Shown here in pieces: positions 1 through 64,000 of a DNA stretch of 64,000 nt (within the stretch, counting starts at the first letter, position 1; every line of letters begins with the position of its first letter). The translations under genes and the position numbers were made by a program. The stretch spans positions 1 to 64,000 of the forward strand of contig JACDGS010000022.1 in the NCBI GenBank assembly GCA_013821455.1, given 5' to 3'. Below the pieces are notes generated by a model. It saw only the letters and a program-made list of their open reading frames with translations. It was not told where the DNA came from and ran no database searches. Origin of the DNA: Chthoniobacterales bacterium. Its GTDB lineage: Bacteria > Verrucomicrobiota > Verrucomicrobiia > Chthoniobacterales > UBA10450.

Positions 1-34
1 CCAATGGACGCTCTCCACCGACACGCTGTCCATA

Positions 35-598
35 TTGATTCCCTGGCGCGCCGGGGCCAGCAAGATCGACGGACTCTCTGGGGAATTCGATATCGTCAAC
101 GCGCCAGACTCGAACCTGTCGAACAACGTCTCGGTCACCTACGCTCCAACGTCGGGCGTGTTGCTCACGTTTAAGCTCAAGCAGCCGCCGGATGAACCCG
201 ATGAGGACGGGACCGTGATCGAGGGTGAACTGAACATTCATTGGTCCGGCAGTCTGATCACCAAGGCTGCGGTGAGTACGCAGCCGGTGATCTTCAGCAA
301 GCGGGAGCACGACGAAAGGCCTGAAAGCCCGCTGCCGGGTTTGCTGGAAAAAATGACGCCGCAGCAGCGGACTGCGTTCATGGCGGCGATGCCCCCGAAA
401 CGGTCTCCGCGACATGGCGCCCTTGTCCAGATTGGGCCGGCGATGCAGTTGAGCGAGCTGCCTGCACGCCCCAAGAACGCAGAAGTCCCCGTGATCAGAA
501 CTGTAGTGTCAAAGCGTCGGGCACAAATGCAGAAATCCCTCCTTGACGCGCTGCATTCAGTTTTCGGCGCGACCATTCCCGGGGTCGCAGGAAAGTAA
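35..598 (+). CDS. hypothetical protein (may begin upstream of the window)
   Basis: Open ORF of 187 aa; no family recognised. Confidence 0.45.
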   Translation: MIPWRAGASKIDGLSGEFDIVNAPDSNLSNNVSVTYAPTSGVLLTFKLKQPPDEPDEDGTVIEGELNIHWSGSLITKAAVSTQPVIFSKREHDERPESPLPGLLEKMTPQQRTAFMAAMPPKRSPRHGALVQIGPAMQLSELPARPKNAEVPVIRTVVSKRRAQMQKSLLDALHSVFGATIPGVAGK

Positions 599-607
599 CG
601 CGCGAAG

Positions 608-1342
608 CTAGGCACCGTTAGGCGTGAGCTCGAAAATCATGATGATCCCCATCCCGACGAGAGTGAAGGCGCTGGATTCATCGTTAGGCCGCCAGGAAAA
701 TGGAGCGCGACGAGCCCGAAGAGATAGCCCAGGCTCGCGCCGAGAAAGAGCGTGGGAGTGAATACGCCACCGACGGCTCCGGTGCCGAAGGTCGCGGCAG
801 TGGCGAGTACTTTGCAGAGGAGGACAGCGAGAACAATTTCCCAACCCCAGCCTCCGGCGAGAATTTGTGTTCACGCCTTCGCGACCAATCGACCCGCCCG
901 ACGCTACCGTGAACGCGGCCGAAAGGCACTTGATCAGACTCCGGCGCGTCGAGATTTTTCCGTCGCCGAGCACGACGGCTTCCATGTAATCGCTCGTCGT
1001 AACGCCGCCGCGCCAGCGCATGCCGAGGTAAAGGACAAGTCCGGCGAGGAATCCTCCCATCGCTGGAATCGTTAGGCGCGCCCACCACGGAAGTGCGGCG
1101 AAACTCTCGACCAGTCCGTTCTCGTCGCTGCCCGTCATCAACTTGTGCAGCCAGGAGGTGAGATAACGAAACGCGATCGAAGTTAAAGCGCCGCCGAACC
1201 CGATTGCGCCAGCCCAGGCCAGAGTGATCTGCAAGTCACTCGGGTGTACGACATCGCGAAACCACACCCACCATTTGAGTTGGCGGAGCACTTCCTGCCG
1301 AGGCAGCGCATCGGAGAGAGCTGGTTCGGTCGGCACGTTCAC
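608..1342 (-). pseudogene. ClC-family chloride channel remnant with internal deletion and frameshift
   Basis: N-terminal part ends at ASGGSIGREG; the minus strand then reads GWEIVLAVLLCKVLATAATFGTGAVGGVFTPTLFLGASLGYLFG in another frame, so the middle of the channel is missing. Confidence 0.7.
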
Positions 1343-1447
1343 GACCTGATCTTATCCGATGGTCCCGTCAACTCGCGCTCTTCTCTCTTAAGTCGCACAA
1401 CTTCCGGGAAGGAAAAACTCCATCCCTCTCGAAGATTCGCTGCGATC

Positions 1448-1693
1448 ATGAAAAAGACATTTCCTCTCATCCTTAGTGTGGCTGCACTTATTTTAGGCGC
1501 TTGTGCCCAAGAGAATCACCCGGTTAACGCTTACACTCCGACCGGGCCCGGCGTCGCGGACATCGCCGCGCCCGATCAGGTAGCCGTTGACCACATCGTG
1601 GCAGCCAAAGGCGGCGCCGCGACGGGCGGGAGCGGAGGTGGCGCCAACGGCGAGGCTGCGGCGGGAGGAGCCGGCGGAGGCGGTCATCGCTAG
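1448..1693 (+). CDS. small Gly/Ala-rich lipoprotein
   Basis: MKKTFPLILSVAALILGAC lipobox; Gly-rich C-terminus. Confidence 0.6.
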   Translation: MKKTFPLILSVAALILGACAQENHPVNAYTPTGPGVADIAAPDQVAVDHIVAAKGGAATGGSGGGANGEAAAGGAGGGGHR

Positions 1694-1696
1694 CTA

Positions 1697-1715
1697 GTCC
1701 TTTACTCGTTAGGCA
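1697..1715 (+). repeat. extended-form copy of the TCGTTAGGC motif, intergenic
   Basis: agTCCTTTACTCGTTAGGCA. Confidence 0.8.
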
Positions 1716-1793
1716 AATTTATTCGTCCGCTCTGCCTGACCTTATAAGAGACAGGCCGTCGAGTCCCGCACTTCATCCTTCAGCAACTGCCCC

Positions 1794-2204
1794 GTGAAGA
1801 TTGACGCGGCGGAGGATGAGTTAAAGAGTAGCGCCGTGTTCCACCCCCGAATCTCTCTCGTCGTCTTAGCGGCACTGTTCCTTGGCCTTTGCGCTATCAA
1901 GGGCTTGGCGGCGGAGCAGGAGTTTCGCCTCGAGAAAGCCGATGCGCAGAGTGTTGCCATCGCGGCCGAATTCAATCAATGGCACGGCCAGCAAATGTCG
2001 AAACAAGCCGACGGCACTTGGAAGATCTCCATTTCGCTTAGCGCGGGGACATACGGATACAAATTCCTAGTCAATGGATCGGACTGGCTTTTCGATCCGG
2101 CTAACTCGAAGCGCAAGACCGTCAACGGCACTGAAATTCAGCGGTCGAGGTCGGCGCGCCTAACAATGACTCCCCTGCCCCGTCCGGCACTCCGCCACCT
2201 TTGA
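1794..2204 (+). CDS. CBM48/AMPK glycogen-binding-like domain protein, probably the N-terminal half of a frameshifted gene
   Basis: AEFNQWHGQQMSKQADGTWKISISLSAGTYGYKFLVNGSDWLFDP; the downstream frame continues EVGAPNNDSPAPSGTPPPLNS. Confidence 0.6.
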   Translation: MKIDAAEDELKSSAVFHPRISLVVLAALFLGLCAIKGLAAEQEFRLEKADAQSVAIAAEFNQWHGQQMSKQADGTWKISISLSAGTYGYKFLVNGSDWLFDPANSKRKTVNGTEIQRSRSARLTMTPLPRPALRHL

Positions 2205-3007
2205 ACTCTACAACAAGCAACGCGTTGACTTCCCCGGAGCCGGCGCCCGCTCTGGCGCCGGTGCCGGGAGAACTGTTGATGACGGAGATAAAGCTATCCA
2301 AGGCGAACCGCGCGCTCGCGACGCGCGAAGGCAATGGCGCGCTAACAACCGCACGCATCACGTTGCTGGTGCCTTCAGGATTCGATCCCGCTAAGTCATG
2401 GCCGATCCTGGTCATCAATAACACTGACAACTTCAACAACGCTGATTCGTTGAATGAGTTTAAGGATTCAGCTACCGCCGCTGGCTGGATCGCCGTAGCG
2501 GGTGACGCGATCGATTCTGAAAAGGATGCGCACGGCAATTGGCGTTCGCCATGTTCGGTCGGCGCGCTCGATTATCTGGGATTAGTCTGGCCGGGAGCGA
2601 ATAAATGGCCGGTGGCCTGCGGAGGCATGTCGGGCGGAGCGAAGAACTCCGCCTTCGTCGCGGGCGAGGTAGCGAAAGCAGGTCACCCTCTTATAGGATT
2701 ACTCATGATGGGTTGTAACCAGGACATGGCGACCCGTGAATGGCGGAAGGGCTCGCCCCCACAGTTCCTCGGCGTTCCTATTTTTCTCAGTAGCGGCAAG
2801 GAGGATACCATCGCGACACCCGCTGAGAGCGAAGCGGTGCGTGACTCAATGAAACGCACTGGATTTTCAAAGGTGCGTTTGGAAAGTCATGACGGCGCCC
2901 ATGTCGTCTGCCAACCGCATGTGACTGAAGCCCTGCAATGGTTCACCTCAGCGAGCGGCGCGACACCTACCCCCTCCTCCTTCGATAGCTTCTTCAAAAA
3001 GCGATAA
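2201..3007 (+). CDS. alpha/beta-hydrolase/esterase-like protein
   Basis: PSGFDPAKSWPILVINNTDNFN..GGMSGGAKNSAF..DGAHVVCQPHV. Confidence 0.55.
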   Translation: MNSTTSNALTSPEPAPALAPVPGELLMTEIKLSKANRALATREGNGALTTARITLLVPSGFDPAKSWPILVINNTDNFNNADSLNEFKDSATAAGWIAVAGDAIDSEKDAHGNWRSPCSVGALDYLGLVWPGANKWPVACGGMSGGAKNSAFVAGEVAKAGHPLIGLLMMGCNQDMATREWRKGSPPQFLGVPIFLSSGKEDTIATPAESEAVRDSMKRTGFSKVRLESHDGAHVVCQPHVTEALQWFTSASGATPTPSSFDSFFKKR

Positions 3008-3018
3008 GGAGAAGTCAG

Positions 3019-3037
3019 GTCCTATACTCGTTAGGCA
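3019..3037 (+). repeat. extended-form copy of the TCGTTAGGC motif, intergenic
   Basis: gTCCTATACTCGTTAGGCA. Confidence 0.8.
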
Positions 3038-3059
3038 AATATTATAGGACTTTCCTGAC

Positions 3060-4220
3060 TTAGTAGGTCTCCACCGGCGAGCGCTTCCCGTCCTCCGCAC
3101 TGCGCTCTGCGGCGCGTTCGGTCCCGAGAACCGCGACACGCAGATTCCAGATTTCCTCGTTCAGGTCCGCGAAAGCAGTCTCGGAGAAGCGCGTCGGGGG
3201 CGAAAGCCTGGCTTTAAAGCGAGCGATATTCGCGCATGCGCGGTCGAGTGCGGCGGAGGGTAGTCTTTCCAGATGGGCCAGCGCCTCTTCGATCATCGGC
3301 ACGCGATGGCAGATCATAGCGAGATCGTTGCCAGCTCCTATCGCGCGCCGGATCGTTTCTTCGAAGCCGTATTCATTCAGGATCGCGCCCATGTCGAGAT
3401 CGTCCGTCATGACGAGACCTTGAAACCCTAACTCGCCGCGCAGAAGATCGGTCACGATACGACTGGAGAGCGACGCGGCGAGCTTGTCATCTTCCAAGGC
3501 GGGATACCAGCCGTGGCAAATCATCATGCTATCGACTTCGGATGCGAGCGCGCGGAAGACCGCCAGCTCGTTCGCATCGAGTTCCTCGCGAGAGCGTCGA
3601 ATCACGGGCAGGTCGTGGTGAGCGTCCACCGTGGCCGCGGAGTAACCGGGGAAATGCTTCCCACAACTGGCGATGCCCTGCGCGCGCATGCCCTTGTTAA
3701 AAGCGCCCGCCAGCCTGACGACTTCCTCAACGTTCGTTCCGTAGCAGCGTCCACGAAGGGAATTATCAGCCTCATCGTCGAAAGAGATATCGAGCACCGG
3801 ACAAAGATCGAGATTGAACCCGAAGAGCCGCAACAATCGCCCGGTGATCTCGCCATGTTGCCTAACGAGTAAAGGATCTCCTTTTTCGCGCAGTTGCTGC
3901 GCATTGGGCGGTTCCTGTCCGAGCAGGCGCAGGCGAGAAACGCGGCCGCCCTCCTGATCGATGGTAATGATCGGTTCGATCGCGCTGAGATCGCGCAGGT
4001 CGTCGATCAGCTTTCTCAGTTGCGACGCGCTTTCGATGTTGCGACCGAAGAGGATGTAGCCGCCGGGTTGCACCTTGCGGAAGAGCGCGGCCGTGGCGGA
4101 ATCGAGTTCAGTGCCGGGAACACCAGTAAGGATAAGTTGACCGGGGTTAGTCCCATTCATACCCTCGCAAGTTAGTGCACCGGAAACTAAGAAGCGAGAA
4201 GGCTGGAGTGTCCGTTGCAA
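3060..4220 (-). CDS. nagZ: beta-N-acetylhexosaminidase (GH3)
   Basis: IITIDQEGGRVSRL, GKHFPGYSAATVDAHHDLP, MTDDLDMGAI motifs. Confidence 0.88.
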   Translation of the reverse strand: MQRTLQPSRFLVSGALTCEGMNGTNPGQLILTGVPGTELDSATAALFRKVQPGGYILFGRNIESASQLRKLIDDLRDLSAIEPIITIDQEGGRVSRLRLLGQEPPNAQQLREKGDPLLVRQHGEITGRLLRLFGFNLDLCPVLDISFDDEADNSLRGRCYGTNVEEVVRLAGAFNKGMRAQGIASCGKHFPGYSAATVDAHHDLPVIRRSREELDANELAVFRALASEVDSMMICHGWYPALEDDKLAASLSSRIVTDLLRGELGFQGLVMTDDLDMGAILNEYGFEETIRRAIGAGNDLAMICHRVPMIEEALAHLERLPSAALDRACANIARFKARLSPPTRFSETAFADLNEEIWNLRVAVLGTERAAERSAEDGKRSPVETY

Positions 4221-4272
4221 TCGCCGAGGGCGCTTACCGGACGCCCCTCCGATTCGTTAGGCGAGGAACGAT

Positions 4273-4857
4273 TTGAAGAAAATCGGCATCTTCGGCGGGA
4301 GCTTCGACCCGGTTCATCACGCTCATCTCATTCTCGCGCGGGAAGCGCTGGAGATGCTGGCGCTGGACGAGATTCTGTTCATCCCGGCGGCACAGTCGCC
4401 CCACAAATCCGAGCGCGTGCCGGCGGACGCGGAGACGCGTTGGGAGATGCTGCTGGCCGCAATCGAAGGTGAGCGCGCCTTCATTGCTTCGCGCCTTGAA
4501 CTCGATCGTCCGCCTCCTTCCTATTCCATCGAAACAATCGAGCGCCTCCGCGAGCAAGATCCAAAGTCGGATTTTTTCTTTCTCGTCGGCGAAGACAATC
4601 TGCCGCTTCTCGGGAGCTGGCACCGCTTCGCTGAGCTGGAGCGACTGGTGCATTTCGTCGTGCTGGATCGCACCGATTCGAAAACAAAATATGCCTATCC
4701 CGCCGTGCGCAGACGAATCGACATTTCGGCGACGGCGATCAGAAAACGGGTTGCCAGCGGGCAGTCGATTCGGTATCTCGTGCCGGACGCAGTGGAGGAA
4801 ATCATCCGGCGCGAAACACTTTACCAAGGACCGACCGAATCGAACCCGAAGAACTAG
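4273..4857 (+). CDS. nadD: nicotinate-nucleotide adenylyltransferase
   Basis: MKKIGIFGGSFDPVHHAHLILAREA; SPHKS; ISATAIRKRV. Confidence 0.92.
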   Translation: MKKIGIFGGSFDPVHHAHLILAREALEMLALDEILFIPAAQSPHKSERVPADAETRWEMLLAAIEGERAFIASRLELDRPPPSYSIETIERLREQDPKSDFFFLVGEDNLPLLGSWHRFAELERLVHFVVLDRTDSKTKYAYPAVRRRIDISATAIRKRVASGQSIRYLVPDAVEEIIRRETLYQGPTESNPKN

Positions 4858-4904
4858 CCAGGGCTTGCGCTACTCTCGCCGCCGACAAAAAGGCGGAAGG
4901 AATC

Positions 4905-5192
4905 GTGGTTCTCGATCTGCGAAATATTTCGACCTTTACCGATTTCTTCGTCATCTGCTCGGGGACTTCCGAGCCACAATTAAAAGCGATTGCTGGTGAG
5001 ATCGAGACGCGCCTGCGGAAGGACGATGACGTGCGGCCCGCGGCGGTGGATGGTTTTCCGGCGAGCCAATGGATCGTGCTCGATTATCTGCAAGTAATCG
5101 TGCACGTCTTCCATCGCGAAAAACGTGACTTTTACGCGCTGGAAGATCTCTGGAGTGATGCGCCGCGCCTAACGATCGCGGGCGTCACCTAG
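4905..5192 (+). CDS. rsfS: ribosomal silencing factor RsfS (start may be further upstream)
   Basis: VLDLRNISTFTDFFVICSGTSEPQLKAIA; next to nadD. Confidence 0.88.
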   Translation: MVLDLRNISTFTDFFVICSGTSEPQLKAIAGEIETRLRKDDDVRPAAVDGFPASQWIVLDYLQVIVHVFHREKRDFYALEDLWSDAPRLTIAGVT

Positions 5193-5244
5193 TTAAAGAA
5201 AAGATAAGCCGCAACGGCTTGCGCCCTCGCAGGAGAATCCGGTC

Positions 5245-6060
5245 TTACGGCGCTTGGGGAGACGGGCCAGTAGAAGCCGCTGGGCTCGCCGCCGGCTTCG
5301 GCGGAATCGCCGCTCCCGGCTGGCCCGCGGGACGACTCGAATCGTAGGTCGCGGGTTTCACCGGTGCCGCCGGCGGTTCGATCCCGAGCAATTCGACATC
5401 GAAAACCAATGTCGAGTCCGGTCCGATATCCTGACCCGCGCCGCGTTCGCCGTAAGCGAGATCAGATGGAATAACGAGGTGATATTTGGAACCAACCTTC
5501 ATGAGCTGCAGCGCTTCGGTCCAGCCTTTGATCACGCGATTTACCGGGAACGTCGCGGGCTCGTTGCGCTTGTAGGAACTGTCGAACTCTTTCCCGTCGA
5601 TCGTCGTCCCGCGGTAATTCACTTTCACCGTATCGGTCGCCTTCGGCAGGGGGCCGCTGCCTTCCTTTTCCACTTTGTACTGCAAACCGCTGGCGGTCGT
5701 CTTCACGCCGTCTTTGGCTTTGTTCGCCTCGAGAAATTTCTTGCCCGCGGCGCTGTTCTTCTCCCCCGAGGCCTTCTTCACCGCCGCTTGTTTCGCGATC
5801 ATGTCTTTTTGAAAAGCCGCCATCACTTCCTTCACCTGTTCGTCGGTGAGGAGCGGTTTGCCGCCGCTCAATCCATCCTTGATGCCGCGGTTCAGGAGCT
5901 CCTCGTTGACGTCGATGAGCTGTCGCTTCAAGGTGCCTCCAATGTCGAGCCCGATGCTGTAACTCACCTTTTCCTTCTGATCATTTAACTTAGGATCCTG
6001 CGCCGGAGAAAAAGGCGCAAAGGCGAGCGAGAGAGCGATGATAATAAACGATTTCTTCAT
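5245..6060 (-). CDS. FKBP-type peptidyl-prolyl cis-trans isomerase, secreted
   Basis: Signal peptide MKKSFIIIALSLAFAPFSPAQ; GLQYKVEKEGSGPLPKATDTVKVNYRGTTIDGKEFDSS. Confidence 0.9.
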   Translation of the reverse strand: MKKSFIIIALSLAFAPFSPAQDPKLNDQKEKVSYSIGLDIGGTLKRQLIDVNEELLNRGIKDGLSGGKPLLTDEQVKEVMAAFQKDMIAKQAAVKKASGEKNSAAGKKFLEANKAKDGVKTTASGLQYKVEKEGSGPLPKATDTVKVNYRGTTIDGKEFDSSYKRNEPATFPVNRVIKGWTEALQLMKVGSKYHLVIPSDLAYGERGAGQDIGPDSTLVFDVELLGIEPPAAPVKPATYDSSRPAGQPGAAIPPKPAASPAASTGPSPQAP

Positions 6061-6961
6061 AGTAAGGTGTGGTAAAACTGATCCCGCCACACTCCGAAAT
6101 GGGCTGGCCGGGAGAGATTCATCCACGGAGATTCGTTCGGCGTCAAGGGCGGCCCGGCCGCGCGGCAATCTGGCGTGGGCAAGACTCGGCCGGGTCGGCG
6201 CCGCGTTCGGCGCCCTCGTCTCGCACGCAACGGTGGCGGCGATTTCCCTTTCGCATCCGGAGGCGCTCAACGTTGGCCATCGTGTTTGGCAGAACGAATG
6301 TGGCGAAACTGTCTCCGGACTGACTTCGTGGAATTCGGGGGAGGATTTTGCCTCACTCGGGATCGGCCATTTCATTTGGTATCCAGCGGGTCGCGCGGGG
6401 CCGTTTGAAGAAAGCTTTCCCAAGTTCCTCGCCTATGCGCGAGGACGCGGCGCGACGTTGCCTGCGTTTGCGCCTAACGATCACTGTCCCTGGAACTCCC
6501 GTGCGGAATTTGCTTCGGCCGCGGGCAGTGAACAGATGGTACAACTGCGCCGGTTCCTTGCCGGGACGATTGATTTGCAAGCCGACTTTTTGGTTTTGCG
6601 GTTGCAGGAAGCACTTCCAAAAATGCTCGCCGTCACGCCAGCTTCAGAACGCGCGGCGATCGCAAAAAATTTCGAGCGCGTCGCGAGCAGCGCGCACGGT
6701 TGCTACGCGTTGATCGATTACGTGAACTTCAAAGGCGAAGGCGTGCTCGCAACGGAGCGCTATCGTGATCGTGGCTGGGGTTTGTTGCAGGTGCTCGAGG
6801 GCATGCCGCGCGGGGTCGGCGACGGGGCCGCGCCTGATGAATTCGCCGCGTCTGCCGCCGCCGTTTTGCGCGCGCGCGTCGCGAATGCGCCGCCGCCACG
6901 GCATGAAGCGAGGTGGTTGCCGGGATGGCTGCACCGCGTCGCTTCCTATCGCAAATCCTGA
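6038..6961 (+). CDS. conserved hypothetical protein
   Basis: Long ORF; GLTSWNSGEDFASLGIGHFIWYPAGRAGPFEESFP; true start is uncertain. Confidence 0.55.
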   Translation: MIINDFFIVRCGKTDPATLRNGLAGRDSSTEIRSASRAARPRGNLAWARLGRVGAAFGALVSHATVAAISLSHPEALNVGHRVWQNECGETVSGLTSWNSGEDFASLGIGHFIWYPAGRAGPFEESFPKFLAYARGRGATLPAFAPNDHCPWNSRAEFASAAGSEQMVQLRRFLAGTIDLQADFLVLRLQEALPKMLAVTPASERAAIAKNFERVASSAHGCYALIDYVNFKGEGVLATERYRDRGWGLLQVLEGMPRGVGDGAAPDEFAASAAAVLRARVANAPPPRHEARWLPGWLHRVASYRKS

Positions 6962-6966
6962 GTTCG

Positions 6967-8376
6967 TTAGGCTGGGACGTGACGTTCCCGCCAACGCAGA
7001 AAGAGAACTGCCACCAGCCCGCTCCCGAGGCAGAGCAACAAGAAAAATTGCCGGCGCGATGGGGACGGCTGCGCCTCGAGCACGACGAGCGGTGATTCCC
7101 ACAAAAGCGCACCCTCGCGATTAAGCGCGGTCAACCGCAGAAAGTGCGCGTGCCGTGCATTCAATCGCGTGACCGGCGCGACGATCGGGTTGGTGGCAAT
7201 ATTCAACTTCGGTCCGGCCAATTCGTGCCAGGCAACTTTTAATTCCTCGCCCTCCAGCGAAAGCAGCCGTTCTTCCAGCCGATACATCGTGCCCGGCATT
7301 CTTTCCGCGGGCCAGCGCACTTCCCAGTTTGTTGGACTGAGGCGGCGCGTGGTAATCTTCACCGCCGTGTTCAACAACACCTGCGGAGTACCCTCCGCAA
7401 ACGGCGTGGGCGCAGGAAGAAGATTGTGTGCACGAGCGACCTCGGTCGGGTGCGGCGGCAGCCCGTTAGGCGACGGCGCCGGGGTTACTGAGAACGATGC
7501 AGGTGGATTGGGAATTGGCGTCGCGACCGCGATGCTGGTGGGCTCTTCTGCCGCGACCGCGGGCGAACCGACCGGCGTAGGAGTTGCGCTGGCCGCGGGC
7601 GCCTCGGCCACGCCGGCGGGGGCAAAACCATTTCCGCCTAACGAAATCGTCGCCGCCTCCCCGGTCTCGCCCGTCAGCGTGACCTGTCCCACGAAATCCT
7701 TGGATTCGTTAGGCTGAAAAAAGACCGTCACCTTTTGCGCAGTACCGGCCGCGACTCGATAATCGGTCGCCGAAATTTTCCATGGGCTCGAGATCGTCAG
7801 GCGACCGGAAAGAATTCCGCCGCCCGCGTTTCGGATCGTCAATTGACGACTCGAACTTTTTCCAGCGGCCACCTGCCCAAACTCCAACTGCGCCGGGACG
7901 TCCAGTCGCGCCGGCAGTTCCTCGATCTCGATCCTCACCTCCGCGACCGAAGAGACGCGGCTTCCCGCCTGCGCGAGGTAGCTGAACCCATCCACATCTT
8001 TTTTCCCCGTCCCGTCGGGCGTGTAGAAAACGCTGGCGCGGTTGTCGCCCAACTCCCGAAAGGCCGACAAATTGCCGTGCGCCGGCGGCCTAACGATGGC
8101 GAAATGCAGCAGACCGGTCCCACCGTAATGCCCGCGCAACGTAATCCTGACCTGCTCGCCGCGCCGGACCCGAGCAGCCGCGGGGTCCACTTGCGGCGGC
8201 AGTAATCCCGGGGAACCGGCACTGATATCCGCCCGCACGGACCCCGCCGCGCAAACCAAAAAGAGCGCTGCCAGGCTTCGAATCGATACGCGCATCATCC
8301 AAAAGTTGCGGGCATCGCCGAGGGCTGGCAACTCGGCCACGCCTTTCGGGCCGCAAATTTGTTTTGCCTCGTGCAC
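6967..8376 (-). CDS. secreted/membrane protein with Ig-like domains (ASPM-SPD2-Hydin-like)
   Basis: LEFGQVAAGKSSSRQLTIRNAGGG..FFQPNESKDFVGQVTLTG; C-terminal TM; start likely near 8300. Confidence 0.6.
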   Translation of the reverse strand: MHEAKQICGPKGVAELPALGDARNFWMMRVSIRSLAALFLVCAAGSVRADISAGSPGLLPPQVDPAAARVRRGEQVRITLRGHYGGTGLLHFAIVRPPAHGNLSAFRELGDNRASVFYTPDGTGKKDVDGFSYLAQAGSRVSSVAEVRIEIEELPARLDVPAQLEFGQVAAGKSSSRQLTIRNAGGGILSGRLTISSPWKISATDYRVAAGTAQKVTVFFQPNESKDFVGQVTLTGETGEAATISLGGNGFAPAGVAEAPAASATPTPVGSPAVAAEEPTSIAVATPIPNPPASFSVTPAPSPNGLPPHPTEVARAHNLLPAPTPFAEGTPQVLLNTAVKITTRRLSPTNWEVRWPAERMPGTMYRLEERLLSLEGEELKVAWHELAGPKLNIATNPIVAPVTRLNARHAHFLRLTALNREGALLWESPLVVLEAQPSPSRRQFFLLLCLGSGLVAVLFLRWRERHVPA

Positions 8377-9014
8377 TCCTCGCGCTATCCATCTTTTCGT
8401 CGGCTCTCAGCGGCTTGCCTGTGATCGCCAAGATTTCTCATCTCATCGCTTTCGGATTTGTCATGACCGCGCCCTTCGTCGCGGGGGCGCAGGCAGCGGC
8501 TCCGCCTCCCTTAAAAAAGGCCAGGGATCTGATACATCGGCAGGAGCCAATTAATGTGTCGCCCCGATTGCTCGGGCAGGTAACGCCGGAGAATTCGCAC
8601 GTCCGTGTTTCCATCTCGAAACAACGGGCCTACCTGCTGCTCGGCGACGAAATGGTGATCGACTCACCGATTTCATCGGGCAAACGGGCGCGCCCGACTC
8701 CGACCGGCAGTTTCCATGTTTTGGAAAAAGACAAAGGACACCACTCCAGCGTATACGGGGACTTCGTGGACGGCGCGGGTCGCATCGTTAGGCGCGGGGT
8801 TAGTTCGCGCATCGATTCCGCGCCCAGCGGCACCCATTTCGTCGGCGCGGAGATGACCTGGTTCATGCGGCTGACGGATGAAGGGGTGGGCATGCATGTC
8901 GGTTTTTTGCCAGGTTACGCCGCGTCGCACGGATGCATTCGCATGCCGTCGGCGGCCGCGGAGATGTTTTTCAACCACGTTAAAGTCGGCACGCCCGTTC
9001 TGGTCGAGGAGTAG
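8364..9014 (+). CDS. L,D-transpeptidase (YkuD)
   Basis: ISKQRAYLLLGDEMVIDSPISSGKRARPTPTGSFHV..HVGFLPGYAASHGCIRMP. Confidence 0.88.
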   Translation: MPRALLALSIFSSALSGLPVIAKISHLIAFGFVMTAPFVAGAQAAAPPPLKKARDLIHRQEPINVSPRLLGQVTPENSHVRVSISKQRAYLLLGDEMVIDSPISSGKRARPTPTGSFHVLEKDKGHHSSVYGDFVDGAGRIVRRGVSSRIDSAPSGTHFVGAEMTWFMRLTDEGVGMHVGFLPGYAASHGCIRMPSAAAEMFFNHVKVGTPVLVEE

Positions 9015-9048
9015 CAACAAGTCCGTCAGACGGGATTCGCCCTGCTCG

Positions 9049-10278
9049 TTAGGCCAGGCGCTGGCGCAAAAGATTGAGCGCGTTTTGGGAGGCGAGTTGT
9101 TTGAAAGTCTCGCGATCGGTGGGGAAGAAAAGATGCCTAACGAATGTCTCGCCGCCACCCGCAAGCGCAAGATAAGCCGTGCCCACAGGCTTCTCGGCGC
9201 TGCCGCCGCCCGGACCGGCGATGCCCGTGGCAGCCAGAGCGAAAGTTGAATTTGCTTTTGCGCGCGCCCCTTCGGCCATGGCCCGCGCGACCTCTTCACT
9301 CACCGCGCCGTGCGCGGCGATCAGCTCCGGCTCCACGCCCAGCATCGCGCTTTTCGCCTCATTCGCGTAGGTGATATAACCGGCCAGGAACACCGCCGAC
9401 GCGCCGGGCACATTCGTTAGGCGATGGGCCAGAAACCCGCCAGTGCACGACTCCGCCACCGCCAGTGTAGATTTTTTCTCGATCAGTCGCCTAACAATGA
9501 CCGCCTCCAAGCTCTCGCTCGTGGTCGAAAAGATAAAATCCGCGAGCTTTGCGCGCACGATCGCATCGGCTCGCTCGATGACTGCGGGCGAGGCGATCAC
9601 GCGCAAATCGACCTCCCCCATGCGCGCGCAATAGCCGAGCTCCAAACCCGGGAGCGCGAGCAGTTCCGTGCCCACCGCTTCCTCGACATACGACTCGCCC
9701 ATTCCGACGAGCCGATAACTGCGATAGGCGAAGGCGTCATCCTGCCTAACGATGACGCGCAGAATCGGCCGCACCGCTCGCTCGAACATCGGCTGCAGCT
9801 CCCGCGGTGGTCCGGGCAGGAGAAACAAATGGGGCGATTTTTTTTGGCCATTCGCGCGCGCGGGAAGGTAGAGCCCGGGCGCCGTCCCATGGTCGTTAGG
9901 CAAGACTTGCGCGCCGCGCGGGACCTGCGCCTGGCGAAGAATGCGATTCGTTAGGCGAATACTGCGGGTGGCGAGCCGTTCGGTGATGAGACGTTGCAGC
10001 TCAGGGTCGGTCGCCAGTTCCAAGCCCAGCATCTCGGCTGTGATCTCGCGCGTGATGTCGTCGGTCGTCGGTCCCAGCCCGCCGGTGACAAAAATGATCT
10101 CCGCCGTCTCGAAATTTTCTTCGAGCGCAGCGCGAATCGCCACGCCATCCGGCACCGCGAGTTGGCGTTCGACGCGCAAGCCTAACGGCAGGATCTGACG
10201 CGCAAGAAAAGTGAGGTGCGTATTGAGCACGTCGCCGAGCAAAATCTCGGTTCCGGTATTAATGACGACGACCCGCAC
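9049..10278 (-). CDS. cinA: CinA-family competence/damage-inducible protein
   Basis: VVVINTGTEILLGDVLNTH, FVTGGLGPTTDDITRE, LAVAESCTGGFLAHRLTNVPGAS, ATGIAGPGGG; GTG start inferred at 10278. Confidence 0.9.
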   Translation of the reverse strand: MRVVVINTGTEILLGDVLNTHLTFLARQILPLGLRVERQLAVPDGVAIRAALEENFETAEIIFVTGGLGPTTDDITREITAEMLGLELATDPELQRLITERLATRSIRLTNRILRQAQVPRGAQVLPNDHGTAPGLYLPARANGQKKSPHLFLLPGPPRELQPMFERAVRPILRVIVRQDDAFAYRSYRLVGMGESYVEEAVGTELLALPGLELGYCARMGEVDLRVIASPAVIERADAIVRAKLADFIFSTTSESLEAVIVRRLIEKKSTLAVAESCTGGFLAHRLTNVPGASAVFLAGYITYANEAKSAMLGVEPELIAAHGAVSEEVARAMAEGARAKANSTFALAATGIAGPGGGSAEKPVGTAYLALAGGGETFVRHLFFPTDRETFKQLASQNALNLLRQRLA

Positions 10279-10366
10279 GCGGCAACTTTTCGCGCGAGGA
10301 TTGCTCGGGTGCCAATGCAAAAGCAAACGTCGTGGGTTTTGGCAGACCTCAGGTAACCAAGCTCGG

Positions 10367-10486
10367 CAGGCATGCGTCTCGCGGCGACGAACTTTTGCAC
10401 GCATCCGCCCTCACACGAGTGGGAAGGCGGGATTAAAGTTCATTCTGGGAAAACACCGCAACCAGCGCGAGACGGATGCGCTACCC
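10367..10486. repeat. degenerate REP pair (non-autonomous REP element) between cinA and clpX
   Basis: GCATGCGTCTCGCggcGACGAACTTTT versus CCAGCGCGAGACGGATGCGCTACCC, inverted; same family as the recG element ends. Confidence 0.65.
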
Positions 10487-10510
10487 GAAGTGCAGCTCGC
10501 CGCCTAACGA

Positions 10511-11791
10511 TCAGGCCGCGTCTTTGTCCTGCTTCTTGCGGATGAGCGGAACCTTTTTTCCTTCGACCACGGCGCGATTGATCGTCACTTCCGCGATGTC
10601 TTCGCGGCTCGGCACTTCGTACATGATGTCGAGCATGATCCGCTCGAGCATGGAGCGTAGCGCACGCGCGCCGGTGCCTTTGGTCACGGCCTGAGCCGCC
10701 AGGGCTTTCAACGCGTCCTTCGTCACGGTGAGACGCACGCCTTCCATGGCGAAGAGCTTTGTGTACTGCTTGATCATCGCGTTCTTCGTGTCGGTCAGGA
10801 TCTGCACCATCTCTTCCTCCGTCAGCGCGTCGAGCGCGCTCAAGACCGGGAGACGACCGATGAACTCGGGAATCATGCCGAAGCCTAACAAGTCTTCCGG
10901 CTCGACGTGGCGCACGGATTCTTTGCGCGCGGCTTCCTCGACTTCCAACGTCGGGCTCCCGAAGCCCATCATTTTATGCCCGATCCTTTTCTGCACGATT
11001 TTATCGAGGCCGACGAAAGCGCCGCCGCAGATGAACAAAATCTTTTCCGTGTTCACCTGGATGTATTCCTGATGGGGATGTTTGCGGCCGCCTTGCGGCG
11101 GGACATTGCAGGTGCTGCCTTCAAGAATTTTCAGCAGCGCCTGTTGCACGCCTTCGCCGGACACGTCGCGCGTGATCGAGACGTTGTCGGTTTTGCGCCC
11201 GATCTTGTCGATCTCGTCGATGTAAACGATGCCGATCTCGGCGCGCTTCACGTCGTAATCGGCATTCTGTAACAATCTCAGTATTATATTCTCGACGTCC
11301 TCGCCGACGTAGCCTGCCTCGGTCAGCGTCGTCGCATCGGCGATGCAAAACGGTACGTCGAGAATTTTCGCGAGCGTTTTCGCGAGGAGGGTTTTGCCAG
11401 AACCAGTCGGACCGATGAGCAGGATGTTGCTCTTCTCAATCTCAACATCGGCGAACGGGTCGGGCTGAAAGGCCGACGAGGTATCGTTAGGCGCGCTCGT
11501 TTGCAGGACGCGCTTGAAATGGTTATGCACCGCAACCGAAAGCGTCTTCTTCGCGAGCTCCTGTCCGATCACATATTGATCGAGCGAACGCCGGATGTCT
11601 GCCGGTTTCGGCACGCGAATATTAGATGACTGCCGCCGCGCGTCCTCGTTCAGCTCCTTATCGAGGATGCTTTTGCAAACGTTAATACAGCTATCACAAA
11701 TATAGACGCCCGGACCCGCGATGAGTTTGCGCACTTCCGCGTGGCTCTTGCCGCAGAAGGAGCACATCGTGAGGTTCGAAGCGCGTGCCAT
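10511..11791 (-). CDS. clpX: ATP-dependent Clp protease ATP-binding subunit ClpX
   Basis: N-terminal Zn-finger [44 protein letters not shown]. Confidence 0.96.
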
Positions 11792-11816
11792 ATTTCCGGC
11801 TGCTCTTGAGCAGTTC

Positions 11817-12527
11817 CTATTCCTCGACCTTTTGCGGGAGCGCGGCCTCTGCGACCGCGGTGGCGCGATCGTTCAACGCTTTATCGCCCGCGCCGTCGAG
11901 GAGTTTCAGCTCTTTGCGCGACTTAATGACTTCATCCACGAGCCCGTAAGTCTTCGCCTCGTTCGCGTTCATATAATAATCGCGATCGGAATCATGCAGC
12001 ACCTGCTCTTCCGGCCTGCCGGTGTGTTGCGAGAGAATGCGGATGAGCCGCTTCTTCAGCTTAAACATGTATTCCACCGTGCGCTCGACATCACTCGCCT
12101 GACCTTGAGCGCCTCCAGAAACCTGGTGAATCATGATGTCGGAATTCGGGAGCGCGAAGCGTTTTCCTTTCGTCCCGGCGGCCAGTAGAACCGCGCCCAT
12201 GCTCGCCGCCATGCCGAGGCAATAAGTGGTCACGTCGCAGGTGAGGAACTGCATCGTATCGTAAATCGCCAGACCCGCGGTGACGGAGCCGCCTGGTGAA
12301 TTAATGTAAATGTTGATGTCTTTTTTCCCATCTTCCATTTGCAGGAAGAGGAGCTGCGCGATGATAAGATTGGCGATGTGATCGTCGATCGGCGTGCCGA
12401 GAAAAACGATCCGATCCTTGAGCAAACGCGAGTAAATATCGTAGCTGCGTTCGCCGCGTGCGGTTTGCTCGACCACCATCGGCACGAGCACGGATTGAGA
12501 GAGATTTTCGTTACGAAGATTGGTCAT
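11817..12527 (-). CDS. clpP: ATP-dependent Clp protease proteolytic subunit ClpP
   Basis: [42 protein letters not shown]; start [16 protein letters not shown]. Confidence 0.95.
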
Positions 12528-13872
12528 TTTGATTCGGAACCGGCTCGGAAATCGCCGGTGAAGATATACCATCGATGGTAGCATTCGACCCCAGGAAAGC
12601 AACGGTCTTGGCGAGCAGGATCTGCTCGACAAGGTTATTCATGCCGTCGTTTTGCTCGATTTCCTGGCGCAATTTTTCCGGGGTTATATTCGCGTGCATG
12701 GCCTGATGGCGGAGACGTTCGTCCACGTCAGCGCGCGTCACCTTCAGCTTCTCCTTCTCCGCGATGCGGTGCAGGATGAAATTAGTTTTCAAACGATGCG
12801 CCGCCATCCCGGCCGCCGCTTCGATCAGCTCCTTTTCCTTATCCTTCAGCGCCTCGTCCGATATGCCGCGTTCACGATTGCGATGCACCAGATCGGCCAG
12901 CGTGCTGCGCGTTTCGTGCTTGAGTAAATCCGGCGGCAATTCGAATTGGATAAGGTCGTTGAGAAACTTGATCACCTGCGACTCGCGGGCGTTCTCGCGC
13001 TGATGTTCCTTATCGTGCTCGATCTGATGTTCGAGCGCGTGACGCAGCTCCTCGAGGTTTTTCTCCGGCATCCACTTCGCGGCGAACGCATCGTCCAGCG
13101 GCGGGAGCACGCGTTGTTTGATCTCGAGCAGCGTAACCGAATAGTCGGCTCCCTTGCCCGCCACCTCCGGCACCGGAAAGTCGGCGGGAAAAGGCACCCT
13201 TACGGTGCGGGTTTCGTTAGGCTGCTGCCCGATCATAGCTTCTACGAAACCGGGTAGGAAATTATCGGGCGCAACGCGCAGCCAGAATTTTTTACCGCCC
13301 TGCAGATTTTTGCTCGCGGCCGGCGCCAACTCCGAAATGGGTTTGCCCTCTACCGTCCCCTCGAAATCGATCACCGCGAAATCCTCCATCGCCACGCCGC
13401 GCGTCTCGGGCAGATCGACGAAATCCGCTGATTGCTCGCGCAACCGTTCGACCGCCGCGTCGATCTCTGCCCCCGTCACCTCTGTGCCGGGAAGCTGCAG
13501 CGGGATGCCTTTGTATTCCGGTAGCTCGAATTCCGGCGCCGTCACCACCGTCGCGCGAAAACGCATCGAGCGATCGTCGCCAAATTCAACGTCTTCGAGG
13601 TTCGTTAGGCTAACGACCCGTAGCTGCTTCTCCGCGATCGCGGCATGATAACTTTGCGAGACGAGCTTCTTCGTCAGCTCATCCTGGATGTCTTTGCGAA
13701 ACTTCGATTCGATAATGCGTTTAGGCGCTTTGCCCGGGCGGTAACCGGGAATACGGGCCTGCCGGGCGAAGCTTGTCGCGATCGCATCCCACTCCTGCGT
13801 CACCTCTTCCGGCAGCAATTCGATCTTCAGCGTCGCGACGCAATGCGGTTGAGTCTCGACTTCGACCTTCAT
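12511..13872 (-). CDS. tig: trigger factor
   Basis: [43 protein letters not shown]; upstream of clpP. Confidence 0.93.
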
Positions 13873-14094
13873 GGAGCGCCCACGTTACCGGAGCGTCGAT
13901 TCCGGCGCAAACCATCCGCGCAAACGAGCCCTTGCCGGCCGGGCGATGGACGCTTCTTGTCGGCGAAGCACGACGAGGGAGCCCTCGCTCAAACCTGCGC
14001 GTGCGGGAAAAATGAGAACGCAAATTGCATGGAGGGGTCCCTCGCCGTCTGCGCGGCTCGGGATGACAACCGGCGGCGCAGTTCCTCGAACATC

Positions 14095-15348
14095 CTACAG
14101 CTCACGCCGCCCTCGGATGTAAACGGAGTGAATCAGCGGGAGACCGAACCAATAGGCGAGCTCGCGATAATCTTCGCAATCGCAAACTACAAAATCGGCC
14201 CTCTTCCCGACTTCGAGCGACCCGATCCGTCCGCCGCGCCCGAGACTATAGGCGGCATTCACAGTTATACTCGTTAGGCATTCGGCCGGCGTCATCTTCA
14301 TCTGCGTACAGGCAAGAGACATTACCATTGGCAGCGAAGGCGTCGGAGAAGAGCCCGGATTGAAATCCGTCGCGAGGACAGCAGCGAGTCCAGCGTCGAT
14401 CATATCTCGCGCCATCGGGTAACGCGTCTTGCCTAACGAATAAACCGACGCCGGCAACAGAACCGGCTGCACGCCCGCGGCTTTCATCGCCGCAATCCCC
14501 TCCTCTTCCGTTTGCTCGAGATGATCCGCCGTCACCGCGCCCAGTTCGGCCGCGAGGGCAGCGCCGCCCGAATTCGTGAGCTGATCGGCGTGCATTCGCA
14601 ACTGCAACCCCGCCGCTCTAGCTGCGCTAAGGACACGCCGGGTCGAAACCGCGTCGAAATAACCGTGCTCGCAAAATATGTCGCAATATTCGGCCAGCTC
14701 TTGCCTAACGACTTCGGGCAGCATCTCTTCGACCAGGCAATCCGCGTACTCGTTAGGCCGATCCTCGTATTCCTCCGGCAACGCATGCGCGCCAAGGAAA
14801 GTCGCAACGAATTCTATCGGCGTTGTCTCGTTCAAGCGGCGGATGACGCGGAGCATTTTGAGTTCCTCCTCCAGCGAAAGGCCGTAGCCGGATTTCGCTT
14901 CCATTGTCGTTGTGCCGCAACGCAAAAACCACTCCGCGCGCTTCTGCGCCAGCGCGAGTAGTTCCTCCTCGCTGGCCGCGCGCGTCTTGCGCACCGTGGA
15001 ACGAATTCCCCCACCCTGCGCCGCGATCTCTTCGTAGGTCGCGCCGCGCGCGCGCATCTCAAATTCTTCCACGCGATCGCCGCCGAAAACCGGATGCGCG
15101 TGCGCATCGACGAATCCCGGGAGCACCACCCGGCCACGCGCCTCGAGGACGTCCGCGTCGTTAGGCAAATTCCGCTCGATTTCCTCCGAGGATCCGACCT
15201 GTTCGATCACGCCATCGCGCACCAGCATTCCGCCTCCGGAGATAATTCCCAGCTCGCGCATTTCCGCTCCAGAGCGCGGGCGCGCCGGTCCCGCAAGTGT
15301 CATCAGTTGCGCGCTATGCAGGACGGCGACAGAACCCATGACAATCAA
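14095..15348 (-). CDS. hutI: imidazolonepropionase
   Basis: VVLPGFVDAHAHPVFGGDRVEEFEMRARGATYEEIAAQGGGIRSTVRKTR. Confidence 0.93.
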   Translation of the reverse strand: MIVMGSVAVLHSAQLMTLAGPARPRSGAEMRELGIISGGGMLVRDGVIEQVGSSEEIERNLPNDADVLEARGRVVLPGFVDAHAHPVFGGDRVEEFEMRARGATYEEIAAQGGGIRSTVRKTRAASEEELLALAQKRAEWFLRCGTTTMEAKSGYGLSLEEELKMLRVIRRLNETTPIEFVATFLGAHALPEEYEDRPNEYADCLVEEMLPEVVRQELAEYCDIFCEHGYFDAVSTRRVLSAARAAGLQLRMHADQLTNSGGAALAAELGAVTADHLEQTEEEGIAAMKAAGVQPVLLPASVYSLGKTRYPMARDMIDAGLAAVLATDFNPGSSPTPSLPMVMSLACTQMKMTPAECLTSITVNAAYSLGRGGRIGSLEVGKRADFVVCDCEDYRELAYWFGLPLIHSVYIRGRREL

Positions 15349-15434
15349 TCAACCGTTCGTCGCGCGAAGCAACCGTCCACTTCTGTATTCCAAAACGGCT
15401 TGTTAAGGATTCCATATCGTGGCAAAATGGAATC

Positions 15435-15683
15435 GTGAAAACTACCGTTGATATTCCAGACAAGACCCTTCGCGAAGCGATGAAGTTCGCCAAGGCGAAG
15501 ACGAAACGCGAAGCCATCCTCGCCGCCCTTGAGGAATTCAATCGCAAACGCCGCATAGCCGCGTTGGTGAAACATTCCGGCACTTTCACTACGCTCATGA
15601 CGAACGACGAGATCGAGGGGATGGAAATAAAACGCATGAAACTTTGGGGCAAGGCGACGGTCTCGCGCACTTACAAGCCGTGA
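15435..15683 (+). CDS. VapB-like type II antitoxin
   Basis: MKTTVDIPDKTLREAMKFAKAKTKREAILAALEEFNRK; overlaps a PIN-domain gene. Confidence 0.78.
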   Translation: MKTTVDIPDKTLREAMKFAKAKTKREAILAALEEFNRKRRIAALVKHSGTFTTLMTNDEIEGMEIKRMKLWGKATVSRTYKP

Positions 15684-16048
15684 CCTTGATCGACACGTCT
15701 TCCTGGGTCGAGCAGCTCCGCATCGGTGGCAATGCAGCCGTGCGGGCACGGGTCGAATCTTTGCTTCAGACAGGCCGTGCAGCTTGGTGCGCGGCGGTAC
15801 GCCTGGAGCTGTGGGCAGGGGTAAGTAACGACAGAGAGCGCGCCATTTTACAATCCTACGCCCGGGAACTGCCTGATCTCGTCATCAATAGCCGGATCTG
15901 GCAGGAGGCCTGCGACCTGGCGAGTCGCTGCCGCAAAGCAGGCAAGCGCGCCCCAACATCCGACATCCTCATCGCCGCTTGTGCAAGACATCACGAAGTC
16001 GGGATCGAAACCGCCGACGCGCACTTTGATTTTCTCATGACGCTCTGA
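15680..16048 (+). CDS. PIN-domain VapC-like toxin
   Basis: TLIDTSSWVEQLR..DLASRCRKAGKRAPTSDILIAACARHH; start estimated within ORF 15644..16048. Confidence 0.8.
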   Translation: MTLIDTSSWVEQLRIGGNAAVRARVESLLQTGRAAWCAAVRLELWAGVSNDRERAILQSYARELPDLVINSRIWQEACDLASRCRKAGKRAPTSDILIAACARHHEVGIETADAHFDFLMTL

Positions 16049-16067
16049 GAGCAGACGAAGAATCGGC

Positions 16068-17753
16068 CTAACCGATTTTAGTTTCAACGACTTCGCTGAT
16101 TTTCTCGAAGGCGGCTTCGGACTCGTCGCTGATCTCATGCACGCGATGACCGAGTTGAGTCTTCACCGCCTCATCCTTCAGATCTGAGAGGTTTACGAGT
16201 ACATTGAGGCCGGCTCCTTCGATGCAGCCGCGCGTCGCAATCAGGCCTACGCCGACATCGGAGATCGATGCCGGATTCCCCTGTTCGGCCATCGCCGCCA
16301 GGAGCGGGTAACTTTGCAAAGCCGTCTCCATCACCCGCAACGGAATCTCCGCGGCATGTTTGTTGGCGGCTTGAATCGCCGCAGATCGCGCCGCTTTTTC
16401 CTCAGCGGAATCCTTCGGCAGAGCGAAAGCCGCCATCACTTTGTTAAAGGCCTCGGTGTCTTCATCGACGAAAAAGAGCAACTGGTCCTTCAGCTCCTGC
16501 GCTTTCACCGCCCAACCGCTGAAGGTGTCGAGTTTCTCTTCCCAGCCTCGTTTGCCCGCGGAAAGATTCGCGACCATTCCGCCTAACGATGCTCCAAGCG
16601 CTCCCATCAGGGCCGCGGCCGAGCCCCCTCCAGGCGCGGGAGAATCGCTCAGCGTTTCATTGCAGAACTGCCGCAGATTTAGCCTCACGAGTGGCTTTTT
16701 TGCTTCCGTCGCGATCTTGAATTCGATCACCTTTTCCTTGGGATCGAACCGCTTCAGTTCGCTCAAGCCTAACGAACGAATCGCGAGATCGATCAGCTCC
16801 TCTTCCGAGCCGCCTTCCGACCATTTTTGTTTGCGCAAAAAATAGCGGCCTGCATCAAGGAGACATTTCTTCGGCAGCATGCCGACGATCTCCGAGCCGG
16901 TGACGCGCATTCCGCGCTTCGCCGCGGATTCCACGCAGGCATCGAACGCGACGTGCAATGGCGTTTCTTCGATGTTCGTGAGGTTAATCGAAACCTGCGC
17001 GATGCCATATTCCTCGACATACCAGCCGATCGCCTTGACGTGCTTCAGCATTCCTGGGACGCGGACCGGTTCGCCATTTTCATCGAGCACCTTTTTGCCG
17101 GTTGGCGTTCCGTCCTCGGTCTTGATGCGGCCGGCCTCGCGCACGTCGAACGCGACCGAGGTCGCGCGGCGCGTGGCTTTCGTGTTGAGGTTGACGTTAT
17201 AAGCGACCAGAAAATCGCGCGCGCCGATTACGGTCCCGCCGGCTCTTTCATTGAAAACAGCCGGACCAAAATTCGGCTTCCAGGCAACGCCTTTTATTTT
17301 CTCGAAGAAGCCTTCGTACTCGCCCGCGCGGATGACCGAAAGGTTCGAGCGCGTCGGGTCATTCGCCGCTTTTTCGTAGAGATAAACCGGGATGCCCAGC
17401 TCTTCGCCGACGCGTTTGCCTAACGACTTCGCGCACGCGATCGCCTCCTCCCAACTTACGTCGCTCACCGGAATGAAGGGGCAGACATCGGTCGCGCCCA
17501 TGCGCGGATGCGCGCCAGTCTGCTTGCGCATATCGATCAGTTCCGCGGCTTTTTTGATTCCGCAAAAAGCAGCTTCCACCGCGGCTTCGGGCGTGCCGAC
17601 AAAAGTGACAACGGTGCGATTGGTGCTCGCCCCGGGATCGACATCCAGCAGCGAAATGCCCTCAACCGATTCGATCGCCGCAGTGATCTGCCGGATCACG
17701 TTGAGATCGCGACCTTCCGAAAAATTGGGCACACACTCGATCAATTTTGGCAT
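16068..17753 (-). CDS. glutamate formimidoyltransferase / formimidoyltetrahydrofolate cyclodeaminase
   Basis: MPKLIECVPNFSEGRD..HPRMGATDVCPFIPV; C-terminal SDSPAPGGGSAAALMGALGASL. Confidence 0.92.
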   Translation of the reverse strand: MPKLIECVPNFSEGRDLNVIRQITAAIESVEGISLLDVDPGASTNRTVVTFVGTPEAAVEAAFCGIKKAAELIDMRKQTGAHPRMGATDVCPFIPVSDVSWEEAIACAKSLGKRVGEELGIPVYLYEKAANDPTRSNLSVIRAGEYEGFFEKIKGVAWKPNFGPAVFNERAGGTVIGARDFLVAYNVNLNTKATRRATSVAFDVREAGRIKTEDGTPTGKKVLDENGEPVRVPGMLKHVKAIGWYVEEYGIAQVSINLTNIEETPLHVAFDACVESAAKRGMRVTGSEIVGMLPKKCLLDAGRYFLRKQKWSEGGSEEELIDLAIRSLGLSELKRFDPKEKVIEFKIATEAKKPLVRLNLRQFCNETLSDSPAPGGGSAAALMGALGASLGGMVANLSAGKRGWEEKLDTFSGWAVKAQELKDQLLFFVDEDTEAFNKVMAAFALPKDSAEEKAARSAAIQAANKHAAEIPLRVMETALQSYPLLAAMAEQGNPASISDVGVGLIATRGCIEGAGLNVLVNLSDLKDEAVKTQLGHRVHEISDESEAAFEKISEVVETKIG

Positions 17754-17755
17754 CG

Positions 17756-19411
17756 TTAGTCTCGGGGTTTTGGTTCCATCGGGATCTTGACGGAGTTCTT
17801 TGCAGCGAAATCGATCGCACGAGAGTAACCGGAATCGACGTGCCGGATGATTCCCATTCCCGGGTCGCTGGTGAGAACACGTTCGAGCCGGCGCGCCGCT
17901 GAGTCGGTGCCATCGGCGACCACGACCATCCCGGCGTGCTGTGAATAGCCGATGCCGACGCCGCCGCCATTGTGAATCGAAATCCAAGACGCGCCCGCGG
18001 CCGTATTGACCAGGGCGTTGAGTAACGGCCAATCCGCGATTGCGTCGCTGCCGTCGATCATGCCTTCGGTCTCGCGGAAGGGCGAGGCGACCGAGCCGGT
18101 GTCGAGATGATCACGACCGATTACGATCGGCGCGCTGACTTTCCCTTGCCTAACGAGCTCGTTCATGGCGACGCCGAACTCGGCGCGCTCGCCATAGCCG
18201 AGCCAGCAGATGCGCGCGGGCAGTCCTTGAAACTGGATGCGCTCTTGCGCGAGCTTCATCCAGCGCGCGAGCGTTTTATTTTCGGGAAATAATTCCAGCG
18301 CCAGTTTGTCGGTCGCTGCGATATCGGCGGGATCGCCACTGAGCGCGACCCAGCGAAACGGCCCCTTTCCCTCGCAAAAAAGCGGCCGGATGTACTCCGG
18401 GACGAAGCCGGGAATATCGAACGCGTTCACGCAGCCCGCCTTTTTCGCCTGGGTGCGAATGTTGTTCCCGTAATCGAAAGTGATCGCGCCCTTCTTCTGC
18501 AACGCGAGCATTGCTTCAACGTGCTGCGCCATCGCGGCCATCGAGCGCTCGACGTATTCGTCGGGATTTCTTGCGCGCAACTCCAGCGCTTCGGCGAGCG
18601 ACATTCCGTTAGGCACATAGCCGTTGAGCGCGTCGTGGGCGCTGGTCTGGTCGGTCAAAACATCGGGCACAATTCCACGCCGCACCATTTCCGGCAGGAC
18701 GTCGGCGCAGTTGCCGACAAGTCCGACCGAGATCGCTTCGTCGGTCTCGAGCAACTCCAGCGCTTCATCCAACGAAAGGGCGATCTTGTCGCAATATCCG
18801 CTCGTCAGGCGTTTCTCGATTCGCGCCGGATCGACGTCGATGCCGAGACAACGCGCGCCTGCCATGGTCGCCGCGAGCGGCTGCGCACCGCCCATGCCGC
18901 CAAGCCCGCCGGTGACGAGCAGCTTTCCGCGTAACGAACCGCCAAAGTGCCGCTCGCCCGCGGCGGCAAAGGTTTCGAAGGTTCCCTGCACGATGCCCTG
19001 GCTGCCAATGTAGATCCACGAGCCTGCCGTCATCTGGCCGTACATCGTTAGGCCAAGTTTTTCGAGCCGGTTGAACTCCGGGAAATTCGACCAGTGGCCG
19101 ACGAGATTTGAGTTCGCGATCAAAACGCGCGGCGCGTCTTCGTGCGTCCGAAAAATTCCCACCGGTTTGCCGGATTGAATCAAAAGCGTCTCGTCGTTTT
19201 CCAGCGCGCGCAGTTCCCTCACGATCGCGTCGAACGCTGCCCAACTGCGCGCGGCGCGGCCGGTGCCGCCGTAAACGACAAGTCGATCGGGCGCTTCGGC
19301 GACTTCGGGATCGAGGTTGTTCATAAGCATGCGCAGGGCGGCTTCCTGGACCCATCCTTTGCAACTGCGTTCGCTCCCGCGTGGCGCGCGAATGATTCGT
19401 TTCTCGGTCAT
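17756..19411 (-). CDS. hutU: urocanate hydratase
   Basis: [67 protein letters not shown]. Confidence 0.95.
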
Positions 19412-20913
19412 AAATCGCTGTCGAATTTTCCGGCGCGAATTGCTTCCGCCACCCTCTCGATATCGGGCGAGAGCGCGCGGTCTTCCTCGAGCCGGGGAGC
19501 GAGCGCACGTAAAGTTGCGTAGGCCCGTTCGACGCCGACACCAGCGCGGAGCGGACGACGGAATTCCAGACCTTCCGCGCCGGCGAGTAGCTCAATCGCC
19601 AAAACGTTTTCCGCGTTTTCCACGATCGTGCGCAGCTTCAGCGCGCCGGTCATACCCATGGAAACATGATCTTCTTTCCCGGCGGAGGTCGGCAAATTAT
19701 CGACGCTCGCGGGATGGGCCAGCACCTTCGCCTCGTTCAGCAGCGCCACGGCGGCGACGTGCGCGATCATGAAACCGGATTGCATCCCGGGATGTTGCGC
19801 GAGAAACGCGGGCAGGCCTTCGCTCAAATCGGGATTCGTTAGGCGATCGATCCGGCGTTCGCTAATGCTCATGAGATCGGTGGCGGCGATCGCGGCGTAA
19901 TCGAAGGCCAGCGCGAGCGGAGCGCCGTGAAAATTTCCCCCTGAAATGACATCGCCGTTATCCACAAAAACGAGCGGATTGTCGGTGGCGGAGCCGGATT
20001 CGATGGCCAGAATTTCTTCGCAGTGCGCGAGCGCGCCACGGACCGCGCCGTGCACCTGCGGCATGCAGCGCAAACTGTAGGCGTCCTGCACGCGAGGATC
20101 GCCTTCGAGGTGAGAGAGACGAATTTCGCTGTCGCGGAGCAACTCGAGCAGGTGGCGCGCGACCGCCATCTGCGCGGGATGCGGACGGGCGCGATGAATG
20201 CGCTCGTCGAAGGCAGCCGGAGTTCCGCGCAACGCCTCCAAAGTCATCGCGCCAGCGACATCCGCGACGCGCGCGAGCCGCTTGGCGCGGAGCACGGCGA
20301 GACCGCCGACGGCGTGCATCGCCTGTGTGCCGTTGAGCAACGCGAGGCCTTCTTTGGCCTGCAGCTCGGCGGGTTCGAGTCCGGCCTGACGCATCGCGTT
20401 GCCACTCGTTAGGCGATTTTCGCCGGACCAAACTTCGCCTTCTCCGATGAGAGCGAGCGCAAGATGGGCCAGCGGCGCGAGATCGCCACTCGCGCCGACA
20501 GAACCTTTTTCCGGGATCACGGGCGTAACCCCGCGGTTGAGCATTTCGACGAGCAGTTCGATCACTTCCAAACGAATCCCGCTGAAGCCAAGTGTGAGCA
20601 CGTTGGCGCGGAGGAGCATCATCGCGCGTACTTCGGGTTCGGAGAGCGGCCGGCCTATGCCGCAGGAATGGCTGCGCACCAGATTGAGCTGCAACTGCTG
20701 CGCTTGCTCGGCCGGGATGTGGACATCGGACAGCTTTCCAAAGCCGGTGCTGACACCGTAAATCACGTCGCCGCGCGCAAGGATCTGCTCCACGACGGCA
20801 CGAGACGCGGCGACCGCGGAATGTGCGCTGGTCGCGATTTTCACGGGTTCGCGGCTTCGGGCCACGCGGTCTATTTCAGCGAGAGAAAGAGACCGGCCGT
20901 CGAGCTGTAACAC
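19408..20913 (-). CDS. hutH: histidine ammonia-lyase
   Basis: [27 protein letters not shown] (MIO Ala-Ser-Gly)..QEDHVSMG-like GKEDHVSMG. Confidence 0.95.
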
Positions 20914-20965
20914 CCGCCTAGACTGACGCAGAATTTTCCATCCGGCAACCGTGCAGCAAACGGAA

Positions 20966-20996
20966 AAGGCCAGACCGCGTGAACGGCCTGGCCTTA
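20966..20996. terminator. hairpin terminator, possibly bidirectional
   Basis: AAAAGGCCAGaccgcgtgaacggcCTGGCCTT inverted repeat between hutH and a small lipoprotein gene. Confidence 0.6.
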
Positions 20997-21035
20997 GGTT
21001 AAAGTTATCCGCTGGAGGACAACCGCCGGAGAAAA

Positions 21036-21149
21036 CTATTTAGAGTATCCGGTGGTCGCAGTCGTACCGCTGGTCGTCTGCGTTTCCTTTTTCTGCGCGC
21101 AAGCACCCAGGCTCAGCACGCCGGCCGCCACGGCCACGATCATGATCAT
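21036..21149 (-). CDS. small lipoprotein
   Basis: MIMIVAVAAGVLSLGACAQKKETQTTSGTTATTGYSK lipobox; part of ORF 21036..21227, start uncertain. Confidence 0.5.
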   Translation of the reverse strand: MIMIVAVAAGVLSLGACAQKKETQTTSGTTATTGYSK

Positions 21150-21250
21150 TTTCAAAAATTTCACTATAAATCTCGCCTCCTTCCCTAGCATGTAGCTGCG
21201 ACTAGTTAGGCGGGGTTGCCAAAGCACGCAACGGATTTTTGCTCCTTTTT

Positions 21251-21733
21251 TCAGGCGGTGATGACGACCTCGGCACCCTGCGGAACACGCTCGAAAAGCG
21301 CGAGCAAATCGTCGCCTTTCATGCGGATGCAGCCGTGGCTTGCGGGCTGGCCGATGAGGTCTTCGTGCCGGGTGCCGTGGATGTAAATGTAACGCTCGCG
21401 CGTGTTGGCGTTGTGCTCTTCGAGGCCTTCGAGCCAGAGGATGCGGGTGAGAATCAGGTCTTCCGTCGGCGGTGGCTTTTCGTTAGGCGAAAGCGGCCGG
21501 CGGCCGCGGAAAATTGTCCCGACCGGCATGTCGGCACCGATTTTTTCCCCGATCCGGAAACGCCCCAGGGGCGTTTTCAGGCTTCCCGCTTCTGAGCCGA
21601 TGCCGAAGCGCGAAGTGGAAACCGGATAACTTGCGAGCACGTCCTCGCCGTCCATGAGGTCGAGTCGCTGATCACGCACGGAAACCCGGATGGTGGGAGC
21701 GGTGGTTTGCATCTGAAAGTGCGGGCGATACAC
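21251..21733 (-). CDS. L,D-transpeptidase (YkuD)
   Basis: IYIHGTRHEDLIGQPASHGCIRMKGDDLLALFE. Confidence 0.88.
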   Translation of the reverse strand: MYRPHFQMQTTAPTIRVSVRDQRLDLMDGEDVLASYPVSTSRFGIGSEAGSLKTPLGRFRIGEKIGADMPVGTIFRGRRPLSPNEKPPPTEDLILTRILWLEGLEEHNANTRERYIYIHGTRHEDLIGQPASHGCIRMKGDDLLALFERVPQGAEVVITA

Positions 21734-21743
21734 TCCGCTCGCG

Positions 21744-22742
21744 ATGGGAAAAAAGTATCACGTGGCAATCGTCGGCGCGACTGGTGCGGTCGGTCTCGAG
21801 CTGCTGCGCGTGATGGAACGGCGGGATTTTCCGGTGGCTGATTTGCGCCTGCTGGCCTCGCCGCGTTCGGCGGGAACGAAGCTAAAATTCCGCGGCGAGG
21901 AGCGGGTCGTCGCTGTTTTGGACGAGGACTCTTTCGCCGGAATCGATCTCGCTTTTTTTAGTGCTGGTTCCGGAACGGCGAAGCAATTCGCATCTGTCGC
22001 GCAACGCGCTGGCGCCGTGGCCATCGATAATTCGTCGGCTTTCCGCATGGACGCGGAAGTCCCGCTCGTCATTCCCGAAATCAATCCAGAAGATGCGCGC
22101 ACGCATCGCGGCCTCATTGCCAACCCGAATTGCACGACCGCGGTCGCGCTCATGGCATTGCATCCGTTGCATCAGGCTTTTGGGTTGCGGCGCGTTTTCG
22201 CTTCGAGCTATCAAGCGGTTTCGGGCAGTGGCGCGCGTGCCATCGCGGAGTTGCGCGAGCAGGTGGAAGCGAGTGTGAGTAACGCGAGTGCGACCCCGCA
22301 GGTTTATCCGCACCCGATCGCGTTCAACGTCATTCCGCACGTGGACAGCTTTCTTGAGAATGGCTACACGCGTGAGGAAATGAAGCTGCAAAACGAAGGC
22401 CGCAAGATGCTTCACCTGCCTGATTTTCGCGCTTCGCTCACGTGTGTGCGGGTGCCTGTGTATCGCGCGCACTCCGTGGCTTTGAGCGCCGAATTTTCGC
22501 GTCCGATTTCCGTGGAAGCGGCGCGCGAGGTCTTGGCCAAAGCCCCCGGTCTGGATTTGATCGACGAACCTTCGGCGAATCGCTATCCGACTCCGCTCGA
22601 TGCCGCGGGCAAGGATAACTGCCAGGTCGGACGGTTACGCATCGATTGCGCGCTCGATAACGGCCTCTCGCTCTGGGTCGCCGGCGATCAGTTACTCAAA
22701 GGCGCCGCGCTGAATGCCGTGCAGATCGCGGAGCTGTTGTAG
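21744..22742 (+). CDS. asd: aspartate-semialdehyde dehydrogenase
   Basis: HVAIVGATGAVGLELLRVMERRDFPV..IANPNCTTAVALMALHPLH..SSYQAVSGSGARAI. Confidence 0.94.
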   Translation: MGKKYHVAIVGATGAVGLELLRVMERRDFPVADLRLLASPRSAGTKLKFRGEERVVAVLDEDSFAGIDLAFFSAGSGTAKQFASVAQRAGAVAIDNSSAFRMDAEVPLVIPEINPEDARTHRGLIANPNCTTAVALMALHPLHQAFGLRRVFASSYQAVSGSGARAIAELREQVEASVSNASATPQVYPHPIAFNVIPHVDSFLENGYTREEMKLQNEGRKMLHLPDFRASLTCVRVPVYRAHSVALSAEFSRPISVEAAREVLAKAPGLDLIDEPSANRYPTPLDAAGKDNCQVGRLRIDCALDNGLSLWVAGDQLLKGAALNAVQIAELL

Positions 22743-22778
22743 TCGGATCGCGCTCAACCCGTGGCCCCCAAGAGTTCG

Positions 22779-24353
22779 TTAGGGGTTAGGATTTTCCTGA
22801 TCGGGACTCGGCTTCTTCTTTTTCCCTTCCGCCTCGCCGTTTTGATTGGCGCGCGCGCGTTGCGGCGGGCGCTGAACCTGGCGAGCACCCGGGGCGTTGG
22901 TATTCTGTTGCAACTGCTCCGGAACACCCGTGCGTTCCGGCGGACGCGGGACTTCACCCTGACTCGTCTGCTGAGCGCGCCTCGCCTGTTCTGGCGAGCG
23001 CGGATTCGGCTGAGCCGCCGGTTGCTCGGGCGCGCGAACACCGCGTCGTCCCTGTTGAGCTTCGGCAGCTTGCGCTTTCTGTTGTTCGTTAGCCTGAACC
23101 GGCCGTCCCTCGTCCCGAATTTCCTGCGCGCGCTCGGCTTGGGCCCGTTGCGCTGCCTGCACACGATCGGCCCGCTCTTTCTCGATCTGCTGGACGCGCT
23201 GGTTTTGTTCCTGGGAAATTTGCTGGGCACGCTGTTCGCGCGTCGTGAGCGGCCTTTCCTGATTTTCCTGATTCGACTCCACCGCAGGTTGAGCGGCGCG
23301 CACCTTCGGACGGGATACGGCGTTCACCTCTGGCCGGTTCGCATCCGTATTATTCGGTTCGTTAGGCCGAATCGCCGACGCCGGAGCAACGGCCGCTGCT
23401 TCCGGCCGACGGCCTTTCTGCGGTTGGAAACTGGGCGCGAAGATCTTCTTCGGGTCTTCCTTTTTCATCTCCGCCTGCAACTGCGCGCGATTTTCAATTC
23501 CCTGCCAACCACGCTGGATTTTTGGCTGAGCCACTTTCGTTTTGACCTGCTTCGGCGCGATCGGCTGCGACGATTTTCTGATCGTCGGAGCGACGACAAT
23601 AAGCTGGTTGCCATTTACGTGATTAAAATTACGTCCGGTCGCGGCCTGTCCGCCGCCGAAGTTGTTTTCCCGTTGCAATGAAAGCTGCGGAATTGGTCGA
23701 GCGGAATAACGATTCAGCCGGTCGTAATTAGGACCGCCATTGTAAACGAAGACCTTGTTGTAGGTAATGTTCGTGACGTTAACGGTGCGATTGATGATCG
23801 TGACGTTCCTTGCGGGCGCAAAAATGCGCTCGCGCAAAACCGGCTCACCGATGTAGCGGACATCGATGAAGTTGTAATATTGCGGCCCGATGTCGTATTG
23901 CAGATCGACCTGGCCAGTAATAGCGCTTCCCTCGTAAACCTGTTCCACATCCGGCGGCAGCGGCGCCCAGCCCACATAGTCGCCACCCGTCCGCCACGAA
24001 ACCCACGCTGGCGCCCATTCGTAGCCCGGCACCCAAACCCACCCGTAGTCATCGAGCTGCGTCCAGCGTCCGTAGTGGTAAGTGGCCCACCCAAAATCTT
24101 CGTAGGAAACCCAGGTCCAACCGGCATCGGTGTAAGCCCAGTAGCCATCCGCGTAGGGCCGCCAGTTTGGATTATCCAGTGCCACCGCGGGCTGAAAGCA
24201 GTAACCGTAATTCGCGACATCGATCCAGTCACCCTGACCGGAAAGGTTATCGTAGAAAAAATCGAGCGAGACATCGGGTGGGTCTTGCGCGCGCGCAGAG
24301 AGCGGACTCAGGAGGGCGGCCATGAGGGTGAAAGCAGAGAGCAGTTTCTTCAT
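22779..24353 (-). CDS. DUF6600-like secreted Trp/Tyr-rich protein with Gln-rich C-terminus
   Basis: NWRPYADGYWAYTDAGWTWVSYEDFGWATYHYGRWTQLDDYGWVWVPGYEWAPAWVSWR; signal peptide. Confidence 0.8.
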   Translation of the reverse strand: MKKLLSAFTLMAALLSPLSARAQDPPDVSLDFFYDNLSGQGDWIDVANYGYCFQPAVALDNPNWRPYADGYWAYTDAGWTWVSYEDFGWATYHYGRWTQLDDYGWVWVPGYEWAPAWVSWRTGGDYVGWAPLPPDVEQVYEGSAITGQVDLQYDIGPQYYNFIDVRYIGEPVLRERIFAPARNVTIINRTVNVTNITYNKVFVYNGGPNYDRLNRYSARPIPQLSLQRENNFGGGQAATGRNFNHVNGNQLIVVAPTIRKSSQPIAPKQVKTKVAQPKIQRGWQGIENRAQLQAEMKKEDPKKIFAPSFQPQKGRRPEAAAVAPASAIRPNEPNNTDANRPEVNAVSRPKVRAAQPAVESNQENQERPLTTREQRAQQISQEQNQRVQQIEKERADRVQAAQRAQAERAQEIRDEGRPVQANEQQKAQAAEAQQGRRGVRAPEQPAAQPNPRSPEQARRAQQTSQGEVPRPPERTGVPEQLQQNTNAPGARQVQRPPQRARANQNGEAEGKKKKPSPDQENPNP

Positions 24354-24429
24354 AGTCAGTCTGGCCAACTTCTTGGACTTAGCGGGCTGGCGCTTATTCA
24401 ATCAATCGCGAGCCGCGCGTCTCGCGGCT

Positions 24430-24458
24430 GCCTAACGAGTATAAGTCTCGCCTAACGA
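24430..24458 (-). repeat. two TCGTTAGGC motifs in direct orientation, 20 bp apart; the second supplies the htrA stop codon
   Basis: GCCTAACGAGTATAAGTCTCGCCTAACGA. Confidence 0.88.
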
Positions 24459-26005
24459 GGTTTCACGACCACGAACGAACGGCTGCGTTGCCGGCAAACC
24501 GAAAGCACCTGTGGCTGGCTCGGATCCAGATTGTCCCGCGCCGCCTCGTACTCGCGCACGTTCGCGACGGGGTTCTGGTTGACCGCTTCGATCACATCGC
24601 CAGCACGCAATTCCGCTCCCCCACTCCCGCCGTCTATCTTGGTCACGACCACTCCGCGCACGCTGGGCGGCACGCCTAACGACTGCGCAAGGCGCGGAGT
24701 CAGCTCTCGCACTTCGATGGCCGAGAGCACGCCGCCGGAAGGAGCGGCGGCCTGGTCGTGATCTTGGTTCTGATCGTCTCCGTCTGGGTCGTTAGGCGAG
24801 GGCGGCAGCGCCTGTCCCGGATTATCGGGCGGAAGCGCACGCGCCAGTTGGTAGTTCGCCGGTTGCTCCTTGATCTTCGCCGAGACTGTCACCGGCTTCC
24901 CCTGGCGGTTGACTTCGACTGCGACTTGTTTCTCGAGGTCCACTTGAGAAACAAGACGCTGCAATTCCGCGATGTTATGGACCTCTTTCCCATCGAATTT
25001 TTGAATGATATCTCCGCGTTGAATTCGCGCCACCGCTGCCGGTGAATCGGGCATGACTGCGGCGACCACCACGCCGGAGCTGTCGTTGGCGGCGAATGGG
25101 CCACCGCGAGGAGCGGGTGTTTCAATGCCGAGATAACCGCGAATAATGCGGCCTTGTTTTAACAGACTGTCGAGCGCCATCCTCACCGTGTTTGAGGGAA
25201 TGGCGAACCCGATTCCCTGCGAGCCGCCGCTCCGCGAAATGATCGCGGTGTTAATTCCGATAACTTCGCCGCGCAGATTAATCAGCGGACCACCGCTGTT
25301 CCCCGGATTGATCGCGGCGTTCGTCTGCAAAAAATCGCCGAAGCCATCGACCCGGTTGGGCCGGCCTTTCGAGCTGATGATGCCGTCGGTCACGGTTTCC
25401 TCGAAACCGAATGGATTACCCACCGCGAGCACGAAATCGCCCGCCTGCATCGCATCCGAATCGCCGAGTTGCAGCGGTTTCACGCCGGGATCGTCCACCT
25501 TCAAAACCGCGAGATCGAGCTTTGCGTCGGCGCCGATCAAACGCGCTTTGCGCACGCGGCCATCGCTCAGTTGCACCTCAATTTCGTCCACCTGATCAAC
25601 CACGTGATTATTGGTGATGATGTGACCTTCCTTGGTGACGATGACGCCCGAGCCTAACGAATTCTGCACTGTCGCCTCATCTTCCGGCCCGCGATATTGG
25701 CGGAAGTTGCCGCGGAAAAAATCGAACGGATCGAGCCCGCCATTTCGCTGCACGCGCTTCGTCGTTTTCACGCTCACGACCGATGGAATAACTCCCGCGA
25801 CCAATTTGCGCCGCTCATCGCTGAGCGAGGCCAGACTGGCCAGCGTCTTCGGATCGACCGCCGGCTCGTCCGCCAGGGTGTATTTTTCCGGCTTGGAATG
25901 CGTCGTTAGGCTGAGTCGCCCGTGATGAAGCTGGTAATCGTAGAGGAGCGAGACACCGGCGCTTAAAACCAGAACGAGGAGAAGAAATTTCAACAAATTT
26001 TTCAT
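24452..26005 (-). CDS. htrA: Do/DegP-like periplasmic serine protease with two PDZ domains
   Basis: GSGVIVTKEGHIITNNHVV..DLAVLKV..TNAAINPGNSGGPLINLRGEVIGIN. Confidence 0.93.
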   Translation of the reverse strand: MKNLLKFLLLVLVLSAGVSLLYDYQLHHGRLSLTTHSKPEKYTLADEPAVDPKTLASLASLSDERRKLVAGVIPSVVSVKTTKRVQRNGGLDPFDFFRGNFRQYRGPEDEATVQNSLGSGVIVTKEGHIITNNHVVDQVDEIEVQLSDGRVRKARLIGADAKLDLAVLKVDDPGVKPLQLGDSDAMQAGDFVLAVGNPFGFEETVTDGIISSKGRPNRVDGFGDFLQTNAAINPGNSGGPLINLRGEVIGINTAIISRSGGSQGIGFAIPSNTVRMALDSLLKQGRIIRGYLGIETPAPRGGPFAANDSSGVVVAAVMPDSPAAVARIQRGDIIQKFDGKEVHNIAELQRLVSQVDLEKQVAVEVNRQGKPVTVSAKIKEQPANYQLARALPPDNPGQALPPSPNDPDGDDQNQDHDQAAAPSGGVLSAIEVRELTPRLAQSLGVPPSVRGVVVTKIDGGSGGAELRAGDVIEAVNQNPVANVREYEAARDNLDPSQPQVLSVCRQRSRSFVVVKPR

Positions 26006-28710
26006 TAGCTAACGTGGGAAAAGTTCTCTTCTTCGACAACCAAAGCGCGGAAACGTTGATTTTCGGGTTGGCTCAAGGTCGGGTCGTCCCGAAAAATTTT
26101 CGTCGCTGTCGCCCGCGCCTGCTGCATGAGTTTCATATCCGTGCGCAAATCGCCCAGTTTCAAATCCGGTAGCCCGCTCTGCGCGGTGCCGAGCAAATCG
26201 CCCGGGCCGCGCATCGCCCAGTCCGCTTCGGCCACCTCGAAACCGCTGCTCGTTTTCTCCAGCACCTGGAGTTTCGCCACCGTTTCTTCCGAGGGATCTG
26301 AACTGAGTAAAATGCAGTAAGACTTGTGCACGCCACGCCCGATTCTCCCGCGCAGTTGATGCAGTTGCGCCAGTCCGAAGCGCTCCGCGTTCTCGATCAA
26401 CATCACGGTAGCGTTCGGAATATCCACGCCCACCTCGATCACAGTCGTACTCACTAGTACACTCGTTAGGCCGCGGCGGAAACGCTCCATCGTTGCCTGC
26501 TTCTCCGGCGCGGGAATGCGCCCGTGCAGCAACTCGCAACTGAACGGCTGCAGGCGCTCGCGCCACTTCGCAAACTCCGCCGTGGCGGCTTTCGCATCCA
26601 GCTTTTCGCTCTCATCGATTAACGGATAGACGATGTAAACCTGCCGCCCCGCTTCGAGTTCCCGCCGCAAAAACGCAAGGACATCCGGCAGTTTTTTTTC
26701 GTCGCGCGCGGCAGTCACGATCCGGCCGCGATCAGCCGGCAGCTCGTCGATCGTCGAGACATCAAGATCACCATAAAGACTCATCGTCAGGGTGCGCGGG
26801 ATGGGCGTCGCCGTCATTACCAGCACGTCCGGCGCCAGTTCTTGAGTCGTTAGGCGGGCGCGTTGTGATACGCCAAATTTATGTTGCTCATCAATCACCA
26901 CGAGCCCGGGATTTTCGAGGCCCTCCGGTTCGTAAAGCAAGGCGTGCGTGCCGACAAAAATCTGCGGGAATCCGTTGCGTATTCCGCTTCCCATATTGTG
27001 GGACGAAACAACCTTGGCGACCTCGTTAGGTGCTCGGGTAGCGCATGCGTCTCGCGTGCTGGTCGCGCTGTTCCAGCGCGACGAACTTTTTCTTCGCGCA
27101 CCATCCTCCTGTGTCCAAAGCCATGGATAATCTTCCCCTTGCCTAACGACGTGAGACTCCCAGGGATTGCGCGTAATATAATTAAACTTCTCCTCCAGAT
27201 CGCGATCCGACCTGATGTAGCGATCAAATCGCTCCCGTTCCCACACGTTACCGGTCTTGCCTTCGAGCTTGTTGATCGCATGCGCAGAAAAAGATTTCAC
27301 GGATCGCAGCAGCTCACTGAGCGACCAGAACAACCCGTTCCCTTTTTCATCCGTCGTCGTCTTGGGCCACGGCTGAACGAGGAGATGCATATGGTCAGGC
27401 ATCACGCACGCGGCGAAGAGTTCGTAGCGCTTTTCGTGAAAGTGGCGGGCCGCCTCGAAAGCGATCGTCCGTGCTTCCGGCGACAGTACACGCTGCGACT
27501 TTGTGCCAATGGTGACCGCGTAAATCGCCCACGGTTTTTCGAAATGAGGGAGACGCCGGCGGAAGTATCGCGCGTCACCTGATGTTTCTCCCTGAGAAAA
27601 AGTTCGCGACGGTGGAACACCGTCGCCAGCACGCGAGACGCATGCGCTACCCAAATCGCCGAACAACGGGAGTGGCGCGAGGTCATCTTTGCGCGCGCCG
27701 GTTCTCAGCGAGACGGCCACGCCTAACGGCTCCAGCCAGCGCGAGAGAACCGCGTAGTGTTGCTCCGCCAGGATTTGGGTCGGGGCCATGAAGGCGGCTT
27801 GCGCGCCGCTCTCGACCGCGAGCAGCATCGCCGCGATCGCGACCACCGTTTTGCCGGAGCCGACGTCACCCTGCAGCAGACGATTCATCGGCACGGTGGA
27901 CGCGAGATCTCCACGCAGTTCTGCGATGACGCGGGATTGCGCATTCGTTAGGGCAAAAGGCAGCGCGCGGAGAAAGCGCTCGAGCAGTTCGCCTTCGCCG
28001 CAATGTGAGTCGCCGCTGCGAGAGCGCGCCCGCGCGCGGCGCGCGGCAATAGCCATCTGCATCGCTAGAAATTCTTCCAGGACCAAAGCCGCGCGCGCTT
28101 TGCCTAACGACTCCCAGGTTTCCGGAAAATGCATTTCGCGCAAGTTCGTAAGATCTCCTGACGCGCGCTCCTCGCACTCGCCGAGGAGCCGATGGATCAG
28201 GCCGCGTAAAACACGCGGCGACAATCCTTCCGTCGCGGGATAAACCGGCGTGATGCGCCGGAAATGAATCGAGATTTCATCATCGTTCTCGATGATTTCA
28301 AACTCCGGATGCTCCATGCACAAGCGCGGACCGCGCCGCCGCGGCTTGCCGAAGAACACCAGCCGCTGACCGCTCACGATCATTTTCTGCACGTAATGGA
28401 CGTTGAACCATCGGCAGATGAGCGGCTGGCTCAGAGCATGTGCGCCGCTCTCTTCCAACGTCACCTCGAAGATTTTTTTGGCGTAACCGAACCGTTTGAT
28501 CTGCGTCCTGGTCACCTCGCCGCAGAGGCAAATCGGCTGCTCGCTTTCCTCGTGCGGAAAGCCGGGAAATTCACGCCGGTCTTCGTGCCGTCTCGGATAA
28601 TGCCGGAGCAAGTCTTCGACCGTCTCGAGCCCGAGCCGGCGCAACTGGGTCAGGCGTGGACGCGGAATCCAATCGATTTCGCCTAACGAACTCTGAAACG
28701 GCCACGACAT
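26005..28710 (-). CDS. recG: ATP-dependent DNA helicase RecG carrying an in-frame REP-associated tyrosine transposase insertion
   Basis: GDVGSGKTVVAIAAML, FVGTHALLYE, VVIDEQHKFGVSQR, MTATPIPRTL helicase motifs; interrupted in frame by YELFAACVMPDHMHLLVQPW. Confidence 0.92.
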   Translation of the reverse strand: MSWPFQSSLGEIDWIPRPRLTQLRRLGLETVEDLLRHYPRRHEDRREFPGFPHEESEQPICLCGEVTRTQIKRFGYAKKIFEVTLEESGAHALSQPLICRWFNVHYVQKMIVSGQRLVFFGKPRRRGPRLCMEHPEFEIIENDDEISIHFRRITPVYPATEGLSPRVLRGLIHRLLGECEERASGDLTNLREMHFPETWESLGKARAALVLEEFLAMQMAIAARRARARSRSGDSHCGEGELLERFLRALPFALTNAQSRVIAELRGDLASTVPMNRLLQGDVGSGKTVVAIAAMLLAVESGAQAAFMAPTQILAEQHYAVLSRWLEPLGVAVSLRTGARKDDLAPLPLFGDLGSACVSRAGDGVPPSRTFSQGETSGDARYFRRRLPHFEKPWAIYAVTIGTKSQRVLSPEARTIAFEAARHFHEKRYELFAACVMPDHMHLLVQPWPKTTTDEKGNGLFWSLSELLRSVKSFSAHAINKLEGKTGNVWERERFDRYIRSDRDLEEKFNYITRNPWESHVVRQGEDYPWLWTQEDGARRKSSSRWNSATSTRDACATRAPNEVAKVVSSHNMGSGIRNGFPQIFVGTHALLYEPEGLENPGLVVIDEQHKFGVSQRARLTTQELAPDVLVMTATPIPRTLTMSLYGDLDVSTIDELPADRGRIVTAARDEKKLPDVLAFLRRELEAGRQVYIVYPLIDESEKLDAKAATAEFAKWRERLQPFSCELLHGRIPAPEKQATMERFRRGLTSVLVSTTVIEVGVDIPNATVMLIENAERFGLAQLHQLRGRIGRGVHKSYCILLSSDPSEETVAKLQVLEKTSSGFEVAEADWAMRGPGDLLGTAQSGLPDLKLGDLRTDMKLMQQARATATKIFRDDPTLSQPENQRFRALVVEEENFSHVS
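27037..27062 (+). repeat. REP sequence, left end of recG-embedded RAYT element
   Basis: GTAG foot plus GCATGCG-tct-CGCGTGC hairpin. Confidence 0.85.
27626..27651 (-). repeat. REP sequence, right end of recG-embedded RAYT element
   Basis: Perfect reverse complement of the 27037-27062 REP. Confidence 0.85.
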
Positions 28711-28742
28711 TCTCCCGCTATCTTAGCCGCTCTTGCCGGCGG

Positions 28743-30425
28743 TTAAATGGCGGCGGCGCTGCGGATCGCTTCGATCTGCATTTGCAGCCGCGTCTCGCCT
28801 TGATATTCATCCGCGCTGATCCGGAAGGCGACGTCCCAGGGAGATGGTGGCAGGGAAACCTCCGCGCCGTAAAAATAAATTGCGCGCTGGTAACGGCCGT
28901 TCTGGCGCAGTCGCAAAACCAGATGTTTCTCCTTCAAAATCTGCGGCGCGACCACTGGCTCTACTCTACGGGCGAGGAAGAGCGGTTGCGGATTGCCGTT
29001 GCCAAATGGCTGCAACAATTCATGCCAGCGCAACAGATCGCCGGTGACTTCAGCAAGCGTCAGTTCGTGGTCCAAATGCAAACGCCGCTCGAGATCTTCC
29101 TCCTTGAGTAACTTGCGGCAGCTCTCGACGAAGACCGTGCGCAAGCCTGCGAAAGAATTTTCGCGAATCGTTAGGCCAGCCGCCATTTCGTGCCCGCCAA
29201 ATTTTTCCAGCCACTCTTCGCAACGGCTGAGCGCAGCGACGATGGAAAGACCAGCAATACTTCGTCCGCTGCCTTTGCCGAGCCCGTTCTCGTCGAAGCC
29301 GATGATGAGCGTGGGCCGATGATATTTCCGGGAGATGCGCGAGGCGACGATCCCGAGCACGCCCGGATGCCAGCCGCGTTGGCCAAGAACGATCGCAGGC
29401 TCGGCGCCGAGGTTGCCAGCCGTGATTAGTTCTTCCGCCGCGAGGACGATTTGGCGTTCGAGATTTTGCCGCTCTCGATTCTGCGCGTCCAGTTCCGCGG
29501 CAAGCGCGGCGGCCTCGCTTTCCTCAGTAGTGACGAGAAGGCGGAGGGCTTTTTCCGCGCTCGTTAGGCGGCCAGCGGCATTGAGGCGCGGACCGATTCT
29601 AAAACCGATGTGCTCGGAAACGATCGGCGGCACCACCGCGGCGACATCCATCAATTTGTTCAGCCCTAACAATCGCCGGCGCGGGAGCTCCCGGACGCCG
29701 TGATGCACGAGAATGCGGTTTTCTCCTTCGAGCGGCACGATGTCGGCGACCGTACCGAGGGCGACCAAGTCGAGGCGACGACGCAGATCGAAGTCGGGAA
29801 GCGGCGAAGTTTTGAGGAGCGCGTGACAAAGTTTGAAAACGAGACCGACGCTGCAGAAATAACGGAAATCGCCGGCCTCGTTTGTCTTCGGATTCACGAG
29901 CGCGACGCAGGTCGGCAATTGCGCTTTTGGCTCGTGATGATCGATGACGATGACATCGACGCCGCGCGCGGTGAGTCCGGCAATTTCGGTACAGGAGGAG
30001 GTACCGCAGTCCACCGCGATGAGCAGTTGCGGCTGATACAGTTGGCAGCAGCGCTCGATGCCTTCAGATGTGAGGCCGTAACCCTCGTCGATGCGCGATG
30101 GAAGAAAGAGCGAGGGCGGCGCGCCGTAAGCCGAGAGCATTTCGTGCAGGAGGGCGAGCGAGGTGACGCCATCAACGTCGTAGTCACCATAGAGAACGAC
30201 GCGTTCCCGATTCGTTAGGGCGAGCAGGATGCGATCGACCGCGATGCGCATTTGCGGAAGGGCGAAGGGGTCGCTCAGCCGTTTCAGGAGCGGTCGCAGG
30301 AATTCGTGGGCGGCTTCCGTGGTCGTTAGGCCGCGACTTTGCAGAATCCGGCTGATACAGGCCGGCCCGCAGAGTTCGTTAGGCGAAACGGTTTCGGCGA
30401 GAATCCAACGTGTCGGGGAGATCAT
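28743..30425 (-). CDS. recJ: single-stranded-DNA-specific exonuclease RecJ
   Basis: VVLYGDYDVDGVTSLALL..VIDHHEPKAQLP..RIGPRLNAAGRLTSA. Confidence 0.92.
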   Translation of the reverse strand: MISPTRWILAETVSPNELCGPACISRILQSRGLTTTEAAHEFLRPLLKRLSDPFALPQMRIAVDRILLALTNRERVVLYGDYDVDGVTSLALLHEMLSAYGAPPSLFLPSRIDEGYGLTSEGIERCCQLYQPQLLIAVDCGTSSCTEIAGLTARGVDVIVIDHHEPKAQLPTCVALVNPKTNEAGDFRYFCSVGLVFKLCHALLKTSPLPDFDLRRRLDLVALGTVADIVPLEGENRILVHHGVRELPRRRLLGLNKLMDVAAVVPPIVSEHIGFRIGPRLNAAGRLTSAEKALRLLVTTEESEAAALAAELDAQNRERQNLERQIVLAAEELITAGNLGAEPAIVLGQRGWHPGVLGIVASRISRKYHRPTLIIGFDENGLGKGSGRSIAGLSIVAALSRCEEWLEKFGGHEMAAGLTIRENSFAGLRTVFVESCRKLLKEEDLERRLHLDHELTLAEVTGDLLRWHELLQPFGNGNPQPLFLARRVEPVVAPQILKEKHLVLRLRQNGRYQRAIYFYGAEVSLPPSPWDVAFRISADEYQGETRLQMQIEAIRSAAAI

Positions 30426-30426
30426 C

Positions 30427-31188
30427 TCACACGACCGCAATGTCAGGCGGCGCGGCGGGCAGCAGATGGTGCTGAGCGCAGAGTTCGCCAAATTTTTTGA
30501 AGCCGTTTTTCTCGGACTCGCCGAAACCGAAGCGCAGGCATTCTCGAAAGTAAAATTCGCAAAACGCGGGATCGGCTTCGGGTTGCGCGGCGATGACGGC
30601 CTCGAGGTTGGCCAGATTTTTTTCGCCTAACGAACGCAAAGCGGCGGCGACTTTTTCCTTCCTGGCGAACTCGGGGCGAATCAACCAAAGCGCGTAAACG
30701 AAAGGCAAACTGGTTTGTTCCTGCCAGGCCGCGCCGAGATCATAATAGCGATGACGGCCATCCGATTCTTCGCGAAAACGAATCGCCTGGTCGCCGATGA
30801 GGAGTTGCCCGCGCTCGGTCGTGATCTCTCCTTCGCGCACCAAAGCGGGAGCGAGTTCGCGTTCGCCTAACAAACATTGCAGGAGATTAATCGAAGTCTC
30901 CGAGGCCGGATCGACGACGACTTCGCGCATGAAATTCAGCGGGGCGAGATGGGCGACGATCACGCTGTAAACCGGGCCGTCGGAAGCGATCGCGACGCCA
31001 TCGACTGCGGCATAAATCGGGTTGCGCAGATATTCGAAACTGGAAACAAGCGCGATGTCGAGTTCGCCCGAAGCGAGTTGTCGGCAGAGCGCAGATGGGT
31101 GATCGAACTGCACCGGCCCGTCCCACCCGTGAATAAGCGGACGGGCGTTGAGATACTTGACGCAGCCGAGGCGAACCGGGGCCGCCAC
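30427..31188 (-). CDS. mqnA: chorismate dehydratase (futalosine pathway)
   Basis: VRLGCVKYLNARPLIHGWD..LCRQLASGELDIALVSSFEYLRNP. Confidence 0.85.
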   Translation of the reverse strand: MAAPVRLGCVKYLNARPLIHGWDGPVQFDHPSALCRQLASGELDIALVSSFEYLRNPIYAAVDGVAIASDGPVYSVIVAHLAPLNFMREVVVDPASETSINLLQCLLGERELAPALVREGEITTERGQLLIGDQAIRFREESDGRHRYYDLGAAWQEQTSLPFVYALWLIRPEFARKEKVAAALRSLGEKNLANLEAVIAAQPEADPAFCEFYFRECLRFGFGESEKNGFKKFGELCAQHHLLPAAPPDIAVV

Positions 31189-31189
31189 T

Positions 31190-32359
31190 TCAGGCGCAGA
31201 CCAGTTCGCCTTCGGACTGCGGCGCGGAAGTCGCCGCCACCGGAGTCAGATGATTGTAATAGCTGTCGCGCTGGACCGGATCCCGGCCCGCTTCGCGAAT
31301 GACGCGACGGAGCGACTGCACCGTTTGTTCCTGAGGCGTTTTCGCACCGGCCATGTGGAAGATTTTTTCTTCCATGATCGTGCCGTGCAAATCATCGACG
31401 CCGTAGCTGAGCGAAATCTGCGCAAGCGGCAGTCCCATGCTCACCCAGTAGGCGGTGAGATGTTCGATGTTATCGAGGTAAATGCGGCTGACGGCGAGGT
31501 TGCGGAGCTGATGGAAAGCGGTCGCGGGTTGAATGTGCGCGAGGATGGTGGTTTGCGGCTCGAAGGCGAAGGGGATGAAGCCAGTGAAACCGCCAGTCTC
31601 GTCCTGCAATTCGCGTAGCTGACGAAGATGATCAACGCGTTGTGCGTCGGATTCGATATGCCCGTAAAGCATGGTGCACGTGCTGCGGCCGCCCATTTCG
31701 TGCCAGGTGCGATGGACCTCGAGCCATTCCGCGGCGCTTTCTTTTCCGCGGCAAAGCTCGTCGCGTACGATCGGGTCGAAGATTTCCGCGCCACCGCCGG
31801 TGAGCGAGCTCAGGCCGACAGCGCGAAGCTGCGCCAAAGTATCGGCGATCGAGGTTTTGAAAATGCGCCGAGCGAGATGGCGAATTTCAATCGCGGTGAA
31901 TGCCTTTAGCTGCAGTGCGGGATCGAGCGCGCGCAGGGTTGATAGCAGGTCGAGATACCATTGGCGGTTGAGCGTGGGATGGAGTCCTCCGACCATGTGG
32001 ACTTCGGTGATTCCCTCGGCGAGGGCACTCTGCACCGCGGCGACGATCTCATCGATCGAGCTTTGGAACGCGTGCGGATCGCGCTTCTTCGCAGCAAAGG
32101 CGCAGAACTGACAGGAGAGCACGCAGACGTTCGAGTAGTTAATGTAGCGGTTGAGAATGTATGTCGCGACGTTGCCGTTCTTCCGCTGGCGCACCGCGCT
32201 GGCCATAATTCCGAGAGCGTTGAGTTCATGCGAACGATAAAGCCGGAGAGCATCCTCATCGGTAATCCGCTCTGCGTTTTCGATCTTCTCAGCGATCGAA
32301 CGGAGCGATGGCGGGATGAGGGATAATTTCATCAAGAATGACTCTGAAACAGAGAGCAA
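31190..32359 (-). CDS. mqnE: aminofutalosine synthase (radical SAM)
   Basis: YILNRYINYSNVCVLSCQFCAFAAKKRDPHAF..HMVGGLHPTLNRQWYLDLLSTLR; next to mqnA. Confidence 0.85.
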   Translation of the reverse strand: MLSVSESFLMKLSLIPPSLRSIAEKIENAERITDEDALRLYRSHELNALGIMASAVRQRKNGNVATYILNRYINYSNVCVLSCQFCAFAAKKRDPHAFQSSIDEIVAAVQSALAEGITEVHMVGGLHPTLNRQWYLDLLSTLRALDPALQLKAFTAIEIRHLARRIFKTSIADTLAQLRAVGLSSLTGGGAEIFDPIVRDELCRGKESAAEWLEVHRTWHEMGGRSTCTMLYGHIESDAQRVDHLRQLRELQDETGGFTGFIPFAFEPQTTILAHIQPATAFHQLRNLAVSRIYLDNIEHLTAYWVSMGLPLAQISLSYGVDDLHGTIMEEKIFHMAGAKTPQEQTVQSLRRVIREAGRDPVQRDSYYNHLTPVAATSAPQSEGELVCA

Positions 32360-32573
32360 GCGCGCATAGGATGCACAGGAGGATGCGTCCGCGCAAGTGC
32401 AGCGGATGCCGTGTTCGTCCTTCCAATCCTGCTCCTGCTCCTAATCCGGATAGGTGGTTGTTCGGGTAAGAGTAGGAGCAAGATTAGGATTAAAGAGCGG
32501 CGCGACAGATCAAGGGGGCGAGCACCTTGCGATGTCCGCCCCCTCTCAACCCCACAACACAAATCTGTTTCAG

Positions 32574-34463
32574 CTATTGGTCGCGATCTTTCGCCGTGCT
32601 CATGTAACGCAGCTCTGTCGGCGCCGGAGCGACTCCAGGTTTTGGATAATCAGCCGCAAGCTGCCGGTTCGAAGTGGGCACCAAACGCACGGCGCCTTTG
32701 GCATTATTCCGCCAGCCGTTCGGGTCGGCATATTCTTCGCCGCTGTTATGCAAGCCGCTCACCTGATCTTCCAAACCGGTGCCGTAATGTTGGTCGATGA
32801 TCGTAGGCGTGACGAAGACGAGCAGGTTGCGTTTCGTGCGCGCATTCAGTCGTTCCTGAAAAAGAGAACCAAAGATCGGGATGTCGCCCAAGACCGGAAC
32901 TTTGGTGCGGCTCTTCGTCACTTCATCCTGCAGCAAACCGCCGATCGCGAGAGTGTCACCGCTCTTGATGAGAACGTTGGAATCAAGCGTGCGTGTGTCG
33001 ATCACCGGGCTGGCCACCGTCGCACCCGCAAAGGTGAAGAGTGCGTCGGCCACCTTGTTGCTGATCTCGGGCTTGACGCTCAACGTGATGAAATCGTCTT
33101 TGTTGACCAGTGGCCTAACGACCAGGGTGTTACCGAACTTTTTATCCTGAAAACCGCCGAAGACCGCGGTAGCCGTCTGCTCGTTGAAGTTCAATTGCGG
33201 CACCGGCTGATTGCGAATGATCTCGATTTTTGCCTGCATGTTGTCCGCCGTCACGATGCGCGGATTAGCGAGGAACTCGGCGTCAGCATCTTCGTTCAAG
33301 AGCCGCAAAGTAAGCGAGAGCGCGGGCGCGGAAAGAATGGCGAACTGTCCGCCTAATGCGGTGAGTCCTGCGCTGGCGTTCCTCAGAAAATCCTGGGGAA
33401 CGAGCCCTCCGGTCGCGTCTGTGACCACTGCGGGCAAAGTGGATGCTTGGGTTATCTGGATCGGGACGCCGTCGGGACCGAGCCTTGGCGTCGTTGTCAC
33501 GGCCCCGGTCACTGGGTCCGTCGTCGTCGTCTGCGCAGTCGTGATCGAGCTGCTGCCTAGAGTTGAACCGCCATATTTGAGAGTCTGTGGGCTGGTCGAG
33601 CTGCCGACCACGCCGGCCCAGTTAATGCCGTAACTCTGCCGCGGATTTGCGTTCACCTCGACCAAACGCGCTTCGATCATGACCTGTTTGGTCGGCTTAT
33701 CGATTAACTTCAAGGTCTTGCGAATCGCATCGATATTGCTGCGAGTTTCGCGAAAGAAAACGGTGTTGGTGCGCTCATCCACTTGCGGCGCGTCCTTGCT
33801 CGAGAGTTGCGAAGCGAGCAGCGGGGCGATGTCTTTGGCGCGCGCGTAGCTGAATTGAAAGCTGTCGCTTTCAGTTGGCTCGGCGGTGCGTTCGGCGCCG
33901 GTCTTGATGTAGTAAACGTTGTCGATCTGGTCCATGAAAAGGCTCTTCGCTTTCACGATGATCGCGATCGCCTGGAGCGCGGTGACGTCTTCCAGCCGCA
34001 TCGTGACGGTGCCGGTGACGGCTTCGCTCACGACCATGTTGATCTTCGCCTGACGCGCGAGGAGCCGCAGCACCTGGCCGACGTCGTCACCCTGAAATTC
34101 TCTTACGCCGATTCCGCCATTGGCTGTCGCCGAATTCGCATCGGTCGTGCTGGCACTGGTCGCGACCGGTTGCGCGCCGGGCGCGGCCGCAGCGGAGACG
34201 GGGGATGAAGAAACGTTAGGCGCGACAGCGGGCGTTGCGGTCAAAGGCGCCACGGGGGCGGCCTGCACCAGCGTCATCGGCGCGAGCTCCGAACTGTGCG
34301 CATTTGCGGCTCCAGCCGCATCGCGCGCGGAGACGATGACCTGACCCGGAAAGGAATGGGCTGTGCCCGCTTCCTGCGCCGAGGCGGCCGACGTGATCGC
34401 CAGCAAAGCTGAGAGGACGCAGACTGAAGGTTTTGTCAGAGTTAACATAATGAGTTTCGGCAA
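32574..34463 (-). CDS. secretin (GspD/PilQ-type outer-membrane pore)
   Basis: STN-like VGQVLRLLARQAKINMVVSEAVTGTVTMRLEDV; secretin core PVLGDIPIFGSLFQERLNARTKRNLLVFVTPTII. Confidence 0.87.
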   Translation of the reverse strand: MPKLIMLTLTKPSVCVLSALLAITSAASAQEAGTAHSFPGQVIVSARDAAGAANAHSSELAPMTLVQAAPVAPLTATPAVAPNVSSSPVSAAAAPGAQPVATSASTTDANSATANGGIGVREFQGDDVGQVLRLLARQAKINMVVSEAVTGTVTMRLEDVTALQAIAIIVKAKSLFMDQIDNVYYIKTGAERTAEPTESDSFQFSYARAKDIAPLLASQLSSKDAPQVDERTNTVFFRETRSNIDAIRKTLKLIDKPTKQVMIEARLVEVNANPRQSYGINWAGVVGSSTSPQTLKYGGSTLGSSSITTAQTTTTDPVTGAVTTTPRLGPDGVPIQITQASTLPAVVTDATGGLVPQDFLRNASAGLTALGGQFAILSAPALSLTLRLLNEDADAEFLANPRIVTADNMQAKIEIIRNQPVPQLNFNEQTATAVFGGFQDKKFGNTLVVRPLVNKDDFITLSVKPEISNKVADALFTFAGATVASPVIDTRTLDSNVLIKSGDTLAIGGLLQDEVTKSRTKVPVLGDIPIFGSLFQERLNARTKRNLLVFVTPTIIDQHYGTGLEDQVSGLHNSGEEYADPNGWRNNAKGAVRLVPTSNRQLAADYPKPGVAPAPTELRYMSTAKDRDQ

Positions 34464-34642
34464 GGGTTGGTTTCGCTGCGAATTCCCTCAAAGCAGGAAC
34501 CAGACCAGCGCTCGCCGTTTGCCGAAAAAGTGTTCTCCCCCGGATGAATAATGGGGCCGTTAGGCAAAACGGCGCTCAGCGGCGCGTCGTTAGGCACAAC
34601 CTCGCCCTCCACGGCGCCGGGGGAACGGCGACGCCTCGTTCG

Positions 34643-35413
34643 TTAGGCGGCGGTCGCGAAACCGAGCGAAGTCTTGGTGAAATCGGCGCTCGGCATTTGC
34701 CTAACGAGTCGGACAATGCCGTCCTGCCACTTCTGACCGATTTCCTGCAGATACGGATCGTTCTGCTGGAGACGAGTCCGCATTTTTACCTGCAAGGAAT
34801 CGGTCTTGTAACAGAGAATGTCGATCGGCGGCCCGACCGCGACGTTGCTCTTCATTGTCGCGTCGATCGAGATCACGCCGAACTTCACCGCATCGGTCAG
34901 GCTGCTTTCGTAACTGAAGCCGCGATCCAGAATCGGCTTCCCATATTTCGTTTCGCCGATCTGAAGGAACGGGCTATCCGGGCTCGCGTGAATGCTGTTG
35001 CCCTGCGGATAAATTAGATGCACTTCCGGCGCGAGGCCGGCGATCTGCCCGCCGACGATCAGGTGCGTATTGAAACTAAAACCGTCTGCCTCGAGCGCGA
35101 CGCGATCGCGTTGCTCGACCTCACGTACTTTCGAGCCGACGTAGCGGACCGTCTCATACATCGTCTCGCGATTGAGCAGATGCTTCCGCGCGGGATGGCT
35201 TTCGTTGAGATGGAGATCGTCGTCGATCAACGCGAGCGTGGCCTGCGAGAGCGAGAGATTGCCCGAGCTCATGATGCAGATCACGCGCTCGCCCGGCTTT
35301 TCGAAGACGCGCATTTTGGAGCGAACGCCGACGTTGTCCATTCCCGCGCTCGTGCGCGAATCGGAAAGAAACACGGCGCCTTTGCTGCAAAGCATCCCGA
35401 GGCAATAAGTCAT
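34643..35413 (-). CDS. Anbu-type proteasome-related peptidase
   Basis: MTYCLGMLCSKGAVFLSDSRTSAGMDNVGVRSKMRVFEKPGERVICIMSSGNLSLSQA. Confidence 0.82.
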   Translation of the reverse strand: MTYCLGMLCSKGAVFLSDSRTSAGMDNVGVRSKMRVFEKPGERVICIMSSGNLSLSQATLALIDDDLHLNESHPARKHLLNRETMYETVRYVGSKVREVEQRDRVALEADGFSFNTHLIVGGQIAGLAPEVHLIYPQGNSIHASPDSPFLQIGETKYGKPILDRGFSYESSLTDAVKFGVISIDATMKSNVAVGPPIDILCYKTDSLQVKMRTRLQQNDPYLQEIGQKWQDGIVRLVRQMPSADFTKTSLGFATAA

Positions 35414-35838
35414 GGTGGCCCAATTTTGCTGCTGACGACGCGGCCTTCCACCTGCCGGATGCGCGTGTGGTGCGTGAGCGGATAAACCTTGCCGTCGTGC
35501 CCGCGAAAAAATGCGCTCAGCATCCAACTCACGATGCTGATAAGAATCGCGCCCCAAAATGCGCTGCCGAAATGGTCCACGTGAAACCCGTGTACGAAAT
35601 CATTCACGAGCAGCAGCATGAGACCGTTCACAACGAAAATAAAAAGTCCCAGCGTTAGAATAATTAGCGGCGCCATGAGCAGAAGAAGGATCGGCCGGAG
35701 GAAGGCGTTGAAGATGCCGAGCAGCAGGGAAGCACAGGTGAGCGCGCCCACGCTGTCATAACGAATGCCCTGGATGACGAACGCCGCGACCATGACGGCG
35801 ACGGTGGTAATCGCCCAGCGAAAAACAAAATGCCTCAT
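35410..35838 (-). CDS. phage holin family 4-like small membrane protein
   Basis: NAFLRPILLLLMAPLIILTLGLFIFVVNGLMLLLVNDFVHGFHV. Confidence 0.75.
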   Translation of the reverse strand: MRHFVFRWAITTVAVMVAAFVIQGIRYDSVGALTCASLLLGIFNAFLRPILLLLMAPLIILTLGLFIFVVNGLMLLLVNDFVHGFHVDHFGSAFWGAILISIVSWMLSAFFRGHDGKVYPLTHHTRIRQVEGRVVSSKIGPP

Positions 35839-35937
35839 CGTTAGGTATGATCGGACGCAGGAGCGGTTTTCATGCCGTTTCCACTTGCGCGGCCGTGCTC
35901 TGCGAGTAAAGGCTTGGCCGACCAAAAGCAAAAGTAA

Positions 35938-36294
35938 ATGCCGAAAAGTTCAAAAAAATCGAAGGACGCGGGCCTCAGCGAGAGCATCGCGCAAGAACCA
36001 AAAAACGGAGACACCCCGAAAGTTTCTGAAAATGCCGTGGCCGCCAAACGCGCGAAAGCGCCCGTGAGCACTACGCGGAAAAGACTCGCTAAAGCGCCCG
36101 GCAAAGACCTCACCGGCGACAAGCCGCGTAAAGTCGCCGCCCGGAAAAAAGCGGCGCCATCCGCCAGGGCCGTCTCGGACAACGACATCCGTTTGCGCGC
36201 TTATTTCATCGCGGAAAAACGCGCTGGTGATACCGCGAGCGATTGGCTGGAAGCTCGCCGGCAACTGCTCGCGGAGTCGGCCGCGCGCGCCTAA
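35938..36294 (+). CDS. DUF2934-domain protein with Lys/Ala-rich N-terminus
   Basis: IRLRAYFIAEKRAGDTASDWLEARRQLL. Confidence 0.75.
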   Translation: MPKSSKKSKDAGLSESIAQEPKNGDTPKVSENAVAAKRAKAPVSTTRKRLAKAPGKDLTGDKPRKVAARKKAAPSARAVSDNDIRLRAYFIAEKRAGDTASDWLEARRQLLAESAARA

Positions 36295-36297
36295 CGA

Positions 36298-36531
36298 GTG
36301 AGCTCGCCCGCAGACGAATTGGCCTTGGCGTTGCGCCGGCGGCGCGTTCTCATCGTCGATGAAAACAGCCGTCGCGATTCAGAGCAGCATCTGGCAAAAC
36401 TTAAAGCGGTTTCCGAAGAAATAGAGCGGTTAGGAAAGCAGCTACCGCAGCCGATCGATCCGCAACTCGCGCATTTCCTGACGCGTTGCAGCTACGACAA
36501 AGCTCTCGAGTTCCTCGAAGGAGCTGTTTGA
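36298..36531 (+). CDS. hypothetical protein
   Basis: 77-aa ORF directly after the DUF2934 gene. Confidence 0.45.
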   Translation: MSSPADELALALRRRRVLIVDENSRRDSEQHLAKLKAVSEEIERLGKQLPQPIDPQLAHFLTRCSYDKALEFLEGAV

Positions 36532-36552
36532 GGCAACGGCGCGGAAAGTTGC

Positions 36553-37164
36553 CTAACGAGAATAAAGCTCGACGATCAATTGCTCGTTGACCATCGGCTG
36601 CATCTCTTCGCGCGACGGGATGTGTGCCACTTTCCCGGTGAGGGCATCGCGATCGACCGTTAGCCAATCAGGAACAGGTGCGATCTGCGTCAATTCCATA
36701 TTGCGCAAGGCAAGCTGCCGCGACTTCGGCTTGTCCTTCACCGTGATCTCATCGCCTGCCTTCACGTTGAAGGAAGAGATGTTCACGTTGCGACCGTTCA
36801 CCTGCACGTGACCGTGCGAAACAAGCTGCCGCGCTCCGCTGCGCGTATTCGCGAGACCGAGGCGGAAGACAACGTTATCGAGTCGAGTTTCCAGGAGTTG
36901 CAAAAGAGTTTCGCCCGTCACACCGCGCTTTTGCAGAGCGGTTTCAAAAATGCGACGGAACTGCTTTTCCATCAGACCGTATTGGAAACGCAGCTTCTGC
37001 TTTTCGCCGAGCGCGATCGCGTAATCGGACTGCTTCCGGCGCGAGCCTTTCGGCCCATGCATCCCCGGCGGATAGTTTTTGCGTTCGAGCGACTTGGAGG
37101 GTCCGAAAAGTGGCACGCCATAACGACGCGCGATTTTAGTTTTGGGTCCGGTGTATCTGGCCAT
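36553..37164 (-). CDS. rpsD: 30S ribosomal protein S4
   Basis: MARYTGPKTKIARRYGVPLFG..LETRLDNVVFRLGLANTRSGARQLVSHGHVQVNG. Confidence 0.97.
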   Translation of the reverse strand: MARYTGPKTKIARRYGVPLFGPSKSLERKNYPPGMHGPKGSRRKQSDYAIALGEKQKLRFQYGLMEKQFRRIFETALQKRGVTGETLLQLLETRLDNVVFRLGLANTRSGARQLVSHGHVQVNGRNVNISSFNVKAGDEITVKDKPKSRQLALRNMELTQIAPVPDWLTVDRDALTGKVAHIPSREEMQPMVNEQLIVELYSR

Positions 37165-37204
37165 CTGAAAAAGTTAAGAGCTAGAAATTGATTGTTAGGC
37201 CGAC

Positions 37205-37837
37205 TCAAACACGACGCTGTTTCGGCGGCCGGCAACCGTTGTGCGGCACGGGGGTGACGTCGCGGATAATTGTTAAATCGAGACCGATGGCTTGCAGCGC
37301 GCGAACGGCTGACTCGCGGCCGGCTCCCGGTCCCCTAACGAGAACTTCCACCTCCTTCAGACCATGTCCCATCGCCTGGCGGGAAGCATCCTGTGCCACC
37401 ATTTGTGCGGCGTAAGCAGTGCTTTTGCGGGAGCCTTTGAATCCTACTTTGCCGGCGCTCGACCAACCAATGACGTTACCGCTCAGGTCGGTGATGGTAA
37501 CGATCGTGTTATTGAAGGTCGAGAGAACGTGCGCGAAACCAGAGTAGATGTTCTTACTCCCTTTCGCTTTAACGATCTTCGGTTTCTCGACGTCGTTAGG
37601 ATCGAGCGAAAGGTTTTCCTTCGGCGCTTCCGCGACCGGCGCTTCCGCCTTCTTCGGTTTTTTAGCCGCCTTAGGCTTAGCTTCCTTCTTCGCTGGGGCT
37701 GTAACAGGCGCGGGCTGCTCGGCTACCGGCGCGGCAGCGAGTTCGTTTTCAGGAGCAGTCGGCACCGCTGGTGCAGTGTTCGTCTCTTCAGCCGCCGGTG
37801 TCTCCGCTGCAGGTTGGTTCTCAGAATCTTCAGCCAT
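37205..37837 (-). CDS. rpsK: 30S ribosomal protein S11 with ~80-aa low-complexity N-terminal extension
   Basis: C-terminal S11 core [36 protein letters not shown]; Ala/Pro/Glu/Lys-rich N-terminus. Confidence 0.95.
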
Positions 37838-37853
37838 GTCTTATACTCGTTAG

Positions 37854-38249
37854 TTAAACTTTCCCTGCCTTCGCATCCTTGTTACGGATAACACCAACCG
37901 TCTTCCGCGGCCCTTTGCGTGTCCGCGCATTCGTTGAGGTTCGCTGACCGCGCACCGGCAAACCGCGGCGATGACGAATCCCGCGATAACAGTTGATCGC
38001 TTGTAAGCGCTTCAGGTTGCTCTGCAACTCGCGACGAAGATCGCCTTCGATGGGCAACTTATTGTTCGTGATCGTCTGAATGATCTCGTTGATCTGTTGC
38101 GGGCTCAGATCCTTTGCACGCGTGTTGGGATCGATGTTCGTTTGTTCGAGGACACGCTTCGCGGTGCTCGGGCCAACGCCGTAGATGTAAGTCAGGGACG
38201 CTTCAATGCGTTTATCGGCGGGAATCTCTACTCCAAGTAATCGAGGCAT
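37854..38249 (-). CDS. rpsM: 30S ribosomal protein S13
   Basis: [50 protein letters not shown]. Confidence 0.97.
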
Positions 38250-38279
38250 ATATTATTTCAGCGTTTCAGCTTTTTGCTC

Positions 38280-38396
38280 CTACCCCTGCCGCTGCTTATG
38301 GCGCGGATTTTTGCTGCAGATCACGCGCACAACGTTCTTGCGCTTCACGATCTTGCACGCTTCACAAAGTCTTTTTACTGATGGTCGCACTTTCAT
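38280..38396 (-). CDS. rpmJ: 50S ribosomal protein L36 (not in the ORF track; read by eye)
   Basis: Minus strand translates [38 protein letters not shown]. Confidence 0.93.
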
Positions 38397-38413
38397 AAAT
38401 CACGAGACGAAAA

Positions 38414-38437
38414 ACGCGGAGCTTATCTCCGCGCTAC
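38414..38437 (-). repeat. REP-like hairpin with GTAG foot upstream of rpmJ
   Basis: Minus strand GTAGCGCGGAGataagCTCCGCG. Confidence 0.5.
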
Positions 38438-38652
38438 CGATGGCGGAATGTAATCCGCCCTTTCGACAAATCGTAGGGCGAAACTTCTAGCATAACTTTG
38501 TCCCCTGGCAAGATGCGAATGAAGTGCATCCGCATCTTTCCCGAGGTGTGCGCGAGGACGCTGTGTCCGTTAGGCAGTTCCACCCGAAACATGGTGTTGG
38601 GCAGCAGCTCGACCACCGTTCCCTCTACCTCAATTGCGTCTTTGCGCGCCAT
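38434..38652 (-). CDS. infA: translation initiation factor IF-1
   Basis: [53 protein letters not shown]. Confidence 0.97.
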
Positions 38653-39401
38653 GTCAGGATCTCGGGTTCCTCTTTCGTTATCAAAACCGTGTGTTCAAAA
38701 TGGGCTGAGGGCAAGCCGTCCGCCGTGCAAACTGTCCAGCCATCTTCCAATAAACGGACCGCGGAACCGCCGAGATTAATCATCGGCTCGATCGCCAGAG
38801 TCATGCCGGCTTTCAAACGCGGACCGCTGCCGCGTTTGCCATAGTTAGGCACTTGTGGCTCTTCATGCAGTTTCCGGCCAACGCCGTGACCGACAAACTC
38901 GCGCACGACGGAAAACTGGTGCCGCCTTGCTTCGTCTTCGATCGTTGCGCATAGGTCGCCCAGCCGTTCGCCAGCGTGTGCATATTCAATCGCGCTCTGC
39001 AGCGCGCTCTGCGTGACCGCGAGCAACTTTTCCACACGCTCGTCGATCATTCCCACCGGAATAGTGGCCGCAGTATCGCCGACCCAACCATCCTGAATGA
39101 CACCTATATCCAGTTTCACGATATCGCCGTATTGAATGCGGCGTTGACTCCCGATGCCGTGAACAATCTCGTCATTTAGCGAGATGCAGATGTTCCCAGG
39201 AAAAACGCGATGCCCGAGCCGATAACCCAGAAAAGCACTACGAACTCCAGCCTCTTCCATCAGATCAGCCGCGGCTTGATCGATCTCCTTCGTCGAAATG
39301 CCAGGGCGAATCATCTCGCTCACGCGCTCGAGCACGTCGCTCGCGGTCCGGCAGGCGAGCCGCATTTTGTCGATCTCCCGCGCCGACTTGATCGGGATCA
39401 T
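38625..39401 (-). CDS. map: type I methionine aminopeptidase
   Basis: [46 protein letters not shown]. Confidence 0.95.
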
Positions 39402-40051
39402 TTCGAGTGGTTCTCGATCAGCGCGGCGATGTCGGCAAAGACCGCGTCACGATCTCTATTTCCATCGATGCGATGCAGCGCGTCGTTCTTTTCGTAGTAG
39501 GAAAGGAGCGGTTCGGTCTTGTTTTTGAATTCCGTTAGGCGCGTCTGCAGCACCGACGCATCATCGTCGTTGCGGCGAATGAGTGGACCGTCGCAATACG
39601 GACACACTGAACGTGCGGCAAAACCAGCACTCGTTAGGCTGGTCGTGAAACCGCAACGGCGGCATTGCAAACGCCCGGCGATACGATCGTGCACCGTCTC
39701 CTCCGAGACCTCGAGCCAAAGGACGAGATCCAGTGTGGTCTCGCGTTTCGTCAGAATCTCTTCCAAGCGCTGCGCCTGCGTCAGCGTGCGCGGAAAACCG
39801 TCGAAAACGAAACCGTCTTGGCCATGAAGATTAAGCCAGTCTTCGATCAGATGAATGATGATCTCATCCGAAACGAGACCGCCTTGTTTGGAAGTTTCAT
39901 CTGCTTGCAAACCCAGCGGAGTTTCCAGATCGCGCTCGCGCCGCAGGATCATGCCCGGCGAAGTCACCGCGATGGCGAAGTGCCGCGTGATCATTTCCGC
40001 TTGAGTTCCCTTGCCGGAACCGGGAGCGCCAAGAAGAACGATGCGACGTTT
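39398..40051 (-). CDS. adk: adenylate kinase (Zn-binding lid type)
   Basis: RRIVLLGAPGSGKGTQAEMI..FDGFPRTLTQAQ..CRRCGF..CPYC; start estimated. Confidence 0.93.
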   Translation of the reverse strand, partial: KRRIVLLGAPGSGKGTQAEMITRHFAIAVTSPGMILRRERDLETPLGLQADETSKQGGLVSDEIIIHLIEDWLNLHGQDGFVFDGFPRTLTQAQRLEEILTKRETTLDLVLWLEVSEETVHDRIAGRLQCRRCGFTTSLTSAGFAARSVCPYCDGPLIRRNDDDASVLQTRLTEFKNKTEPLLSYYEKNDALHRIDGNRDRDAVFADIAALIENHSK

Positions 40052-41556
40052 CACCGGGCGCCGTAGAGGAAGATTGCCACACCGCCGATGACGAGCACCG
40101 CGATGCCGACGTAAAGCCACATCAGCGTTCCCTGCTCCGCTGCTTCGCCGCGCGCGCCACCGCGATCAAAGGCGCGACCGCGAATCCGGCCCTTGCGCAG
40201 GAATCCATCGTAGTGACGCTGGATCAGATGGGTTTCCACCTGCCGCATCGTGTCGAGCATTACGCCCACGATAATGAGAAGGCTGGTGCCGCCGAAAAAT
40301 TGCGCGGTGATCACGGGCACGTGCATAACCTGACTAAGAAGACTCGGCAGGATTGCAATCGCCGTAAGGAAGATCGCCCCCGCAAACGTGAGGCGAGTCA
40401 TGGTGAAATCAAGGAAGTCCGCGGTCGGTTTGCCAGGACGTACGCCCGGAATGTAGCCGCCGTATTTCTTCAGATCGTCGGCGATCTGCGCAGGCTGGAA
40501 CTGCGTTGCAACCCAGAAATAACTGAAGAAGAAAATCAGCGCCGCGAGAATCGTGTAATGTTCCCAGCCGGTTGAAAGATGATCGGCAATGACCTTGGCC
40601 ATCCGGCTATCTTTGAAAGCGAGGCCAACAATCGTAGTCGGGAAAAGTAAGAGCGCCCACGCGAAAATGATCGGCATCACCCCCGCGTAGTTAACTTTCA
40701 ACGGCATATACTGCGTCTGGCCCCCGTACATTTTTCGGCCGACAACACGCTTCGCGTACTGCACCGTGATCTTTCGCACGCCTTGAGTCACCGCGATGAC
40801 CGCCGCAATTACGATGAAAAGAAACGCTACCATCAGGACGAGAATTGCCGGACTGACCTGGCTTGTCCCCGTCTCAGCCGACGGAACAAACGTTTTCCAC
40901 GCTTGCGCCAAAGCCGCGGGCAAGCGCGCAATGATGCCGATCGTGATAATCAGCGAGATACCGTTGCCAATCCCGCGGTCCGTAATCTGATCGCCTAACC
41001 ACATCAGGAAAAGCGTTCCCGACGTCAAAGTCAGGACCGTGATCACGCGAAAAGACCAACCGAGATTGTCCACCAACGGTATGCCCAGCTTAGCGGTCGT
41101 CTCCGTGATGCCCGGCAACATCGTGTGATACGACTCTGGATGCTGAAAGGACACCGCGAGCAGATAGCCTTGAAAAATGCAGAGCACGACCGTCGCATAA
41201 CGCGTGTACTGCATGATCTTTTGCCGCCCGCCATCTTCCCGGGAGAGACGGCTGAGCGACGGAATGACTGCTGTGAGCAACTGCAGCATGATCGACGCAC
41301 TGATGAAAGGCATGATGCCTAACGAGAAGATGGCGCAGTTCTCGAGCGCGCCGCCGCTGAAAAGATTAAAGAGCGCTGCGACGCCGCCGCCGGCGCTCTG
41401 CGAGGAAGTGCGAAACCAATCTTGCAGCACTGCCGGATTGACGCCCGGAGTCGTGATGGCAGCGCCCATGCGCACCACGACGATGACCGCCAGGGTAAAC
41501 AAAATTCTCCGACGCAGCTCGGGAATTTTAACCGTGTTTAGAAAAGCCGAGACCAT
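40051..41556 (-). CDS. secY: preprotein translocase subunit SecY
   Basis: FSLGIMPFISASIMLQLLT..GNGISLIITIGI..PGVRPGKPTADFLDFTMTRLTFAGAIFL. Confidence 0.96.
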   Translation of the reverse strand: MVSAFLNTVKIPELRRRILFTLAVIVVVRMGAAITTPGVNPAVLQDWFRTSSQSAGGGVAALFNLFSGGALENCAIFSLGIMPFISASIMLQLLTAVIPSLSRLSREDGGRQKIMQYTRYATVVLCIFQGYLLAVSFQHPESYHTMLPGITETTAKLGIPLVDNLGWSFRVITVLTLTSGTLFLMWLGDQITDRGIGNGISLIITIGIIARLPAALAQAWKTFVPSAETGTSQVSPAILVLMVAFLFIVIAAVIAVTQGVRKITVQYAKRVVGRKMYGGQTQYMPLKVNYAGVMPIIFAWALLLFPTTIVGLAFKDSRMAKVIADHLSTGWEHYTILAALIFFFSYFWVATQFQPAQIADDLKKYGGYIPGVRPGKPTADFLDFTMTRLTFAGAIFLTAIAILPSLLSQVMHVPVITAQFFGGTSLLIIVGVMLDTMRQVETHLIQRHYDGFLRKGRIRGRAFDRGGARGEAAEQGTLMWLYVGIAVLVIGGVAIFLYGAR

Positions 41557-41584
41557 GCCCTAAACTCGCTCTTTGCCCACCAGA

Positions 41585-42136
41585 TTACTTCGCAGACTTC
41601 TTTTTGGCTGCGGTTTTTTTGGCCTTCGGTTTGGTCGCCGGCGCTTCCGACTGCGGCGCGGGATGTCGCGGTCCATTCGCGGCGCGCGGCTCTTTCAAGT
41701 TCACAGTGCCGCCCGCTTTCTCGATCTTCGCCCGCGCGGACTCGCTCACCTTATCAGCTTCAATCGTTAGGCCATGGGCCAGTTCGCCGCGGCCGAGAAT
41801 TTTCAGACCGACCACCTTACCGCGCACGTGTCTGGACTCGCGGAGCATCTGCTCGTTGATCAACGTACCGGCCTCAAACTGACTGAGGTCGTCGAGATTG
41901 ATGATGGCGTAATGCTTCTTGAAAGCGGCGTTGTTAAATCCACGTTTGGGCAAGCGGCGAATGAGAGGCATCTGGCCGCCTTCGAAGCCTAACCGAATGC
42001 TGCCGCCGGATCGCGCTTTCTGGCCCTTATGACCCTTGCCGCTCGTCTTACCGTGGCCAGAACTCTCGCCAATGCCAAGACGCTTCGTCCGATGCCGTGC
42101 GCCGGGACGCGGACGAAGATTGTGCAACCGGATCAT
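41585..42136 (-). CDS. rplO: 50S ribosomal protein L15 with Lys/Ala-rich C-terminal tail
   Basis: [45 protein letters not shown]. Confidence 0.96.
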
Positions 42137-42696
42137 GACTGCTGCGCCCCTCCGTTGTCACCGTTGTTCATCCGTACACCGCGCACTTTAAAAATTTCAT
42201 CACGCCGGCGCAAAGAGCGCAGCGCTTCGATCGTCGCCTTGACCACGTTCGCGTGATTGCTCGAGCCTAACGACTTTGCGAGCACGTCGCGAATACCAAC
42301 CGCCTCCACCACCGCACGCACTCCGCCACCGGCGATAACGCCAGTCCCAGGCGAGGCCGGACGCAGCAGCACTCGGCCGCCGCCGAACTCGCCGATCACT
42401 TCGTGCGGAATAGTGTTGTCGCGCAGCGACATTTTCTCCATCGACTTGCGCGCTGCGTCGGAAGCTTTGCGAATCGCTTCCGCGACTTCGTTCGCCTTGC
42501 CAAAGCCGCAGCCGACTTTGCCATCATGATCGCCCGCGACGATGAGCGCGCTAAAGCTAAAACGGCGTCCGCCTTTCACGACCTTTGCGCATCGATTAAT
42601 GAAGACGACTTTCTCAGTCGTGTCTCCTCTTGCCGGAGGCGTCCGGTCCGTCGTGCGCGAGTCGCTTCGTCTGCCTTGGTTACCTGCGTATGCCAT
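42133..42696 (-). CDS. rpsE: 30S ribosomal protein S5
   Basis: [41 protein letters not shown]. Confidence 0.96.
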
Positions 42697-42702
42697 GAAT
42701 AG

Positions 42703-43062
42703 TTAGAGTTTAAGTCCGCCCTCGCGCGCCGCGTCTGCCAGCGCTTTCACTTTGCCGTGATATAAGAATCCGCCGCGATCAAATACTGCCTTATCGATAT
42801 TCTTTGCCAGCAAACGTTCGGCGATAAGCTTGCCGACCTTTTCAGCCGTAGCCCTGTTCGCCGCGCCCTTGCCGTTTAATTCCTTCTCCGTCGTCGTCGC
42901 AGAAACGAGAGTCTTACCAGCATCATCGTCCACGACCTGAGCATAGACATGCTTGCCCGAAAAATAGACACACAAACGCGGACGCTCCGCCGTCCCGGAA
43001 ACTTTGCGGCGAATACGATTGTGAATACGCCCGCGGATGGCTTTGCGATTGATCGTAGGCAT
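42703..43062 (-). CDS. rplR: 50S ribosomal protein L18
   Basis: [35 protein letters not shown]. Confidence 0.95.
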
Positions 43063-43063
43063 A

Positions 43064-43603
43064 TTACTGGACGGTCTTTCCTTCCTTGCGTCGCACGAGT
43101 TCGCCGGCATAACGAACACCCTTACCCTTATAAGGCTCGGGCGGGTAGTAACCGCGAATATCTGCTGCGACTTGACCGACAGTCTTCTTATCAGCGCCGG
43201 CAATAGCAATCTTCGTATTCTCCGTCACCGTGATTTTGATGTCCTTTGGAATGGGAAAGAGAATAGGGTGCGAAAATCCAAGACTAAGATTTAGGTTGCT
43301 TCCCTGCACCGCGGCTTTGAAACCAACGCCTTCGATCTCCAGGTTTTTCGTAAACCCTTCGCTCACTCCGATGACCATGTTATTGATCAAAGCCCGCGAA
43401 AGACCGTGTAAAGCTTTGAGGCTGCGCGTCTCGGCATCGCGGACTAACGAGACTTGGTTATCGGCGACGTTCGCCTTCACGCCCTTCGGCAGCGTCCAAT
43501 CCAACTTACCCTTGGGACCTTCGACTGCGACCTTGCCGTTCCCGTCAATGTTTACCGTGACCTTGCTGGGAATGGCGACCGCCTTTTTTCCGATACGTGA
43601 CAT
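43064..43603 (-). CDS. rplF: 50S ribosomal protein L6
   Basis: [43 protein letters not shown]. Confidence 0.97.
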
Positions 43604-43613
43604 AGCTCTTGGG

Positions 43614-44012
43614 TTACCAGACGAAAGCCAGTAACTCTCCTCCTACTTTTTGTTTCTTCGCTTCTCTACCAGACATCACACCGCGCGAAGTAGATAGGAT
43701 CGCCGTGCCCATACCGCCGAGCACGCGCGGAATTTCATCGGCCGCCACATAGCGTCGCAGACCAGGACGGCTAACTCGTTTCAGCCCGGTAATCGCGCTC
43801 GTGCGGTTCGAAATCTTGTTCGTAATTTTAATCCGAGGATGCGCGGCCGTAGTATCAAGCACGAAATCGGTGATATAACCTTCCTCCTTCAAGATACGAA
43901 CGATCTCGCTCTTGACCTTTGAGTAAGGAACGAACATCTCCAGCTTCTGCGCCTGCGTGCTGTTACGCACACGCGCCAGAAGGTCGGCAATAGGATCAGT
44001 GACAGTACTCAT
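43614..44012 (-). CDS. rpsH: 30S ribosomal protein S8
   Basis: TDPIADLLARVRNSTQAQK..STSRGVMSGREAKKQKVGGELLAFVW. Confidence 0.97.
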   Translation of the reverse strand: MSTVTDPIADLLARVRNSTQAQKLEMFVPYSKVKSEIVRILKEEGYITDFVLDTTAAHPRIKITNKISNRTSAITGLKRVSRPGLRRYVAADEIPRVLGGMGTAILSTSRGVMSGREAKKQKVGGELLAFVW

Positions 44013-44017
44013 GTTCG

Positions 44018-44590
44018 TTAGGCTGCGGCGGCGACGGGTTTCTTCGGCCGGTCGCTGAAGGGCATCCCCATTTCGCTCAGAAGCGATTTCGCCTCTTCGT
44101 TCGTCCGCGCAGTGGTCACAATGGTAACATCAAAACCGATGTTGCGCTTGATTTTGTCCAGCTCGACCTCGGGAAAAATCGACTGGTCCGAAACACCCAG
44201 TGTGTAGTTACCGTTTCCATCGAAGCCCTTCGGGGAAACGCCACGAAAGTCACGAATGCGCGGGAGCGCAGCTTTGATCAGGCGCTCCATGAACTCATAC
44301 ATGTGCGACCCGCGCAGAGTGACCTTGGCGCCGATGGCCTGTTCTTTGCGCAACTTAAAGTTAGAAATGCTCTTCTTCGCGCGGGTCTCCGCCGGCTTCT
44401 GACCGGTGATAAGTGCCAGCTCGGCCTTCGCTTCTTCCAGCGCCTGCTTAATGTCCGACTGCGAGCCGACCGAAGTGTTAATGACCACCTTCTCGAGCTT
44501 CGGAACTTGGTTCAGGTTTTTATAACCATTCTGCTCCCGCAATGCCGGGATCACGCGTTCTTTGTAATCGCGATAAAATTCGTTTTCCAT
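44018..44590 (-). CDS. rplE: 50S ribosomal protein L5
   Basis: [45 protein letters not shown]. Confidence 0.97.
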
Positions 44591-44593
44591 GAC

Positions 44594-44884
44594 CTAGCTC
44601 TTCTTTTTCTTCTTCTCGCCGGAAGATTTCTTTTTCGCTTTCTTCTCTGTGCGCTCGACCACTTTCACATTCGAGATGTGAATGGGACCTTCACGTTCTG
44701 CGATCGATCCCTGTGGATTATCCTGCGACTTGCGCAGGTGTTTCTTAATCAGCCGCACACCTTCCACCAGGACACGCTGCTTGCGCGATATTACTTCCAG
44801 AACTTTGCCGGACGATCCGCGAAAGTTCCCGGAGATGACGGTGACCTGATCACCCTTCTTCACATGATTCTTAACCCGGTTCAT
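44594..44884 (-). CDS. rplX: 50S ribosomal protein L24
   Basis: [37 protein letters not shown]. Confidence 0.95.
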
Positions 44885-45249
44885 AACACTTCGGGCGCAA
44901 GCGAGACGATCTTCATGAAATTGCGCTCGCGCAGTTCGCGCGCGACCGGCCCGAAGATGCGCGTCCCGCGCGGGTTCAAATCTTTGTCGATAATGACGAT
45001 CGCGTTGTTATCGAAACGCAGCAGCGAGCCGTCGTCGCGTTTGATCGGGTGACGCGTACGCACGAGGACAGCACGAACCACTTCGCCTTTTTTCACCGTG
45101 CCGGTCGGGCTCGCTTCTTTCACGTTCGCGGTGATGACATCGCCGATGCCAGCGCATTGCGCGCTGCCTTTGCCAATGACGCCGATCATTGTCGCCATGC
45201 GCGCGCCGCTATTATCCGCTACGTCCAATCTTGATCTCAGGTAAACCAT
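44881..45249 (-). CDS. rplN: 50S ribosomal protein L14
   Basis: [54 protein letters not shown]. Confidence 0.97.
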
Positions 45250-45257
45250 AAGAGCCT

Positions 45258-45545
45258 CTATTTCTGGAAAACTTCCACGAGACGCCAGCGTTTCGTTTTA
45301 CTCAGCGGGCGTGTCTCCATGATGCGCACAGTGTCGCCAGCCTTGGCTTTGTTCTCTTCATCGTGCGCGTAGAATTTCTTCTTTTGCTTCACGATCTTGC
45401 CAAACTTCGCGTGCGGCACGCGCGTGACCGTGCGAACGACGATGGTCTTATTCATCCCGTCGGAAATGACTTCGCCGACACGCGTCTTCCGCGTGCTCCT
45501 ACTCTCGTTAGGCGCGTCCTGCGTAGTGGTGGTTGCTTCGTTCAT
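45258..45545 (-). CDS. rpsQ: 30S ribosomal protein S17
   Basis: [45 protein letters not shown]. Confidence 0.95.
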
Positions 45546-45551
45546 GAATAC

Positions 45552-45758
45552 TTACTTCTTTACCGCGGTCTTATTATTGCGCTCGGTCAACACCGTTTCC
45601 ACGCGCGCGACTTCGCGCCGGAGAAGTCGCAGCCGGCTCGGTTGTTCGAGCTGACCACTCTGTTGTTGCAGCCGCAGGTGCAGACTCTCCTGTCGTAGGT
45701 CGCGCTTTTTCGTCAGGAGCTCATCCGTACTCATTTCCAGGATTTCTTTGAATTTCAT
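45552..45758 (-). CDS. rpmC: 50S ribosomal protein L29
   Basis: MKFKEILEMSTDELLTKKRDLRQESLHLRLQQQSGQLEQPSRLRLLRREVARVETVL. Confidence 0.93.
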   Translation of the reverse strand: MKFKEILEMSTDELLTKKRDLRQESLHLRLQQQSGQLEQPSRLRLLRREVARVETVLTERNNKTAVKK

Positions 45759-45772
45759 GGCGTCGTTAGGAT

Positions 45773-46198
45773 TTAGGTGGCGGCGACGTGGTGCCGGGTG
45801 AGGAACTTCGTTCTCACCGGTAACTTATCTGCGGCGAGACGCAGTGATTCGCGCGCGACGGATTCTGGCACGCCATCAAGCTCGAATAGGATGTTACCAG
45901 GTCGCACTGTCGCGACCCAATACTCCGGCTGGCCTTTGCCTTTACCCATTCGTGTTTCCGGCGGACGACCAGTAACAGACTTATCCGGGAAAATGCGAAT
46001 CCAAAGCTTGCCTTTACGTTTCATGTTGCGGGTTAAAGCGACACGGGCGGCTTCTATCTGCGTGTTGGTGATCCAGGCGCGTTCCAAGGTCTGGAGGCCG
46101 AATTCACCAAAATCGATCCGGAGATTACGCGAAGCCATGCCCTTGCGGCTTCCCCGCTGGGTCTTGCGATACTTAACGCGCTTGGGTAACAGTGGCAT
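45773..46198 (-). CDS. rplP: 50S ribosomal protein L16
   Basis: [57 protein letters not shown]. Confidence 0.97.
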
Positions 46199-46227
46199 GA
46201 CGATTTCTCCTTCTTAAAGTTTTGCGA

Positions 46228-46245
46228 GTCCTATACTCGTTAGGC
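46228..46245 (+). repeat. extended-form copy of the TCGTTAGGC motif at the end of rpsC
   Basis: gTCCTATACTCGTTAGGC; supplies the rpsC stop codon on the minus strand. Confidence 0.8.
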
Positions 46246-46911
46246 TGTGGCTGGCTCGGGCGCGGGGGCTGGCGTTGCAGCAGGCGCTTCTTCTTTCTTA
46301 CAGATCCAGCACTTCACTCCGATTTTACCGTAAACGGTATTCGCTTCGGCAAACCCGTAGTCGATCGGGGTGCGTAAAGTATGCAGCGGCACCTTGCCTT
46401 CACGGTACCATTCGGACCGGGAAATTTCCGCTCCGTTCAACCGGCCGGAACTCCGCAGACGAATTCCCTGCGCACCGAAATCCATCGCGATCTGGACCGC
46501 CTTCTTCATGGCGCGGCGGTAAGCAATCCGGCGCTCGATTTGCAGCGCGACGTTTTCCGCGACGAGCTGCGCGTCTAACTCAGGCGTTTTGATTTCCTGA
46601 ATGTCGATCTTGATCTGCTTGCCTTGCGCCATCTTAGAAATCTCTTCGGTCATCTTCTCGATCTCGGCACCTTTGCGACCGATAACGATACCTGGTCGGG
46701 CAGTATGAATAGTGACGCGGATGCTGTTCCAAGCGCGCTCGATGATGATCTTCGCGACGGCGGCAAATTGCAGCTTCTTCTTCACGTAATTGCGAATCTC
46801 AATGTCGCTGTGCAGGAAGCCCGGCATATCCTGCGGCGAAGCATACCAGCGCGAACGCCAGTCGCGGTTCACTCCAAGACGAAAACCAATAGGATTAACT
46901 TTCTGGCCCAT
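46240..46911 (-). CDS. rpsC: 30S ribosomal protein S3
   Basis: [44 protein letters not shown]. Confidence 0.97.
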
Positions 46912-46914
46912 GAA

Positions 46915-47424
46915 TTAACTTTCCGCTTTCTGTTCGTTAGGCTCCGGCTGTGCCGATTCGTTAGGCTCGGTCGCCGGCGGTTCGTTAGGCGTTTCTTTCA
47001 TCGCCTTGGCCGGAGTCTTATGAGCGTTCTTTTTCTTGTTAGTACCCCGGTTCTTCTTACCGCCTGATTTCTTCTCGCGCTTTTTAATTTCGATTTCGTC
47101 CGTCAGAACGATGCGGATGTGACTGCTGCGTTTGCGAATCGTACTGCCGCTACCGCGCGCGCGCGTCATCATCCGCTTCATCGTCGGGCCTTCGCCCACG
47201 ATGGCTTCTTTTACGACCAGGCCATCCACGCGCAGGTTGGCGTTGTTCTCCGCATTGGCGATCGCGCTCTTGAGCGTCTTACCAATCATCAGCGCGGCCT
47301 TCTTCGGGCTGAAAGCAACGAGATCAAGCGCCGCCGAAACCGGCAGCCCTTGAATGGCGCGCGTGACTTCGCGCGCTTTGAACGCCGAAATCTTCGCGTA
47401 ACGATATGTCGAGGTAACTTGCAT
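46915..47424 (-). CDS. rplV: 50S ribosomal protein L22 with Glu/Pro/Asn-rich C-terminal extension
   Basis: SAFKAREVTRAIQGLPVSAALDLVAFSPKKAALMIGKTLKSAIANAENN; tail TPNEPPATEPNESAQPEPNEQKAES. Confidence 0.95.
   Translation of the reverse strand: MQVTSTYRYAKISAFKAREVTRAIQGLPVSAALDLVAFSPKKAALMIGKTLKSAIANAENNANLRVDGLVVKEAIVGEGPTMKRMMTRARGSGSTIRKRSSHIRIVLTDEIEIKKREKKSGGKKNRGTNKKKNAHKTPAKAMKETPNEPPATEPNESAQPEPNEQKAES
46934..46990 (+). repeat. three TCGTTAGGC motifs at exact 24-bp spacing inside the rplV 3' extension
   Basis: TCGTTAGGC at 46934, 46958 and 46982, encoding three PNE triplets on the minus strand. Confidence 0.92.
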
Positions 47425-48276
47425 TTAATTCTGACTTACTTCGGGCCGCGCATCCACCTGGAGGCGATCGCCCACTTTTATTGTGTCCTTCTCTGAATCC
47501 AACTCCTGCACGACCGCGCCACTGATCCTATCGCGCACGTCCACCACGCGCAGGGTCGCGATGTTACGCCCGCCTCGCACCACGCGCAACGGCATCCCGA
47601 TTTTTACTCCCTCCTGCGCGCCGAGGTTGCCTACGACGAGCGACCACTCTTCTTTCACACTCAGGACTTTTCCGTCGAGCAGGCTGGGAGCTATCGCATC
47701 GTTAGGCTGACCGGCGGTCTTCTCTTCGACGAGGTGATTTGTCGCGCGCAACTGTGTTTCCACATCCATGCGCGCTTCGGCATCGCCGCTCGGAGTTGTC
47801 TTCACGTAACGCAAAACAACCTCGGTCAATCGCAGCAGTTGCTCGCGATACGCGACGTTCTCTTTCTGCAAAATCTGCAAGTCGCTCACCGCTTTCAAAA
47901 GCCGCTGCGCGAGCTTGGCGCGATTCTTATCGGCCGACTCGATCCCAAGCGCGTCCATGCGTAACTGCAGCTCGGAATATTTGCGGCGAAATAACTCCGC
48001 TTCCGAGTTCGAAACGACAAGGCTATCGGTCATCGTTTTCACCGTCTCGCGATCGAGTGAAAGCTGTTTGCGCATAAGATCGTTCTGCGAAAACAAGGTC
48101 TCGGCGGTCACCTTCGCTTCCGCTACTTCTAAGTTGGATTCTGACAAAGAACTGTTTTCCGCGTGCACGTTTACGAGCGCGACCGCGTTGCTTACTGCTA
48201 CCAGGATCGCCAACGACCAGCGATGTCTTGCCGAATTCGACAAGCATCTCGAGCCGATTGGAAATCCGAAATTCAC
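47425..48276 (-). CDS. secreted coiled-coil protein of unknown function located between rplV and rpsS
   Basis: Signal-like N-terminus, coiled coil, C-terminal KVLSVKEEWSLVVGNLGAQEGVKIGMPLRVVRGGRNIATLRVVDVRDRISGAVVQEL. Confidence 0.75.
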   Translation of the reverse strand: MNFGFPIGSRCLSNSARHRWSLAILVAVSNAVALVNVHAENSSLSESNLEVAEAKVTAETLFSQNDLMRKQLSLDRETVKTMTDSLVVSNSEAELFRRKYSELQLRMDALGIESADKNRAKLAQRLLKAVSDLQILQKENVAYREQLLRLTEVVLRYVKTTPSGDAEARMDVETQLRATNHLVEEKTAGQPNDAIAPSLLDGKVLSVKEEWSLVVGNLGAQEGVKIGMPLRVVRGGRNIATLRVVDVRDRISGAVVQELDSEKDTIKVGDRLQVDARPEVSQN

Positions 48277-48277
48277 A

Positions 48278-48556
48278 TCATTTCGTCACCTTTGCGGTGT
48301 GCGAACCGTGTTTCTTAAAGATCCGCGTCGGTGAAAACTCGCCGAGCTTATGCCCAACCATGTTTTCCGTAACGAAGACTGACTGAAAAATTTTGCCGTT
48401 ATGGACGAGGAAAGTATGACCTACGAAATCAGGTGTTACCATCGAACGGCGCGACCAGGTCTTAACCGGTTTTTTAATGCCGGTGTTATTCATCTTATCG
48501 ATCTTCTCGAGAAGATGAGGTTCGACGAACGGTCCTTTTTTTAACGATCTACCCAT
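48278..48556 (-). CDS. rpsS: 30S ribosomal protein S19
   Basis: [42 protein letters not shown]. Confidence 0.97.
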
Positions 48557-48566
48557 AGGTCAAAAA

Positions 48567-49415
48567 TTACTTCTTCTTCTTGCGCCGCTCGATGATGAAG
48601 CGGTCGCTTGCTTTACGCTTGGTCCGGGTTTTAAAACCTTTGGCTAGCTGTCCCCAGGGACTAACGGGATGATGGCGGCCACCACCACCTTTGGACTTGC
48701 CCTGCCCGCCACCCATCGGATGATCGATCGGATTCATCACCATGCCCCGCACATGCGGACGCTTACCTAGCCAGCGCGTGCGACCGGCTTTGCCACTGGA
48801 AACATTCATGTGATCGACGTTGCCGACCTGGCCAATCGTCGCGTAAGCGCTCTCGTGAATACGACGAATTTCACCAGACGGTAACTTCACCAGCGCATAA
48901 CCACCTTCGCGGTTATTAAGGGTCGCCTGCTGGCCCGCGCTACGAGCAATCTGACCGCCACGTCCGGGCATAATCTCGATACAATGAATGTTCGCGCCTA
49001 ACGGAATCGCGCGCAGAGGAAGAGCGTTGCCAATGTTAGGCGGAGCGTTTTCACCCGCGGTAACCTTGGCGCCTACACCGAGGCCATCCGGAGCCAGGAT
49101 ATAACTCTGTTCGCCGTCGGCATACTTAATGAGAGCTATGCGCGCAGTGCGATTCGGATCGTACTCGATTGCGGTCACTTCCGCCGCGACGTCGTGCTTG
49201 CGCCGTTTGAAATCGACTTTGCGATACTTTTGCTTGTGACCTCCGCCGATGTGCCGGGAAGTAAGACGACCGCGGTTGTTCCGGCCTCCGCTACGCTTCT
49301 TCGGTTCGGTAAGACTCTTAACCGGTTTGGAAGCCGACTTAGTGACCTCCTGAAACATCGGAAGCTGCGTGAAACGCAACGTCGGTGTAAGTGGGCGAAA
49401 TTTTCTCAGTGCCAT
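48567..49415 (-). CDS. rplB: 50S ribosomal protein L2
   Basis: [65 protein letters not shown]. Confidence 0.97.
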
Positions 49416-49445
49416 AAACTTATTGTGCGCGCGAGCGCAGAGTCT

Positions 49446-49594
49446 GGGGAGCGCACGCACCCGGCGTGCTGGTGGAGGCGCCCTCGCCTCGACGAACTTG
49501 GCTGCGCGACGTCGCAAGATAGAAAAGCGGCGCGTTCCCCAAAGCCTGTTTCGGCGAGGCGCCGAAACCAGCACGCGAGGCGCGTGCGCTCCCC
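49446..49594. repeat. REP pair element in the rplB-rplW gap
   Basis: GGGGAGCGCACGCACCCGGCGTGCTGGT inverted against ACCAGCACGCGAGGCGCGTGCGCTCCCC, each with an adjacent hairpin. Confidence 0.75.
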
Positions 49595-49619
49595 AGATTG
49601 CTTCTTCGCAAATAGTACA

Positions 49620-49904
49620 TCATACCAAATCGATCTTCTCGCCTTTCTTCAGGGTGACGATGGCTTTTTTCCAATGCGCTTTGCGGCCGAAACTTGCCGT
49701 GCGCTCACGCTTCTTTTTCCCGGCATAGTTACAAGTGTTCACGGCGACGACCTTCTTCTTGAAGAGTAATTCAACCGCCGCTTTGATCTGCACCTTGTTC
49801 GCGCGCGGGCTCACCCGGAAGACATACTTGTTAAGCTTCTCACTCAGGAGCGAAGCCTTCTCGGTTAACTGCACCGTCTGGATTAAATCGTACGGTTCGT
49901 TCAT
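49620..49904 (-). CDS. rplW: 50S ribosomal protein L23
   Basis: TEKASLLSEKLNKYVFRVSPRANKVQIKAAVELLFKKKVVAVNT. Confidence 0.95.
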   Translation of the reverse strand: MNEPYDLIQTVQLTEKASLLSEKLNKYVFRVSPRANKVQIKAAVELLFKKKVVAVNTCNYAGKKKRERTASFGRKAHWKKAIVTLKKGEKIDLV

Positions 49905-50512
49905 GAATTAATCCTTGCGGCCAACTTCGCGAGCGCGCCGTCGGTGACGATAATCTTGTCGAAGGCAAGTAACTGCTCGGTGTTCACATCGGTTGCAGTC
50001 GCGAGTAAGACAGGTTTCACATTGCGCGCGGAACGATAGAAGTTCTCGTCGAAGGAGTCGGAGATGAGTAGCACCTTCTTCGCGTCGGTATGACCCTTAA
50101 CCAGACTTAGGAAGGACTTAGTCTTCGCTTCCTTGACGGTGAAAGCATCCACGGTCATCACGTCGCCGGCACTTATCCGCTCGCTGAGTGCTTTCTGAAA
50201 AGCCAGGCGCCGCGTAGTCTTGGAAATCTTCTTCGTGTAATCGCGAGGCTTCGGTCCAAACACGACACCACCACCACGCCAGACCGGCGATGACTTATAG
50301 CCCGCACGCGCACGACCGGTTCCCTTCTGACGCCATGGTTTGGCGCCGGAGAGATTTACATCAGCCTTACTTTTAGTATTCGCGGAGCCGGATCGACGCG
50401 CCGCGCGCATTGCGACAACTGCGTCGTGCATCGCTTGGGTGCCACGACCATTCTCAATCAGGTTAAGCTTCGCTTCCTTGGCGGCCGCGACAGTCAGAAC
50501 AGTTGCACTCAT
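49901..50512 (-). CDS. rplD: 50S ribosomal protein L4
   Basis: KPWRQKGTGRARAGYKSSPVWRGGGVVFGPKPRDYTKKI. Confidence 0.97.
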   Translation of the reverse strand: MSATVLTVAAAKEAKLNLIENGRGTQAMHDAVVAMRAARRSGSANTKSKADVNLSGAKPWRQKGTGRARAGYKSSPVWRGGGVVFGPKPRDYTKKISKTTRRLAFQKALSERISAGDVMTVDAFTVKEAKTKSFLSLVKGHTDAKKVLLISDSFDENFYRSARNVKPVLLATATDVNTEQLLAFDKIIVTDGALAKLAARINS

Positions 50513-51153
50513 TTAGCGGCCTCGGCTGGTTTCTTAAGTGCTGGCCTAACGACGACATAACTGCCAGTCGCGCCCGGAACGGCGCCGCTGATTAGAATGA
50601 CTTTATCGGCCTCACGCACTTGTAGCACTTGCAGGTTTTGCACAGTTACCCGCTCGTCACCCATGTGGCCGGCCATGCCCATGTTTTTCCAAATACGACC
50701 CGGAGTAGAACGATTGCCGATGGCGCCGTTGCGCCGATGAGTCTTAGAGCCATGCGCCGCCCCTTGTCCGTGGAAGTTATGCTTCTTCATTACGCCCTGA
50801 AAGCCTTTGCCTTTGGAGCGTCCCACCACATCCACCCAGTCGCCCGCTTGGAACTGAGTTACCGCAAGGTCTATGTCGCCTTCCGGCGCATCTTCTTTCA
50901 GTCGAAACTCGCGCACGAGTTTTTTCGGCTCCGAGCTAGCCTTGCCGAAGCCGCCCATCAAAGCCTTAGTTACCCGCGATTCCTTCTGCGCATCGAAGCC
51001 AACCTGGATTGCAGAGTAGCCGTCGTTCTCGCTCGTTAGGCGACGGAGTAACGTGTTATCGCCCGCGGCAATGACAGTAACCGGACGCATCTTGCCGTTC
51101 GCATCATAGATGCTGGTCATGCCGATTTTCTTTCCTAAAAGTCCGATGCTCAT
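50509..51153 (-). CDS. rplC: 50S ribosomal protein L3
   Basis: MSIGLLGKKIGMTSIYDANGKMRPVTVI..GSKTHRRNGAIGNRSTPGRIWKNMGMAGHMG. Confidence 0.97.
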   Translation of the reverse strand: MSIGLLGKKIGMTSIYDANGKMRPVTVIAAGDNTLLRRLTSENDGYSAIQVGFDAQKESRVTKALMGGFGKASSEPKKLVREFRLKEDAPEGDIDLAVTQFQAGDWVDVVGRSKGKGFQGVMKKHNFHGQGAAHGSKTHRRNGAIGNRSTPGRIWKNMGMAGHMGDERVTVQNLQVLQVREADKVILISGAVPGATGSYVVVRPALKKPAEAAK

Positions 51154-51169
51154 GAGTTGAAGAAATTTG

Positions 51170-51256
51170 AATTAGGAAACCAGGAAACCAAAAAGAGTCA
51201 GAAAACGGTTCATTGTTAGGCAGATCGATTCCTGGTTTTCTGGCTTCCAAATTTAA
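51170..51256. repeat. intergenic imperfect inverted repeat related to the 62.5-63 kb repeat
   Basis: AGGAAACCAGGAAACCaaa .. TTCCTGGTTTTCTGGCTTCCAAATT with TTGTTAGGC between the arms. Confidence 0.45.
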
Positions 51257-51564
51257 ATCTTAATCGTGATATCCACGCCAGCTGGTAAGTTGAGTTTCTT
51301 TAACTCATCCACTGTTTTCGCCGTCGGCTCGATGATGTCGAGCAAACGTTTGTGGGTGCGGATTTCAAATTGATCCATCGACTTCTTGTCGACGTGGGGA
51401 GAGCGATTGACCGTAAATTTTTCAATCAAGGTCGGCAGCGGAATTGGACCCGCCACGCGCGCACCCGTGCGCTTGGCCGTCTCTACGATATCGATCGCAG
51501 ATTGATCGAGCATTCGATGATCGAATGCCTTTAAGCGAATACGAATGCGTTGCGCGTCGGCCAT
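51253..51564 (-). CDS. rpsJ: 30S ribosomal protein S10
   Basis: [39 protein letters not shown]. Confidence 0.97.
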
Positions 51565-51567
51565 AAG

Positions 51568-53742
51568 TTACTTCGTCTCCTTCTGGTCGAGCACGGCGGC
51601 GACGAGCTGCTGCGGGACTTGTTCGAAATGTGACGGCTCCATCGAGTAACTCGAACGGCCTTTGGAAAGTGAGCGGATCGCGGTCGCATACCCGAACATT
51701 TCCGCGAGCGGAACCTCGGCCTGGACCATTGTTAGGTTCCCTTTCACTTCAATGCTGGCGATCTTGCCACGACGACGGTTTAAGTCACCCATGATGTCGC
51801 CCTGATACTCTTCCGGAGTAGCATTCTCTACCTTCATGATCGGCTCGAGTAGGATCGGCTTCGCTTTCTTGAAAGCATCCTTCACCGCAAAAATTGCCGC
51901 GAGCTTAAACGCCATTTCGTTCGAATCGACGTCGTGATAAGAGCCATCGACGATATCGACATTGGCATCGATCACTTGGTAGCCGCCGATAACTCCGTTA
52001 AGCATCGCTTCTTCGATGCCCTTCTTACAGGCCGGGATGTATTCCTTCGGGATGTTACCGCCGACAACCCTATTCTCGACCGTGATACCCTTCCCACGCT
52101 CGTTAGGCTGGACCTTGATAATAACGTGACCGTATTGGCCGCGACCGCCTGATTGCTTGATCAACTTACCTTCGCCATCGGCCGGCGCAGTGATGGTTTC
52201 GCGATAAGCGATCTGCGGCTTACCGGCATTCGCATCGACCTTGAACTCACGCAGCATGCGATCACGAATGATCTCGAGATGTAACTCTCCCATGCCAGCG
52301 ATAATGGTCTGTCCGGTGTCTTCGTGGGTGAAGACTTTGAAGGTAGGATCCTCTTCGGACAAGCGCTGCAAGGCGACACCCATCTTTTCCTGGTCCTGCT
52401 TAGTCTTCGGCTCGATCGCCATGGAGATAACCGGGTCCGGGAAGGATGGTGGCTCGAGGAGGATAGGGAAATCCTCGTCACATAAAGTATCGCCCGTAGT
52501 AATGTTCCTAATGCCGACAATGGCCGCGATATCGCCGGAGTAACAGGTATCAATATCTTCGCGCTTATCCGCCTGAATCTGGATAAGTCGTGAGATACGT
52601 TCGCGCTTGTTTGTCCTGGGGTTATAGACGTTATCGCCCTTACTTAGGGAACCCGAATAGACACGGAAGAAAACAAGCTTCCCGACGAAAGGATCGCTCC
52701 ACAACTTAAAGGCTAAGGAACAAAACTTCCCGTTATCGTCGGTCGGCGCTTCCATCCGTTCATGAGTGTCGGGTTCCATGCCGACCGCAGGCGGAATATC
52801 GAGCGGACCAGGCAGATAATCGATCACCGCATCAACGAGATACTGCACGCCTTTGTTCTTAAAGGCCGAGCCACCAACGACCGGCACGAATTTGTTCGCA
52901 ATCGTCTGCCGGCGAATACCCGCCTTCAGCATTTGCGGCGTAACTTCCTTCTCTTCGAGGACAGCCTCAGCAATCTCGTCGTCGATGTTGGAAATCTGCT
53001 CGACCAAAGTGGCGTAAGCCTTCTCGACCTGTTCTTTATTCTCGTCCGGGATTTCGCGCACTTCGTAGATCGAGCCCATCGAGTCGTCGTCGAGATAGAA
53101 AATCGCCTTGCGATTAACGACGTCGAGTTGGCCCTTGAGGTAATCTTCTTTCCCGAGCGGAATCAGAATCGGCCAGGCATTCGCGGCGAGCTTCTTGTGC
53201 ATCGAGTCGATCGACGCATCGAAATCCGCGCCCACGCGATCCATCTTGTTAATGAACGCGATGCGCGGGACGAGATATTTGTTCGCCTGACGCCAGACAG
53301 TCTCAGATTGAGGCTGCACACCCGCGACCGCGTCGAAAACGGCGATCGCGCCATCGAGCACGCGCAACGACCGCTCCACTTCCGCGGTGAAATCTACGTG
53401 ACCCGGAGTATCGATGATGTTCACGCGCATTTTCAGCCCGTCGAACATCTTGTAAACGCCCGGCTCCGACTTCTGCTGCCACGCGCAAGTGGTCGCGGCG
53501 GACGTGATCGTAATGCCGCGCTCGCGCTCCTGTTCCATCCAATCGGTCACGGTCGTGCCTTCGTGCACTTCGCCGATTTTGTGGATCATGCCGGTGTAAA
53601 AAAGGATGCGCTCGGTCAGAGTCGTTTTGCCGGCGTCGATGTGCGCGGCGATGCCGATGTTCCGCGTTCTCTCGAGCGGGAATTTGCGATCAGGCGAATT
53701 CGGATTCGTGCTCACAGGTTTCTCTAAAGTCGCGGAAGGCAT
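51568..53742 (-). CDS. fusA: elongation factor G
   Basis: [60 protein letters not shown]. Confidence 0.97.
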
Positions 53743-53753
53743 GACGAAAAATG

Positions 53754-54227
53754 TTACCAGCGGAAATGGGCAAAGGCGCGGTTCGCCTGCGCCATCTTAT
53801 GGGTGTCGTCGCGTTTCTTAATCGCGTTGCCCTGCCCAGCGGCCGCATCGCGCAGCTCATGCGCAAGCGCTTCCGCCATCGGCATACCGCGGCGGTTGTC
53901 GGCGTAAGTCACGATCCAACGCATCGCGAGTGAGACCTGGCGCGAAGCCGTCACTTCCATCGGCACTTGGTAAGTGGCACCGCCGACGCGGCGCGATTTC
54001 ACTTCGAGACGGGGACGCACATTCTCCAGCGCTTTGTTCACGACTTCGAGCGGATCGACCGCGTCGGAACCTTCGCGCGACTTATCGATCGCGGTATAAA
54101 CAATCCGTTCCGCGAGCGACTTCTTGCCGCGCTTCATGACGGTGGAAATCAGGCGCGCGACCGCGGCGCTACCGTAACGCGAATCGACCTTCTCTTCTTT
54201 TTTGTAAGTTCTACGACGACGAGACAT
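53754..54227 (-). CDS. rpsG: 30S ribosomal protein S7
   Basis: [34 protein letters not shown]. Confidence 0.97.
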
Positions 54228-54267
54228 TTCTGAAATCCTGAAAAACTAAAATGCTGAAAATCTGAAA

Positions 54268-54684
54268 TTACTTCTTCTTCTTTGCGCTCTTGGCATCGGC
54301 CGCTTCGGCACCGGCCTTCGGACGTTTGGCGCCGTACTTGGAACGGCTGCGGCGGCGCCCATCCACGCCTAACGAGTCGAGCGTTCCCCTAACGATGTGA
54401 TAACGCACCCCCGGCAAATCTTTCACGCGCCCACCGCGCACGAGGACGATGGAATGTTCCTGTAAATTGTGACCTTCGCCCGGAATGTAGGCGATGATTT
54501 CCTGGCCGTTCGTTAGGCGAACTTTCGCCACTTTGCGCAAGGCGGAATTCGGCTTCTTCGGCGTGCGCGTCATCACCTGCGTACAGACGCCGCGCCGCTG
54601 CGGACAATTCTTCAGCGCCGGTGATTTTGATTTCACCGAAACCTTCTTTCGTCCCTTGCGAATAAGTTGATTAATCGTTGGCAT
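54268..54684 (-). CDS. rpsL: 30S ribosomal protein S12
   Basis: [67 protein letters not shown]. Confidence 0.97.
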
Positions 54685-54911
54685 TTCTATGCATTCCAGC
54701 CGCGAAACCGGGAGGTTTCAGACGACAAAAAAACCGTTCAAGCCGCGTCCACCTGCATCACGCACCTGATACGGAGAGCGCGCAATATAGGAACAAATAT
54801 TTAGGTCGCAAGATTATTTTCCTGCGAGAGATGCAGTTGGGTAGAGGAGCGAGCACAAAGCCTTTCGTCCATTCGTTAGGCGATTAATTTCAGCAGCCGG
54901 TCGCTTGCGTC

Positions 54912-56792
54912 CTATGCACCTGCGAGGGCGATTGCGCCCAGCTCTTCCCAACGCTCGTAAAGTCCGGCGACCTGCGCTCGCGCAGCTTCCAAGGCGACGC
55001 CGAGCTCTGCGTATTCAGCGGCGCTTTTCGGCGGTGTGACGGAGTTGAGTGCTGCTTCCAGCCTAACGACTTCCCTTTCGGCCGCGAGGATGGCGGCCTC
55101 CATGCCTGCGAGTTCGCGTTCTTCTTTCCATTTCAGTTTGCGCGGTTTCCCTGTGGGCTTGGGCAATTCGTTAGGCGCGGTCGCAACTGCAAATGGCGGT
55201 GTCTCCGCGACGGCTCGTTTCTCGAGATAATAATCGTAATTCCCGACCGCGTGCCTAACGACTCCATCGCCTTCGAAAGCTAGAATCGCCGTGCAGACGC
55301 GGTTCAAAAAATAGCGGTCGTGACTAACGACGATGACGTTGCCCCTGAACGCGACGAGCGCTTCTTCGAGCAGCCGGAGCGTCCCGAGATCGAGATCGTT
55401 CGTCGGCTCATCGAGAATGAGGACGTTGCCGCCGCGTTTCAGAATTTTCGCCAGGAGCACGCGGCTGCGTTCGCCGCCGCTGAGCTGGTTGATCTTCGTA
55501 TTGATCCGCTCTTCGGTAAAAAGAAACCGCCGCAAATAACTGCGCAGCGTGATCGACTCCTCCCCCAGCCTAACGAACTCACTCCCCTCGCCCACTTCTT
55601 CGAAAACCGTCTTCGCGTCGTCGAGCAGCAGCCGGTTTTGATCGACGTAATTGATCTCGGTCCGCGCACCGATCTCGACTTCGCCGCGCGTCGGCGCGAT
55701 CTCGCCGAGCATGATTCTCAGCAAGGTCGATTTCCCGAGCCCGTTGCGGCCGACGATCCCGAGCCGTTCGTTAGGCGCGAGATTGAGCGACAGATTTTCG
55801 ATCAACGCCCGGCCGCCGAGTTCCATCGAAACCTTCCGCAGCTCGATCACGCGATTCGCCAGTTTCGGCGCGGGCGGAATGATCAGCTCGACATCAAGCT
55901 CCGCTTCGGGCGTTTCCTGCGCGGCCATCTCAAAATAACGCTCGACCCGATCGACCGATTTCGTCCGCCGCGCGCGCGGCGCTTTGCGCACCCAGGCGAG
56001 TTCGCGTTTAAGAAATTTCTGCCGCTTGTGCTCCTGCATCTCCTCGACCGACGCACGGGCCGCTCGCGCCAAAAGGTAGTCGGTGTAGTTCCCGTCGTAG
56101 CTGTAGAAATCGCCGTGCGATAATTCCACCACCCGAGTCGCGATGCGATCGAGGAAATAGCGATCATGCGTGACGAAAAGACAGGTGCCGGCATAGCGCG
56201 CGAGAAAATCCTCCAGCCATTCGATCGACTCCGTGTCGAGATGGTTCGTCGGTTCGTCGAGAATTAAAAAGTCCGGCCGCGCGAGCAGCGCGCGACAAAG
56301 AGCGACCCGCCGTTTTTCGCCGCCGGACAAAGTCGAGACGATGCGTTCCTCGTTAGGCGCGTGCAGATTCGTGATCAAACTTTTGCTGCGATGCTCGAGA
56401 TTCCAGCCGTCGAAGTGCTCGATCTGTTCGAGCAGTTGTCCGCTGCGCGTACCTTCCGGCGGCGCGGTTTCATATTCCGCTACCAGATCGAGCACGCGCT
56501 GCGCGCCGGCGAGAATGTTCGCATGCACCGTCGCGCTTTCCTCCAGCGCGAACATCTGCGGCATATAGCCCACGACGAGATCGCGCCGGGAATTCATCTC
56601 GCCCGCGTCCGGCAGCAGCACGCCGGCCGCGATCTGGAGAAAGGTCGATTTCCCTGAGCCGTTGCGTCCGACCAGTCCGACGCGTTCGCCTTCGAGAATG
56701 GTGAGCGAAGCGTGATCGAGCACGACCTGATGGCCGAACCTAACAATCAGCTCGGTTGCGCTCGCGATGGCATTGGGAGCGGTCTCCGGCAT
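54912..56792 (-). CDS. ABC-F family ATPase (Uup-like, duplicated ATPase domains)
   Basis: Two Walker A motifs (GRNGSGKST, GRNGLGKST), two LSGGE signatures; C-terminal coiled coil. Confidence 0.88.
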   Translation of the reverse strand: MPETAPNAIASATELIVRFGHQVVLDHASLTILEGERVGLVGRNGSGKSTFLQIAAGVLLPDAGEMNSRRDLVVGYMPQMFALEESATVHANILAGAQRVLDLVAEYETAPPEGTRSGQLLEQIEHFDGWNLEHRSKSLITNLHAPNEERIVSTLSGGEKRRVALCRALLARPDFLILDEPTNHLDTESIEWLEDFLARYAGTCLFVTHDRYFLDRIATRVVELSHGDFYSYDGNYTDYLLARAARASVEEMQEHKRQKFLKRELAWVRKAPRARRTKSVDRVERYFEMAAQETPEAELDVELIIPPAPKLANRVIELRKVSMELGGRALIENLSLNLAPNERLGIVGRNGLGKSTLLRIMLGEIAPTRGEVEIGARTEINYVDQNRLLLDDAKTVFEEVGEGSEFVRLGEESITLRSYLRRFLFTEERINTKINQLSGGERSRVLLAKILKRGGNVLILDEPTNDLDLGTLRLLEEALVAFRGNVIVVSHDRYFLNRVCTAILAFEGDGVVRHAVGNYDYYLEKRAVAETPPFAVATAPNELPKPTGKPRKLKWKEERELAGMEAAILAAEREVVRLEAALNSVTPPKSAAEYAELGVALEAARAQVAGLYERWEELGAIALAGA

Positions 56793-56861
56793 GCGATGAC
56801 ATAGCACAGAGGCTGCGCGCGACCAGATGACAAACGCGCGATTACCTCCAACTTCCCGCGA

Positions 56862-58025
56862 ATGTTTGCGCTCCTGAAAACGGACCCAAATTCCAAGGCG
56901 CGGCGTGGTCGCCTAACGACTGCGCACGGCGTGATCGAGACGCCGGCGTTTATGCCCGTTGGCACTCAGGGGTCGGTCAAAGGCGTGAGCCCGCGTGAGC
57001 TGCGCGCGCTGGAGGCACAGGTGATCCTCGCGAACACCTATCACCTTTTCGTTAGGCCGGGGATGGAGGTGATGCGGCATTTCGGTGGGCTGCACCGCTT
57101 CATGAATTGGGACGGGCCGATTCTCACCGACTCCGGCGGCTACCAGATTTTCTCGCTCGCAAAAATTCGGAAGATCACGGAGGAGGGCGCGCGCTTTCAG
57201 AATCATCTCGATGGCACGCCGACGTTCATCTCGCCGGAGATCGCGATGGAGATTCAGGCGTCGTTAGGCAGCGACATCGCGATGGTGCTGGATGAATGCC
57301 TGCCGTATCCGTGTGATTACGATTATGCCGCGCGGAGTTTGGAGCTGACGGCACGTTGGGCGAAACGGTGCGCTGTAGCGTCCGCTGTCGCAGCGGATAA
57401 CCCGCGCCGATCCGCTGCGACAGCGGACACTACAGGGCGACTCGTGTTTGGCATCGTGCAGGGCGGGACCTTTGAGGATCTGCGGCGGCGGAGCGCAGAG
57501 GCGACGGTGGCCATCGGCTTCGATGGATATGCGATCGGCGGCGTGAGCGTGGGCGAGCCGGAGCCGGAGATGATGCAAGCCGTGGAATGGAGTGAGCCTT
57601 TTTTGCCTAACGACAAGCCGCGTTACGCCATGGGGCTCGGCACTCCGCCACAACTGCTGGAGCTGATCGCACGCGGGGTGGACATGTTCGATTGCGTCCT
57701 CCCAACGCGGCTGGCACGGAATGGAACTGCCTTTACCGCGCGTGGCACTCTGAATCTCAAGAACGCTGAGTTCATCATGGAGAAAGGCCCCATCGAAGAA
57801 GGCTGCGCTTGTCCGGCATGTTCGGAGTTTTCCCGCGGCTATATTCGGCATCTGCTTAAAGCCGAAGAAATCCTCGGGCTGCGTCTAATCACCCTGCACA
57901 ACCTCCACTTCTATCTCGGCCTAACGAAACGCGCCCGCTCCGAAATCGAGGCCGGCACGTTCGACGGTTTCCGCCGCGAGTTCGTGGCCGGCTACCGCTC
58001 CGGGAGTGAGAAAATTCTTGATTAG
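56862..58025 (+). CDS. tgt: queuine tRNA-ribosyltransferase, with in-frame REP-derived insertion
   Basis: RRGRLTTAHGVIETPAFMPVGTQGSVKGVSPRELRALEAQVILANTYHL..LGSDIAMVLDECLPYP..LVFGIVQGG. Confidence 0.95.
   Translation: MFALLKTDPNSKARRGRLTTAHGVIETPAFMPVGTQGSVKGVSPRELRALEAQVILANTYHLFVRPGMEVMRHFGGLHRFMNWDGPILTDSGGYQIFSLAKIRKITEEGARFQNHLDGTPTFISPEIAMEIQASLGSDIAMVLDECLPYPCDYDYAARSLELTARWAKRCAVASAVAADNPRRSAATADTTGRLVFGIVQGGTFEDLRRRSAEATVAIGFDGYAIGGVSVGEPEPEMMQAVEWSEPFLPNDKPRYAMGLGTPPQLLELIARGVDMFDCVLPTRLARNGTAFTARGTLNLKNAEFIMEKGPIEEGCACPACSEFSRGYIRHLLKAEEILGLRLITLHNLHFYLGLTKRARSEIEAGTFDGFRREFVAGYRSGSEKILD
57373..57435. repeat. REP hairpin pair inserted in frame in tgt
   Basis: CTGTAGCGTCCGCTGTCGCAGCGGAT .. 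ATCCGCTGCGACAGCGGACACTACAG; 63 bp = 21 codons encoding a linker between RWAKRC and LVFGIVQGG. Confidence 0.8.
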
Positions 58026-58052
58026 ATTTGGCCAACTGCCTAACCCATAGGC

Positions 58053-58994
58053 ATGAAAACTAGCCAACCGATTCTTCGCTCGTGCCTTGTCGCTCTCTTC
58101 GTCCTCGGCGGATTTTTCCTTTCGCCGGCCTATGGCCAAAATCAGCACGTGCCCAGTCCGAGACAGGACTTTCCTGCCGGCCCTCTTCCAAACGCGCTGG
58201 CCTTCGACGGCAGCAACATCTGGGTGACTAATCAAAACGCCGCGACGGTCACCAAGTTGAGAGCGAGCGATGGCGTGATTCTCGGCACCTTTCCCGTTGG
58301 CGATACCCCTCTCGACATCGTCTTTGATGGGACCAACATCTGGGTGAGTAACTTTTACGGCGGCACCGTGACCGAACTCAGGTCCAGCGACGGCGCAGTC
58401 CTCGGTACCTTCGCCACCGGCAACAACCCGGCCGGTCTGGCCTTTGACGGAACCAATATCCTGGTGGCGAATTACAGCGACTTCACCATCACCAAACTGC
58501 GCGCGAGCGATGGGGCAAACCAGGGGAGTTTCAGCGTCGGCTTCTTTCCCCTCTTTCTCGTGGTCGCCGGGGAGAATCTCTGGCTGACGAACTATCAGAC
58601 CAACACGGTACAGGAAGCCCGTCTGAGCGACGGTGTCGTTCTCGGCACTTTCCCCGTGGGATCGAGCCCACAGGGCATCGCGTTCGATGGGAAAAAGATC
58701 TGGGTGGCAAACATTGGGGAGTCTAACATCACCGTCTTATCAGCGCGGGATGGCAGCCTGATCGAGACGATTCCGACGATCGGATATCCTTACCGCCTCG
58801 TCCAGCTCGGCACCGGCATGTGGGCGACCATATATAACATCAATAAAGTCACGCGCTTCGATACCCGGCTCAAGGGACCGGACCGGACGACGCGGGTAGG
58901 AAACAGTCCTGTCGGCATCACCACGGATGGCAGCTCCATCTGGGTCGCCAATAGTGGCGACGGCACGGTGAGCAAACTCAGCTTCGGGCCTTAG
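58053..58994 (+). CDS. secreted YVTN/NHL-type beta-propeller repeat protein
   Basis: Repeated IWVTNQNAATVTKLRASDGVILGTFPVG units after a signal peptide. Confidence 0.8.
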   Translation: MKTSQPILRSCLVALFVLGGFFLSPAYGQNQHVPSPRQDFPAGPLPNALAFDGSNIWVTNQNAATVTKLRASDGVILGTFPVGDTPLDIVFDGTNIWVSNFYGGTVTELRSSDGAVLGTFATGNNPAGLAFDGTNILVANYSDFTITKLRASDGANQGSFSVGFFPLFLVVAGENLWLTNYQTNTVQEARLSDGVVLGTFPVGSSPQGIAFDGKKIWVANIGESNITVLSARDGSLIETIPTIGYPYRLVQLGTGMWATIYNINKVTRFDTRLKGPDRTTRVGNSPVGITTDGSSIWVANSGDGTVSKLSFGP

Positions 58995-59218
58995 CTTGCG
59001 CGCGCAGAGACGCGGCCTAACGAGCAGGTGTTTGCTCAACCGGACGCGATCCCCAGGGTAAAATCGGCCGCGAATCGCGGACAATTGGCGTATCGCGGCG
59101 AAGGGCGTGCACAGCGAAGCGGCCACAGCCGCGCACGGGGAGTCTTAGACAGGATTGACGAGCTTCCGGGAATCCGTCCCTCTTAAAATCCAGTAAATCC
59201 TGTTAATCCTGTCAAAAG

Positions 59219-60103
59219 TTATTTGCCCGCTTGGGCGACGGGCGCGCTCACGCCTTGCGCGAAGATTTTGTCCAGTGCTTCCAGGGTGTTTTGCGGGCCG
59301 AGATACCCATCTCCGTGGTAGCTGCTCGCCAGGACGTGACCCGCAGCGTCCATCACGACGAGCGAGGGAATGCCGGGGCCGCCGAGCTGCTTGAGGTCGT
59401 TGAAGTTTCCGAGCTGGTCGTAGTCGATTGCGGGCCAGGGCATTTTGTCGTCGTGCATGTAGGTTTCCCAGTTGAAGCGCGAGCGATCGTGGCTGACGAA
59501 GATCAACTCGAACTCCGGATGCTGCGGCGCGACGCGGTGGTAGTATTCGACCAGCTCCGGGGTGAATTTCCGGCAGGGCGGACACCAATGGGCTGAGAAG
59601 TAGAAGGCGATGAGCTTCTTGTTTTCCTCCGTCGCGGGATCGACTGGGGTGATGATGCCGTCGCGGGAGAGGACGAGCTTGCCGGCGAGCGCGGTTAGGA
59701 GCGGTGTGCCCGCGGGAATGCGCGCCGCGGCGGTGGTCTGCGCGCGCTGCGCTTTGATTGTCGCCGTGGCGCTGCGGTAGATTTTTTCGGCCTGCTGTTC
59801 CTGACTCGCGGAAGCGGCGGCGGCGGCCTCGCGCGCAGCCGCGGCGGTGGCGTCGTCCACGCGGTATTGGCCGCTCTCCAAAGCGGTAAGCAGTTGCGGG
59901 CTCGCGCCGGCATCGGCGAGGCTCTTGCGAATGGCCGGATGGAGCGGGTCGAGGACGCGCCGCTCAGTGATCTCATGCAAAACGCTCTCGCTGGAATAAC
60001 CGGACCGCAGCATGAGCGACACCTCTTTCATCGAAAGGGGGCGGAGCGTTCCCGCGGCTGTGGCGGCGAGACTGAGGGCGACGAGGAAAAGGAGAGCGCG
60101 CAT
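59219..60103 (-). CDS. thioredoxin-like (nucleoredoxin/TlpA-type) secreted protein
   Basis: KKLIAFYFSAHWCPPCRKFTPELVEYYHRV. Confidence 0.88.
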   Translation of the reverse strand: MRALLFLVALSLAATAAGTLRPLSMKEVSLMLRSGYSSESVLHEITERRVLDPLHPAIRKSLADAGASPQLLTALESGQYRVDDATAAAAREAAAAASASQEQQAEKIYRSATATIKAQRAQTTAAARIPAGTPLLTALAGKLVLSRDGIITPVDPATEENKKLIAFYFSAHWCPPCRKFTPELVEYYHRVAPQHPEFELIFVSHDRSRFNWETYMHDDKMPWPAIDYDQLGNFNDLKQLGGPGIPSLVVMDAAGHVLASSYHGDGYLGPQNTLEALDKIFAQGVSAPVAQAGK

Positions 60104-60146
60104 GGCTCTTCCCGGAGCATATGATACGCCAGACCTTGCCCCCGCG

Positions 60147-60227
60147 CTGTAGCGTCCGCTGTCCTCAGCGGATTTCCGGGCGACGACATGGTTCGCGCAA
60201 ATGCGCTGGGGACAGCGCACGCTACAG
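60147..60227. repeat. REP pair of the same family as the tgt insert, intergenic
   Basis: CTGTAGCGTCCGCTGTCCTCAGCGGAT .. ATGCGCTGGGGACAGCGCACGCTACAG. Confidence 0.72.
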
Positions 60228-60250
60228 GGAGCAGCCTCCGGTGCCGGACG

Positions 60251-62389
60251 CTATTTTTTCGCGTCGGGGAAATAGCGCGCTAGCAGGTCGCGAAATTCAG
60301 ACTTCGCGGCGGCAGCTTTTTGGGCGAGGTCCCTGGCCGCTTCCGCCTGACCGGTCTGTTGGGCGAAGATCGCGCAGAGCCATTGCCGTTCGGGGACGTT
60401 GGACGCTGCCGCACGAATGAAGGCCGTGGACATGCTGAGAAGCACTTGCGGCGAGAGATTGCGCCAATCAGTCATGACGCTGCCATAGCGAGTCTTCAGC
60501 TCGAACTTTTCCGCGGTCGCGCGGTGGATCGGTCCATCGTAGCGCACGCCGTGGATGTCGGTGACGGCGCCGCCGAAACCGGTGCCGTTGATGTCGCCGA
60601 TCAGTTTCGCCTTCCAGGCAGCGAGCCAGCGCTGGCGCTGTAACTCGTTCGCGCGAGCAGCGCGCAAAACGGTCGATTGCAGCTCCACCTTGTCGAGTGG
60701 CGCGACCGCATTCTCGAATTGGTAGGCGGCGTTATCGTGCTGCGCGGCTGTGAGCGCGGCTTTCCACTTCGGCGTTTCGACGGCCTCGCGAGCTTTGTCT
60801 TCTTCGGCGTGTTGCGCCGCTAGTTGCGCAATCTGTGCGGTGAGTTTCGTCTCCTCATCCGCGAGCTGGAAAGAGAGCGCGCCTTGTGTTTTCAAGTTGC
60901 CCTGGATTTGGTGCAGTTCCCTTAAGAGCGCTTCCGGATCTTTGGCGGCATCCCGCGTTTTTTGCCAGTGTTCATAGCGCTCGAAATCCGCCAGCCTCTC
61001 CTGCGCGAGCGGCTTCGACTGGTTCATCCAGGAAAACTTCGTCGCCGGTTTGAAGTCGCGGAATTTCCTAAAAGCCTCGGCTGCCTGCGCGAACTCGCCG
61101 CTTTCCCAAAGCTGCAGGCCCGCACAGAGATCGACCATCGGTTGAACCTCCGGCGCGCTCACCGCGATCTCGCGAAATAGCGCCTCCGCCGCGCCGTAGT
61201 GTCCGGCTTGGAATTCGCGCCGCGCCGGCGGGATCTGCGCCGCGACATCGACCACCGGCGTCGCCTCCCCATCCGCGACGGCGACTGTCTTGGTTCGCTT
61301 GTCGCCCGGCAGGAGAAAGTGCGAACGCCAATCTGGCAAATGATGCAAACCAACGTAGATCCCGTAGCCCAGGCCGGCGAGCGCGAGGAGCATGCCTGAC
61401 AATGCCAACAACTGCACAGGCAGACTCCAGCGGGCGCGTAATTCCTCATCGCGCGCGATCATGGCGGCGCGCGCCGCCTGCAAATCTCTGATCAATTCCT
61501 TGTAGGAACTGTGACGATCCGCCGGATTGGATTGCAGCATCTTATCGATGACCGCAGCCGTCTGGTCGGACACGTCGGGCACGACTTCTTTCAACTTCGG
61601 CGGGTTGTCCTTCAGCTCTTTCAGCTCCGCCGCCGATTGCGTCTCGACCGAAAAAGTCGGCCGGCCCGCGATGGCGTGAAAAAGCGTTGCACCCAGACTG
61701 TAGAGATCGCTTCGGAAATCTTCCGGCTGCCCCGTGAGGCGCTCCGGCGCGATATAATAAGGAGTGCCCCAGATTTCGCCCTCGGCTTCCGCCTTTTGCT
61801 CAGCGAAAAGAGCGAGCCCGAAATCCACGATCTTCGCCGTCTCCGCGTCGGAGAAGAGGATATTACCGGGCTTGATATCGCGATGGATCAGCCCGGCTTT
61901 GAGCGCGGCCTGCAAGCCCTTTGCAACCTGTAGCCCGACCTCCAGCGTCCGCATTTCCGAGAGATGCTTCTGGTCTTCAATGCGGTCGTCGAGACTGCCG
62001 CGATCGACCAACTCCATCACGACGTAGAACTGCCCGTGATCTTCACCCACCGAAAAAACCTCGACCACATGCGGGTGCTTGATCGAGCCGGTGATGCGCG
62101 CTTCTTTCTGCAGGTTTTCGGTGAAAGACTGGTCGCCCGCGAACTCACGGCGCAACAATTTCAGCGCGACGAAACGATGCAGATTCGTGTCGTGCGCTTT
62201 AAAGACCGAGCCCATCCCCCCAGCCCCGAGAGGCTCCACCACCTTGTAGTTTTCAAACGTGCGCTCGACCCGAACTTGCGCGCCACAACCTGGGCATTCG
62301 ACTTTGCTGAACGGCTCCAGACCGGCCGTTGCGAGAAGGTGCCCGCAACTTGGACAAGCCTGTTCTGGCGCGTCGTCAGTCGAGGACAT
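60251..62389 (-). CDS. Ser/Thr protein kinase with N-terminal zinc ribbon, TM segment and C-terminal extracytoplasmic region
   Basis: CPSCGHLL..CPGCGAQV; GAGGMGSVFKAHDTNLHRFVALKLLR; LIHRDIKPGNILF; KIVDFGLALF; GTPYYIAPE. Confidence 0.93.
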   Translation of the reverse strand: MSSTDDAPEQACPSCGHLLATAGLEPFSKVECPGCGAQVRVERTFENYKVVEPLGAGGMGSVFKAHDTNLHRFVALKLLRREFAGDQSFTENLQKEARITGSIKHPHVVEVFSVGEDHGQFYVVMELVDRGSLDDRIEDQKHLSEMRTLEVGLQVAKGLQAALKAGLIHRDIKPGNILFSDAETAKIVDFGLALFAEQKAEAEGEIWGTPYYIAPERLTGQPEDFRSDLYSLGATLFHAIAGRPTFSVETQSAAELKELKDNPPKLKEVVPDVSDQTAAVIDKMLQSNPADRHSSYKELIRDLQAARAAMIARDEELRARWSLPVQLLALSGMLLALAGLGYGIYVGLHHLPDWRSHFLLPGDKRTKTVAVADGEATPVVDVAAQIPPARREFQAGHYGAAEALFREIAVSAPEVQPMVDLCAGLQLWESGEFAQAAEAFRKFRDFKPATKFSWMNQSKPLAQERLADFERYEHWQKTRDAAKDPEALLRELHQIQGNLKTQGALSFQLADEETKLTAQIAQLAAQHAEEDKAREAVETPKWKAALTAAQHDNAAYQFENAVAPLDKVELQSTVLRAARANELQRQRWLAAWKAKLIGDINGTGFGGAVTDIHGVRYDGPIHRATAEKFELKTRYGSVMTDWRNLSPQVLLSMSTAFIRAAASNVPERQWLCAIFAQQTGQAEAARDLAQKAAAAKSEFRDLLARYFPDAKK

Positions 62390-62468
62390 TAAAGGGAGAA
62401 TAACATTCTGTGTCGGCGCGGCAATGGCCTCCCGGCGATTCGTTAGGCGCAGCGCGGAAGCGGAGGGC

Positions 62469-62750
62469 GGAGGACAGGTTTAAGGAATGAGGAAAGCAGA
62501 AAGAATTTGAAAACCAAAAAGCCAGAAAAGGAGATCATTCCAAGCTTTCCGCTTCCTGGTTTTGAAAGCCCGGGCTCATCTTCGATTTCGTTACGGCTGG
62601 CTTCCAAATTCATCTTTCCTTCCTGCTTTCCAGCTTTCCTGATTCAAATAATCGCTCCGCTGTCCCGACAAAAAAAAGGCCGGCGCGCCCTCCTCAGAGC
62701 GCGCCGGCCTTCCGGAAACAATTCCTTTACTCGTTAGGCATGAACGATCG
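62469..62750. repeat. copy 1 of tandem ~285-bp intergenic repeat
   Basis: GGAGGACAGGTTTAAGGAAT .. GGCCGGCGCGCC .. TCCTTTACTCGTTAGGCATGAACGATCG. Confidence 0.9.
62676..62711. terminator. strong hairpin terminator in repeat copy 1
   Basis: AAGGCCGGCGCGCcctcctcagaGCGCGCCGGCCTT. Confidence 0.75.
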
Positions 62751-62762
62751 TCCCCCTCGCCC

Positions 62763-63053
62763 GGAGGACAGGTTTAAGGAATCAGGAAAGCAGGAAAACA
62801 GGAAAGAATTTGAAAACCAAGAAGCCAGAAAAGGAGATCGTTCCAAACTTTCCGCGTCCTGGTTTTGAAAGCCCGGCCTCATCTTCGATTTCGTTACGGC
62901 TGGTTTCCAAATTCATCCCTCCTTCCTGCTTTCCAGCTTTCCTGATTCAAATAATCCCTGCACGCTCCCCGACAAAAAAAAGGCCGGCGCGCTCTCCCCA
63001 GAACGCGCCGGCCTTCCGGAAACAATCCTTTACTCGTTAGGCACGAATGATCG
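62763..63053. repeat. copy 2 of tandem ~285-bp intergenic repeat
   Basis: Same order of blocks as copy 1 with scattered substitutions. Confidence 0.9.
62980..63015. terminator. strong hairpin terminator in repeat copy 2
   Basis: AAGGCCGGCGCGctctccccagaaCGCGCCGGCCTT. Confidence 0.75.
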
Positions 63054-63073
63054 CCAACATTGCGCCGCCGTAT

Positions 63074-63787
63074 CTAGCTCACCGTCACCTGCGTGCTTTG
63101 GCTGATCTGGCCGACCTGCTCGTCGTTGATCACCGGCCAGTAAGTGTAAGTGCGCACTTCCGGCACATTCGCCACCTTCAGCGGCGTCGTATCGATAAAA
63201 GTCCGCATGCTGAAAAAGCGCACGAAAGTCGGCTGCGAATCGCCATTGCGCTGCAGATAGAGATTGCCGCCGTCGATGTTGCCCTGGGCGAGACGCACCG
63301 TAAACTTCACCTGCTCGTGGCCGACTGCTTTGGCGTTGACGATTTCGCCCGTGTAGGTGTTGGGATCGAACGGCGTGCCTGTGGGCGTGAGCCGCATGGC
63401 CGCGCCAATCACATCCGGAGTATATTGCGGCGCACCGGTCACCTGTTTCACCCAGCCGACGCGGCGGGTATCGATCCCTCCGTGCAGCGGGCCCGCGGGC
63501 ACGGACGGCATCCAGCTCGGCCAGCTCGGCAGCGTCATGGTATCGGGCCCGCCCTTTAACGCGGAATCGACGAAGCCAAAAATGGTCGAGGCAAAATTGG
63601 AAGCCTGCGCGCGGGCGATTTGCAAAAGGTAAACCGCCCAGCCTGCATCGTTAAGCACGTCGCTCACCTCGCCCGGATTGAAGCCGACCTGCGGCAGATA
63701 AGTCGACGCTTCGTTCTGCACATTGCTCCACCAACTGATCTGCCCCGAGATGTCATCTGGATAATAAGTCTTTTTCATACGCGGCAT
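63074..63787 (-). CDS. hypothetical protein
   Basis: MPRMKKTYYPDDISGQISWWSNVQNEASTYLPQVGFNPGEVSDVLND..; no family recognised with certainty. Confidence 0.6.
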   Translation of the reverse strand: MPRMKKTYYPDDISGQISWWSNVQNEASTYLPQVGFNPGEVSDVLNDAGWAVYLLQIARAQASNFASTIFGFVDSALKGGPDTMTLPSWPSWMPSVPAGPLHGGIDTRRVGWVKQVTGAPQYTPDVIGAAMRLTPTGTPFDPNTYTGEIVNAKAVGHEQVKFTVRLAQGNIDGGNLYLQRNGDSQPTFVRFFSMRTFIDTTPLKVANVPEVRTYTYWPVINDEQVGQISQSTQVTVS

Positions 63788-63908
63788 TATTAAGCAGCCT
63801 TTATGCCAGCTCTGCCCGCAACAAAGTTTCAATCCTTTCCTGAAATCTCGACAGCCCGCTGTGCGAGCGAATTTTTCAGCGAGCAAGAGATTCAATTTCT
63901 TCGCTGGA

Positions 63909-64000
63909 GAATGCCAATCCCTGGCTAGGGATTGGCATTTCCCCGCTGGGAATTTGCATTCCCCGGCCAGGGATTTGGGTTCCCTGACGAGAGATTTCGA
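63909..64000. repeat. palindrome followed by degenerate ~22-bp repeats, cut by the window edge
   Basis: AATGCCAATCCC-tggcta-GGGATTGGCATT perfect 12-bp arms, then ..GGGAATTTGCATTCC..AGGGATTTGGGTTCC.. Confidence 0.6.

Follow-up and report, generated by a model that had tools for sequence, protein, structure and literature searches.

The window, that is, the whole 64,000-nucleotide stretch of Chthoniobacterales DNA that was analyzed, contains on its minus strand a single open frame that reads from RecG into a REP, a RAYT transposase, and a second REP and then back into RecG (Table 1). The coding frame of recG runs through both REPs as well as the RAYT, and neither a start nor a stop codon lies between the REPs. 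The insert in the window has no stop codon and the window has no in-frame ATG, GTG, or TTG between positions -33 and +48 relative to the RAYT core, nor did the recG copies beyond the window yield a conserved internal start for that core. The RecG helicase motifs on either side of the insert are intact. The earlier note had described the locus as a complete REPtron. A REP-RAYT-REP unit with cognate REPs across the genome is indeed present; the RAYT that they enclose, which shares one frame with recG, is no independent gene.

Table 1. Features of the recG locus and its REP-RAYT-REP insert (positions in the window)
Feature	Positions	Strand	Remarks
recG frame with in-frame REP-RAYT-REP insert	26005..28710	-	901 aa; stop codon 26005-26007; NCBIfam RecG equivalog NF008168, 749.7 bits (cut-off 718)
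RecG Walker A GDVGSGKT	27847..27870	-	intact
N-side linker, residues 340-391	27538..27693	-	mostly REP-encoded; modelled as disordered
REP, RAYT N-terminal side	27626..27651	-	exact inverted copy; translated GSACVSRAG
Second hairpin GCGACGGTG-(ttc/gaa)-CACCGTCGC	27606..27626	-	the other element end
GAACTTTTT (AAAAAGTTC on +)	27597..27605	-	
RAYT core domain, RecG residues 387-532	27115..27552	-	146 aa; NF047646 REP_Tyr_transpos, 78.3 bits (cut-off 80)
HUH motif MPDHMH (His440, His442)	27385..27402	-	
Catalytic Tyr511 (NYITRNP)	27178..27180	-	
GAACTTTTT	27083..27091	+	common to genomic REP units
Second hairpin GTCGCGCTG-ttc-CAGCGCGAC	27062..27082	+	one of two unlike element ends
REP, RAYT C-terminal side	27037..27062	+	GGTAG foot and hairpin; translated ...TSTRDACAT
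C-side linker, residues 537-580	26971..27102	-	mostly REP-encoded; modelled as disordered
RecG motif II DEQH	26881..26892	-	intact; far side of insert

RESULTS

The RAYT domain carries both the HUH motif and the single catalytic tyrosine of the Y1 fold, and with them go flanking inverted REPs with a GTAG foot and related REPs throughout the genome. The catalytic residues, whose mutation would have spoken against the earlier note, are intact. The score of the recG copy against the RAYT family model NF047646 falls just below the cut-off, and the copy in MetH reaches 80.2 bits. The only sequence-profile match of the RAYT in the PDB was E. coli TnpA_REP (4er8, E 4e-5). An AlphaFold model built from 20 aligned RecG-RAYT sequences shows RecG and the RAYT as folded parts joined by the two disordered linkers (mean pLDDT, 71; pTM, 0.56), and its best fold match is RecG (1gm5). 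Pfam and NCBIfam scans of the full recG frame found no Hint or other splicing domain. Among the recG elements examined, the RecG frame that they share was the only stop-free one in 30 of 30, with the other five frames open in 0 of 30; in any of those five, an insert would cut RecG short.

The two 26-bp REPs are perfect inverted copies, as the earlier note stated, where shuffled sequences predict 0.00 such matches, and the one further match in the window with up to 3 mismatches lies at 49568-49593. The second hairpins and the GAACTTTTT/AAAAAGTTC segments were likewise found as described. The source genome (4.3 Mb in 117 contigs) holds 23 exact copies of GGTAGCGCATGCGTCTCGCGTGCTGG, so the REP is not confined to this locus; the 20-base core of GGTAGCGCATGCGTCTCGCGTGCTGG occurs at 108 places with up to 3 mismatches, against 0 for the reversed control. 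The genomic unit consists of GGTAGCGCATGCGTCTCGCGTGCTGG, a second hairpin, and CGAACTTTT, and many of the exact copies form inverted pairs about 115 to 120 bp apart. Most pairs have the CGACGGTG hairpin at one end and a TCGCGCTG or TCGACGCG hairpin at the other. Because their ends are unlike, as in the element of the window, these pairs resemble REPtron derivatives with an internal deletion (REPINs). Conservation across 35 copies includes the TYYG that precedes the REP and ends at position -5, the likely border of the element.

Of the eight Y1 transposases in the source genome, a permissive REP pattern finds only two flanked by REPs, namely, those in RecG (GTAG type) and MetH (GGAG type), and both REP subfamilies occur in this genome. 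In five genomes, the variant and number of REPs appear to correlate with the RAYT element in recG. All exact REPs of G000 are the T variant, as are its recG ends, and 29 of the 31 in G001 are the C variant, again like its own recG ends. In G003, where the first HUH histidine is replaced by leucine, the REPs are mostly T, yet the recG ends are C. When one mismatch is allowed, the REP counts are 26, 45, and 60 where recG carries a type A RAYT (three genomes) and 19 and 6 where it carries type B (two genomes).

The earlier note also placed a meeting of two repeat systems here, with TCGTTAGGC at 27141 and TCGTTAGGT at 27023. Both are present, and the meeting is explained by density: the window contains 91 copies of TCGTTAGGC, about 1 per 700 bases, so that one copy in the 615-bp element is what chance predicts. 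We therefore rejected a link between TCGTTAGGC and the element. The repeat itself occurs 4605 times in the genome (62 for the reversed control), about 1400 to 2750 times in other members of the genus, and 1800 to 2150 times in G041 and G042, with far fewer copies in most of the family. In density and patchy distribution it resembles a DNA uptake sequence.

A RAYT lies at the recG site in 5 of 5 genomes of the genus examined, with the G004 gene divided between two contigs. Among the 83 genomes of the family (nearly all genomes studied are metagenome-assembled genomes [MAGs]), some recG genes carry a RAYT and others encode an ordinary RecG of about 690 to 750 aa, which indicates that the site turns over. 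Two types of RAYT, A and B, use it. One locus (L119) retains a REP remnant in a preserved frame from which the RAYT has been lost, and another (L126) has a degraded remnant resembling the other RAYT type. The RAYT matches in the family number 73, with 64 in frames of at least 417 aa and 9 in frames below 300 aa; the latter, close relatives that stand alone, show that embedding is not obligatory for the RAYT lineage. The hosts among the fetched loci are RecG (37 genes), MetH (15, at two linker sites), CarB (7, mostly with a more distant RAYT subfamily), AlaRS (6, one assigned from its site), and ThrRS (1), together with about a dozen stand-alone RAYTs; within each host, the insertion sites are fixed. 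The host names rest partly on motifs, and NCBIfam confirms examples of all five.

A scan of named genomes found the AlaRS, ThrRS, and RecG sites also in use in Prosthecobacter, Chthoniobacter, Akkermansiaceae, Limisphaerales, Opitutaceae, and a Kiritimatiellaeota MAG. A class-wide profile search placed 15 of 15 strong matches in frames of at least 730 aa; it was used instead of a phylum-wide Pfam search at E <1e-8, a rough control that misses weakly scoring embedded RAYTs. The RAYT-carrying alaS was the sole alaS found in four genomes (G002, G040, G076, and G080), and because AlaRS is essential, these fusions should be functional. Part of a RAYT-carrying alaS also lies at a contig end of an isolate, Ereboglobus sp. 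PH5-10 (L271).

Several further arrangements were seen. In Planctomycetota, RAYTs occur in three open reading frames that by eye read like IleRS or ValRS (L286, L287, and L288). One alaS frame of 1398 aa contains two RAYTs (L292, G272:C141). In four genomes of the genus, the distant RAYT subfamily is in frame in carB after LTKIDxWFLxNI (L044, L048, L056, and L057), and in G020 (L141), CarB includes not only a RAYT but also, at a later point and in the same frame, a second REP-like peptide. A Y1 transposase of a different kind continues an HisC-like aminotransferase frame at its C-terminal end (L090, G000:C65). Occupied and empty recG genes occur together in two genomes (G053:C334/C129 and G059:C12/C178), either as mixed MAGs or as two alleles.

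RAYT cores are under strong purifying selection, with an omega of about 0.06 to 0.13. Within a type, pairwise dN/dS of the core in recG is 0.06 to 0.13 (0.08 for L031/L032), similar to that of the RecG flanks, dS being high for many pairs overall. At the MetH, ThrRS, and AlaRS sites it is 0.04 to 0.13 for the pairs with measurable dS, several other pairs being saturated. Of the 31 recG copies read, 30 retain the HUH motif and 29 the tyrosine; the catalytic lesions are in L032 (histidine) and in L099 and L100 (tyrosine).

On a tree built from RecG without its insert, there are 23 changes in the state of the recG site (type A, type B, or empty) among 48 rows, which is no fewer than shuffled labels give, and close sisters can differ, as with type B in L108 versus an empty site in L133. 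This scatter of RAYT type and presence led us to reject a single ancient insertion with nothing but losses since. The RAYT tree, in turn, groups by insertion site, with 14 changes versus 30.3 for shuffled labels (0/200), and the RAYTs of either recG type are arranged partly by genus. This pattern fits site-specialized RAYT lineages that have been gained, lost, and exchanged, in a sample of one genome per species in which re-insertion and transfer by homologous recombination look alike.

DISCUSSION

The reading that we consider probable is that the REP-RAYT-REP element is a stop-free unit that uses permissive sites of housekeeping proteins as protected and expressed harbors and that, translated inside RecG, mobilizes REPs. 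The element would be a REPtron whose entire length forms one frame with neither start nor stop of its own. Its site is a loop in helicase domain 1 of RecG, and translation would make it an internal domain of that protein, with the host gene providing promoter, ribosome site, start, and stop. The linkers encoded by the REP ends are predicted to be flexible, which would let RecG and the RAYT fold side by side, presumably with RecG activity retained in the expressed fusion. The RAYT domain, as a putative single-strand HUH/Tyr nuclease, would recognize its own REP ends and the genomic REPINs and mobilize them. Most lesions of the insert, such as a frameshift or stop, would truncate the host protein, and the element would thereby be shielded from decay. 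The few permissive sites would be reused across the phylum through gain, loss, and replacement, with elements reaching and leaving them by re-insertion or by recombination.

The need of RecG for an open frame could also be all that keeps the insert open, with a dead RAYT carried as an inert passenger and the REPs spread by something else. The frame has to stay open regardless of what the RAYT does, and the three copies that lack a catalytic residue are still open. However, the requirement for an open frame would not by itself account for conserved RAYT residues, and the core has an omega as low as that of RecG. The catalytic residues survive in nearly all copies, and no other transposase of the source genome has these REP ends; we thus regard an inert RAYT as unlikely. 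The strong conservation of the RAYT would equally suit a domain useful to RecG, such as a nuclease brought to stalled forks, and RecG acts where IS200-type elements find single-strand DNA. A transposase domesticated in this way is expected at one locus with stable vertical inheritance, but similar inserts are found in MetH, AlaRS, ThrRS, and CarB, the occurrence in RecG is scattered, and close relatives have none. We rejected a RecG-specific function as the main reading because of these other hosts, and domestication in general has little probability in our judgment.

A RAYT released as a separate protein, through internal initiation or through cutting or splicing of a precursor, seems to us a similarly slim prospect. 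The modelled disordered linkers should be easy to cut, and a few of the stand-alone relatives do start on their own, ahead of the REP; against this, the embedded copies lack a conserved internal start and have few Shine-Dalgarno-like sites, the domain scans revealed no means of splicing, and the borders of the domain are variable REP-encoded linkers. Misassembly, in which REP repeats join a RAYT contig into recG, comes to mind because most of the genomes are MAGs and the contig of G004 breaks at the insert. We give it almost no weight: the same junctions recur across tens of separate assemblies, where one of the contigs is 2.7 Mb long (L261), the frame is exact every time, and the inserts evolve coherently at the codon level.

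An active RAYT harbored in frame by its host protein, the reading that we prefer, has relatives among known systems. RAYT/TnpA_REP REPtrons are known from E. coli, Stenotrophomonas, and Marinomonas (PMC8266576, PMC2817692), and TnpA_REP cuts single-strand REP DNA with the aid of the GTAG (PMC8266576). The elements described here share with them the HUH motif and single tyrosine, the flanking inverted GTAG REPs, and REPIN populations with matching ends. Known REPtrons, however, stand alone as genes, have a start and stop of their own, and carry the REPs outside the gene or at its edge, whereas here a host protein encloses the whole unit, and the sites recur. Coding regions, including those of repair genes and tRNA synthetases, are known to contain REPs and Rickettsia palindromic elements, and Opitutus terrae, also of the Verrucomicrobia, is richest in the GTAG cases (PMC3733652); RAYTs are listed there as separate genes. 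Such repeats are likewise read in frame in housekeeping and repair proteins, but they add tens of residues and no enzyme, whereas here the transposase itself is embedded. IS200/IS605 elements and IStrons also encode a Y1 HUH transposase (Pfam Y1_Tnp), but as a separate gene, and IStrons are removed at the RNA level, in contrast to an insert that keeps the reading frame.

In lifestyle the inserts resemble inteins, which are also mobile, as the RAYT inserts presumably are, and which likewise occupy, in frame, a small number of conserved positions in essential proteins, show a scattered distribution, and form site-specialized lineages. Unlike inteins, the inserts have no detected splicing domain, apparently stay in the mature protein, and encode a different enzyme; intein sites are active sites, whereas the RAYT insert sites are loops and linkers. 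REPs within genes were thus already known, and whole RAYTs within housekeeping genes are apparently undescribed: we found no description of a complete RAYT in frame inside a housekeeping protein in the open-access literature. A broader proposal, to which we would give an even chance, is that these elements form a distinct selfish class of splicing-free, protein-embedded transposases without their own start or stop, located at few permissive sites of essential proteins in Verrucomicrobiota and Planctomycetota, which would turn over in a homing-like manner and drive REPs from inside the host protein.

A survey of this transposase family excluded proteins of unexpected length, treating them as gene fusions or annotation errors (PMC6006769). 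Our results indicate that in these bacteria, an unusually long RecG, AlaRS, ThrRS, MetH, or CarB is not necessarily an annotation error. They also point to a route by which a mobile element could persist, as an internal domain of an essential protein that is hard to silence or erode. The long-term persistence of RAYTs and REPs here becomes testable with single genes.
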